Assembly: GCA_903830285.1 (NCBI GenBank)
Contig: CAIKTE010000035.1
Coordinates: 1-44,815, forward strand
From: an uncultured Chitinophagaceae bacterium
GTDB taxonomy: Bacteria; Bacteroidota; Bacteroidia; Chitinophagales; Chitinophagaceae
Direction of reading: 5' to 3'
Length of the DNA: 44,815 nucleotides
Positions 1-44,815 of the stretch are shown here, one piece after another (within the stretch, counting starts at the first letter, position 1; each line of letters begins with the position of its first letter). The notes beneath the pieces were generated by a model, which ran no database searches, was not told the DNA's origin, and saw nothing but the letters and a program-made list of their open reading frames with translations. Made by a program: the position numbers and the translations under genes.

Positions 1-703
1 CTCTTTTACCTGTAATAGCTTTCTTATCTCTTAAATGTTCCTGCGCTTTGATCTGAATACGAATAGCATCATGTGCAATTTGTAAAGCATTCACCAGGTC
101 TTCTTCAGAACATTCTTTAGCTTCTCCTTCTACCATCATCAAATTCTTATCGGTAGCTGCTATCAAAAATTCAAGATCAGAATTTTCCAACTCTGTGCGT
201 GTAGGATTTACTACAAATTTTCCGTCAATACGGGCAATTCTTACTTCACTGATGATCTCTTTAATAGGAATATCAGAAACTGATAATGCAGCAGATGCAG
301 CTAAACAAGCCAATGCATCAGGCAATATTTCAGGATCACTTGATACTAAACTGATCAATACCTGTACATCACATAAATAATCTTCAGGGAATAAAGGACG
401 CAAAGCACGATCTATCAAACGGCTGGTGAGGATCTCATAATCGTTTAATCTAGCTTCTCTTTTGAAAAAAGAACCGGGTATACGTCCGGCGGAAGCAAAT
501 TTTTCCTGATAATCTACACTCAATGGGAAAAAGTCCTGTCCTTCTTTTGGTTCTTTATTTGCAACAACAGTTGCCAATAAGATACAATTACCCTGACGAA
601 CTGTAACGGCTCCATCAGCCTGACGGGCTAATTTTCCTGTTTCAATGATTACTTCACTGCCATTAGGCAATTGAAAGCTTGATTGTATAGGTTGTGATAA
701 CAT
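1..703 (-). CDS. pnp: polyribonucleotide nucleotidyltransferase (PNPase), N-terminal part
   Basis: An open frame runs leftwards from an ATG at 703-701 to the window edge, giving about 234 residues, roughly the first third of a PNPase of about 700 residues. The protein begins MLSQPIQSSFQLPNGSEV and contains the first RNase PH-like domain, with the family stretches PLSVDYQEKFASAGRIPGSF and SRLIDRALRPLFPE. PNPase is a phosphate-dependent 3'-5' exoribonuclease of RNA turnover in the cytoplasm. It lies downstream of rpsO on the same strand, the classical rpsO-pnp order, with a 155-base gap that carries a hairpin (795-833). The rest of the gene is outside the window; nothing suggests it is broken. 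Confidence 0.97.
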   Translation of the reverse strand, partial: MLSQPIQSSFQLPNGSEVIIETGKLARQADGAVTVRQGNCILLATVVANKEPKEGQDFFPLSVDYQEKFASAGRIPGSFFKREARLNDYEILTSRLIDRALRPLFPEDYLCDVQVLISLVSSDPEILPDALACLAASAALSVSDIPIKEIISEVRIARIDGKFVVNPTRTELENSDLEFLIAATDKNLMMVEGEAKECSEEDLVNALQIAHDAIRIQIKAQEHLRDKKAITGKR

Positions 704-794
704 AGTTGATTTGATTTAGGATATAGAAACTAAATGAAGCGGCGGCCCTTTGTTCCCATATCAATGAATGATAAAAGCCAAAATACTACATGTA

Positions 795-833
795 CAAAAA
801 ACTAATCCCAACCGTATAAATTATCAGTTGGGA
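795..833 (-). terminator. hairpin with U-run between rpsO and pnp
   Basis: On the minus strand TCCCAAC and GTTGGGA pair across a 14-base loop (833-806), followed by TTAGTTTTTT. This has the form of an intrinsic terminator or attenuator just after rpsO. As pnp follows on the same strand it may be leaky, or pnp may have its own promoter. The stem is only 7 bp. Confidence 0.55.
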
Positions 834-858
834 ATAGCACTTATCATGATAGTGAAAA

Positions 859-1128
859 TTATTTTCTGAGACCCAGCTTTTCGATCAATGAACGGTAACC
901 GCTCAAATTTGTTTTCTGCAAATAGGTCAATAAGCGTTTACGCTGTCCTACCAGTTGCATTAAACCTCTGTGGGTAGAGAAATCTTTCTTATTAGCTTGC
1001 AAGTGCCCGCTGATGTGGGAAATGCGCTCAGTTACCAAAGCGACCTGCGCTTCAATAGAGCCTGTGTTAGTGGCTTTGCCACCAAATTCTGTGAATACTT
1101 GTTCTTTTTTTTCTTTTGTAATTGACAT
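859..1128 (-). CDS. rpsO: 30S ribosomal protein S15
   Basis: The 89-residue product is the usual length for S15 and carries the family core (TGSIEAQVALVTERISHISG, then DFSTHRGLMQLVGQRKRLL and YLQKTNLSGYRSLIEKLGLR). S15 is a primary binder of 16S rRNA in assembly of the small-subunit platform. The ATG is at 1128-1126. A TACCTTTG -7 box lies upstream at 1189-1182, leaving a leader of about 50 bases. pnp follows on the same strand. S15 often regulates its own mRNA in other bacteria; I see no clear operator structure here. Confidence 0.98.
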   Translation of the reverse strand: MSITKEKKEQVFTEFGGKATNTGSIEAQVALVTERISHISGHLQANKKDFSTHRGLMQLVGQRKRLLTYLQKTNLSGYRSLIEKLGLRK

Positions 1129-1181
1129 CTAAGTTTTCGTTTAAATAGCGACCAAAAATTTACATCTAAATATTGTGGCGG

Positions 1182-1189
1182 CAAAGGTA
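1182..1189 (-). promoter_or_regulatory. Bacteroidota -7 box upstream of rpsO
   Basis: The minus strand reads TACCTTTG, matching TAnnTTTG. No convincing TTG -33 element is present at the expected distance. The 11-bp repeat element at 1254-1324 sits immediately further upstream. Confidence 0.5.
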
Positions 1190-1253
1190 AGGGTTTGAAA
1201 CTAAAAAAGCAGCATAAGACAATGATTTTTTTATGCTTCCTTGTGACCATGAT

Positions 1254-1324
1254 CTATATGGCTTGTATAAGGAGTATATAAGGCTTATATAAGGCTTTAC
1301 TAAGGCTTAAGCGCCAAGATGACA
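1254..1324 (-). repeat. 11-bp periodic repeat element, copy A
   Basis: Read on the minus strand it begins with the header TGTCATCTTGGCGCTT (1324-1309), followed by five 11-base units with core AAGCCT and an A/T-rich tail: AAGCCTTAGTA, AAGCCTTATAT twice, ACTCCTTATAC and AAGCCATATAG. The header matches copy B (41362-41377) at 15 of 16 positions, and the unit phase is the same. It lies in the divergent region between rpsO and a glycosyltransferase gene. Function unknown. Confidence 0.85.
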
Positions 1325-1373
1325 GGCGCCGTCAGTTCCTGTTTCATTTCAGCAACATGTACTTTGCGGATAT

Positions 1374-1381
1374 TATATTTG
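1374..1381 (+). promoter_or_regulatory. -7 box for the plus-strand glycosyltransferase pair
   Basis: TATATTTG matches TAnnTTTG and lies 21 bases before the TTG start at 1403. No good -33 TTG is seen. It supports placing the start at 1403 rather than at the upstream ATG at 1319, which lies before the box and inside repeat copy A. Confidence 0.4.
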
Positions 1382-1402
1382 CTTTCCCTTAACAGCTTCA
1401 AT

Positions 1403-2503
1403 TTGACTAAGATCATCTTTACAGTCACCAATGACCTTTCCTATGACCAACGAATGCAGCGCATCTGCCATTCGCTGGCAACAGAAGGTTGGGATATTGT
1501 ATTGATCGGCAGACAAATGAAAGAAAGCATTCCTCTTAAAACAGCAAACTATTCTCAAATAAGGTTGCATTGTTTTTTCAGTAAAGGCCTGGTATTTTAC
1601 GCTGAATACAATCTACGATTATTCTTTTATTTACTCTTCCGGAAAACAGATATGATTTGCGCCATTGACCTGGACACTATCCTGCCCTGCTATTTTGTAT
1701 CGATTCTTAGAAATAAGAAAAGGGTCTACGATGCACATGAATTGTTTACCGAACAAAAAGAGATCATTACAAGACCCTTCATTCATTCCATTTGGTTGAT
1801 GCTGGAAAAGTTTGTTGTCCCAAGATTCAAATCAGGGTACACCGTCAATGAATTTATAAAAGAGGAATTCAGCAGAAGATATAAAGTTGATTATGCTGTT
1901 ATTAGAAATTTACCTGTCTTTAATAACAGCAATACAAAGCCTGAAACAGAAAAAACGAAACCATTCATTATTTATCAGGGCGCTGTAAATGAAGGAAGGA
2001 GTTTTGAAACACTGATCCCCGCCATGAAAGAAATAGATGCAAAACTGGTCATCTGCGGAAAAGGCAACTTCTTTACAACTGTGCAGGAATTGATCATAGA
2101 GAATCATGTTTCAGAAAAAGTTGAATTGAAGGGTTATCTCATCCCCGATCGGTTACGAGAATTAACACCCAAAGCAAGATTTGGGCTAACACTATTTGAA
2201 TCAACCGGATTGAATCAGTATCAATCTTTATCGAACCGTTTTTTTGATTATATCATGGCCGGCATTCCACAGGTTTGTGTTGATTATCCCGAATACAGGA
2301 AGATCAATGATGAATTTGATATTGCGTTCATGATCGGGAATACCCAAACAAATACAATTGTTAGTGCAATGAACAATTTACTGCATGACGATGTTTTGTA
2401 TGGGAGATTGAAACAAAACTGTTTAAAAGCAAGGGAGACCCTGAATTGGGAGCATGAAGAAATTAAATTAAAAGCATTTTGGAAAAACATTTGCACATCA
2501 TAG
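1403..2503 (+). CDS. glycosyltransferase, GT4-like (GT-B fold)
   Basis: From the TTG at 1403 the product is 366 residues and begins MTKIIFTVTNDLSYDQRMQR, a natural GT-B N-terminus. An ATG at 1319 would add 28 residues, but it falls inside the repeat element, so I prefer the TTG. Later stretches fit a GT4-like donor domain: IIYQGAVNEGRSFETLIPAM near residue 200 and SNRFFDYIMAGIPQV near residue 285. DAHELF near residue 113 is typical of sugar transferases of this type. It probably moves a sugar from a nucleotide donor during surface polysaccharide assembly; donor and acceptor cannot be read. It overlaps the next gene by 25 bases, so the two are probably translated together. Confidence 0.85.
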   Translation: MTKIIFTVTNDLSYDQRMQRICHSLATEGWDIVLIGRQMKESIPLKTANYSQIRLHCFFSKGLVFYAEYNLRLFFYLLFRKTDMICAIDLDTILPCYFVSILRNKKRVYDAHELFTEQKEIITRPFIHSIWLMLEKFVVPRFKSGYTVNEFIKEEFSRRYKVDYAVIRNLPVFNNSNTKPETEKTKPFIIYQGAVNEGRSFETLIPAMKEIDAKLVICGKGNFFTTVQELIIENHVSEKVELKGYLIPDRLRELTPKARFGLTLFESTGLNQYQSLSNRFFDYIMAGIPQVCVDYPEYRKINDEFDIAFMIGNTQTNTIVSAMNNLLHDDVLYGRLKQNCLKARETLNWEHEEIKLKAFWKNICTS

Positions 2504-3612
2504 CACTGACCGTTCCTTTTCCTGTTGATTATGGCGGTGTATTTGATCTTTTTTACAAACTCCCGGCTTTGCAAAATGAAGGCGTGCATATTCATCTGCA
2601 TTGCTTTGATGATGGTCAACATGAGCAAAAAGAGTTAAACAAATATTGCGATTCGGTAGATTATTATAAAAGGATAAAGGGATATAAAAGCCTAACAGTA
2701 TCACTCCCTTACATTGTATCCAGCAGAAAGAATGAAACATTATTTGAAAATTTATTACAAGATGATTATCCCATTTTGATGGAAGGAATACACTGCACTT
2801 ATTTATTGAATGATGGCCGTTTTGCAGAAAGAAAAAAATATGTACGGATACACAATGTCGAATTTCAATATTATGATCAACTGTTTTATTCTGCCAATTC
2901 GTTTGTCCATAAACTATATTATTGGAGGGAAAAGAATCAACTCAAGAAATACGAGAAAAGCATTGTCTTAAAAGCAACTGCATTCTGGGCTGTAACAGAG
3001 AAGGATACTGATTTTTACAGAAACCAATTGGGTTGTAAAGTAATTGATCATTTACCTGTTTATCTGCCTGATGATTGGCAATTGAAATGCAAAGAAGGTA
3101 AAGGAAATTATTGTTTATATCAAGGCGACCTCAGTGTTGACACAAATGAAAAAGCTGTGATCTGGCTTTTACAAAAAGTATTTAACAAACTTGAGCTACC
3201 TCTTGTAATAGCCGGTAAGAATCCGTCAAAAAAATTAGAAAGACTGGCACATGAACATGAATATACTTGTATAGTAGCTAATCCAAGCGAAAAGGAAATG
3301 CAGGATATGATCGTGAAAGCGCATATCAATATCCTGCCTTCATTCAGCACTACAGGAATTAAATTAAAACTATTGAATGCATTATTTAACGGTCGTTATG
3401 TTCTTGCTAATGATGCAACCCTGGAGGGAAGCGGATTGGACAGTCTTTGTGCAATAGCTAATGATGCAAGGACATTTCAGGAAAAAATAACTGCATTATT
3501 TTCAGAACCATTCAATGCAGAATTAATTGAACAAAGAAGAAAATTGCTAGATTCAATGTTCAGTAATGAAGCGAATGCAAAACAACAAGTGAAATGGATA
3601 TGGGGTGAGTGA
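2479..3612 (+). CDS. glycosyltransferase, GT-B type
   Basis: The 377-residue product starts at a TTG (2479) that lies within the end of the preceding glycosyltransferase, and begins MEKHLHIIALTVPFPVDYGG. That opening, with a glycine-rich acceptor-site loop, fits a GT-B enzyme. RIHNVEFQYYDQLF (about residue 123) and YQGDLSVDTNEKAVIWLL (about 214) resemble related polysaccharide enzymes, and ILPSFSTTGIKLKLLNALF is the donor-binding region. There are no membrane segments. It is the second gene of a two-gene plus-strand unit and ends 57 bases before the convergent phosphatase gene. Specific substrate unknown. Confidence 0.82.
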   Translation: MEKHLHIIALTVPFPVDYGGVFDLFYKLPALQNEGVHIHLHCFDDGQHEQKELNKYCDSVDYYKRIKGYKSLTVSLPYIVSSRKNETLFENLLQDDYPILMEGIHCTYLLNDGRFAERKKYVRIHNVEFQYYDQLFYSANSFVHKLYYWREKNQLKKYEKSIVLKATAFWAVTEKDTDFYRNQLGCKVIDHLPVYLPDDWQLKCKEGKGNYCLYQGDLSVDTNEKAVIWLLQKVFNKLELPLVIAGKNPSKKLERLAHEHEYTCIVANPSEKEMQDMIVKAHINILPSFSTTGIKLKLLNALFNGRYVLANDATLEGSGLDSLCAIANDARTFQEKITALFSEPFNAELIEQRRKLLDSMFSNEANAKQQVKWIWGE

Positions 3613-3668
3613 TGGCTTATTAGAATGATTGCAGTTGGTAAATGTGCTGCACTATTTCAAAAAATAAA

Positions 3669-4406
3669 TTACAATAGTGTACTGTTTAAAAGTCCGGCAT
3701 TTTCCAAAAAGCCGTATAGTTTTTTATCTTTCGCAAACTGTTGTAACACATGCAAATGGTTTTGATGGTGCATATCAGTTCCAACAAATTCAACCATTTT
3801 ATTTTTCAATAATTTCTTTGCAACATTTTTAACCTGCTTGCCATAATAACCGCAAAGCGATAACATATTGATCTGAAATAAACATCCTCTATCCTTCAAT
3901 TCCTGATACTGCTGAAACTGTGGGTGATAAAAAGAATAACGTTCAGGGTGTGCAAGAATGGGTTGCAGTCCTGCTAATTTTAATTCAAAGATCACTTTTT
4001 GCAAATAAGGCGAGGCTGCCATGTAAGACATTTCGATCAAAATATAATTATCGCCGAAAGTCAATAATTGATCGCCCCTTTGAACCGCCTGTTCAAACTC
4101 ATGATCGATCATATATTCCGCTGCAGCTTCAATGCTAACAGGTATTTCCAGCTGTTGCAACTTTTCTCTCACTGAAGCCAAAACCGGCAATATCGTTTCC
4201 GGAGAATTTGGATGAACGCCTGCAAAAATATGTGGTGTGCAAATTAATTTTTGATACCCTAAAGTATGTAACTGTTTAATGAAGGAAATAGTGTCTTCCA
4301 TTTTCTGTAAGCCGTCATCTATACCCGGTAATAAGTGTGAGTGCATGTCTGCTCCTATAAAAGAAAGGTCAGGGCTACTTTTAGATGAACTTAAAAATGA
4401 AAACAT
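3669..4406 (-). CDS. PHP-family tyrosine-protein phosphatase, CpsB/YwqE-like
   Basis: The 245-residue protein has the metal-binding PHP motifs of CpsB-like phosphatases: DMHSHLLPGIDDG (residues 20-32), CTPH with H59, E97 in AAAEYMID, HPERY (153-157) and GTDMHH (209-214). Enzymes of this family dephosphorylate the tyrosine kinases that control capsule or exopolysaccharide export. No such kinase is in the window, so that partner would be elsewhere. It is the last gene of the minus-strand polysaccharide operon begun by the UpxY-like protein, 44 bases after the acyltransferase gene. Confidence 0.9.
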   Translation of the reverse strand: MFSFLSSSKSSPDLSFIGADMHSHLLPGIDDGLQKMEDTISFIKQLHTLGYQKLICTPHIFAGVHPNSPETILPVLASVREKLQQLEIPVSIEAAAEYMIDHEFEQAVQRGDQLLTFGDNYILIEMSYMAASPYLQKVIFELKLAGLQPILAHPERYSFYHPQFQQYQELKDRGCLFQINMLSLCGYYGKQVKNVAKKLLKNKMVEFVGTDMHHQNHLHVLQQFAKDKKLYGFLENAGLLNSTLL

Positions 4407-4450
4407 GACTAAAGATAAATGAAAGTTTATAAGTACAAATGCTGAGATAA

Positions 4451-4915
4451 TTATTGATCAATACTTCTTAGAAATTTGGCAGGATTACCTGCATAAATAC
4501 CGGGTTTTGAAATATCTTTTGTAACAACAGCACCTGCTCCTATCACAGCATGATCACAAATGGTTACCGGCAAAATAGTTGCATTACTTCCCACTGAAAC
4601 ATGATTACCCAAATTTGTTGATTTCCAAAACTGACTATCACCTGCAGGCTTCCCTTTTGAAAACAGGTCATTCACAAACATCACCCCATGCCCAATAAAA
4701 CAATTGTTGCCAATAGTGACCAGTTCGCAAATAAAACTATGCGATTGGATCTTACAATCTTCGCCGATCACAACACCCTTTTGAATTTCAACAAAGGGGC
4801 CGATAAACGAATTGCTCCCGATGCTGCATTCATACAAATTACAGGGTTCGATCACTTTTACGTTTTCGCCAAAACGAACATCCCTTATCCCTATTATGTA
4901 CCTTTTGTATGGCAT
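4451..4915 (-). CDS. hexapeptide-repeat sugar acyltransferase, WlbB/WbpD-like
   Basis: The 154-residue product is a left-handed beta-helix protein with hexad repeats through most of its length (for example IGSNSFIGPFVEI and IGNNCFIGHGVMF) and the C-terminal closing motif GAGAVVTKDISKPGIYAGNP. A TTG at 4918 precedes an ATG at 4915; the ATG is the likelier start. It directly follows a WlbA-like oxidoreductase, separated by a few bases. In known pathways WlbA and WlbB together help convert UDP-GlcNAcA to a 2,3-diamino sugar, WlbB acetylating the 3-amino group. An aminotransferase (WlbE/WbpE) is needed and is not nearby. The specific reaction is inference. Confidence 0.85.
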   Translation of the reverse strand: MPYKRYIIGIRDVRFGENVKVIEPCNLYECSIGSNSFIGPFVEIQKGVVIGEDCKIQSHSFICELVTIGNNCFIGHGVMFVNDLFSKGKPAGDSQFWKSTNLGNHVSVGSNATILPVTICDHAVIGAGAVVTKDISKPGIYAGNPAKFLRSIDQ

Positions 4916-4919
4916 CAAT

Positions 4920-5927
4920 TCAATTGTTTGCTGATCGATAAATTTTTTGAATGATCTCTACTGTTTTCAATCCCTCAAAAGCATTAACGGTATTTATATT
5001 TCCGCTTTGAATTGTTTCAATAAGCTGCTGATATTCCTTATCATGATTGCTCATTGAACCAATATATGTTCCATAATCATTCGCAGCATTTCCTTCAGGC
5101 ATTGCATCGAAACTGAAATTTTCGATACAATGATATTCCAATTCATTCAAGTATTGTCCGCCGATCTTTACAGTTCCCTTCTCGCCAAAAATGGTCAACG
5201 ATCCTTCCATATTCTTTTGGAAACTATTTACAGTAAAATGAATGGATCCGATGATTCCATTTACCAATTTAAATACGGCGGCACCTGTATCTTCGAACTC
5301 AATAATTTGTTGATGGGCATAGTTATCTGTTAAAGTATGAACAGTTGCAATATCTCCAAAGAACCAATAGACCAGATCTATGAAATGGCTGAATTGAGTA
5401 AACAAACTGCCCCCATCCAAATCTTTTGTGCCCCTCCATGTGTCCTGATAATAAGTGATCCCTCTATTCCAAAAACAATTGATCTGTACATTATAGATCT
5501 TTCCTAGGCTTCCATTATCTAGGGCTTTTTTTACTGCAATTACCGGTGGATTAAATCTGTTTTGTTTTACCACAAATAGATTTTTACCCGCTTTTCCAGC
5601 TGCTGTGATTATTGCCCTGCAATCATCCACATTCAATGCCATTGGCTTTTCAACCAACACATGAAATCCTGATTGCAGGCATTGAATACTTTGTGCAGCA
5701 TGTAATCCATTGGGACTGCAAATTGAGATTACGTCAATATTCTTCTGCTCGTTTAAAAGATCCTCCAATGTTTTATAAGCTTCGGCCTGGTATTTTTCTG
5801 CCAATGATATGGCTTTCCCAAATACGATATCACATACAGCAACCAACTCTCCATAAGCATGGATCTGTTGTGCATGACGTACCCCAATTCTTCCACATCC
5901 TATGATCGCAAATCTGATCTTCTGCAT
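4920..5927 (-). CDS. Gfo/Idh/MocA-family sugar oxidoreductase, WlbA/WbpB-like
   Basis: The 335-residue protein has an N-terminal Rossmann fold with GCGRIGVRH (residues 10-18), the family EKP motif at 93-95 and KQNRFNPP (121-128), followed by a catalytic-domain stretch with GGSLFTQFSHFIDLVYW near 172-188. WlbA/WbpB enzymes oxidise C3 of UDP-GlcNAc uronic acid using NAD(H). The resemblance is in the EKP and QNR stretches, and the adjacent WlbB-like acyltransferase supports the assignment. The stop codon lies within 5 bases of the next gene's start, so the pair is translationally coupled. A general Gfo/Idh enzyme of another sugar pathway remains possible. Confidence 0.87.
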   Translation of the reverse strand: MQKIRFAIIGCGRIGVRHAQQIHAYGELVAVCDIVFGKAISLAEKYQAEAYKTLEDLLNEQKNIDVISICSPNGLHAAQSIQCLQSGFHVLVEKPMALNVDDCRAIITAAGKAGKNLFVVKQNRFNPPVIAVKKALDNGSLGKIYNVQINCFWNRGITYYQDTWRGTKDLDGGSLFTQFSHFIDLVYWFFGDIATVHTLTDNYAHQQIIEFEDTGAAVFKLVNGIIGSIHFTVNSFQKNMEGSLTIFGEKGTVKIGGQYLNELEYHCIENFSFDAMPEGNAANDYGTYIGSMSNHDKEYQQLIETIQSGNINTVNAFEGLKTVEIIQKIYRSANN

Positions 5928-5973
5928 TTGTATCGATATTATTTTAATTGCACTTTATTCGGATGCCTTTGCC

Positions 5974-7158
5974 TTATTGAGCAACACTAAAAAGACTGCG
6001 GTACTTTTTTTCGAAGGCCTTTGTTTGATCTTCTAGAACGAAACTGCTTTCAACTTTTTTCCTTGCTGCAATACCTATTTCATTTCGCAAATCAAAATTT
6101 TTCATTAATGGAGCCAGTTGTTCTGCAACGTTAGCAGGATCGTATAATTCAGCGATAAATCCATTGACAGCATGATCGATCACTTCTTCCACACCGCCGC
6201 AACGCGTAGAAACAGCAGGCAATTGCATAGACATGGCTTCCAATAATATATTCGGGATGCCTTCAAATACACTGGTCAATAAAAAGATATCCGATTCTTC
6301 CAATAAGGCTTTTATTTCGTCTTTATTCCTTTTATTGATAAAGCTCACATGGCCCTGCAATGAAAGATTAAAAGCATGAAATTGTAATTCTTCCAATTGA
6401 GAACCTTCGCCAACAATTTGCCAATGAAATTGAAACCCTTTGTCTGCTAATATTTTTAACGCTAAGAAACCTGTCAGATAATTTTTCTGATAACTTAAGG
6501 GTCCAACAGATATTATTTTAACAACCTTATTATTTGTTTTCGGTTTATTGCTATTGAAAAAACCAATATCGATGGCTGAGGTATTCACGAATATTTTTTC
6601 AGTATCCTTACAGAAAGGTGTGATAGACTTTTTCATGTCTTCAGAAACGCAATGTATCAGGTCTACCTTTCGAAATAAAATGCTCAATAATTCCTTCCGC
6701 TTATTATCGATCTGTAGTTTTACTTTTTCTGAAGTCCCTCTGCAACTCACTACTTTCTTACCTTTCAGGTCATCTATAATGGGCAAAAAGCTGATACCCA
6801 AACCCGAAAACTCAAAATGGATCACATCATATTTTATTTTTCCGAAGAAATGAATGTAATAGTTATGTATGAAGAGTTTGCGGAAGGTCTTTTTGTCAAA
6901 ACTCATTGACTGAAAAAATACAACAGGCGATTCAAAGAAACTACTCGCCACCGACCTTACAGTTTTTGAAAGTGACAATACATGCACTTTTATTTTGGAC
7001 GATTCAAGATCATATTTAGAAAAACTGTCTCTCCCGATATTTTTTTTATGACAAACAATATGCACCCGATGCCCCTTTAAAGCCAAAGAAACAGCTTTGT
7101 TATAAATATAAGTTTCATTAACACTGGGAAAATTATTTACAACAAGGCATATTCTCAC
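5974..7158 (-). CDS. glycosyltransferase family 4
   Basis: The 394-residue protein starts at a GTG (7158) and begins MRICLVVNNFPSVNETYI, typical of GT4 acceptor domains. The C-terminal donor domain carries SVGPLSYQKNYLTGFLAL (about 217-234) and the hallmark EGIPNILLEAMSMQLPAV followed by GGVEEVI (about 308-335), with the nucleotide-sugar-binding glutamates. It is cytoplasmic or peripheral to the inner membrane, and adds one sugar to a lipid-linked glycan in this operon. It lies 18 bases after the antiterminator gene. Confidence 0.93.
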   Translation of the reverse strand: MRICLVVNNFPSVNETYIYNKAVSLALKGHRVHIVCHKKNIGRDSFSKYDLESSKIKVHVLSLSKTVRSVASSFFESPVVFFQSMSFDKKTFRKLFIHNYYIHFFGKIKYDVIHFEFSGLGISFLPIIDDLKGKKVVSCRGTSEKVKLQIDNKRKELLSILFRKVDLIHCVSEDMKKSITPFCKDTEKIFVNTSAIDIGFFNSNKPKTNNKVVKIISVGPLSYQKNYLTGFLALKILADKGFQFHWQIVGEGSQLEELQFHAFNLSLQGHVSFINKRNKDEIKALLEESDIFLLTSVFEGIPNILLEAMSMQLPAVSTRCGGVEEVIDHAVNGFIAELYDPANVAEQLAPLMKNFDLRNEIGIAARKKVESSFVLEDQTKAFEKKYRSLFSVAQ

Positions 7159-7176
7159 GATGCTCTTTTTAATTGA

Positions 7177-7686
7177 TTATTTGATAGGTGTTAGATATTC
7201 TGCAGGGAATTCAACCACCATTACCTGACCCAAACTCTGCAATTGCACATATACTTTTTTCTTGCCTCCTCGAAGAACGATACCATCATTATCCATGAAC
7301 ACACCATGATTCACTTTTACCTTACTATTCTCTTTAAACCCTACGCTGGATATGATCTCAATTTTGGCATCTTCTTCAGAAAGATACTTTTTGATCATCG
7401 CGATCTCATCATCTTTTATTACGGCAGGCTTGCCTAGATAGTGAACGAAATTGAGAACACCATCCGTCATCAAAACCTTCACTCTTTCTGCCTCACCAAT
7501 TCTTACAAATACATAGGATTTAAAAAGAGGTTCCTCAATGATCTTCTTTCTGTCGCTCCATTGCCGTTCTACTTTTTGCAAGGGGCACCAACTGTCAATT
7601 TCTTTTCTCAGCAATACACCATCCACCTTTTTTTCCCAGCGCGGTTTTGTATAAATAGCGTACCATTTTTTATCCTGATGGATCAT
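7177..7686 (-). CDS. UpxY/NusG-like transcription antiterminator
   Basis: The 169-residue protein has an N-terminal NGN domain (WYAIYTKPRWEKKVD at residues 8-22, then EPLFKSYVFVRI) and a C-terminal KOW-like region from about residue 115 to 165. It is the first gene of the polysaccharide operon and lacks any neighbouring secE or ribosomal genes, so it is a specialised NusG paralogue rather than housekeeping NusG. In Bacteroides, UpxY proteins bind the leader of their own capsule operon and prevent premature termination. A promoter at 7707-7737 gives a very short leader, so any target structure must lie in or near the coding start. Confidence 0.92.
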   Translation of the reverse strand: MIHQDKKWYAIYTKPRWEKKVDGVLLRKEIDSWCPLQKVERQWSDRKKIIEEPLFKSYVFVRIGEAERVKVLMTDGVLNFVHYLGKPAVIKDDEIAMIKKYLSEEDAKIEIISSVGFKENSKVKVNHGVFMDNDGIVLRGGKKKVYVQLQSLGQVMVVEFPAEYLTPIK

Positions 7687-7706
7687 AATCAGATTCCTTT
7701 TTTTAA

Positions 7707-7737
7707 TAAAGATAAAGATTTGCTAAATCATTCACAA
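7707..7737 (-). promoter_or_regulatory. promoter of the upxY-led operon
   Basis: On the minus strand TTG (7737-7735) is followed after 20 bases by TATCTTTA (7714-7707), a one-base variant of TAnnTTTG. The ATG at 7686 is about 20 bases further on. Confidence 0.5.
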
Positions 7738-7775
7738 TGGATCGATTTAGTTTCATCTCTCATTCTACTTCCTTT

Positions 7776-7808
7776 AAAAAAAATGCAGAAGTAGCAATTA
7801 CTTCTGCA
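7776..7808 (-). terminator. intrinsic terminator of the tail-specific protease gene
   Basis: The minus strand has TGCAGAAGTAA pairing with TACTTCTGCA around a short loop (7808-7784), followed by a run of eight T. It lies 25 bases after the protease stop codon. Confidence 0.85.
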
Positions 7809-7832
7809 TATATGAAAAAAAGTCGTTTATTA

Positions 7833-9986
7833 TTATTTCGATACTGTATTTACAGGCGCAGTGATCATATCACTTACAATTTTAATTGTTTGATTGATGT
7901 ACAAATCTGACTTGATATCTTTTAACCACCTCTGATAACGTTCGCCTTTACCCTTATCAGGATTATTATAAAATTTATCCTTATCAAATCTGCTCACTTC
8001 AATATCCATTTCAGCAGGCAATTTAGAAAGCTTAGTGATCTGTGCATTGGTACTATGAATCAAACTTTGTGTCTGCTTGTATTTTTCAAGGCTCAGATCA
8101 ACAGGGCTATCCATATTCTTTGACAGCCATTGTGTATTTTCTTTGATCAGATTAAAATTGAGGTTCTTATTGATCTCATCATTTTCCTTTTTAATGATAT
8201 TATCAAAATCTGCAGAAGTGTTTTGCCATGTTTGATAAGATGATTTTGCGATATCATCCCATGGTAATGCATCAGGATTATCTTTTTCGCGGATTTTCAT
8301 GAAGTCATAATAATCAGGCAGAATGATATCAGGCACTACTCCTTTTAATTGAGTAGATCCTCCGTTTAAACGATAGAATTTCTGGAAAGTAAGTTTAACT
8401 GCACCAAATTCTGTTCTTCCTGAAAAGAAATCCAATGCTTTACCGATCGGTACATTCTTTTGTACAGTTCCTTTTCCATAAGTAGAAGTGCTGCCAATTA
8501 TAACACCTCTTTTATAATCTTGTATAGCCGCTGCAAAGATCTCACTGGCAGATGCGCTTCCTTCATTAACCATTACAGCGAGAGGGCCATTATAAATAGC
8601 AGGATGGTCATTATCGCTTAACACGGCAGATTTTCCGTTTCTGTCTCTTACCTGAACAACCGGTCCGCGTCCAACGAACATGCCTACCATCTGCACTACT
8701 TCATATAAAGAACCGCCTCCGTTCATTCGAAGATCCAATACAATTCCTTTTACATCTTCGGCTTTTAATTTTTCAATTTCCTTTTCTACATCCTGAGAAC
8801 AACGTGCTCCGTTCGGCTTTTCAAAGTCGGCATAAAAATCAGGAAGGAAAATGTATCCGATCTTATCATTTCCGTTCTTCACGATGGCACTTCTTGCAAA
8901 TGCTTCATCCAAAACAACTTCATCACGAATGATCGAAATCACTTTCACTGTACCATCTTGTTTTTTGATGGTCAGTTTTACTTCTGTTCCTTTACCACCG
9001 CGAATTAATTTTACTGCATCCTGTGTATCATAGCCTGCAATATCAACAGGTTCTGCGCTTCCCTGTGCCACTTTCAAAATAATATCATTGGCCATCAGTT
9101 CACGATTTTTCCAGGCCGCACCACCGGGAGATATACTGGCTATTTTTATAAACCCATCGGCTTCAGTTAATAAAGCCCCTATACCATAAAAATGCCCGCT
9201 CATCATTTCATCAAATGCTCTTTTTTCAATGGGAGGAAAATAATCTGAATGCGGATCCATCAGATTAGTGATCGTGTTCACAAACTTGTTGAATAATTCA
9301 TCTTCAGTATTGGTAACCTTATAACGGGTATATACTTTATCAACTACTTTAAATATTTTATCTCTTGCTTCTTTTTCCAGTTGCGCATCAGGTTTATCGA
9401 AAGCTGTGTCTTTTTTGTTTTTCTCCTTTTGCTCCAGCATATCATAATAACGTTCCAGCGTATAATATTTCAATTTCTTTCTCCATCTGTCTTTCCATTC
9501 TGTTTCATTCGCTGCGTAATTCAACTTATCGCCATCAATCACTATAGACTCATCCACTTTAAAATCAAAAGGGTTGGCAAGGATCTCTTTATATAAGGTC
9601 ATTACATCTGCGATCCTTTTATCGTATACCTGTTTTACTGCAGGCTCAAATTTAATGTCGGCACCATGGATCTCATCATCAATGGTTGTTTCATATTTCT
9701 TCAATGAATTCACGTCAGACTGAAGAAACAATGTTTTATCCGCATCCAATTCTTCCAGATATTTTTTAAATACCTGTTTAGAAAACGCATCATTAATGGT
9801 TTTAGGGCTATAATGTTGTTCTTCAAGCAGGTTTCCTATGGTTGTTAGTAATTTTTGTTTTTGGTTGATATAATTAGTTTCGTGACCGCTATTTTTTGTA
9901 AAGGCAAAAAATAAACAGCCAAATAAAATAACCGCTGACAGCATCAGACCCTTTGTACTCTTCATAAATTGAATAAATTTTTGCAT
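7833..9986 (-). CDS. carboxy-terminal processing (tail-specific) protease, S41 family
   Basis: The product is about 717 residues from the ATG at 9986, as in the long Tsp/Prc branch of S41. A signal anchor lies near residues 14-32. An N-terminal helical domain is followed by a PDZ domain (about 260-345), then the S41 core with RMNGGGSL, NEGSASASEIF and YGKGTVQK. The nucleophile is expected at about S479, with the aspartate of QDY eleven residues on and the lysine of GKG near 505. The C-terminal portion matches the DUF3340-type domain of Tsp. It degrades or trims proteins in the periplasm from their C-termini. A second ATG at 9965 is plausible, because the upstream promoter leaves almost no leader before 9986. 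Confidence 0.95.
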   Translation of the reverse strand: MQKFIQFMKSTKGLMLSAVILFGCLFFAFTKNSGHETNYINQKQKLLTTIGNLLEEQHYSPKTINDAFSKQVFKKYLEELDADKTLFLQSDVNSLKKYETTIDDEIHGADIKFEPAVKQVYDKRIADVMTLYKEILANPFDFKVDESIVIDGDKLNYAANETEWKDRWRKKLKYYTLERYYDMLEQKEKNKKDTAFDKPDAQLEKEARDKIFKVVDKVYTRYKVTNTEDELFNKFVNTITNLMDPHSDYFPPIEKRAFDEMMSGHFYGIGALLTEADGFIKIASISPGGAAWKNRELMANDIILKVAQGSAEPVDIAGYDTQDAVKLIRGGKGTEVKLTIKKQDGTVKVISIIRDEVVLDEAFARSAIVKNGNDKIGYIFLPDFYADFEKPNGARCSQDVEKEIEKLKAEDVKGIVLDLRMNGGGSLYEVVQMVGMFVGRGPVVQVRDRNGKSAVLSDNDHPAIYNGPLAVMVNEGSASASEIFAAAIQDYKRGVIIGSTSTYGKGTVQKNVPIGKALDFFSGRTEFGAVKLTFQKFYRLNGGSTQLKGVVPDIILPDYYDFMKIREKDNPDALPWDDIAKSSYQTWQNTSADFDNIIKKENDEINKNLNFNLIKENTQWLSKNMDSPVDLSLEKYKQTQSLIHSTNAQITKLSKLPAEMDIEVSRFDKDKFYNNPDKGKGERYQRWLKDIKSDLYINQTIKIVSDMITAPVNTVSK

Positions 9987-9995
9987 AATGAATTC

Positions 9996-10025
9996 CAAAA
10001 ATACTGTAAATAGTATACCAGCAAA
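9996..10025 (-). promoter_or_regulatory. promoter of the S41 protease gene
   Basis: On the minus strand TTTG (10025-10022) and TATTTTTG (10003-9996) are separated by 18 bases. The expected start of transcription falls near 9990, which favours translation from the ATG at 9965 or a nearly leaderless start at 9986. Confidence 0.55.
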
Positions 10026-10090
10026 TATACCCGAATACTCATTAACAAAGGTTTTTGATGAATGGTTGAAGATATTTCTTCAAATTTGAC

Positions 10091-10121
10091 TTGCCCGCAA
10101 ATATGGTTTACCTTATTTTTG
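10091..10121 (+). promoter_or_regulatory. promoter of tRNA-His
   Basis: TTG (10091-10093) and TATTTTTG (10114-10121) are spaced by 20 bases, the usual Bacteroidota arrangement, about 30 bases before the tRNA. Confidence 0.65.
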
Positions 10122-10150
10122 CATCCCTGAATTAATCGGGGACTGTAAAT

Positions 10151-10228
10151 GGAGGGCGTAGCTCAGTAGGTTAGAGCGACAGTTTGTGGCACTGTAGGTC
10201 GTGGGTTCGAGACCCATCGTTCTCCCCA
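10151..10228 (+). tRNA. tRNA-His (GTG anticodon)
   Basis: A full cloverleaf can be drawn. The acceptor stem has 8 bp, including the extra G-1 paired with C73 that identifies tRNA-His. The D stem is GCTC/GAGC, the anticodon stem ACAGT/ACTGT encloses loop TTGTGGC with anticodon GTG, and the T arm is GTGGG-TTCGAGA-CCCAT. CCA is encoded at 10226-10228. An intrinsic terminator follows at once, so it is a single-gene transcript. Confidence 0.97.
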
Positions 10229-10240
10229 AAAAACCTTTTT

Positions 10241-10275
10241 AAACCTTGAAGGCATTAGTAACCTTCAAGGTTTTT
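10241..10275 (+). terminator. intrinsic terminator after tRNA-His
   Basis: AAACCTTGAAGG and CCTTCAAGGTTT form a 12-bp stem around CATTAGTAA-type loop sequence, followed by a T run. Confidence 0.9.
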
Positions 10276-10291
10276 ACTTAAAGACAGATAC

Positions 10292-10897
10292 ATGCATTCT
10301 TGGTTATTTCTTATTCCTTTTCTTGCTGCACTAGTAGGCTGGATGATCAACAGCTTGATGATCAAGCTGCTCTTTCATCCTCTTAAACCCATTAAAATAT
10401 TCGGATTTACATTTTCCGGCATTATTTCCGGCAAACGGGAAGCCATTGCAATAGGATTAGGGAAATATGTGAGTGAAGAGCTATTTTCCTTTCAGGTGAT
10501 CGAAGAAAAGCTGACCAATCCGGCAAATATTGAAAAAATAATGCCGTTGGTAGAAGAACAGATCGATCATTTTCTCAGAGTAAAACTGGCAGAACAAATG
10601 CCGATGATCAGTATGTTTATCGGTGATAAGACCATTCAGCAATTGAAAAATATTTTCATGGAAGAATTAACCACACTTTTTCCAAACCTTATTAATCAAT
10701 ATGTGAAAAATCTTCAATCAGACCTTCAACTAGAAAAGATCATCTCTCAAAAAATAATGGCCATTGATCTGCTGGAAACGGAAAAAAAGATGAATCAACA
10801 GTTGCAAAAAGAGCTGCGTTTATTTAAATTGGCAGGCGCTTTCTCCGGCTTTATCATCGGCATTCTTCAACTGCTGATCACATTATTATTGAATTAA
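10292..10897 (+). CDS. DUF445-family membrane protein
   Basis: The 201-residue protein has a membrane segment at each end (about 3-25 and 178-199) and an amphipathic helical middle. NSLMIKLLFHPLKPIKIFGF (residues 20-39) followed by GIISGKREAIAIGLGKYVSE (about 45-64) is characteristic of DUF445 (YheB-like) proteins. The family's role is unsettled; it is a cell-envelope protein. It is much shorter than the roughly 400-residue members, comprising essentially one repeat of the domain. It starts 16 bases after the tRNA terminator and stands alone in orientation with the receptor gene downstream. Confidence 0.85.
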   Translation: MHSWLFLIPFLAALVGWMINSLMIKLLFHPLKPIKIFGFTFSGIISGKREAIAIGLGKYVSEELFSFQVIEEKLTNPANIEKIMPLVEEQIDHFLRVKLAEQMPMISMFIGDKTIQQLKNIFMEELTTLFPNLINQYVKNLQSDLQLEKIISQKIMAIDLLETEKKMNQQLQKELRLFKLAGAFSGFIIGILQLLITLLLN

Positions 10898-11032
10898 CCG
10901 AAATAAAGAGGGCGTTCATCGATGGTATTTGAACTTTGTCCTTTTAAAATTGTCATATAACCGTTCGTATAGTTAAAACTGAGGGATCAGCCACCGTAGC
11001 GGAAATTTGCATTACAAATACAAAAGAAAAAC

Positions 11033-13768
11033 ATGTACAAAATTTTATCAACTTTCTTATTTATTACAACATTCTATTTTGCTAATGCCCAAATGCCTGC
11101 TGGCATGATGGGTGCCAGAGGAGGAAAAGCAGGTGCTCAAAATATGAATATCGGGCATTTTTACGGTAAAATTGTGGACAGTAAGACCAATAAAGGTATC
11201 GCAGGGGTAACACTACAATTATCCGGAAATAAATTTGATACCGTTACCAAACAAATGAAGCAATCTGTTTTAAAAACAGTGATCACAGAAACTCATGGTG
11301 ATTTCAGTTTAGATGGTCTGGCTATATTCGGCAATTTCAAATTAAAGATATCAGCACTCGGATACAAGACTGTAGAAAAACCTATCACTTTCGGGATCAA
11401 ATTTCCTACAGGTGGTGCTTCTGCTGCTGCATCAGGCGGTATGCAGGATGGTAATGGCAGCGGTATGAATAACAATATGCAACAAATGCTGGGTCAAGCT
11501 GATAAAGATCTCGGAAATATTAAAGTAGAAGCAGATGAAACCGATCTGGGAAATGTTACTGTTACATCATCAGCAAAACCTCAATTTGAATTAGGCATTG
11601 ATCGTAAAATATTTAATGTAGATAAGAATTTAACCAGTACAGGTCAAACTGCTACCGAAGTAATGAAAAGCATTCCTTCCATCAATGTGGATATAGATGG
11701 TAATGTTACTTTACGTAATGCAGCACCAACCATTTTTATTGACGGCAGACCAACCACTTTAACTTTAGATCAGATCCCTTCAGATATCATTGATAAAGTA
11801 GAGATCATTACCAATCCTTCTGCAAAATATGATGCATCCGGCGGAAATGCAGGTATCATCAATATCGTTTTAAAGAAGAACAGAAAGAATGGTTATAATG
11901 GCGGTATCCGTGCAGGTGTAGATATTCGTGGCAAAGTAAATCTGGGCGGAGATATTAATTACCGTCAGGGTAAAGTTAACTTCTTTGCTACAGGAATGTT
12001 CATGCAGCGTAAATCTATTTCTTCAAGTATTACAGACCGATACAATCTATTGGTTCCTCCAAGTTATGTTCACAATACAAATGACGGGAACAATGATGGT
12101 TATTTTGGTTTCTTCCGCGGTGGCTTGGATTATTTTGTTGACAACAGAAATACGCTATCTGTCACAGGCAATTATACAAAGGGCAATTTCGACAACACAA
12201 ATAATCAGGTTGTGGATTCAACCATCAGTTCTGTTTTTACGTCTTACAGTAATATAGCGAGTACTAGTACGATGACGTTTGAGAACTTTGGAGGACAATT
12301 AAGCTACAAACATAATTTTGCTAAAAATGGTCATAACCTTACTGCTGACCTGAATTATAACAGCAGCAATAATGATAATACCACATATATCAATACACAA
12401 ACCTATTATCCTTCATCTGCATTAAAAGGACAAGCATTTCTGCAGCAAACCTTGGGTAATGGATATAATCACTTCACAACCTTGCAATCAGATTATGAAA
12501 ATCCGATCTCGGATGATTCAAAGTTTGAAGCGGGGGTAAGAGGCGCTATCAGAGACTTTGCAAATTTGAGTGATCAATTATATTACGATTATACTTTAGG
12601 AAAATATGTTATTGTTCCTACCATCAGCAATAAATATAAATATACCGATCAGGTATATGCTGCATATACTTCTTATAGTTTTAAAGTTAAGAAATGGAGT
12701 TACCAATTAGGTCTAAGGCTAGAAAGTTCGAATTACAGCGGTACTTTATTAAATCATATAGGAGGCGATTCAGCACAATTTAAAGTTGACTATCCGTTGA
12801 GTTTATTTCCAAGTGCATTCATTACGTATAAGATCAATGCAACACAGGATTATCAGATCAATTATTCAAGAAGGATCAATCGACCTAACTTCTTTCAGTT
12901 AATGCCTTTTGCAGATTATTCTGATCCCCAAAATATCAATGTTGGTAATCCTAATTTAAAACCGGAATTCACTAACTCATTTGAAATGAGTTATAATAAT
13001 GCTTATAAAAAAGGCAGTAACTTTTTAGCAACTGTTTTCTTTAAATATACTGAAAACCTGATCGCACGTTATGTGTACAGAGATAAGAATGCGCTCAGTC
13101 CAACTGGTGATAGTGCTTATTTCAATACCTATATCAATGCGAATAATAGTATTTCTACCGGAGTAGAGTTGGCTGAGAAGACTGCTCTAACTAAATGGTG
13201 GGATCTTACATTGAGCGGCAATTTGTATTTTTCTGAGATCAATGCCAATGTTCCTAACCAAACAAATCTGGATAATTCTTTGTGGGCCTGGTCCGCTAAA
13301 ATGAATAACAATTTCAAGATCGCAAAAGGTTGGACAGTCCAATTCAGTGGAGATTATACTTCTAAATCTATTCAGCCACAGAGTACCAGTGGCGGTGGTG
13401 GTGGCCGTCCCGGTGGCGGTGGCGGAATGATGGGTGGTGGAATGGGCGGAGGAACCCAGGCAACCGCTCAGGGTTATATTTTACCCCGTTATGGATTTGA
13501 TGCAGCCATCCGTAAAGACTGGACCTGGAAGAAAGGACAAAGTGGTTCACTCACTTTCAGCATGAATGATATTTTCAAAACACAGGTGTATAAAACCTAT
13601 TCTGAAAGCACTTACTTCACTCAAAACACAGAAAGAAGAAGAGATGCACAGATCCTTCGTGTAAACTTCAGTTACCGTTTCGGTAAATTTGATCTTACCC
13701 TGTTCAAACGTAAGAATACAAAAGCAGATCAAAGCGGCGGAATGGATATGATGGGAAATCAGAATTAA
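11033..13768 (+). CDS. TonB-dependent-receptor-like outer-membrane beta-barrel protein
   Basis: The 911-residue protein has a signal peptide (MYKILSTFLFITTFYFANAQ), a carboxypeptidase-regulatory-like beta-sandwich (about 42-125), a plug domain (about 200-285, with VMKSIPSINVDIDGNVTLR and EIITNPSAKYDASGG) and a long barrel of alternating strands to the end. This layout belongs to the Bacteroidota outer-membrane beta-barrel family related to SusC/TonB receptors; there is no SusD partner nearby. It imports or binds an unknown ligand at the outer membrane. Two low-complexity Gly/Met-rich stretches stand out: one around residues 22-40 just after the signal peptide and one around 786-806 (GGGGGRPGGGGGMMGGGMG), probably a surface loop. 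A strong terminator follows. Confidence 0.93.
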   Translation: MYKILSTFLFITTFYFANAQMPAGMMGARGGKAGAQNMNIGHFYGKIVDSKTNKGIAGVTLQLSGNKFDTVTKQMKQSVLKTVITETHGDFSLDGLAIFGNFKLKISALGYKTVEKPITFGIKFPTGGASAAASGGMQDGNGSGMNNNMQQMLGQADKDLGNIKVEADETDLGNVTVTSSAKPQFELGIDRKIFNVDKNLTSTGQTATEVMKSIPSINVDIDGNVTLRNAAPTIFIDGRPTTLTLDQIPSDIIDKVEIITNPSAKYDASGGNAGIINIVLKKNRKNGYNGGIRAGVDIRGKVNLGGDINYRQGKVNFFATGMFMQRKSISSSITDRYNLLVPPSYVHNTNDGNNDGYFGFFRGGLDYFVDNRNTLSVTGNYTKGNFDNTNNQVVDSTISSVFTSYSNIASTSTMTFENFGGQLSYKHNFAKNGHNLTADLNYNSSNNDNTTYINTQTYYPSSALKGQAFLQQTLGNGYNHFTTLQSDYENPISDDSKFEAGVRGAIRDFANLSDQLYYDYTLGKYVIVPTISNKYKYTDQVYAAYTSYSFKVKKWSYQLGLRLESSNYSGTLLNHIGGDSAQFKVDYPLSLFPSAFITYKINATQDYQINYSRRINRPNFFQLMPFADYSDPQNINVGNPNLKPEFTNSFEMSYNNAYKKGSNFLATVFFKYTENLIARYVYRDKNALSPTGDSAYFNTYINANNSISTGVELAEKTALTKWWDLTLSGNLYFSEINANVPNQTNLDNSLWAWSAKMNNNFKIAKGWTVQFSGDYTSKSIQPQSTSGGGGGRPGGGGGMMGGGMGGGTQATAQGYILPRYGFDAAIRKDWTWKKGQSGSLTFSMNDIFKTQVYKTYSESTYFTQNTERRRDAQILRVNFSYRFGKFDLTLFKRKNTKADQSGGMDMMGNQN

Positions 13769-13791
13769 TGCTTCAAAATTTATACAATAAA

Positions 13792-13825
13792 AAACGCCGG
13801 GATCTTAAAGTTCCGGCGTTTTTTT
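13792..13825 (+). terminator. intrinsic terminator of the receptor gene
   Basis: AAACGCCGG and CCGGCGTTT pair around a 12-base loop, followed by further T residues, 24 bases after the stop. Confidence 0.92.
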
Positions 13826-14258
13826 ATAACTATATTTTAGGCATGACCTCTATATTGATTTAGTAATTTTACAAGAATGCAAGCCTCAGAGATCCAAGAT
13901 TCTACAATTCCCGGTTCATAATCCCTTTCGGATAAGGGCCAATCTCCTTAACAATACTTTAGCTTTCAACGAAGGATGAGCGAATGATCAGCGAATGGTC
14001 AGCGAACCATTGGTATAAGAATAGTACAGCCAAACCCTACTTTCATACCCTCTTCCAAGCCATACCAAAATATGCTCACTGATCATGACGGATGATTCAA
14101 GAAGATCTCTTTTTTTAAAGGGTAATGAATTCCTTCCGGCAATGATCATGAAACAAGTTAATAAAGCAATCAGGCTAGGCCTGCGAATAAATTTGTTATG
14201 AAATATGAAGGCCATTCTTAAAAATATACCTGCAGCACTTATCTTTATACAGATATTT
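13826..14258. other. gene-poor intergenic stretch with an 11-bp array
   Basis: Between the receptor terminator and the lipoprotein gene I see no convincing gene. A minus-strand frame at 13988-14305 begins inside the tandem array and has no family resemblance. The stretch contains the 11-bp array at 13968-14011, and a partly inverted echo of its unit (CTCACTGATCATGAC) around 14075-14089. Confidence 0.6.
13968..14011 (+). repeat. four-unit 11-bp tandem array (AGCGAA type)
   Basis: Four successive 11-base units: AACGAAGGATG, AGCGAATGATC, AGCGAATGGTC, AGCGAACCATT. The first six bases are nearly constant and the last five vary. The unit length equals that of the AAGCCT element (1254-1324 and 41362-41443), but the sequence is unrelated. 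Confidence 0.8.
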
Positions 14259-14660
14259 ATGAAATACCTCATTCTCATTGCAAGCTTATTGATCGTTTCC
14301 TGCAATAGCGGTAAACGTCAATTTACCATGGCAGAAAATGCCCTGGATGCGGGCAGAGAATTTATTGATGCTACATTAAAAGGCGACTTTGATAAAGCAA
14401 ACTTCTACATGATGCAGGATGATGAGAATAAAAAGTTACTGCAGCAGTATCAAACCAAATACAGAGCACAGCCTACCGAAACTCAATCTGCATTAAAGCA
14501 ATCTGTGATCAATATTTTAGAAGTAGCTGATGTGACCGAAAAAGAAACCATTATCAATTACAGTAATTCTTTTAATAAAAAAGCGCAGAAAGTAAAAGTA
14601 ATCCTTACAAACGGCAATTGGTTTGTAGATTTTAAATATACTTTTGACGGTAATCTATGA
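14259..14660 (+). CDS. small lipoprotein, DUF4878-like
   Basis: From the ATG at 14259 the product is 133 residues with a lipoprotein signal: MKYLILIASLLIVSC, where Cys15 would be lipidated. An upstream ATG at 14205 would bury this signal, so I reject it. The mature part (ALDAGREFIDATLKGDFDKA near 28-47, ending in ILTNGNWFVDFKYTF) resembles NTF2-like DUF4878 lipoproteins, in which a two-layer cone fold ends with a strand of the KDGKWKVD type. Function unknown. It overlaps the start of crcB by a few bases, so it leads the crcB-ppa unit. Confidence 0.8.
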   Translation: MKYLILIASLLIVSCNSGKRQFTMAENALDAGREFIDATLKGDFDKANFYMMQDDENKKLLQQYQTKYRAQPTETQSALKQSVINILEVADVTEKETIINYSNSFNKKAQKVKVILTNGNWFVDFKYTFDGNL

Positions 14661-15025
14661 TGCTTAAAAATTTCATATTAGTGGGTATTGGCGGAACCAT
14701 CGGTTCGTTGCTTCGTTATTTTTTTGCCATTACCATCAAACACGAATCATTCCCTTTTGCAACATTTGCCGTAAATATCATTGGTTCATTTATTATCGGT
14801 ATCATCATGGGCATAGCTTCCAAGCATGCCGGCTTTGGTGAGTGGCGTTTATTTTTAGCAACAGGTATTTGCGGAGGATTCACTACCTTTTCTTCCTTTT
14901 CGTGGGAATGCATAAATATGCTGGAACAGCAACGATATATTGCCTTTACCTATTATCTTACGGGAAGTTTGTTTTTAGGTTTGGCGGCAACATTAATTGG
15001 TTATTTAATTATTAAACAATTTTGA
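14657..15025 (+). CDS. crcB: fluoride channel CrcB/Fluc
   Basis: The 122-residue protein has four membrane segments and the Fluc motifs: GGTIGSLLRYFF (residues 13-24), the conserved asparagine in VNIIGSFIIGI (about 39-49) and GGFTTFSSFSWE (about 74-85) with the phenylalanines and threonines lining the pore. Fluc proteins work as dual-topology dimers that let fluoride leave the cell. Start: two tandem ATGs (14657 and 14660) overlap the lipoprotein stop. The next gene, ppa, starts 1 base after the stop. No fluoride riboswitch was recognisable upstream. Confidence 0.95.
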   Translation: MMLKNFILVGIGGTIGSLLRYFFAITIKHESFPFATFAVNIIGSFIIGIIMGIASKHAGFGEWRLFLATGICGGFTTFSSFSWECINMLEQQRYIAFTYYLTGSLFLGLAATLIGYLIIKQF

Positions 15026-15026
15026 T

Positions 15027-15572
15027 ATGATGACAGTATTACATCCCTGGCACGGCGTGCATTACGGGGACCATGCACCAAGAACAGTAACAGCAGTTAT
15101 TGAAATTCCGCAGGGAAGCCGCTGTAAATTTGAATTGGATAAGCCCAGTGGTTTATTGAAATTGGACAGAGTTATCTACTCTTCTTTTTATTATCCGGTC
15201 AATTACGGATTCATTCCTCAGACCTATGGCGATGATAAAGATCCATTGGATATTCTTGTTTTGACCTCATTGCCGGTGGTTCCCTTAACTTTAATGGAAG
15301 CCAAAGTAATTGGTGTAATGCAGATGATCGATAGCGGTGACTCGGATGATAAGATCATTGCTGTTGCGGCAAAAGACCCGAGTGTAAACCATTACAACAA
15401 TATTGAAGAACTGCCTTCGCATTTTTTGAATGAGCTTCGTCATTTCTTTGAAGAATACAAAGCTTTGGAGAATAAAGAAGTGGTAGTAGAAGAATTTGGC
15501 GATAAGGTAATTGCCCTGAAAATTATTGAAGAAGCTATCCAGGCTTATAGAGATAAATTCATAAGTAAATAA
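15027..15572 (+). CDS. ppa: inorganic pyrophosphatase, family I
   Basis: The 181-residue protein carries the soluble family I signature DDKDPLDILVL (about residues 71-81), preceded by YYPVNYGFIPQTYG, and further acidic metal ligands towards the middle. The enzyme hydrolyses pyrophosphate to phosphate with Mg2+ in the cytoplasm, pulling biosynthetic reactions forward. It lies directly between crcB and a TSUP permease in a tight plus-strand run. Fluoride is a classical inhibitor of family I enzymes, which makes the crcB neighbour suggestive. Confidence 0.97.
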   Translation: MMTVLHPWHGVHYGDHAPRTVTAVIEIPQGSRCKFELDKPSGLLKLDRVIYSSFYYPVNYGFIPQTYGDDKDPLDILVLTSLPVVPLTLMEAKVIGVMQMIDSGDSDDKIIAVAAKDPSVNHYNNIEELPSHFLNELRHFFEEYKALENKEVVVEEFGDKVIALKIIEEAIQAYRDKFISK

Positions 15573-15573
15573 A

Positions 15574-16020
15574 TTGAAAAAGATGAACCTTACGATAATG
15601 ATGGTGCTGATACTTTTGCTCATCGGATTATTTTCCGGTGCACTCAGCGGAATGGTTGGCGTAGGCGGCGGCATTATTATTGTTCCGGCTTTGGTCTATT
15701 TTCTGGCATTCAGCCAAAAAGAAGCACAAGGCACATCATTGGGGATCTTATTATTGCCCGTGGGTATATTGGGTGTTATTCAATATTACAAGCAAGGGCA
15801 GGTCGATTGGCGTGTTGTATTGATCGTTTCATTGGCATTTCTGGCAGGTAACTATTTTGGGAGCAAACTGGCTCTTACCTTGCCGGATAAGACCTTGAAA
15901 AAGACATTTGCCATTGTATTGATATTCGTGGCCATCAAGATCCTTTTTATTGATGCCAATAAAAAAGAAACAGCAGCCCCAACACCTGTTTCGACGAGTG
16001 TTGAAAACCCTAAGACTTAG
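15574..16020 (+). CDS. TSUP (TauE/SafE)-family permease, half-length
   Basis: The 148-residue product (145 from the ATG at 15583; the frame also offers a TTG at 15574) has four hydrophobic segments and the TSUP N-terminal motif GLFSGALSGMVGVGGGIIIVP. Typical TSUP transporters have about 250 residues with two inverted repeats; this one has a single repeat and would need to work as a dimer. The family moves sulfite, sulfonates or other small organic anions; the substrate is unknown here. The C-terminal 20 residues are polar (KKETAAPTPVSTSVENPKT), so the gene seems complete, not truncated. It starts 1 base after ppa. Confidence 0.85.
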   Translation: MKKMNLTIMMVLILLLIGLFSGALSGMVGVGGGIIIVPALVYFLAFSQKEAQGTSLGILLLPVGILGVIQYYKQGQVDWRVVLIVSLAFLAGNYFGSKLALTLPDKTLKKTFAIVLIFVAIKILFIDANKKETAAPTPVSTSVENPKT

Positions 16021-16022
16021 GA

Positions 16023-16053
16023 TTTGGAAAAATAAACCACAACCCTATCTTTG
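16023..16053 (+). promoter_or_regulatory. promoter of the 53-residue membrane protein gene
   Basis: TTTG (16023-16026) and TATCTTTG (16046-16053) with a 19-base spacer, a textbook Bacteroidota arrangement, 15 bases before the ATG at 16069. Confidence 0.75.
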
Positions 16054-16068
16054 CACAAATCTGAAAAA

Positions 16069-16230
16069 ATGGAAGAAACAAAAAAATCAACCGGGAAATA
16101 CTGGATCTACTTTTTTATTTGGTTCGCTATTATCGTAACCATGCTGTATTTACCGCAATTCAGACAATTCTTTTGGTTAGCATTACCGGGTACTGCTACT
16201 TATTTTGCCAAAGCAATGGATATCATCTAA
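16069..16230 (+). CDS. small single-pass membrane protein (53 residues)
   Basis: An ATG frame at 16069 encodes 53 residues beginning MEETKKSTGKYWIYFFIW. The charged N-terminus is followed by a hydrophobic segment (about 12-30) and an aromatic-rich second half. It has its own strong promoter (16023-16053) and a terminator directly after the stop (16252-16286), so it is a complete one-gene transcription unit. I recognise no family. Confidence 0.75.
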   Translation: MEETKKSTGKYWIYFFIWFAIIVTMLYLPQFRQFFWLALPGTATYFAKAMDII

Positions 16231-16251
16231 CTCGATCTAATAAGACTATAT

Positions 16252-16286
16252 AAAGCCTCGTAATGCAATTGCGGGGCTTTATTTTT
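16252..16286 (+). terminator. intrinsic terminator after the 53-residue gene
   Basis: AAAGCCTCG and CGGGGCTTT form a 9-bp stem, followed by ATTTTTT. It overlaps the stop codon of the convergent NlpC/P60 gene and could act for both strands. Confidence 0.85.
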
Positions 16287-17040
16287 TGTAGCGCTTGATG
16301 AGTCTTAACCGATGTGTTCTATCTCCTGTATCGGAACTGATAATGCCCGCATTATCGATCTTATCGATCCTTACTTTGCCCGAAGCATGAATGATCTCTT
16401 CTTCATTTAATAAAATCCCTACATGGGTGATCCTTCCATCTTCGTTATCAAAGAATGCCAGATCACCGCAAACTGCTTCCTGTAAAAAACCAACAGCATC
16501 GCCTAACTCGGCCTGCTGATATGCATCTCTTGGTAATTTAATATTGAACATTTTAAATACCTGCTGCGAAAATCCGCTGCAGTCAATTCCGAATACAGAT
16601 TTTCCCCCCCACAGATAAGGTGCATTTAAAAACTGTTCTGCAATATGTTGCATATTCTCTTTATTGAATTCATTCAGTATTGCATCACAAGTGTATTTAG
16701 CAGGATATTGCACTGAGAAATTACCGAATGAAACGATATCGCTTGTTGAATAAAGCGGTGTTGCTAAACTGATATGACAATCTCTTCCATTCAATTTTGC
16801 AATGCCGATGGCTTTCTGCAGATATAAATTTGTTTGCATGATCTTGGAAACTTCTGTCAGCTGCACTTTCTGACACCAACCTTCATAATCATCATACAAA
16901 CACTTTATACGAATGAAATCTTTAGATGATTCCAATACTTCTGCAAGTTCTCCCAATAATAATTCGGTCATAATTTCACTACGGTGTGAAGCTTCTTTTC
17001 TCAATGGTGCAACAGCAACGATACAAGCAACATAATTCAT
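16279..17040 (-). CDS. NlpC/P60 peptidoglycan hydrolase with bacterial SH3 region
   Basis: The 253-residue protein has an N-terminal SH3-like region (VAVAPLRKEASHRSEIMTEL, residues 9-28, and YDDYEGWCQ) and a C-terminal NlpC/P60 domain with the catalytic cysteine in FGIDCSGFSQQ (about residue 155), the histidine in HVGILL and a third polar ligand in IIHASGKVR. The family cleaves gamma-D-glutamyl-diamino acid bonds of peptidoglycan peptides. No signal peptide is evident, so a cytoplasmic role in muropeptide recycling is possible. Single gene, convergent with the 53-residue gene. Confidence 0.93.
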   Translation of the reverse strand: MNYVACIVAVAPLRKEASHRSEIMTELLLGELAEVLESSKDFIRIKCLYDDYEGWCQKVQLTEVSKIMQTNLYLQKAIGIAKLNGRDCHISLATPLYSTSDIVSFGNFSVQYPAKYTCDAILNEFNKENMQHIAEQFLNAPYLWGGKSVFGIDCSGFSQQVFKMFNIKLPRDAYQQAELGDAVGFLQEAVCGDLAFFDNEDGRITHVGILLNEEEIIHASGKVRIDKIDNAGIISSDTGDRTHRLRLIKRYKK

Positions 17041-17132
17041 GATACTTTATTTAATTTTCGTTATGGAAATGCAGCATTTCTGCATCTTAAGAATATGAAG
17101 TTAATTGATAAAAAATATTTTACCTTGAATAA

Positions 17133-17696
17133 GTGAAGCCCGACAAATTTGACCATATCACTGATACAGAATTACTGGCTAAATTCTATGCCGACGGCAG
17201 CAATGAATGGCTGGGCATTTTACTGCAGCGCTATACATTATTGTTACTGGGTACCTGTATGAAATACTTAAAAAGTGAAGAAGCTGCAAAGGATAGTGTT
17301 CAACAGATCTTTCTGAAAGCCATCACGGAACTGCAGAAGTATAAAGTAGTTTATTTTAAAAGCTGGCTATATATGGTTGCCAGAAACCATTGCCTGATGC
17401 AATTGCGGGATAAGAATATTTTTGTTACACCTGATGATGAAAAACATTTGCAGGCTGAAGAGTTAAACACAGAAGAAATAAGAGATAAGGAAAAAACATT
17501 GAGTTTAATCGAATCATCCATAGTTGAATTGAATGAGGAACAGAGAACCTGTGTTATTTTATTTTATCTTCAGAAGAAAACATACAATGAGATCGCAGCG
17601 AGTACAGGCTATTCGGTAATGCAGGTAAAAAGCCATATTCAAAATGGTAAGCGAAATTTAAAAATAATGGTTGAAAAGAAAATGAATAATAACTGA
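17133..17696 (+). CDS. RNA polymerase sigma factor, ECF type
   Basis: The 187-residue protein starts at a GTG (17133). It has sigma region 2 (about 30-95, with SVQQIFLKAITELQKY and FKSWLYMVARNHCLMQLRD) and region 4 (about 130-183, with LNEEQRTCVILFYLQKKTYN and the helix-turn-helix EIAASTGYSVMQVKSHIQNG). It would direct RNA polymerase to a small regulon. The next gene overlaps it by one base and encodes the likely anti-sigma factor, so the pair is one regulatory unit. Confidence 0.95.
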   Translation: MKPDKFDHITDTELLAKFYADGSNEWLGILLQRYTLLLLGTCMKYLKSEEAAKDSVQQIFLKAITELQKYKVVYFKSWLYMVARNHCLMQLRDKNIFVTPDDEKHLQAEELNTEEIRDKEKTLSLIESSIVELNEEQRTCVILFYLQKKTYNEIAASTGYSVMQVKSHIQNGKRNLKIMVEKKMNNN

Positions 17697-18052
17697 TGTC
17701 AGACATTAATAACATATTGAACAATGATGATGAGTTGAGTGAAGAAATGTTGCTGAAATATGCATTGGGTAATCTAACAGCAGAAGAACGTCATGCGATT
17801 GAAATCAAGATGGTCAACTCAGCTTTTGTAAACGATGCCGTAGAAGGAATTGATGCTTTTAAAAATAAGAAGCAGGTTCAGCAATATATGGATGAACTGA
17901 ATCGGCAGCTGCAAAAGCAAACAAAGAAAAAGAAAAAATACAAAGCCAGAAGAAAATTGCCCAGCATGGACTGGATCATTACTGCAGTAGTGATCGTGCT
18001 CTTGTTATGTGTATTGGGGTATACTGTTTTGCATTTGTACAATTCGAAGTAA
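17696..18052 (+). CDS. probable anti-sigma factor, single-pass membrane protein
   Basis: The 118-residue protein begins with an acidic helical region (ELSEEMLLKYALGNLTAEER, residues 14-33) that resembles the N-terminal anti-sigma domains of Bacteroidota, but without the HxxxCxxC zinc motif. A lysine-rich helix (about 68-85) precedes one membrane segment (about 90-112), leaving only a few residues outside. It overlaps the sigma gene by one base, strong contextual support. With no periplasmic domain, signal sensing must use another protein or the membrane itself. The functional assignment rests mainly on context. Confidence 0.72.
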   Translation: MSDINNILNNDDELSEEMLLKYALGNLTAEERHAIEIKMVNSAFVNDAVEGIDAFKNKKQVQQYMDELNRQLQKQTKKKKKYKARRKLPSMDWIITAVVIVLLLCVLGYTVLHLYNSK

Positions 18053-18100
18053 GAAAAAGTTACTATTGAAAAAACTAAAAACTAATCTGATTACAGATTA

Positions 18101-18125
18101 CAAGTTTCAAGTTTTAAGTTTTAAG
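18101..18125 (+). repeat. 7-bp periodic repeat, site 1
   Basis: Degenerate heptads CAAGTTT, CAAGTTT, TAAGTTT, TAAG. It belongs to the dispersed heptad family also seen at 20078-20113, 20143-20187, 21600-21652 and 39571-39599. The rest of the 18053-18294 gap shows only A/T-rich sequence and an AATCAACCATTCAACT-type string near its end. Confidence 0.6.
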
Positions 18126-18294
18126 AAATATACTACTAAATTAATCACACATGTTATGATCGTGAATCGTAAGTTGTTAGTCGAAAGTTTGGCAATTAAT
18201 AGAGTCCCTGGTGAGTTATAGTTCATCATTAACAGTCTTTCTCTCCTTTTACTGATCAAATTATAACCCAATCAACCATTCAACTAATCAACTA

Positions 18295-18804
18295 CTATTG
18301 CCTACATAATCTCCTGATCAATTCTTCTTGCTGAGGAAATTGTTTGCATAATTCATCGGCTTTTGCCAATTCAAAATCATCAAAGTCAAATCCGGGAGCA
18401 ACGGTACAACCCACAAAGCTGAAATCTGTATCGGCTGCAGGTTCTGATGCGAACCAGCAACGGGCAGGGACGGCATATTGAAATGTTTCTCCATTCTCAA
18501 TATCATTTCCCAAATGGATGGTCTCGAATTTACCGTTGATATGAATGATATGAATCAGTAGGGATTGTCCCGCATAGAAATGCCATACCTCATCGCTTTC
18601 TATGCGATGGAAAGCAGAAAAATTGCCTTTCTCCAGTAAAAAATAAATGGCGGTGGAATAAGCCCTGTCACCTTTGAATTGTCTAGATAATATCTGATCA
18701 GGAATGATCTCCGGAGAACGATAGGTTTCTTTATAATAGCCGCCTTCAGGATGCGGCAGTAATTGAAATTGTTTGATCAATTGGAAAACGGTTAATGCGG
18801 ACAT
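18295..18804 (-). CDS. cupin-fold protein, DUF985 family
   Basis: From the ATG at 18804 the product is 169 residues and contains the DUF985 stretches LLPHPEGGYYKETYRS (about 15-30), AIYFLLEKGNFSAFHRIESD and EVWHFYAGQSLLIHII, followed by PARCWFASEP and SFVGCTVAPGFDFDDFELA. These are RmlC-like cupins; the His/Glu set probably binds a metal, and the substrate is unknown. A longer frame to 18876 includes residues overlapping the divergent promoter and is unlikely. It is divergently placed to a methyltransferase gene. Confidence 0.9.
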   Translation of the reverse strand: MSALTVFQLIKQFQLLPHPEGGYYKETYRSPEIIPDQILSRQFKGDRAYSTAIYFLLEKGNFSAFHRIESDEVWHFYAGQSLLIHIIHINGKFETIHLGNDIENGETFQYAVPARCWFASEPAADTDFSFVGCTVAPGFDFDDFELAKADELCKQFPQQEELIRRLCRQ

Positions 18805-18816
18805 GATATAGTAAAC

Positions 18817-18824
18817 TATTTTTG
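18817..18824 (+). promoter_or_regulatory. -7 box of the methyltransferase gene
   Basis: TATTTTTG matches TAnnTTTG, 33 bases before the ATG at 18858. The -33 element is weak. Confidence 0.45.
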
Positions 18825-18857
18825 CGGAAAGGTAAGTCCAAACAAACTCATTCAAAC

Positions 18858-19601
18858 ATGAAAGATAATTTTTCAAGTCAGGCTGAACAATATGCCGGCT
18901 TTAGACCCCATTATCCAAAAGCTTTGTATGATTTTATTTTCAGTCATGTACAAAACTTTGATACTGCATTAGATGTTGCAACAGGAAATGGTCAGGCAGC
19001 GAGCGTTTTAGCAGATGGGTTCACTAAAGTATATGCAACAGATATCAGCAAAAAACAATTAGACAATGCTGTTCAAAAATCGAATATTATATATTCCATT
19101 GAGGCTGCAGAACAATTTTCTTTTCCTGATGACAGCTTTGATCTGATCACAGTAGCACAGGCCATACACTGGTTTGACTTTGATAAATTTTATACAGAAG
19201 TCAAAAGAACTTTGAACGATGATGGATTAATTGTTGTGATAGGTTATGGATTGATCAGAGTTAATGATGAAGTGAATGCGATCATTGATCATTTTTATAA
19301 AGATGTGATCGGTTCTTACTGGGATAAAGAAAGGAAACATGTTGATGAAGAATATAGAACGATCCCATTTCCATTTAATGAAATTACATCCCCGAATCTA
19401 TTTATAGAATATGAATGGACATTGGACCATTTTATAAATTATCTAGGCACATGGAGTGCAGTACAGCATTTCATTAAAGAACATAACAGTAATCCGATTG
19501 GTTGTGAGATGTTGCAATCATTGCAGGAAAATTGGGATCCAACCGAAAAAAAGAAAGTGAGATTTCCATTATTTATTAAAGCGGGAAGAAAAGCTGAATA
19601 G
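18858..19601 (+). CDS. class I SAM-dependent methyltransferase
   Basis: From the ATG at 18858 the protein has 247 residues. Motif I is ALDVATGNGQAASVL (about 37-51); FPDDSFDLITVAQAIHWFDF (about 89-108) is motif IV and the post-motif, and LNDDGLIVVIGYG is the next strand. AEQYAGFRPHYPKALYDFIF near the start is common in the Methyltransf_11 group related to yeast TMT1-like enzymes. The acceptor is unknown. A TTG at 18822 would extend the frame into the promoter and is rejected. Confidence 0.9.
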   Translation: MKDNFSSQAEQYAGFRPHYPKALYDFIFSHVQNFDTALDVATGNGQAASVLADGFTKVYATDISKKQLDNAVQKSNIIYSIEAAEQFSFPDDSFDLITVAQAIHWFDFDKFYTEVKRTLNDDGLIVVIGYGLIRVNDEVNAIIDHFYKDVIGSYWDKERKHVDEEYRTIPFPFNEITSPNLFIEYEWTLDHFINYLGTWSAVQHFIKEHNSNPIGCEMLQSLQENWDPTEKKKVRFPLFIKAGRKAE

Positions 19602-19669
19602 TGTTGTTCAAGTTTAAGTATATGACAAAACGAAGTTTAGTTAAGTTCAGCTGCTCACCCAAATAAAAT

Positions 19670-19700
19670 AAAAAAGCTACTCGTTATGAGTAGCTTTTTT
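19670..19700. terminator. bidirectional intrinsic terminator between methyltransferase and tmRNA
   Basis: GCTACTC and GAGTAGC pair around GTTAT, flanked by six A on the left and seven T on the right, so it can stop both the plus-strand gene and the minus-strand tmRNA. Confidence 0.9.
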
Positions 19701-19702
19701 TG

Positions 19703-20072
19703 TGGACCTGAGCGGATTCGAACCGCTGTCCAAACACAATTACCATAAGTTTTCTACATGCTTATTTCATTATTAATTGTAGGCACTAAACAGGAAATGA
19801 ACAAACCGATCTAATGCTTAGCTGGATGGTCTTGAGTAACAGTCACAGCCTTCTGTTACAGCAACCTGTGTTTTGTTTAAGTCGGCGGCGGAACTTGGCA
19901 ACAGGTAAACCTGTTCGGCGGCCCGAATGACTATCTAATCACTGATTAGGCAGCCATGGCATACTGTGTATTGCCATTTGAGTTTTGAATATTCAGATTT
20001 AAGTGCTAATTATCCAACGCACTGCATGCTTATACTTACCGCAACCTATGCTGTCAAAACCAATACAGGCCC
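19703..20072 (-). ncRNA. ssrA: transfer-messenger RNA (tmRNA)
   Basis: The ends fold as the tRNA-like domain: GGGCCTG at the 5' end (20072-20066) pairs with CAGGTCC (19710-19704), and the T arm AGCGG-TTCGAAT-CCGCT precedes it. The 5' part has the usual GGTTTTGACAGC stretch. The tag frame (19975-19946) reads GNTQYAMAA then TAA, like the 9-residue tags starting with Gly and ending in two Ala in Bacteroidota. About 370 nt, standard length. CCA is not encoded after the discriminator A. It rescues stalled ribosomes with SmpB. Confidence 0.96.
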
Positions 20073-20077
20073 AATTG

Positions 20078-20113
20078 AGTGATAAGTTGTAAGTAATAAG
20101 TGATAAGTAAGAT
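20078..20113 (+). repeat. 7-bp periodic repeat, site 2 (5' flank of tmRNA)
   Basis: Heptads of TAAGTNN type (TAAGTTG, TAAGTAA, TAAGTGA, TAAGTAA) directly upstream of the mature tmRNA 5' end. They lie where a promoter would be expected, so tmRNA is probably transcribed from further upstream and trimmed. Confidence 0.6.
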
Positions 20114-20142
20114 CAAAGAACTATTTTGAAAGTGATTGGTAA

Positions 20143-20187
20143 CAAGTTTCAGGTTACTGGTAACCGACAACCTGAAACCTGTAACTT
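20143..20187. repeat. 7-bp periodic repeat forming an inverted pair, site 3
   Basis: CAAGTTTCAGGTTACTGG on the left and AACCTGAAACCTGTAACTTC on the right face each other; TTTCAGGTT and AACCTGAAA pair perfectly. It begins right after the rseP stop on that gene's downstream side, and could form a hairpin in the transcript, but lacks a U run. Confidence 0.65.
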
Positions 20188-20189
20188 CT

Positions 20190-21542
20190 TTATTTAAACA
20201 ATCTCAGGAAATCTAATCCCAATGCATAAGACATTAATCCAAGCAGCAAAATCATGCCAACCATTTGTGCATACTCCATAAACTTATCACTAGGCTTACG
20301 TCCACTAATCATTTCTACGATGGTAAACAATGCATGACCGCCATCTAAAGCAGGGATAGGTAAAATATTCATGAATGCCAATACTATGGAGAATATGGCA
20401 GTAAGCTGCCAGAATGCTTGCCAATCCCATACACCCGGAAATAAACCGCCGATACTGATCACGCTTCCTAAAGACTCACTTGCTTTTGCCTGTCCGGTAA
20501 ATAATTGCTTGATGCCTGTTAAATAATGTCCAAGGGTTGACCAGCACATTTTAAATCCGGCAGGTACCGCTTCAATGAAAGAATACTTTTTTGTTTCTAG
20601 AACGAATCCAAGTTTAGACAGATCAACTTCAGCGAATGCCCCTAGTTTTCCATCTTTATTTATCAATACCGGAACAGAAACAGTATCAGTGTTATTCCTG
20701 ATCAGTTTTACAGTCACTGTTTTATTCGCATCATTTTTTAAGGTGCTTCTTACTTCATTGTAATAAGGTGTAGAAACAGAATCAATCCCAATAATTCTGT
20801 CGCCTTTTTGCAATCCTGCTTTTTCAGCATTTCCTTCTTTACCAAAGCTATTTATTACAAAAGGAAATCTGATACCTACAAAATCCTCTCCTTTCGATTT
20901 GTTCAATTGTCTGATCAAACTATCCGGCAAGGCAATTTGCGATTCCTGACCATCTCTGCTGATGGTGATCGTTTTTGCTTCATTAACGATGATCTGCCCT
21001 GCTGTTTTAAATGCATTCCTCAATTCAACATCACCCACTTTTAAAATATAATCCCCATCCTTCAAGCCAATCTTTCTACCCAGACTATCAGCTACAATAC
21101 CATATTTCAAATTCTTTGCAGGTAAATATTCTTCGCCCCAAACCCACATGATACCAATGAATATTACGATCGCTAATATTACATTAACAACTACACCTCC
21201 GATCATAATGATCAATCGTTGCCATGCTTTCTTAGCTCTAAACTCATCCGGTTTTGGGGGCAATTTCAATTGATCCTTATCCATGCTTTCATCGATCATA
21301 CCGGCTATCTTCACATAACCGCCAAATGGTATCCAGCCAAGTCCATACTCGGTTTCACCTTTTGTTGTTTTCCATAAACTGAACCATGGGTTGAAAAACA
21401 AATAAAATTTTTCGACCCTGCATTTAAACCATCTCGCCGGAATAAAATGTCCTAATTCGTGCAATACCACCAATATCGAGAACGACATGATAAACTGCAA
21501 AGTCTTTATTCCTGCTACACTCCAATCAATTACTAATAACAT
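20190..21542 (-). CDS. rseP: site-2 protease RseP (M50 zinc metalloprotease)
   Basis: The 450-residue protein has the zinc motif HELGH (residues 28-32) in the first membrane segment, FGGYVKIAGM (about 73-82), two PDZ-like regions (about 120-290) and the third zinc-ligand segment NILPIPALDGGHALF (about 390-404). These are the hallmarks of RseP-type intramembrane proteases that cut anti-sigma factors and signal-peptide remnants. It follows dxr on the same strand, an order common in bacteria. Given the single-pass anti-sigma factor at 17696-18052, a functional link is possible but unproven. Confidence 0.95.
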   Translation of the reverse strand: MLLVIDWSVAGIKTLQFIMSFSILVVLHELGHFIPARWFKCRVEKFYLFFNPWFSLWKTTKGETEYGLGWIPFGGYVKIAGMIDESMDKDQLKLPPKPDEFRAKKAWQRLIIMIGGVVVNVILAIVIFIGIMWVWGEEYLPAKNLKYGIVADSLGRKIGLKDGDYILKVGDVELRNAFKTAGQIIVNEAKTITISRDGQESQIALPDSLIRQLNKSKGEDFVGIRFPFVINSFGKEGNAEKAGLQKGDRIIGIDSVSTPYYNEVRSTLKNDANKTVTVKLIRNNTDTVSVPVLINKDGKLGAFAEVDLSKLGFVLETKKYSFIEAVPAGFKMCWSTLGHYLTGIKQLFTGQAKASESLGSVISIGGLFPGVWDWQAFWQLTAIFSIVLAFMNILPIPALDGGHALFTIVEMISGRKPSDKFMEYAQMVGMILLLGLMSYALGLDFLRLFK

Positions 21543-21599
21543 TCAATTATATTTTTTTGTTAACTACTTTTTAAAAGTTGCAGATTTCTGGTTGCCAGT

Positions 21600-21652
21600 T
21601 TCAAGTGCTTCTCAACTTGTAACCTGTAACTTGAAACTTGTAACTTCTAACT
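21600..21652. repeat. 7-bp periodic repeat, site 4
   Basis: On the minus strand heptads run AAGTTAC, AAGTTTC, AAGTTAC, AGGTTAC, AAGTTG in the gap between dxr and rseP, with a partial inverted copy (CAGTTTCAAGT) at the left. It touches the end of dxr. Confidence 0.7.
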
Positions 21653-22812
21653 TACATTTCCACCAAAGAAGCTGCGAAATTACGTGCCTCGCCATCGCTT
21701 TCAAAATACTCTTCTAATGTTGGTTTTTCAATGAAAGAAATTTTTTGCAAGGTTTGTTCAACCATTTCGGTCATGTCTAAAAAGCCAATTCTGTTTTTAA
21801 GGAAAGCATATACAGCAATTTCATTTGCCGCATTTAAAATGCAAGGCATATTACCACCTTTATTCAAAGCATCCATTGCCAATGATAGATTTCTGAATGT
21901 TCTCAGATCAGGTTCTTCAAAACTAAGCGTACTTGGTTTCTTGAAATTGTACCTCGGAAAATCATTGACGATACGTTGCGGAAACGCCATTGCATATTGA
22001 ATAGGCAATTTCATATCAGGTAACCCCATCTGCGCTTTAATGCTGCCGTCTTCAAACTGGACCATGCTGTGAATAATACTTTGCGGATGTATGACCACCT
22101 GGATCTGATCGGGCCTTAAATTGAATAACCATTTGGCTTCGATCATTTCTAACCCTTTATTCATCAGAGTTGCAGAATCAATGCTCACTTTAGCTCCCAT
22201 TGTCCAGTTAGGATGCTGCAATGCATGATCACGTTTTACATTCACCAGGAAATTAGGTTTCTTTCCCAGAAAAGGGCCACCGCTTGCAGTAAGGATCACT
22301 TTTTCGATCTTATTCCTTCCTTCACCCACTAAACATTGAAAAATAGCTGAATGTTCACTATCAACAGGAATTACAGGAACTCTTTTTTCCAAAGCCTTTT
22401 GCATCACGATATCGCCTGCTACCACCAACGTTTCTTTATTGGCCAAAGCAATAGGCTTTCCATTTTCCAAAGCTCGCAGTGTTGGCTTTAAACCTGCATA
22501 GCCTACAATGGCTGCCAGCATCATATCATAACAATCCATAGCAGCCACTTCTTCCAATGACTGTTCTCCGGTGAAAACTTTTATATCTGTTTTTGATAAT
22601 GCGTCTTTAACGGTCTGATATTTTTTTTCGTCCCCTATCACTACACAATTCGGATTGAACAGCAAGGCCTGCTTGATCAATAAAACCTCATTAGTTTGGG
22701 CGGTAAGTACTTCTGCAGAGAATTTATCAGTATTGGCAGCAATCACTTCTAATGCCTGCGTACCGATAGAACCGGTAGATCCAAATATTGCAATGCGTTT
22801 AATAGTAGACAT
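21652..22812 (-). CDS. dxr: 1-deoxy-D-xylulose-5-phosphate reductoisomerase
   Basis: The 386-residue protein has the NADPH-binding GSTGSIGTQALEV (residues 11-23), ALANKETLVVAG (about 122-133), the metal and substrate region PVDSEHSAIFQCL (about 149-161) and ASGGPF, then HPNWTMGAKVSIDSATLMNK. DXR makes MEP from DXP in the non-mevalonate isoprenoid pathway, so this organism probably makes isoprenoids by that route. It is followed by rseP on the same strand. Confidence 0.98.
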   Translation of the reverse strand: MSTIKRIAIFGSTGSIGTQALEVIAANTDKFSAEVLTAQTNEVLLIKQALLFNPNCVVIGDEKKYQTVKDALSKTDIKVFTGEQSLEEVAAMDCYDMMLAAIVGYAGLKPTLRALENGKPIALANKETLVVAGDIVMQKALEKRVPVIPVDSEHSAIFQCLVGEGRNKIEKVILTASGGPFLGKKPNFLVNVKRDHALQHPNWTMGAKVSIDSATLMNKGLEMIEAKWLFNLRPDQIQVVIHPQSIIHSMVQFEDGSIKAQMGLPDMKLPIQYAMAFPQRIVNDFPRYNFKKPSTLSFEEPDLRTFRNLSLAMDALNKGGNMPCILNAANEIAVYAFLKNRIGFLDMTEMVEQTLQKISFIEKPTLEEYFESDGEARNFAASLVEM

Positions 22813-22903
22813 TAGTAATGAAACATTAAAATAAAGTAAACAAAGATGTACAAATTAAGGCAAACTATCGTGAAGATAAAAGCCAATTATTATTTTCATG
22901 TTC

Positions 22904-24397
22904 TTAGGATATGAAAGGCTGCAATTCCTCTGCGATTTTTCTGTCATTGCTCAAACGGGGTACTTTGTTTTGTCCGCCTAGTTTTCCTACGGATCTCATA
23001 TATTCAATAAACCCGTTTTTTCGTATTTGCCTGATCTGTAATTTTTCTAAGATATTGCCACGAATCAGATCATCATAATACACATTTTTCTCTCTCAAAT
23101 TATGATCAACTTTCTCAATAAAAACATTGATATCAGTGGGTTTATTTTCAAACTCAATAAACCATTCATGAAAACTTTTTCCTTCATTTTGAGAGATGTT
23201 TGGAGCAACGGTAAACTCAATGATCTTTATATTTTCTTCATTAGCGGCTTTCAATAAAGCATGTTCCACTTCTTCTCCGATCACGTGTTCTCCAAAAGCA
23301 GAAATGAAATGTTTGATCCTTCCGCTTACAATCACGCGATAGGGATCAATGCTGACAAATCTTACCGTATCACCGATATTATATCCCCACAAACCGGCAT
23401 TATTGCTGATGATCATGGCATAATTCTCTCCCAGTTTCACATCTTTCAAGTTCAACCTAGTTGGCTGCTCATTAAAAATTTCACTGGCCGGAACAAACTC
23501 AAAATAAATGCCACTGTTTGTATTTAATAATAATCCTTCTGCATCCTGAGAGTCCTGAAATGCAAAGAATCCTTCGCTGGCCGGGAACAATTCTATGCAG
23601 TCAATCTTCTTTCCAATACTTTCAAATAGTTTGGCTTTGTATGGTTCAAAGTTTACCCCCCCCTGTACCATGATAGAAAAGTTGGGAAATAAATCAGCTA
23701 TTTTTTTATCGCCTTTTTCAATCAAACGGTCAAAATACATTTGCATCCATGGGGGTATACCGCTGATGAGGGTCATATCCTGTTTCAAAGTTTCTTCTAC
23801 GATCTTATCCAATTTGGTTTCCCAATCTTCAATACAATTGGTTTCATATGAAGGCAGTTGATTGGTTCTCAGATATTTCGGGATATGATGATTGACGATA
23901 CCGCTTAAACGGCCAGTTGGTATATCTGCAATTCTTTCCAATTCGGGAGATCCGCTTAGAAAGATCATTTTACCCTTTGCAAAATCATAATTTCCCGATT
24001 CTGCCATATAACAGAGAAGGGCATTTCTTGCTGTATCTATATGATTACTGATCGAATCCTTGGTTATGGGTATATACTTTATACCAGAGGTAGTTCCACT
24101 GGTCTTTGCAAAATATATAGGTTTCCCTCGCCATAATATATTTTGCTTGCCCTCTTTTATCTTTTGGATGTATGGCTTGAATTGCTCATAATCCCTGATG
24201 GGTATTGCCGCTGCAAACTCAGCATGATCTGAAACTGCATCAAAGTGGTGTTCTTTCCCAAATTCAGTATCCTTACCATTTTTAATAAGAGACCTCAAAA
24301 TGGCTTCCTGATCTTCCAGAGCAGCATGTTTGCCCTTCTGGATCTTATTATATATGTAATTGGCAAAAGGACGTGCTAATAGTGATTTCAGGTTCAT
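22904..24397 (-). CDS. GH3-family (auxin-responsive-promoter-like) acyl-adenylate enzyme
   Basis: From the ATG at 24397 the protein has 497 residues. The frame extends to 24469, but that part runs towards the divergent rplU promoter. ATP/AMP motifs include YFAKTSGTTSGIKYIPI (about 94-110), LFPASEGFFAFQ (about 268-279) and GDTVRFVS (about 346-353). Plant GH3 enzymes join amino acids to acyl hormones via an adenylate; the role of bacterial homologues is largely unknown. The N-terminal SLLARPFANYIYNKIQKGK is typical of bacterial members. It is divergent from rplU and not obviously in an operon. Confidence 0.9.
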   Translation of the reverse strand: MNLKSLLARPFANYIYNKIQKGKHAALEDQEAILRSLIKNGKDTEFGKEHHFDAVSDHAEFAAAIPIRDYEQFKPYIQKIKEGKQNILWRGKPIYFAKTSGTTSGIKYIPITKDSISNHIDTARNALLCYMAESGNYDFAKGKMIFLSGSPELERIADIPTGRLSGIVNHHIPKYLRTNQLPSYETNCIEDWETKLDKIVEETLKQDMTLISGIPPWMQMYFDRLIEKGDKKIADLFPNFSIMVQGGVNFEPYKAKLFESIGKKIDCIELFPASEGFFAFQDSQDAEGLLLNTNSGIYFEFVPASEIFNEQPTRLNLKDVKLGENYAMIISNNAGLWGYNIGDTVRFVSIDPYRVIVSGRIKHFISAFGEHVIGEEVEHALLKAANEENIKIIEFTVAPNISQNEGKSFHEWFIEFENKPTDINVFIEKVDHNLREKNVYYDDLIRGNILEKLQIRQIRKNGFIEYMRSVGKLGGQNKVPRLSNDRKIAEELQPFIS

Positions 24398-24515
24398 AGA
24401 GAACTTATGAAGGGTTACAGAAGCGGCAAAAATAGGCTTGAGAGAGCAGTATTTAGCCTGTAGCAGCATTATTTTACAGAAAATTCGGTATTTGGGAACA
24501 ATTATTTGAGAATTG

Positions 24516-24548
24516 TTTGCAGATTTTCATTGCCAAACCTTACCTTTG
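24516..24548 (+). promoter_or_regulatory. promoter of rplU-rpmA
   Basis: TTTG (24516-24519) and TACCTTTG (24541-24548) separated by 21 bases, 21 bases before the rplU ATG. Confidence 0.65.
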
Positions 24549-24569
24549 CCGTCCTAATTTTGGATAGTT

Positions 24570-24875
24570 ATGTTAGCAGTAGTAAAAATCGCAGGTCAAC
24601 AATTTAAAGTACAAACAGGAGATAGTTTGTATGTACCTCACATAGAGGGAAATAACGGTGACAAAGTTGAATTCAACGAAGTGTTGCTTGTAGACAATGA
24701 CGGAAAAATTTCTATCGGCAGCGATATCAAAGCTATCGTTAAGGCAGAAATTGTATCCGCACTTGTACAAGGTGATAAAGTGATCGCTTTTAAAATGAAA
24801 AGAAGAAAAGGTTTCCGCAAGAAACATGGTCATAGAACTCACTATACCCGTATCAAAATTGAAAGCATCGCTTAA
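24570..24875 (+). CDS. rplU: 50S ribosomal protein L21
   Basis: The 101-residue protein begins MLAVVKIAGQQFKVQTGDSL and ends with the basic RRKGFRKKHGHRTHYTRIKI, both diagnostic for L21, which binds 23S rRNA. rpmA follows after 82 bases of A/T-rich sequence with a loose inverted repeat of the TAAAAACGAAA type. Standard length. Confidence 0.98.
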   Translation: MLAVVKIAGQQFKVQTGDSLYVPHIEGNNGDKVEFNEVLLVDNDGKISIGSDIKAIVKAEIVSALVQGDKVIAFKMKRRKGFRKKHGHRTHYTRIKIESIA

Positions 24876-24957
24876 TTAAAAACTGATGATTAAAAACGAA
24901 AGATTAAAGTGATGCTCATTTTAGTTTCTCGTTTTTAGTTTTTTAAAAAATAAAATC

Positions 24958-25224
24958 ATGGCACACAAAAAAGGTGAAGGCAGTGTAAAGAATGGTCGCG
25001 ATTCAAACAGCAAACGTTTGGGCGTAAAAATTTTTGGTGGACAACCTGCAATATCAGGAAACATCATCGTTCGTCAACGCGGAACTGAATATCATCCCGG
25101 CAAAAATGTTGGTGTTGGAAAAGATTTTACTCTCTTCGCATTAACAGATGGAGTTGTTGAATTTAAAAAAGGAAGGAACGACAGATCAACTGTTTCTGTG
25201 TTACCTGTTGAGCAAGCATCTTAA
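24958..25224 (+). CDS. rpmA: 50S ribosomal protein L27
   Basis: The 88-residue protein begins [20 protein letters not shown] and contains [21 protein letters not shown], typical of L27, whose N-terminus reaches the peptidyl-transferase centre. There is no N-terminal extension of the Firmicutes kind that needs cleavage. It follows rplU in the conserved order. Confidence 0.98.
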
Positions 25225-25292
25225 AAAAAATTTTGTGGTTTAAAAAATGTTTATAATTTTATGGTATTAACTAACCATTAAATTTTAAAAAC

Positions 25293-25439
25293 ATGGCAAA
25301 AGCTGCAAAAAAAGCCGCTCCAAAAAAAGCTGCAAAGAAAGCTGCTCCTAAGAAAGCCGCTAAGAAAGCTGCTCCTAAAAAAGTTGCAAAGAAAGCTGCT
25401 CCTAAGAAAGCTGCTAAGAAAGCTGCTAAGAAGAAATAA
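25293..25439 (+). CDS. small Lys/Ala/Pro-rich histone-H1-like protein (48 residues)
   Basis: An ATG frame encodes 48 residues composed almost wholly of Ala, Lys and Pro, built from the repeated nine-residue phrase KKAAPKKAA with small variations. Such sequences resemble the C-terminal tail of histone H1 and bacterial Hc1-like proteins, which bind and compact DNA by charge. It is short enough to be missed by gene callers. It sits 68 bases after rpmA and has a strong terminator at 25462-25493. The DNA is repetitive too, so its length may vary between strains. Function is inferred from composition only. Confidence 0.85.
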   Translation: MAKAAKKAAPKKAAKKAAPKKAAKKAAPKKVAKKAAPKKAAKKAAKKK

Positions 25440-25461
25440 TCTTCGAAGTAAAATAGATCTT

Positions 25462-25493
25462 AAAGTCTCGGAAATTTCCGGGACTTTTTTTTT
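25462..25493 (+). terminator. intrinsic terminator after the histone-like gene
   Basis: AAAGTCTCGGAAA pairs with TTTCCGGGACTTT (12-13 bp, one G-T), followed by a run of T. Confidence 0.9.
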
Positions 25494-25526
25494 ACTTCAA
25501 TCCCAACAGATAATTACATTTGATTT

Positions 25527-27203
25527 ATGGACAACAATTCTATTGCCGATAATTTTTCTCTGCTCGCCAAACTGATGGACATTCATGGCGATAATAGCTT
25601 CAAATCGAAGTCATATTCGGTTGCTGCTTTTACGATCGAAAAGTTACCTACCGCTTTAACAGAATTACCCGCAGCCAAAATATTTTCCATCAAAGGGATT
25701 GGTGATGCCATTGGCAAAAAGATCATTGAACAAATTGAAACCGGACAACTTTCCGCACTAAATGAATACCTGCAAAAGACTCCTCCTGGGATCCTTGAAA
25801 TGCTTGCTATTAAAGGGATCGGGCCGAAAAAGATTGCAACCATCTGGAAGGAATTGGAGATAGAAACCTTAGGAGAACTTCTATATGCCTGTAATGAGAA
25901 CAGATTAACATTATACAAAGGCTTCGGTGAAAAAACACAACAGAACATTAAAGAGTCCATCGAATTTTATATGGGCAGCCTGGGTAGTTTTTTATACCAG
26001 CAAATAGAATCTTATGCAACAGTGATAGATGAAAAATTAAAAAAAGAATTTGCTCTTGATCAATTTATTTTAACGGGAGAATTAAGAAGACAATTAGCTG
26101 TCATTGAAAAAATTGAATGGGTCACTACAACATCACTCAGCAACTTAAAAACATTTTTTATTGCGAATGATTTTATAATAAAAGAAGAAGCAGATTCTTA
26201 CATTTCTTTCAAAGGAAAAGAGAATATTACAGTTGGTTTTTTTTGTTGTGATGCAGCAAATATTTTCAGCAAATTATTTACTTCAAGTTGCAGTGAAACG
26301 TTTTTGTCTGCATGGAAATCGGCAACAAATTGGGAGGCCGGTTTTTCTTACAAAACCGAAGAAGAAATATTTTTTGCCCAAAAAATTGACTTTATTCCGC
26401 CTTTTCGGAGAGAAACTGAAAAAAATATTATCCACGAAAAATCGGGTTTATTAACAATCCCGATTCAAACAAATGATATCAAATCTATCATTCATTCGCA
26501 TAGTAAATGGAGTGATGGAAATAATACAATCGAAGAAATGATTGTTGCTGCAATAAAAAAAGGTTTAGAATATTTAGTGATTAGTGATCATAGTAAATCT
26601 GCATTTTATGCAAATGGTTTAAGAGAAGATCGCATCATTGCACAACATCAGCAAATTGATGAACTCAATAAAAAATATTCTGGCTTCAGAATTTTTAAAA
26701 GTATAGAAAGCGATATTTTGAATGATGGTAACCTGGATTATGATGATGAAATTTTATCAAGCTTCGATCTCATTATTGCATCGATTCATTCCAATTTAAA
26801 GATGAATGAAGAAAAAGCGATGATGCGTTTAATGAATGCGATTGAGAATCCTTACACAACAATTCTGGGACATATGACGGGCCGTTTATTATTAAGCCGC
26901 AATGGTTATCCAGTTGATCATAAAAGGATCATTGAAGCCTGTGCCGCCAATGATGTGGTGATTGAATTAAACGCCCATCCTAGACGTTTGGATATTGACT
27001 GGCGATGGATCGATTATGCTCTCGAAAAGAATGTTTTGATCAGTATTGACCCTGATGCACACAGTATTGAAGGTTTCGACGATTGCCGTTACGGTGTTTT
27101 GGTAGCCCAAAAGACAGGATTGATCAAAGAAAAGAACCTTAGCAGCTTCTCTTTAAAAGAATTTGAATCTTTTTTAGTTCAACAGCACAGCAAAAGAAAT
27201 TGA
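25527..27203 (+). CDS. PolX-type protein: HhH, degenerate polymerase and PHP domains
   Basis: The 558-residue protein has the order of bacterial PolX. Helix-hairpin-helix motifs lie near residues 48-64 (FSIKGIGDAIGKKI) and 92-107 (MLAIKGIGPKKIATIW), with KGFGEKTQQNI near 131. A palm-like region spans about 180-300, and a PHP domain from about 320 has IHSHSKWSDG, ISDHSKS, ESDIL, IASIHSN, GHMTGR and DPDAHS. The PHP metal ligands look intact, as for a 3'-5' exonuclease or AP endonuclease. The palm is abnormal: the GSxRR block is GELRR, and the following DxD is replaced by KIE. A TACATTTG box lies only 4 bases before the ATG. Probably a repair nuclease. Confidence 0.9.
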   Translation: MDNNSIADNFSLLAKLMDIHGDNSFKSKSYSVAAFTIEKLPTALTELPAAKIFSIKGIGDAIGKKIIEQIETGQLSALNEYLQKTPPGILEMLAIKGIGPKKIATIWKELEIETLGELLYACNENRLTLYKGFGEKTQQNIKESIEFYMGSLGSFLYQQIESYATVIDEKLKKEFALDQFILTGELRRQLAVIEKIEWVTTTSLSNLKTFFIANDFIIKEEADSYISFKGKENITVGFFCCDAANIFSKLFTSSCSETFLSAWKSATNWEAGFSYKTEEEIFFAQKIDFIPPFRRETEKNIIHEKSGLLTIPIQTNDIKSIIHSHSKWSDGNNTIEEMIVAAIKKGLEYLVISDHSKSAFYANGLREDRIIAQHQQIDELNKKYSGFRIFKSIESDILNDGNLDYDDEILSSFDLIIASIHSNLKMNEEKAMMRLMNAIENPYTTILGHMTGRLLLSRNGYPVDHKRIIEACAANDVVIELNAHPRRLDIDWRWIDYALEKNVLISIDPDAHSIEGFDDCRYGVLVAQKTGLIKEKNLSSFSLKEFESFLVQQHSKRN

Positions 27204-27349
27204 TAAGCATCAAATCATGCTTTGTAGCAAGCAATGCTCTAAAATAATATTTACGCTTCGCCTCATTAAGTCATAGGGAACAAGTATATAAGCCGAATTT
27301 GTTGGGTCACAATATTCGATCATCTCAATTAGTCGGTGACAGAATAATG

Positions 27350-30300
27350 CTAGCTTAATGGTAATTCAACAAAGAAAGTGGTCCCTTTTCCTGCTTCAGT
27401 TTCAAACCAGATACTGCCATTTGCTTTTTCAACAATCCCTTTGCAAATAGCCAATCCTAAACCTGTTCCGGAAGATTTGGTGGTGAAGTTGGGTGTGAAT
27501 ATTTTTTGCTGCATGTTTGCAGCAATCCCATGGCCGTTATCTTTTATAGATATCCTCGCAAAACCATTTATCATCTCTTGCTTCACTTGTATGATTGCAT
27601 TTTCATTTTCTTCGGTTGCTTCAATTGCATTTTTAAGCAAATTGGTAAATAAACGATTGATCTGAATTTTATCAGCCATCAAATGATAGTTACCTTCTTG
27701 TTTTTCCAATTCTAGATGAAGATTACTGTTGGTGTGATATAAATTAAGTAAAGAGCTTAACATTTCACTGAGGTCAAATTCTTCCAAGCGCACATTGCTG
27801 ATATTAGCAAATTGAGAAAAATCGCCTGCGATCTTGGAAAGCTGATCAATCTGTTCCACTAATGTTTTAGCAACATTCTGTGATAACTCTTTCACATTAT
27901 CGGCACCTCCGTCAATGGCCCGTTGCAAATACTGAATACTCAATTTCATGGGCGTTAGCGGGTTCTTAATTTCATGTGCTACCTGTCTCGCCATTTCACG
28001 CCAGGCTCCTTCCCTTTCGCTCTGTGCCAATGCAATTGCGCTTTCCTCTAATTTCTTTACCATTTTATTATACTCATTTACCAGCACACTAATTTCATCG
28101 TTTCCTTTCCAGTCGATCACTTCATTCACTTTTCCGAAACTGATCTGTTTCATTTTATCTCCGATCAAACTAAAGGTCGAGGTAATTCTATTCGTCACTA
28201 AAAATGCAAATGCGCCTGCTATCAAAAAAGTAAAGGCATTCAGATTGATCAGTGCTGCCAGAAAACCTGATATTTCCTGATTCAACTCTGCTTCTGAATT
28301 TAAATAAGGTATATTCAAATAAGCATAAGTATTTCCATCTTCATCAGTTACCGGTGTATAAATACTCAGATAAGTCAATTTTCCGATCTTTTCCTGCTGG
28401 ACCAATCTTGTCATATTGTTTTTCGACAATTGCCAATAGGCAACAGGATCCATTTTATTACTTAGTAAATGTTTGTTGTAGATATAAGGTTGTGTAGAAA
28501 CTTTTAATGTTCCAGACAAATCGAAAAAGTTTACATCTACACTATGTACTTCTGAAATTTCGGAGATCGCCTTTTCAATATAATTATTCAGATCAGCATC
28601 ATTCACATTCATCACATTCTGATTAATATACTGAGAACGAAATCTGTTCTCCACTTCAGCTGTCATTACCTGCAAGGATTTCAATAATCTATCCTCATTG
28701 CTTTTATTGAAACGAATGATAAAAAATGCGATCGTGGCGACGCCGATGACCAGAAAAGAAAAAATGCTGATGAAAATAATGGTGGCATGTATCTGTGAGC
28801 GGATATTCAATTGCAGCAATTGCCTGATTGCAGGCCATTTGAATCTTGCCTGCAAGAAATAGTTGATCGCCCAGAATAAGAATATAACGACTAAGAGAAT
28901 ACTGAATAAATAAGCGAATAATGCTACAGATTCGAGAAACATATCATTCTTTTTTGCGATCAACACCTGTTTGCCATTAGTCGCATTATACCAAAGCTCA
29001 TCGTAGGTACCATTATTTCTGCGTTCAAATTCGGCATTGGAGAAATTCTTCTTATTGAACTGAATGGGAAAATTATAGTCATTGAATTTATTGACTATTT
29101 TACCGTTGCTGTATACGGCATACGTATAATCGGTATTCAGATCGACAGATATATCCTGTGTTTGCTTGAACAATTCGGGAAACAATGCTTCACTCACATA
29201 TTTTTTAGGCTTCACAACAACAAACAAATATCCATCAGAGTCAGCCTGTTTGATCTGTTTTTCATAAATATATCCGGATGACCCTCCTGCATTCTCATAA
29301 CTGTATAAACCGGGAATTGTTGTTATTTTTCCTTGCGTAAGGATCAGTGTTTTAATAGTGGAATACTTAGCAGAATCATCATTAAATAAAGGATGGAATA
29401 CACTATCGTAGGTATATATCCTTGTATCATATTTGTTGAGATAACCGGAAAAATTCTGGTCGGTCAGGCTGTCTTTAATAAATTTATTGCTGTACTCTGT
29501 TTTAAACCTATAAAAATTATCAGTTAAGAATTGATCACTAAAATTAGTAGCAGCTATATTCAATAGACTTTCTCCTGAAGGATCGGATTGCAATGCCAAT
29601 CTTTCAGCAATTCTTTTTCGTTGTTCTATTTCTACGGTCTTGTTTTCATAGATAACAACAGCCGTAATAGAAACAGCAAAGAACATCACCCAGAAGATAA
29701 AAAATCTGGATTGGAGTATTGAAACCCCGATATCATTTTTCCTTAAGTAAAGAATGCCAGTATACAAAAGCAGCCATATCAATACTATGATATTGGGTAT
29801 AGTGGAAGGTTTGCCGATATTGAAACTCAGAAAAACAAGGCCTGTTACAGCTACAGTCAGTAACTGTTGAAAAAGACTAATATTTGAATATATTACTGAT
29901 TTCAGCAGAATATGCGATAGATTATAAAATATCAACACCAATAAACCAAGAATGCCGAAACTGATGATACTATAAATATTGAGACTGAAAAAATCAGTTA
30001 CATCAAAAGATATTTTAGAATCGATCACCAAACTTCTTATCACTCCTACCATTACAAAACAAATAATAACAAGTACTGCAAGATTGATAAATGTAAATAT
30101 CCTTCCCTTTTTTGCAGTAGTCTCATTGCTGTTTGTATCCTGATGAGATTTATAAAAACTCACTAACCAGAATAAAATCAGTGAATTGATCAGAAGATCC
30201 CCTAATGACGGATGCAGAAAATTTGAGGCATATATCGCGGGGTCAAATAATGCAATCCTGCTGAAATCAAATGGAAAGGGAATGGAATAAGTTATCAATC

Positions 30301-31081
30301 TGATTAATAGAGTTAACAAAACCAAGAGGCCAAATCCTTCTTTGATTTTTTTTTCGGATGATACATCTGTTGCTATAACATGTAAATAGAAAAATAAAAA
30401 AAGAATGGCAAAGGTTCTAAGCAAAATAGTAAAGATGTCATAGTCTGCTATATACTTCTCATCCTTCAATTTTATTTTAAAAAGATCTTTTCCATCAATA
30501 CTGTGTACATGAAAAGCAGTACTGTCCGAACTGATAGCATACTGGTCATCGAGAGCGGGAAAGCCTTCAAAATCAGAGATCAGATATTTATTCTCTATAA
30601 AATAATCCCATTTTACCGGCAGTAGTGCAACAACAAAAAATGACTGCCCTTTTAAATGGATCGTTTTTTTTATAAGTTCAAAACTACCATTTTGATGTTT
30701 TAAAAAATAGTTTCCGTCTTTTCGCTGGATATCTTCCGGATCCGTATAATATTGATTACTGTTCCAGAATAAAAGAGAAGGGGTTTCAGAACTCGTATTC
30801 TCGTAAATAAATAAGCCAAATGATTCCTTTGCCAGTTTATTTTTGGCAGGATTGTTTTCTATGTCTTTCAGCAAAGAAGAAAGCAAACCCGTATCTGCAA
30901 GAATAAAGGCAACCCTTTCTTCCTTTTGATTGAGTTGCTGTTCTAATTTATTCTGAACCTGCTGAGGAGAAGAAATATAGTCCCGGTAATTGGACACGAT
31001 AAAAGAAAGCGTGTACAGCCAAGCGGCGGTAATGATCAGATATCCATGCTTGTAAGCGGCAGATCGTATCGTTGTGGTCAA
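27350..31081 (-). CDS. large membrane sensor histidine kinase, NtrY-like core
   Basis: The 1243-residue protein starts with several membrane segments, including a cluster from about residue 220 to 490, then an outside region (about 500-735), two more segments around 740 and 790, a second outside region, and a segment near 930. A HAMP-like region follows, then the H box VAHEIKNPLTPMKLS (about 1030), N box NLLKNAIEATEE (about 1147) and G boxes DNGHGIAA and GTGLGLAICKG. The H box with KNPLTPMKLSIQ resembles NtrY kinases. No response regulator is encoded in the window. Its start overlaps the end of mazG by 4 bases, so both are co-translated. Confidence 0.93.
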   Translation of the reverse strand: MTTTIRSAAYKHGYLIITAAWLYTLSFIVSNYRDYISSPQQVQNKLEQQLNQKEERVAFILADTGLLSSLLKDIENNPAKNKLAKESFGLFIYENTSSETPSLLFWNSNQYYTDPEDIQRKDGNYFLKHQNGSFELIKKTIHLKGQSFFVVALLPVKWDYFIENKYLISDFEGFPALDDQYAISSDSTAFHVHSIDGKDLFKIKLKDEKYIADYDIFTILLRTFAILFLFFYLHVIATDVSSEKKIKEGFGLLVLLTLLIRLITYSIPFPFDFSRIALFDPAIYASNFLHPSLGDLLINSLILFWLVSFYKSHQDTNSNETTAKKGRIFTFINLAVLVIICFVMVGVIRSLVIDSKISFDVTDFFSLNIYSIISFGILGLLVLIFYNLSHILLKSVIYSNISLFQQLLTVAVTGLVFLSFNIGKPSTIPNIIVLIWLLLYTGILYLRKNDIGVSILQSRFFIFWVMFFAVSITAVVIYENKTVEIEQRKRIAERLALQSDPSGESLLNIAATNFSDQFLTDNFYRFKTEYSNKFIKDSLTDQNFSGYLNKYDTRIYTYDSVFHPLFNDDSAKYSTIKTLILTQGKITTIPGLYSYENAGGSSGYIYEKQIKQADSDGYLFVVVKPKKYVSEALFPELFKQTQDISVDLNTDYTYAVYSNGKIVNKFNDYNFPIQFNKKNFSNAEFERRNNGTYDELWYNATNGKQVLIAKKNDMFLESVALFAYLFSILLVVIFLFWAINYFLQARFKWPAIRQLLQLNIRSQIHATIIFISIFSFLVIGVATIAFFIIRFNKSNEDRLLKSLQVMTAEVENRFRSQYINQNVMNVNDADLNNYIEKAISEISEVHSVDVNFFDLSGTLKVSTQPYIYNKHLLSNKMDPVAYWQLSKNNMTRLVQQEKIGKLTYLSIYTPVTDEDGNTYAYLNIPYLNSEAELNQEISGFLAALINLNAFTFLIAGAFAFLVTNRITSTFSLIGDKMKQISFGKVNEVIDWKGNDEISVLVNEYNKMVKKLEESAIALAQSEREGAWREMARQVAHEIKNPLTPMKLSIQYLQRAIDGGADNVKELSQNVAKTLVEQIDQLSKIAGDFSQFANISNVRLEEFDLSEMLSSLLNLYHTNSNLHLELEKQEGNYHLMADKIQINRLFTNLLKNAIEATEENENAIIQVKQEMINGFARISIKDNGHGIAANMQQKIFTPNFTTKSSGTGLGLAICKGIVEKANGSIWFETEAGKGTTFFVELPLS

Positions 31082-31854
31082 GTATTGATAGTTTGCTTTT
31101 TCACAGTATTCCAGATAGCATCCATTTCCTCTAAATTCATTTCGGTTAAATTTTTACCGCTCGCTGTTGCGATGGATTCCATTTGCTGAAAACGGCTGAT
31201 AAATTTTTTATTGGTCTTTTCTAAAACCCCCTCTGCATCAACTTGCAAAAACCGTGCATAATTAATTAAACTGAACAGCACATCACCAAATTCTTCTTCA
31301 ATATGTTCTTGATCTTTTTCAGATATGGCTTCCTGTAATTCATTCATCTCTTCTTCTACTTTTTTCCACACATCTTCTTTATTTTCCCATTCAAAGCCAA
31401 CTTGCTTTGCTTTTTCCTGTATTCTGGTCGCTTTTACAACAGCCGGCAAAGAAGGCGGAACCCCACTTAACACACTTTTCTTTCCTTCTTTTATTTTAAT
31501 TCTTTCCCAGTTTCTTTTCACATCTTCCTCATCGCTTACTTTTATATCTCCATAAATATGCGGATGTCGAATAATGAGTTTTTCGCTAATTCCGTTGATC
31601 ACTTCCTCCAAGGTAAATTTCTCTTCTTCCACCCCAATCTTTGAATAGAATAAAATATGCAATAACAGATCGCCGAGTTCTTCCCGAATCCCTTTCCAGT
31701 CGTTATCAGATATGGCATCTGCAAGTTCATAGGTTTCTTCCAGCGTCATGGACCTGAGCGTATGAATGGTTTGTTTTTTATCCCATGGACATTTTTCGCG
31801 TAACTCATCCATGATCTTAACTAAACGAAGGAAACTATCTGCAGTCTTTTGCAT
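31078..31854 (-). CDS. mazG: nucleoside triphosphate pyrophosphohydrolase MazG
   Basis: The 258-residue protein has two MazG domains. The first has CPWDKKQTIHTLRSMTLEET (about 22-41), EELGDLLLHILFYSK and the acidic metal ligands; the second has ENKEDVWKKVEEEMNELQEA and EEFGDVLFSLINYARFL. MazG hydrolyses NTPs or dNTPs to NMP and pyrophosphate in the cytoplasm, cleaning the nucleotide pool and in some species lowering ppGpp. It is the middle gene of an operon: 2 bases after the DUF3667 gene and overlapping the kinase gene by 4 bases. Confidence 0.97.
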   Translation of the reverse strand: MQKTADSFLRLVKIMDELREKCPWDKKQTIHTLRSMTLEETYELADAISDNDWKGIREELGDLLLHILFYSKIGVEEEKFTLEEVINGISEKLIIRHPHIYGDIKVSDEEDVKRNWERIKIKEGKKSVLSGVPPSLPAVVKATRIQEKAKQVGFEWENKEDVWKKVEEEMNELQEAISEKDQEHIEEEFGDVLFSLINYARFLQVDAEGVLEKTNKKFISRFQQMESIATASGKNLTEMNLEEMDAIWNTVKKQTINT

Positions 31855-31856
31855 AA

Positions 31857-32906
31857 CTATCTAATTTGTTCTGATGCTGTGTTTAAAAAGAAGATCAATC
31901 CAATAAAAATAAAGATCAATAAAGTAATAAAGTTGAAAATGAAGTATTTGCTGATGGTTTTTATCCTGCTTTGCTTGTAAAAGTTGCGCATAGCCTTATA
32001 TTGATAAAACTGAACAACAAAAAACATAAAGCCTGCCAAAAATTTAAAGAACCCGAGTCCTGTCAAAGTCCCTACATAACTTAAGCAATATGAAAATAAC
32101 CAAAACATGTAGATCGCGATAAAGAGATGAATGATAAATATGGCATGGTCAATATATAAAAATTGTTTTCTTCTTATGTATAAAAGCCGCAACAGCATTG
32201 CGATCACCGGCAATAAAATGAACATCATTTTAGGGGCGCTGTGAATCAATTCATTAATCAATTTTTTGTAATAATCCTGGTCACCTGAACGAAGATTCTG
32301 ATTGATGCCAACTACTCTTCTTTTATACATTTTTTTAAAATAGCCATCTCTCCTGTTTTCAGGCATTCCCGCCTGAAGAGAATCATATTCTTTCACGGTT
32401 TTAGCTTGAAGTCCGTTAATCTTATCATCCGGAATATTTTTCTTTTTCGCAATCTTTAAACTATCCAATACTTTTACCACACTGTCTTTTAATTTTTTGT
32501 CGTTACTGTCTTCCGTAGTATCCATATTTAGATGTAACAGGTTTGTTTGCTTATCCTGTTTATCGAACTTTATTAATTCTTTATCATTCAGATGTATAAA
32601 AGAAAAAAATATCAAAAAGAATATAGCAGAAGTAAAGACATACATCCTGATAGGATGTAGATAGGTTGCACGTCTCCCTTTCAAATATTCTGTTGACAGG
32701 AAGCCCGGTTTAAATAAAAGGTCTTTCAGTGTTACAAAAAACTTTCCGTCAAAATGTGTGATGTCTTCAACAAAATGGTTCACTAAATGCAAGAAACCTT
32801 CTTTAGGTTCAATGTTCTCCTGACCACAAACATGACAATAACGGCCGTAAATAGCAGCTTTGCAATTGAGACAGATTTTCTCTTTTCTTTCCTTATTGTG
32901 AGACAC
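31857..32906 (-). CDS. DUF3667 membrane protein with zinc ribbon
   Basis: The 349-residue protein starts at a GTG (32906). The N-terminal zinc ribbon CLNCKAAIYGRYCHVCGQ (C12, C15, C24, C27) is followed by LVNHFVEDITHFDGKFFVTL and LLFKPGFLSTEYLKGRRATY, characteristic of DUF3667. One membrane segment follows (about 88-105), then a long polar region (about 110-220) and three or four C-terminal membrane segments. Function unknown; abundant in Bacteroidota. It is the first gene of the mazG-kinase operon. Confidence 0.9.
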   Translation of the reverse strand: MSHNKERKEKICLNCKAAIYGRYCHVCGQENIEPKEGFLHLVNHFVEDITHFDGKFFVTLKDLLFKPGFLSTEYLKGRRATYLHPIRMYVFTSAIFFLIFFSFIHLNDKELIKFDKQDKQTNLLHLNMDTTEDSNDKKLKDSVVKVLDSLKIAKKKNIPDDKINGLQAKTVKEYDSLQAGMPENRRDGYFKKMYKRRVVGINQNLRSGDQDYYKKLINELIHSAPKMMFILLPVIAMLLRLLYIRRKQFLYIDHAIFIIHLFIAIYMFWLFSYCLSYVGTLTGLGFFKFLAGFMFFVVQFYQYKAMRNFYKQSRIKTISKYFIFNFITLLIFIFIGLIFFLNTASEQIR

Positions 32907-33019
32907 CTTGTTAACGTTTGACTAAAAATACGCAACTCCCCGATTGCAACAGCAGCTTTGTGGATTCTATTTTTTGAATGTTGATAACCTTGCCGTTACT
33001 TTTGACAAAATCTTTACTC

Positions 33020-33847
33020 ATGAAGTTTTTATTCGTCATTAGCTCATTGGTTTCCAGCTCTTCAGTCTTCAGCCAGTATTACTATAATGATATCCTTGCC
33101 AATTACCAGAGTAACAAACAATATCAGCTGCTTGTATCCAATAAAATAAGGTCAGTTAAAGTATCCAGTTTTGATGCGGATAATAAGCCATCCGAAGGAT
33201 TTTCATTAGCACAGAAATTCAGCTCCGATAATAAAAAATTAATTACAACTTCGGCTCTAGATTCAAATGCTGCGTCAATTCTCACTACTTCTTATGAAAA
33301 CAATAGAGTGGCATCTACTTCAACCATTACAAAGGGAATTGAAACAAAAACAGAATATCTGTATGATGAAAATGAGCGATTACAAAAAATAAATTCAAGC
33401 AGTACAGACACATCCCTAAATAATCATGCCGCCGAATTGCATCTCTGGTTCTATAATGCAAAGAATCAGCCCGATTATATGCTGAAGATCAAAAATTCAA
33501 ATGATACTACCCGAATTGAATTTATCAACGATGAACATGGCAATTTAGTGGAAGAGCATTGGAAGAAAAAAAGCCTTTCACTCGAAACATATTATTACTA
33601 CTACAATGCTGATAATTTACTGACGGATATTGTTCGCTTCAATAAAAGGGTTCAAAAACTGCTGCCCGATTTTCTTTTTGAATATGACGATCAGGGCAGG
33701 GTCATACAAATGAAACAGGTACCAGCAGGAAACAGCAATTATCTTATCTGGAAATATATTTATAATGCAAAAGGTTTAAAACAAGAAGAGATCTGTCTGG
33801 ATAAACAAAAGCAGTTAGTGGGGAGAATTGAATACAACTACCAATAG
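33020..33847 (+). CDS. secreted YD/RHS-repeat-like protein
   Basis: From the ATG at 33020 the product is 275 residues with a signal peptide (MKFLFVISSLVSSSSVFSQ). The mature part has repeated tyrosine-rich strands such as EYLYDENERLQKI, YYYNADNLLTDIVRFN, FEYDDQGRVIQMKQ and KYIYNAKGLKQEE, resembling YD repeats of about 20-25 residues. Standalone proteins of this type occur widely in Bacteroidota with unknown role; there is no toxin domain at the C-terminus. An ATG at 32978 would add 14 residues ahead of the signal and is less likely. Single gene, divergent from the DUF3667 operon. Confidence 0.8.
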   Translation: MKFLFVISSLVSSSSVFSQYYYNDILANYQSNKQYQLLVSNKIRSVKVSSFDADNKPSEGFSLAQKFSSDNKKLITTSALDSNAASILTTSYENNRVASTSTITKGIETKTEYLYDENERLQKINSSSTDTSLNNHAAELHLWFYNAKNQPDYMLKIKNSNDTTRIEFINDEHGNLVEEHWKKKSLSLETYYYYYNADNLLTDIVRFNKRVQKLLPDFLFEYDDQGRVIQMKQVPAGNSNYLIWKYIYNAKGLKQEEICLDKQKQLVGRIEYNYQ

Positions 33848-33981
33848 TTATACACGTTGAGACCTAAAAGAAATAATAATTAATTTTATCCAATAACTTA
33901 GGCTAAATTATAAACAGCATAATGCAGCTACTGATCGAATTTAAAGATTGAGAGTGAATGCTGTTATAATATGATAAATTT

Positions 33982-35364
33982 ATGAGGAAATTTCTTTTTC
34001 TTATTTGTTTGTGTTTATCATTCATCATAAGTAACAACACTTATGCTACATTATATGATTTACATGAAGTATCCGACTCAAGGAATCCAAAAAACAACCA
34101 AGAGCCTGAGACAGTTGTTGTGAACATTATCCCGCACCAAAAAAACGGGTTGTTCGATGCCAAACATCCGGTAAAATATAATGTAGAGGTTTTCAATAAT
34201 TATCGAACAGAGCAGGATGGAAAAATTTCTGTTGAAGTAAGAAATATCACCGGTAGTATCGTAGGGATCAGTGAGGTTGATTTTAAAGTAAAGGCCAACA
34301 ACAAAAAAATGATTGAGTGGAAAATACCCGTTGAAAACCCCGGGTTTTATGATATCATCGTCAAAGTAAACCTTACAGAATACGATGATACTATCCGAAA
34401 CGTTTTTGGGTATAAACCTTTTGAAATAGCAACTCCCATTCATAAACCTGCGGATTTTGATGTATTCTGGCAAAAAGCGAAAGACGATCTGCATGCAGTC
34501 AATCCTGAATATAGGATCACCCCTGATGACATTCTTTCCACACCTACACACCAAGTTTATCTCGTGGAAATGAATTCCTTAGATAATGTAAAAATTTATG
34601 GATGGCTTACTATACCCCGGGCAAAGGGGAAGTATCCTGTTTTGTACGGTTTGGGAGGATACAAAGTAGAAATGAAGCCTTTGTTCTTTGATGACTTTGC
34701 ACACTTCACCATTAATGTTCGAGGCATAGGAGAAAGCAATCATGTAATCAATCCCGATAATCAGGAAATACTGACGCTGCATCTGGAAGACAAAAACAAA
34801 TATGTATATCGGGGCATTTATATGGATTGTGTTCGTGGCATGGATTTTCTTCTTGCGAATGAAAAAATGGGATTGGATATTTCACGAATCGGATTATTTG
34901 GTGGAAGCCAGGGAGGAACTTTGACCTGGATCGTAGCCGGACTTACCCAAAAAACGATCTTTTGTGTGCTAGACAATCCAACCTTTTGTGATTTTCATAC
35001 AAACTTTGATATCTGTGTAAACAGACAACAGCCAGAAGCAGGATTCATTATTAAATTCTTAAAGGAATTTTTGAAAAGGAACGGCAACATTTCCAAAGAG
35101 AAAATGTTGACCACTCTTTCTTATTTTGAAGCACAGAATTTTATATCAGAAGTTAAATGTCCTTCCTTGGTGGGTATTGGTTTATTGGATCTGATGGCAC
35201 CTCCAACTTGTACACTGAGTACATATAACAGAATAAGCAATGAATTAAAGAAAAAGAGTGAGCTGTTTTCATTTCCTGATATGGCCCATGAGGTTCCAAT
35301 GGAGCATAATACTTTCAAGAGTACCTGGTTCTATGAAGGTGCCGTTAAAAAATTATCCAAGTAA
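33982..35364 (+). CDS. secreted acetyl-xylan-esterase-like alpha/beta hydrolase (AXE1 family)
   Basis: The 460-residue protein has a signal peptide (MRKFLFLICLCLSFIISNNTYA), an N-terminal beta-sandwich (about 45-150) and an AXE1-type hydrolase domain. Family signs are PADFDVFWQKAKDDL (about 157-171), NVRGIGESN and the nucleophile elbow GGSQGG with S309; D403 in GLLDLMAPP and H436 in MAHEV complete the probable triad. AXE1 enzymes remove acetyl groups from xylo- or cephalosporin-type substrates; the substrate here is unknown. An outer-membrane protein gene starts 1 base after the stop, so the two are a unit. Confidence 0.9.
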   Translation: MRKFLFLICLCLSFIISNNTYATLYDLHEVSDSRNPKNNQEPETVVVNIIPHQKNGLFDAKHPVKYNVEVFNNYRTEQDGKISVEVRNITGSIVGISEVDFKVKANNKKMIEWKIPVENPGFYDIIVKVNLTEYDDTIRNVFGYKPFEIATPIHKPADFDVFWQKAKDDLHAVNPEYRITPDDILSTPTHQVYLVEMNSLDNVKIYGWLTIPRAKGKYPVLYGLGGYKVEMKPLFFDDFAHFTINVRGIGESNHVINPDNQEILTLHLEDKNKYVYRGIYMDCVRGMDFLLANEKMGLDISRIGLFGGSQGGTLTWIVAGLTQKTIFCVLDNPTFCDFHTNFDICVNRQQPEAGFIIKFLKEFLKRNGNISKEKMLTTLSYFEAQNFISEVKCPSLVGIGLLDLMAPPTCTLSTYNRISNELKKKSELFSFPDMAHEVPMEHNTFKSTWFYEGAVKKLSK

Positions 35365-35365
35365 A

Positions 35366-36181
35366 ATGCTGAAAAGAATAGTCATAGGATGTTTCTTGTT
35401 TTTATTTTATAACCAATTACTGGCTGATTGGCCTATAGGTAAGAACAGAACTACGCTTATTCCTACCTATACCTATTTTCGTTCAGCCAAATATTTTGAT
35501 TCGACCGGAAAAGTCATAGGCTTTGGTCCAGGTGATCATTTCACTTCCAATACATTCAGTCTGTATTTTGCACATGGCCTTTCCCGAAGATTGGATCTTA
35601 TTGTCAATTTGCCCTATACCAGCGTTAGTTCCAGTTCAAATGGCGTAACTCAATCAAAAGCAGGGTTCGGGGATGCTCAGATCGGTTTTGCCTTACATTT
35701 TCCCCTAAAGGATCTAAAACAATTCATTACAACTAAGGCGATCTTTATTTTTCCTTTATACCAGAACCTGAAAGAACCTTATTTAGGTTTTGCCTCAAAG
35801 GGAATTCAATTAGCAGCAAATTATTCCTTCAATCCATTGCCGCATACGTATTTAATAACTGAAGCTTCCTATACCAGATACTTTGATGAAATAACCGGCC
35901 CTAATCAGTTTGGGTATAGCATTACCTGTGGAACCATGTTCCTCGATTATAATTATATTTCTGCCAACCTTTCTGGTGTGATTTCAAGCAGTAGTGATAA
36001 GGGCTTTAATACAAATCTTCTGGTAAACAAAGATTTTAGTTATGGCAAAATTTCACTTGCCTATGGAAGAAAAATATTTAGAAATATTACACCCTATATT
36101 CAGGGTTTCTATACCATTTATGGAAAGAATGCCGGTGTTGGTTATGGTGCAAGTTTATTCGCAATCATTAAACTGCCTTAA
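35366..36181 (+). CDS. outer-membrane beta-barrel protein, transporter-like
   Basis: From the ATG at 35366 the product is 271 residues with a signal sequence (MLKRIVIGCFLFLFYNQLLA), then strand-rich sequence with alternating residues: LIPTYTYFRSAKYFD, SLYFAHGLSRRLDLIVNLPY and GFGDAQIGFALHFPL, ending in GYGASLFAIIKLP. The middle resembles small outer-membrane barrels of the transporter or phenol-degradation MetA-like type. The longer frame from 35258 overlaps the esterase and is rejected. It is coupled to the esterase gene upstream, and a terminator lies at 36225-36255. Confidence 0.78.
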   Translation: MLKRIVIGCFLFLFYNQLLADWPIGKNRTTLIPTYTYFRSAKYFDSTGKVIGFGPGDHFTSNTFSLYFAHGLSRRLDLIVNLPYTSVSSSSNGVTQSKAGFGDAQIGFALHFPLKDLKQFITTKAIFIFPLYQNLKEPYLGFASKGIQLAANYSFNPLPHTYLITEASYTRYFDEITGPNQFGYSITCGTMFLDYNYISANLSGVISSSSDKGFNTNLLVNKDFSYGKISLAYGRKIFRNITPYIQGFYTIYGKNAGVGYGASLFAIIKLP

Positions 36182-36224
36182 TAAATCCATTCAAACAATA
36201 TAGTTTTCAGAATATCTTGAAAAC

Positions 36225-36255
36225 AAAAAAGTCCCGCAATTGCGAGACTTTTTTA
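36225..36255. terminator. bidirectional intrinsic terminator between barrel gene and tRNA-Leu
   Basis: AAAAAAGTCCCGCAA and TTGCGAGACTTTTTT pair with one mismatch, giving U runs on both strands. It ends the barrel gene (+) and the tRNA-Gly/tRNA-Leu transcript (-). Confidence 0.88.
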
Positions 36256-36261
36256 TTGGTG

Positions 36262-36347
36262 TGCCCCAGGCGGGACTTGAACCCGCACGGCCGTTGCTGA
36301 CCACAGGATTTTAAGTCCTGCGTGTCTACCAGTTCCACCACCAGGGC
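36262..36347 (-). tRNA. tRNA-Leu (TAA anticodon)
   Basis: A long-variable-arm cloverleaf of 86 nt. The acceptor GCCCTGG pairs with CTGGGGC (two G-T pairs), the anticodon arm has stem CAGGA/TCCTG and anticodon TAA, the variable arm is class II, and the T arm is GCGGG-TTCAAGT-CCCGC. CCA is not encoded directly after the discriminator A. It is co-transcribed with tRNA-Gly upstream. Confidence 0.95.
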
Positions 36348-36384
36348 ATCCAAAAAAAATTCCATCATTGAAGATGGAAAGTTT

Positions 36385-36460
<76 letters not shown>

Positions 36461-36491
36461 TTTTTATTTATAAGAACTTTAATTGGGAGTG

Positions 36492-36522
36492 CAAATTTAG
36501 CCATCTAAAGTTCACTACAAAA
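36492..36522 (-). promoter_or_regulatory. promoter of tRNA-Gly and tRNA-Leu
   Basis: On the minus strand TTTTG (36522-36518) and TAAATTTG (36499-36492) are spaced by 18 bases, about 30 bases before tRNA-Gly. Confidence 0.65.
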
Positions 36523-36540
36523 TTTTTTTATGCTGTTCGC

Positions 36541-36741
36541 TTATTTATACTTGGGTGTGTATAAAGTATTATCTGGAACTTTTACATCGGGTTTGCCTGT
36601 ATAACGGTGCTCATAAAGGTTATAACAGCCGCCGAAGATAAAAGCGATCACCACAAATACCTGTAAATAAAATAAGAATCTTGATGAATTTACCCAGTTT
36701 TTAGTAAAATCTTTTTCGTTTTCTATGACTTCTTGTGACAT
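36541..36741 (-). CDS. small single-pass membrane protein (66 residues)
   Basis: From the ATG at 36741 a 66-residue protein begins MSQEVIENEKDFTKNWVNSS, has one membrane segment (about 21-42) and a short polar tail ending PDNTLYTPKYK. A TATTTTTG box at 36762-36769 lies about 20 bases upstream and supports this start; a longer frame to 36852 overlaps the GT2 gene. No family is recognised. It lies directly after the GT2 gene on the same strand. The residue pattern suggests a real gene. Confidence 0.62.
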   Translation of the reverse strand: MSQEVIENEKDFTKNWVNSSRFLFYLQVFVVIAFIFGGCYNLYEHRYTGKPDVKVPDNTLYTPKYK

Positions 36742-36761
36742 ATTTAAAATTGAGTTCGTTG

Positions 36762-36769
36762 CAAAAATA
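36762..36769 (-). promoter_or_regulatory. -7 box of the 66-residue gene
   Basis: The minus strand reads TATTTTTG. The -33 element is poor. Confidence 0.4.
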
Positions 36770-36784
36770 AGGGAGCAAATGAAA

Positions 36785-37810
36785 TTATGCGTGCTTCTTT
36801 TCAACAATTTCCCGGAAGAATCGCTTATTCCGGATAAAATGTTGCCACACAATGGCTCCTTTATACACTCCGCTTAGTGAAATCATGGGCTTTTTCTCTA
36901 AAGAAGGCTGCTTTTTCCCAAAGATCCCCCATCCCACTACTGCCCAATGTGCTTTCACTATAGCTTTAAAAAAGTCAACATCTCCCGTTAATAAGCCTTT
37001 CCAGGCAGAAATAGCATCTAATAAAAACCGAAATGGTAATTTCCAGCATTTTTCTGATAAAGGAAGATTTTTGCATAACATCGTCAGGTTATTCCTGAAA
37101 TTCAGAAATACTTTTCGTCCGCCTCGTGGTAATGTACCTGCGCCCACATGATAAACTACACTCTTTGGACAAACAAATATTTTATATCCCGCCAACTGCA
37201 TTCTCCAGCAAAGATCTATCTCTTCCTGATGGGCAAAAAAGCTTGCATCAAATCCATTCAATGCATGAAAGACTTTGCTACGAACAAACATGGCAGCGCC
37301 AGTTGCCCAAAATACTTCTTCGATTGTGTCATATTGATGTTCTTCTTTTTCCAGCACATCAAATATCCTCCCTCTAGAAAATGGGTAACCCAAACTGTCG
37401 ATCCACCCGCCACTTGCGCCGGCATATTCAAATAAGTGGGGTTGATGATAGGATAATAATTTAGGCTGACAGGCAGCTATCTTTTCATTAGACTGCATCA
37501 GATCAATGATCGGTTCTATCCAGTTCGCAGTTACTTCTACATCGCTGTTCAGTAAAACATAATATTCTGCCAGCACATGCTGCAATGCCCAATTATATCC
37601 GCCGGCAAAACCATCATTCTGTGTATTTAAGATAATTTCAACTGAAGGAAAATGAATCCTTACAAATTCAACAGAATCATCAACAGAAGCATTATCAGCC
37701 AGCACTATCTTCTTATTGGAATAGGTTGATGCGATCACCGAAGGAAGAAATCTTTCGAGATAATTTCTCCCATTAAAATTGAGAATAACTATGGCTACCG
37801 ATGCTTGCAT
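36785..37810 (-). CDS. glycosyltransferase family 2
   Basis: The 341-residue protein begins MQASVAIVILNFNGRNYLER (ATG at 37810, preceded in frame by a TTG), typical of GT2 (GT-A fold). It has the DXD-like LLNSDVEVT (near residue 91), WATGAAMFVRSKVFHALNGFD and FFAHQEEIDLCWRMQLAGYK (about 170-215) with the ED catalytic-base region of rhamnosyl-type transferases. A hydrophobic C-terminal part (about 240-320) probably associates with the membrane. It probably adds a sugar, perhaps rhamnose, in cell-envelope glycan synthesis. It stands apart from the polysaccharide region at 1.4-7.7 kb. Confidence 0.93.
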   Translation of the reverse strand: MQASVAIVILNFNGRNYLERFLPSVIASTYSNKKIVLADNASVDDSVEFVRIHFPSVEIILNTQNDGFAGGYNWALQHVLAEYYVLLNSDVEVTANWIEPIIDLMQSNEKIAACQPKLLSYHQPHLFEYAGASGGWIDSLGYPFSRGRIFDVLEKEEHQYDTIEEVFWATGAAMFVRSKVFHALNGFDASFFAHQEEIDLCWRMQLAGYKIFVCPKSVVYHVGAGTLPRGGRKVFLNFRNNLTMLCKNLPLSEKCWKLPFRFLLDAISAWKGLLTGDVDFFKAIVKAHWAVVGWGIFGKKQPSLEKKPMISLSGVYKGAIVWQHFIRNKRFFREIVEKKHA

Positions 37811-38048
37811 CAATAATTCTATTTATTTGCGAAAATAAGCTTACAAATTATAAGAATTCTTATTTCTTTGTTAACAGCAGTTTTCGCCAAAGAAGTCTTT
37901 AGAAAATGGAATCAGTTGTTAAAATACCCAATTCAGGGTTCACTATTTTATGACATCATTCCGAATAATAAAGTTTACTAAAAAAATATAAGGATCGCGG
38001 ATTAACTTTAATCGTGTTAATTTAAATACTTACGCTAATATTTTCCAT

Positions 38049-38492
38049 ATGAAAAGAAATTTATTTCTCATTCTTGCAGCAAGTTTATTTCTACTGAGTT
38101 TCCGCCAACAGGATGATGATGCTGCTGCCATTAAAAAATTATTGGAAAAAGAGGCTGCTACCTGGAGATCAGGTGATATTGCTGAACATGCAGCATGCTG
38201 GCATATTCAATCGTATAGCAGGATACTTGTTTCAACTGCAGAAGGCACTACGTTTGACGTTCCTCCCGAAAATATGGTCAAATCATCCAATTCAATGGGC
38301 AATGGCGGTTTTGCAGTGATGAGCAATTACAAAGTAAGCATTCATGGAAATGATGCATGGGTAAGTCATGATGAAGAATCAACTGCAAAAGATGGTAAGA
38401 AGACTTATTCTTACGAGATCAGGATATTGGAGAAAATAAATAAAGAATGGAAATTAGTAGGGCAATCTATTCATATCTATCATCCTAAATAA
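38049..38492 (+). CDS. secreted NTF2-like (SnoaL/DUF4440-type) protein
   Basis: The 147-residue protein has a signal peptide (MKRNLFLILAASLFLLSF) and an NTF2-like fold: AAAIKKLLEKEAATWRSGDI (about 25-44), then VMSNYKVSIHGNDAWVSHDE and the closing strands YEIRILEKINKEWKLVGQSI. Such proteins are enzymes or binding modules; no catalytic residue can be assigned. The 238-base gap upstream has no gene; TTAATTTAAATACTTACGC is seen near its end. Confidence 0.78.
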   Translation: MKRNLFLILAASLFLLSFRQQDDDAAAIKKLLEKEAATWRSGDIAEHAACWHIQSYSRILVSTAEGTTFDVPPENMVKSSNSMGNGGFAVMSNYKVSIHGNDAWVSHDEESTAKDGKKTYSYEIRILEKINKEWKLVGQSIHIYHPK

Positions 38493-38587
38493 ACCTGAAT
38501 ACTCTTTTACTATTTTGTATTCCATCACGATACTGTAATGCTTACATACAACAAAATATTCTGTACTTTCAATCTTCATTCTGCATT

Positions 38588-39514
38588 ATGAAAAACTTAT
38601 CAGTCAGTTACATCATTTTATTTTTTTTAAGCTTCTCTTTTATGAGCCATGCACAAACGACTATTCCATTATACGATGGCATCATACCCAACAATAAACC
38701 AACAACAAAGCCTGAAACAAATATGGGCAATGGAAGGATCGCAGGTGTAACGACACCAACACTAACCGTTTATTTGCCCGAGAAAAAAGATTCATTCTTA
38801 ACCGCTGTGATCATTTGTCCGGGTGGTGGTTATGCAAGACTGGCAACAGAACATGAAGGACATGAAGTAGCAAAAACATTTAACGCTAAAGGTGTTGCTG
38901 CATTTGTTTTGAAATACAGGATACCTGCCGACAGCAGCATGAACAATAAAGAAATTGTTCCGTTGCAGGATGCCGAAAGAGCGATACAATTAGTGCGTGA
39001 AAAAGCAAAAGAATGGAATATCGATCCCAATAAGATTGGTATCATGGGATTTTCTGCAGGCGGCCATTTGGCTTCAACATTGGGAACACATTTTAATATG
39101 GTGGTGATCGATAATCCAAAAAATATTGATCTGCGTCCCGACTTTATGATATTGGGTTATCCGGTGATCAGTTTTGCCGACAGCCTTGCCCATATGGGCT
39201 CTCGTGAGAATCTAATTGGCAAGAATGCAAGTGCCGAAAAAATAAAACTATTCTCGAATGAACTTCAGATAACAGCTCAAACACCACCAACATTCTTAGT
39301 TCATGCTGCAGATGACAAAACAGTAAAAGTGGAGAATACGATCTTATTTTTCGAAGCTTTACAAAAGAATAAAGTGCCTTCCGAAATGCATATTTATGAA
39401 AAAGGTGGACATGGTTTTGGTTTGCACAATCCAACCACAAAATCAGATTGGTTTGATACTGCCATCAACTGGATGGTGAGTAACAAGTTGATGAAGGGTG
39501 ACGCCATTAAATAG
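38588..39514 (+). CDS. secreted alpha/beta hydrolase, BD-FAE/acetylesterase-like
   Basis: The 308-residue protein has a signal peptide (MKNLSVSYIILFFLSFSFMSHAQ), the oxyanion-hole segment CPGGGYARLATEHEG (about 78-92), the nucleophile elbow GFSAGGHLAS (S156), an aspartate in HAADDKTVKVEN and a histidine in KGGHGFGLHN. This places it among Bacteroidota acetyl or feruloyl esterases acting on plant polysaccharides. There are no neighbouring glycoside hydrolases, so the substrate is uncertain. It converges with the ABC-F gene. Confidence 0.92.
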   Translation: MKNLSVSYIILFFLSFSFMSHAQTTIPLYDGIIPNNKPTTKPETNMGNGRIAGVTTPTLTVYLPEKKDSFLTAVIICPGGGYARLATEHEGHEVAKTFNAKGVAAFVLKYRIPADSSMNNKEIVPLQDAERAIQLVREKAKEWNIDPNKIGIMGFSAGGHLASTLGTHFNMVVIDNPKNIDLRPDFMILGYPVISFADSLAHMGSRENLIGKNASAEKIKLFSNELQITAQTPPTFLVHAADDKTVKVENTILFFEALQKNKVPSEMHIYEKGGHGFGLHNPTTKSDWFDTAINWMVSNKLMKGDAIK

Positions 39515-39540
39515 TACTAACATTAACTACATTATTACAA

Positions 39541-39577
39541 AAGTTAAAGCCATTCAAAAATTGAATGGCTTTAACTT
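39541..39577. terminator. perfect 17-bp inverted repeat between convergent genes
   Basis: AAGTTAAAGCCATTCAA and TTGAATGGCTTTAACTT pair perfectly across AAA. It has the position of a terminator for both the esterase (+) and ABC-F (-) genes, but the flanking U-runs are weak. Heptads of TAAGTT type continue from its right arm. Confidence 0.65.
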
Positions 39578-39599
39578 ATAACTTAATACTTACAACTTA
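39571..39599 (-). repeat. 7-bp periodic repeat, site 5
   Basis: On the minus strand TAAGTTG, TAAGTAT, TAAGTTA, TAAGTTA, next to the 3' end of the ABC-F gene and overlapping the inverted repeat arm. Confidence 0.6.
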
Positions 39600-39609
39600 T
39601 CAATTTCTT

Positions 39610-41307
<1,698 letters not shown>

Positions 41308-41361
41308 TTACTGAAAAGGCTGTCCAAAACGGGCAAAAAGATATGTTTAGTAGGTTTCCTA

Positions 41362-41443
41362 TGTCAACTTGGCGCTTAAGCCTTATATAAGCCTAACATA
41401 AGCCTAGTATAAGCCTAGTGTAAGTCATATAAAAGCCTCATAT
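41362..41443 (+). repeat. 11-bp periodic repeat element, copy B
   Basis: Header TGTCAACTTGGCGCTT (41362-41377), then six 11-base units in register: AAGCCTTATAT, AAGCCTAACAT, AAGCCTAGTAT, AAGCCTAGTGT, AAGTCATATAA, AAGCCTCATAT. Same header and phase as copy A (1254-1324), in opposite orientation on the chromosome. Confidence 0.88.
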
Positions 41444-41544
41444 AATTCTGTAAAAACAGTGCTCAAATTCTCCATTTTGTCAGGTTTTGACATAAACCCT
41501 TTTAAAAAGCTGTTTTTGAGCTATTTGTTACATGACCTCAACAA

Positions 41545-41577
41545 AAAAGAGCAGCCTTCTTTCAAAAGCTGCTCTTC
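41545..41577 (-). terminator. probable terminator of the M16 protease gene
   Basis: On the minus strand AAGAGCAGCTTTT and AAAAGGCTGCTC-like arms pair around positions 41577-41549, followed by CTTTTTTGTTG. It lies 20 bases after the stop codon. Confidence 0.75.
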
Positions 41578-41596
41578 GTTCTGAGATCTTTTTATT

Positions 41597-44497
41597 TTAC
41601 AGATCGCCTATTTTATTTCCATCCACATCCAATTCTACGATATCATATCCCAATCTCTTTAGACCGGGCAGGATCAGTTGCTTATCTCCTACCAATAAAA
41701 TATTCATCTTGTTAACGTCTACATACCTTTTGGCGATGCCATCAATATCTTTCTTGCTGATATTTTTTAAGATCGTGTTTTGCTGTGTTACAAAGTCAGC
41801 CGGCAGATTATAGGTTAATATTCTTCCTATGAATGCTGCTTTCTGAATTCCTGTTTCGTAATTACGTGCATCACTTTGTCCGATAGAGCTTTTTGTGAAT
41901 GCCATCTCTTCATTGGTTGTTCCGGTAGCTACATATGTTTTTAATTCTTTCATCACTTCATACAAAGCACTATCCGTTGCACCTGCTTTAATACCGCTGC
42001 TGAAAGTAAATGCGCCTGTATATTTATTTCCGGAGAAACCACTTCTTGCGCCATATGTCCATCCTTTGTCTTCACGCAAATTCATATTCAAGCGACTATT
42101 AAATGCACCGCCTAAAGCATAATTGGTGATGCCTGCTTTATAGAATTCACCTGTTGCATCGTATTTCAATCCGGTAACGGCACCCACACGAAATTCTGTT
42201 TGCGCGGCTTTGGGAATATTCACTAAATAGATCCTTGTCTTTTCAATGGCAGGTGCTGCTGCAGGTGCCGGCAGACTGAAAGATCTATTCGGCAATTTAT
42301 TCAAAAAAGCAAGTTTTGGAACTATCTCTGATTGTTTAATATCACCTACTACTATTACTTTTCCTTCTTCAGCAGTGATATAATTATCATAATAATTCTG
42401 AATGTCGGCAAATGCAATATTACCAATGGTTTCCACTGTTCCGCCTGTTGGAACACCCAGGATATTATTGCTGCCGTAACTCAGTCTTTCATATACATTG
42501 GTAGCAACTCCTGCAGGCTGATTCTTGTTGTTTTGTAAACGCTGGATCAGCTGACGTTTTGTTCTGGTGAATACATCTTCCTTGAACACCGGATTCAACA
42601 TTCTTTCTTCCAACAATGCAATTGTTTTATCAACATTCTTCTTTAAGGTTTGAATAGTGAACACGATGCCGTCTTCTGCATCATTCACACTAACACTGCT
42701 TCCCAGTTTTTCCAGTTCATTAGAAAATTGTTCGCTTGTATAATTCTTAGTGTCCTCATTCATCAGTGTGGCAAACAGATTCACCCATCCTGCTTTTGAT
42801 AAATTATTTGCTTCCAATAACCAACCGCCTTTTAAAGTAACAGTGATCGTTACTGTTGGGATCTCGGTATTTTCTGTACCGATCAGTTTTATTTTATTGG
42901 GAAGTGTACTGGTATAGAATGCAGGAACTTTTACTACAGGATTAGCTCCGGTACCGGGAACTTTTGACCGGTCGAAATTATCTTTTGCTTTTACATATTT
43001 CAAAGCACCATAACCATAATTGGGTGCAGTGTAATGAGATTGATCCACCACATAATTATCGGCAGCGGCTTTTAAATTTTCGCCAGCCTTTGTTAATACA
43101 CTAACAATAACATGGTGTTTGTCTTTTACATATTTGTTGTACACACGCATCACATCTTCCTTCGATAAGTTTTGATACATCTTCAACAGTTTACCGGTCA
43201 TGTTCGGTGTACCTGCAAATGTTTGAAATGCTGCTAACTGACTTACTTTACCCGAAACACTTGCCAGACCATTAATGGTTCTGCTTTCATAAGTGCTTTT
43301 AAATTTCTGAATGTCTTCATCAGTCACACCACGCTTTTCAAATTCTGCAAAAGCCTGCTGAACCAATTGCTGCATTTCTCCCAGTGTTTTACCGGGATAA
43401 GGAGTAACTGAAACAGAGAATTCACCAGCCAATTCGCTTAACTGACTGCTGGCACTTGCTTGCAGCGCTTTCTGATCTTTGATGAGGAATTGATAGAATA
43501 CAGAACTGCGGTTTCCACCACCTCCGCCGCCTCTTCCACCACCACCACGGCCACCGCCTCCACCACCGCCGCCTAATACCTGTGATAAGCAAGCCAATGC
43601 TGCCATATCATCATTGTATTCAGGAACGGTTGGATATACTAATCTTAATTGTGCTGCTCTTGCATAGTTATCGGTATAACTCACATATCGGTCCTGGTCT
43701 AAAACAACAGGTGCTAATTTTACAGGTTGCACATCCGGACAACGAGGAATAGAACCAAAATACTTCTCAGCCAGTTTAATGATGTCGGCTGTATGCACAT
43801 CACCGCCAACAGTTAATGTGGCATTATTAGGACCATACCAACGCATAAAGAAATTCTTCAGATCATTCACACTTACTTTATTCAATTCCTCAATGTATCC
43901 GATCGTTAACCATGAATAAGGATGACCATAAGGATATAAATTCTTGGCGGTCACTTCACTCACCAACCCATAAGGTTGGTTATCGTAATTCTGTCCGCGT
44001 TCATTCTTAACAGTGGCACGTTGTACTTCAAATTTTTGCTGTGTTACAGCGTCCAATAAAAAGCCCATACGGTCGGCTTCCAGCCAGAGCATTTTCTCCA
44101 CCTGATTACTAGGAACAGTTTCATAATAATTGGTCCTGTCGCGATTGGTAGAACCATTTAATGTACCACCTGCTTCAGTCACTAATTTAAAATGCTGCTG
44201 ATTGGTCACATGATCACTTCCTTCAAACATCATGTGTTCGAAGAAATGAGCAAAACCGCTTTTGCCGATCTCTTCTCTGGATGAACCAACATGATAAGTA
44301 ACATCAACATGTACGATGGGATCGCTATGATCTTCATGTACCACCACCGTTAAACCATTGGATAAAATATATTTTTCGTAAGGGATCACGATCTCATCCC
44401 CTTTTTTTGTGATCTTTTCTACCAGCTTTGTTTGAGCGAAACTGCTAAGCTGTAAAAAGAATGCAGCGATAAACAATAAGAAGATTCTTTGTTTCAT
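41597..44497 (-). CDS. secreted M16 (pitrilysin/insulinase-type) zinc metalloprotease
   Basis: From the ATG at 44497 the protein has 966 residues and a signal peptide (MKQRIFLLFIAAFFLQLSSFAQ). The N-terminal M16 domain has the inverted zinc motif HFFEH (H84, E87, H88) and the downstream ligand in VKNERGQNYDNQPYG. The C-terminal half is the non-catalytic M16 pair. Between them, near residue 310-335, lies a remarkable poly-glycine tract with a few arginines. Such periplasmic proteases cleave peptides inside a closed chamber formed by the two halves. An upstream frame to 44638 would bury the signal and is rejected. Confidence 0.94.
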   Translation of the reverse strand: MKQRIFLLFIAAFFLQLSSFAQTKLVEKITKKGDEIVIPYEKYILSNGLTVVVHEDHSDPIVHVDVTYHVGSSREEIGKSGFAHFFEHMMFEGSDHVTNQQHFKLVTEAGGTLNGSTNRDRTNYYETVPSNQVEKMLWLEADRMGFLLDAVTQQKFEVQRATVKNERGQNYDNQPYGLVSEVTAKNLYPYGHPYSWLTIGYIEELNKVSVNDLKNFFMRWYGPNNATLTVGGDVHTADIIKLAEKYFGSIPRCPDVQPVKLAPVVLDQDRYVSYTDNYARAAQLRLVYPTVPEYNDDMAALACLSQVLGGGGGGGGRGGGGRGGGGGGNRSSVFYQFLIKDQKALQASASSQLSELAGEFSVSVTPYPGKTLGEMQQLVQQAFAEFEKRGVTDEDIQKFKSTYESRTINGLASVSGKVSQLAAFQTFAGTPNMTGKLLKMYQNLSKEDVMRVYNKYVKDKHHVIVSVLTKAGENLKAAADNYVVDQSHYTAPNYGYGALKYVKAKDNFDRSKVPGTGANPVVKVPAFYTSTLPNKIKLIGTENTEIPTVTITVTLKGGWLLEANNLSKAGWVNLFATLMNEDTKNYTSEQFSNELEKLGSSVSVNDAEDGIVFTIQTLKKNVDKTIALLEERMLNPVFKEDVFTRTKRQLIQRLQNNKNQPAGVATNVYERLSYGSNNILGVPTGGTVETIGNIAFADIQNYYDNYITAEEGKVIVVGDIKQSEIVPKLAFLNKLPNRSFSLPAPAAAPAIEKTRIYLVNIPKAAQTEFRVGAVTGLKYDATGEFYKAGITNYALGGAFNSRLNMNLREDKGWTYGARSGFSGNKYTGAFTFSSGIKAGATDSALYEVMKELKTYVATGTTNEEMAFTKSSIGQSDARNYETGIQKAAFIGRILTYNLPADFVTQQNTILKNISKKDIDGIAKRYVDVNKMNILLVGDKQLILPGLKRLGYDIVELDVDGNKIGDL

Positions 44498-44520
44498 GAG
44501 TTTTGGTTTTTTGAGAAGTT

Positions 44521-44552
44521 GAAAGGTAGCAGCTATTAGAGTAGTTGCAAAA
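44521..44552 (-). promoter_or_regulatory. promoter of the M16 protease gene
   Basis: On the minus strand TTTTG (44552-44548) and TACCTTTC (44528-44521) lie about 19 bases apart, 24 bases before the ATG. The last base of the -7 differs from the TAnnTTTG consensus. Confidence 0.5.
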
Positions 44553-44718
44553 CCATTCGGGCATAAGGATTCACTGAACACCGAATAACAAATATGATTC
44601 ACCGAAAACTGATTATGTATACCATAATATCGCCCCACAGGGAAGTTGCATTAAGTTAAGGATTACAATTCTGCGTAATAAATTTCTGTTTTGCAGAAAA
44701 GCACAATGAAAATGATAG

Positions 44719-44793
44719 TTTAGCCACAAAGGCGCTAAGTCACAAAGTTTTAAAAAGCTTCGCTCTTTCTTTGTGTCTTATAGACTTAGAGGC
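44719..44793. repeat. CACAAAG-type imperfect inverted repeat
   Basis: Left arm TAGCCACAAAGGCGCTAAGT then CACAAAG; right arm CTTTGTG, then GACTTAGAGGC. The arms pair partly across an A/T-rich centre with GCTTCGCTC. It looks like a dispersed intergenic repeat or fold, not a gene. Confidence 0.6.
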
Positions 44794-44815
44794 ATATAAA
44801 AAATCATTTGTTTAC

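Follow-up and report, generated by a model that had tools for sequence, protein, structure and literature searches.

The locus studied here raises the question of whether a PolX protein can have lost its polymerase while keeping its PHP nuclease, and what such a protein would then do. By the window we mean the whole stretch of DNA that was analysed, namely 44,815 nt of the forward strand of contig CAIKTE010000035.1, from an uncultured Chitinophagaceae bacterium (assembly GCA_903830285.1). An earlier note on this DNA had described an open reading frame for a PolX with an apparently dead polymerase and an intact nuclease. The frame lies exactly where that note had placed it, and all of the strings quoted from it are present in the translation; its features, together with those just upstream, are collected in Table 1. 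The published studies on which we draw (Prostova et al. 2022, PMC9226535; PMC12926913; PMC6616362) are cited from excerpts of each paper.

Table 1. Coordinates of polX, its domains and motifs, and two upstream features, in window positions
Feature	Position	Strand	Basis or remark
polX, noncanonical PolX-type protein, 558 aa	25527..27203 (stop codon included)	+	ATG start, no internal stop
8-kDa N-terminal domain (HHH_8), aa 1-75	25527..25751	+	Pfam PF14716, E 7.7e-17, 61.9 bits, above cut-off
Second helix-hairpin-helix (HHH_5), aa 90-145	25794..25961	+	Pfam PF14520, E 5.7e-10, 40 bits, above cut-off
Degenerate palm and fingers, aa 151-276	25977..26354	+	No Pfam palm or thumb match; low identity; short fingers
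GELRR, remnant of GSxRR, aa 184-188	26076..26090	+	Alignment with canonical PolX
K195-I196-E197, replacing Asp-x-Asp	26109..26117	+	Alignments
G237, replacing the third catalytic Asp	26235..26237	+	Alignments; column within a variable stretch
Remnant of the dNTP-binding loop, TSSCSETFL, aa 252-260	26280..26306	+	Alignments
PHP nuclease domain, aa 317-545, nine ligands HHHEHHEDH	26475..27161	+	Pfam PHP 31.7 bits, above cut-off; alignment; YcdX match
Short gene, 48-aa Lys/Ala/Pro-repeat protein, between rpmA and polX	25293..25439	+	Neighbour, not part of polX
Intrinsic-terminator-like hairpin (11 pairs) and T run, between the short gene and polX	25462..25493	+	

Polymerase and nuclease sites of the window protein

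Judged by the order of its domains, the window protein is a PolX. It scores 383.9 bits against the NCBIfam PolX model NF006375, which is below the cut-off of 426, and its nearest solved sequence is that of D. radiodurans PolX (2w9m; phmmer E 8e-78). The helix-hairpin-helix and all PHP motifs, which the earlier note had described as kept, are indeed so: HHH_8, HHH_5 and PHP each match above their Pfam cut-offs, and nine of the nine PHP ligands are present (H323, H325, H355, E394, H421, H449, E480, D510 and H512). The Pfam families for the Pol-beta palm and thumb give no match to the protein at E<=1 (HMMER filters drop most matches above 0.1); the same families do match a polymerase-competent PolX from the same taxonomic family as the window.

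An alignment with canonical PolX, which the earlier note had suggested as a check, was run with plasmid-borne canonical PolXs (L043, L044, L045 and L047) as references, and all three catalytic Asp are replaced in it. The polymerase triad of the window protein is K195/E197/G237, or KEG, in agreement with the reading of the Asp-x-Asp as KIE and of the third Asp as lost, and the same KEG triad is found in three congeners of the window genome, which speaks against chance. The nucleotide loop is degenerate, as had been proposed: the fingers loop FTGSKEHN aligns to SSCSETFL, residues 253-260, and a second alignment shifts this loop by two columns, with the dNTP-contacting residues lost in both. The fingers, measured over a TGS-to-EE segment that we define here and that differs from the domain boundary of PMC9226535, comprise 22 aa in the window protein versus 35-37 in seven DDD rows, which makes them about 13 residues shorter than those of canonical PolX. 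The palm, over a GSxRR-to-TGS segment likewise defined here, comprises 70 aa versus 72-75.

The palm and fingers region is present and folded in an AlphaFold model of the protein (mean pLDDT 93.6), in which K195 and E197 are placed on the strand 195-200 and G237 on the strand 235-240; in Pol-beta folds the catalytic Asp lie on adjacent strands (PMC9226535). The top structural match to this model is T. thermophilus PolX 3au6 (Z 42.8, rmsd 15.2, 538 aligned), and D. radiodurans PolX 2w9m also matches (Z 39.5, rmsd 9.9, 530 aligned), with high rmsd values that we take to reflect domain placement. The PHP domain matches YcdX, 1m65, with Z 28.3 and an rmsd of 2.0 over 222 aligned. That the polymerase has been lost and the PHP nuclease kept is well supported by the sequence, and the central claim of the earlier note stands, with the KEG triad and the lost dNTP loop in the window protein itself and the biochemistry known from two Deinococcus members of the class (PMC9226535).

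Conservation, selection and locus context

We compared 117 window-type proteins, which consist of the window protein, 37 loci from the genome search, and 79 of the best 80 loci from a scan of named genomes. Similarity to the window was the criterion of selection, and a species may be represented twice; the named members are Bacteroidota, the nearest of them mostly Chitinophagaceae. Nine rows of other origin or with a canonical triad are left out of this count, and duplicates from the window's own genome (L002, L003) and partial loci (L007, L078) were dropped before alignment. None of the 117 carries three acidic triad residues: one such residue is found in 76 proteins, two in 36, and none in five. 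The set holds 75 distinct triads, the kind of variety that a site released from constraint would be expected to show. The nine PHP ligands HHHEHHEDH are complete in 116 of the 117 proteins, and the remaining one is cut short.

These counts bear on the suggestion that some polymerase or nucleotidyl-transferase activity persists at an unusual metal site formed by E197 and its neighbours. The protein retains the RR of GxxRR and a palm-like fold, and triad position 2 is acidic in 95 of the 117 orthologues; position 1, however, is K and position 3 is G in the window protein, the triad differs from species to species as counted above, and two Deinococcus relatives are inactive (PMC9226535), so that we regard such activity as highly improbable. 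Within GxxRR, R188 is kept in 113 of the 117 orthologues and R187 in 96, and the retention of R188 hints at a structural or DNA-contact job for the dead palm.

Across the 117 proteins, PHP and HhH are the regions most similar to those of the window (mean identity.69 and.67), followed by the 8-kDa domain (.55); the linker (.31), the palm (.27) and the fingers (.24) lie much lower. Between the window and its three congeners, dN/dS is 0.17, 0.28 and 0.29 for palm plus fingers, 0.06-0.08 for PHP, and 0.08-0.12 for the whole gene; these values are rough, because most domain comparisons give a dS of 0.64-1.8 and two give a saturated one. Since dN/dS in the palm and fingers exceeds that in PHP and yet stays at or below 0.29, the dead half is, by this measure, under relaxed but still non-neutral selection. 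We can refute the view that the gene is decaying or that its sequence is in error, to which we give practically no chance: the open reading frame is intact, KEG recurs in the three congeners, whole-gene dN/dS is about 0.1, and a window-type match at E<=1e-100 occurs in 359 of 394 genomes of the window's family (typed in part).

Whether the loss is general in Bacteroidota, as the earlier note had asked, receives a divided answer. It extends to all 117 window-type orthologues, but other lineages of the phylum are canonical: all 29 loci typed from its genomes beyond the family, chosen by their score to a DDD query, have the triad DDD. The same 29 loci keep all nine PHP ligands (one of them, L133, read from behind an in-frame stop). 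In a quick tree without Deinococcus, 19 window-type rows fall on one side of a branch with an SH-aLRT of 99, and two noncanonical rows, from Bradyrhizobium (L046) and a viral contig (L128), lie outside that side on long branches. The viral row is a PolX with the altered triad RDC at 5297-6901 of a contig classed as viral (IMG/VR 3300005563_001228). The other is an altered-triad PolX located two genes upstream of an annotated ligD on the Bradyrhizobium japonicum plasmid pS11L-1, which is typed as conjugative.

In the window, polX follows the genes for L21 and L27 (20190-25224; named by plasmid matches). Its position is partly conserved, in that the genes just left of it recur in 15-22 of the 54 full-size orthologue loci compared. 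Of 76 loci, window included, 29 have a short ORF similar to the one in Table 1 at <=800 bp upstream of polX. The 48-aa repeat protein has no Pfam match, and we take its Lys/Ala/Pro repeats to resemble histone H1 tails. Terminator-like sites in 24400-27500 number 2, versus 2.0 expected in shuffles, so that the hairpin upstream of polX is weak by count. A plasmid origin of the locus found no support in plasmid searches. When 20190-27203 was compared with plasmids by blastn, 26 records were returned, with annotated matches to housekeeping genes (L21, L27, DXP reductoisomerase and RseP), and no record covered most of the query; tblastn with the window PolX returned 40 records, all below 60% identity.

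Noncanonical PolX and its probable role at DNA ends

Prostova et al. (2022; PMC9226535) define noncanonical PolX by an altered triad, a substituted dNTP loop, shortened fingers, and retention of the 8-kDa and PHP domains, deletions in palm and fingers being common but not universal. According to the same paper, most PolXs of Bacteroidetes are noncanonical and form one cluster with Deinococcus. The window protein is one more orthologue of this class, and the finding is known in kind. The solved member, D. radiodurans PolX 2w9m, likewise has an altered triad, a degenerate dNTP loop, shortened fingers, the 8-kDa domain, and HHHEHHEDH; the window protein differs from the class in its own KEG triad and in that no Ku was found in its genome, and from D. 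radiodurans PolX in having Leu rather than Phe at the position of B. subtilis F440. Canonical bacterial PolX, as in B. subtilis and T. thermophilus, has the same order (8 kDa - thumb - palm - fingers - PHP) and the same nuclease site, whereas the window protein is without the polymerase triad and the dNTP pocket. In PMC12926913, too, the PHP site is described as the better preserved of the two in PolX, and the PolX1 group of that paper holds canonical and altered PolXs alike. The Actinobacteria PolX-like proteins described there keep a PolX-type PHP without a working polymerase, as the window protein does, but they are without the polymerase region that the window protein retains and that is modelled as folded; PolX2 of the same paper is without the N-terminal 8-kDa and PHP domains, both of which the window protein has. 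Finally, YcdX (1m65) and the stand-alone PHP proteins have the PHP fold in common with the window protein but no HhH or palm part.

The activity of the class is known from two proteins. The PolXs of D. radiodurans (triad AEE) and D. gobiensis (ARE) give no polymerase product and are strong Mn-dependent 3'-5' exonucleases, and the exonuclease of the former is abolished by mutation of PHP and not by mutation of the palm; an earlier claim of polymerase activity for D. radiodurans PolX could not be repeated (PMC9226535). In our assessment the window protein is very probably a noncanonical PolX that combines a Pol-beta-like scaffold with 3'-end trimming by PHP. In this view the palm and fingers would have lost their hold on catalytic metal and dNTP and would remain as a folded scaffold, and DNA with nicks, gaps or breaks would be bound by the 8-kDa and HhH domains. 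Trimming of 3' ends would fall to the C-terminal PHP domain in the presence of Mn, acting as a 3'-5' exonuclease, possibly a 3'-phosphatase or phosphodiesterase, and other enzymes would then fill and seal the trimmed ends. Our own data provide the loss of the triad, the loop and part of the fingers, the PHP ligands, the patterns of conservation and selection, and the predicted fold; the literature provides the exonuclease reaction and the absence of synthesis, in the two Deinococcus proteins. The likely role is 3'-end trimming in repair. Two points we infer: that the scaffold contributes to DNA binding, and in which repair pathway the protein acts in the window organism.

The PHP residues along the DNA path, as named in PMC6616362 for B. 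subtilis PolX and mapped by a constant offset of 16, are kept almost throughout: R453, R458, N482 and R487 in 117 of 117 window-type orthologues, and K529 in 114. Beyond the nine ligands, six PHP residues are reported there as important in B. subtilis PolX, and the window protein has these five of them; the sixth, F440, is L424. In B. subtilis the F440 Ala mutant has all of its nuclease activities severely affected (PMC6616362), and the Leu at this position would count against the nuclease reading of 3'-end trimming.

The same residue is important in weighing the idea that the window PolX is mainly an AP endonuclease of base excision repair. In its favour, B. subtilis PolX cleaves AP sites by means of its PHP domain and this same metal site (PMC6616362), and the 8-kDa domain is kept in the window protein. 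However, F440 is the aromatic residue discussed for AP-site handling, and it is Leu in 116 of the 117 orthologues, window included, as opposed to Phe in four of six canonical rows, in the Bradyrhizobium noncanonical PolX and in D. radiodurans; furthermore, D. radiodurans PolX is reported not to act in base excision repair (PMC9226535). We find this idea rather unlikely: AP cleavage may occur, but perhaps weakly, because of the Leu. Of the two nuclease roles that the earlier note had offered, at 3' ends and at AP sites, the latter is for this reason the weaker.

PolX and NHEJ genes are found together (PMC9226535), a noncanonical PolX neighbours ligD on the Bradyrhizobium plasmid, and among 59 genomes, the window's own included, Ku occurs in 18 of 43 with PolX versus 2 of 16 without (Fisher p 0.06, with kinship ignored and with two genomes that have weak partial PolX matches counted among the 16). 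One might conclude that the window protein serves Ku/LigD end joining as the nuclease that prepares the ends. But Ku was not found in the window genome, which is 98.9% complete, nor in four congeners, and it is absent from 25 of the 43 PolX-bearing genomes; end joining therefore cannot be the only job of PolX. We reject a linkage to NHEJ in the window genome, where no Ku was found, and consider this role very unlikely for the window protein.

A second PolX in the family

The 394 genomes of the window's family were also searched with a second PolX, that of genome G010, at E<=1e-40. A second PolX is found in 38 of them, and 39 copies were typed from DNA, two ORF fragments in G686 being left out. 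In G686, ORFs of 138 and 229 aa (L228) represent a broken further PolX in the same 20-kb stretch as the intact second copy. All 39 copies carry the triad DDD and GSxRR, but they differ in the nuclease half. In 16 the PHP set is full, either HHHEHHEDH or QHHEHHEDH, the latter being the set of T. thermophilus (PMC9226535). Another 19, of 337-350 aa, end before PHP (L201-L219); three, from one genus, have a PHP region with lost ligands; and one of the two copies in G763 has the partly lost set QHCDVHAGR. The second PolX of G010 (L033:857-2578), with DDD, GSLRR and the PHP ligands RQRLNNECQ, is the inverse of the window protein. The other PHP-dead copies, of the same inverse type with DDD and GSLRR, are L220 (G728) and L221 (G752), the ligand sets RQRLNNECQ and RHQVNNECQ occurring among the three, and all three genomes also match window-type PolX. 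In the sole PHP-less copy scanned against Pfam, that of G489, the 8-kDa, HhH, palm and thumb families match.

The quick tree mentioned above covers the region common to every protein in it (80 rows, 334 columns), with SH-aLRT as its only measure of support. It groups the 39 second copies in a single clade (SH-aLRT 98), within which the three PHP-dead copies are also a clade. Three changes of the PHP-less label are needed on this tree, at least two of them forced by starred branches. When a polymerase-only query was used outside the family (E<=1e-30), each of the 86 matches fell in an open frame of >=529 aa, with triads typed for the 29-locus set only; since the 39 second copies form one clade, this comparison between families is not one of independent events. 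The recurring neighbours of the 19 PHP-less genes, with each gene cluster typed by one representative, are a universal stress protein (12), YdjM (12), baeRF family 3 (11) and a phospholipase-D-like protein (8). Ku is present in 10 of the 38 second-copy genomes, including 3 of the 3 PHP-dead ones and 2 of the 19 PHP-less ones (G544, G613); with Ku in so few of the latter, we reject a linkage of the PHP-less copies to NHEJ.

A split of activities over two proteins is plausible from these sequences. We would put forward only tentatively that PolX has divided into two half-enzymes in the window's family, one of which cleans the 3' end while the other, the second PolX, in which the nuclease is lost in 22 of the 39 copies, fills the gap. 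The window genome, where no second PolX was found at E<=1e-40, would under that reading have the nuclease half only. A window-type protein also matches at E<=1e-100 in 36 of the 38 second-copy genomes, which is no enrichment, given how common that protein is in the family. Strict pairing of half-enzymes is not supported as a rule: G598, with a PHP-less copy, and G527, with a PHP-intact one, have no window-type match at E<=1e-100, and the 16 second copies with a full PHP set also counter it.

In the excerpts searched we found no PolX that has an 8-kDa domain and is without PHP, although supplementary tables could hold one. The PHP-less PolX2 of PMC12926913 has no N-terminal domain, and in PMC9226535 the exonuclease domain is described as obligatory for the PolX of prokaryotes, although that paper lists 10 sequences of <400 aa. 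If the split is true, a polymerase-only PolX of Pol-beta-like layout would provide a test of whether a separate nuclease replaces the attached PHP. As for the window protein itself, the published class is confirmed and extended: these bacteria keep the nuclease half of PolX, and not the polymerase, even in genomes without Ku.
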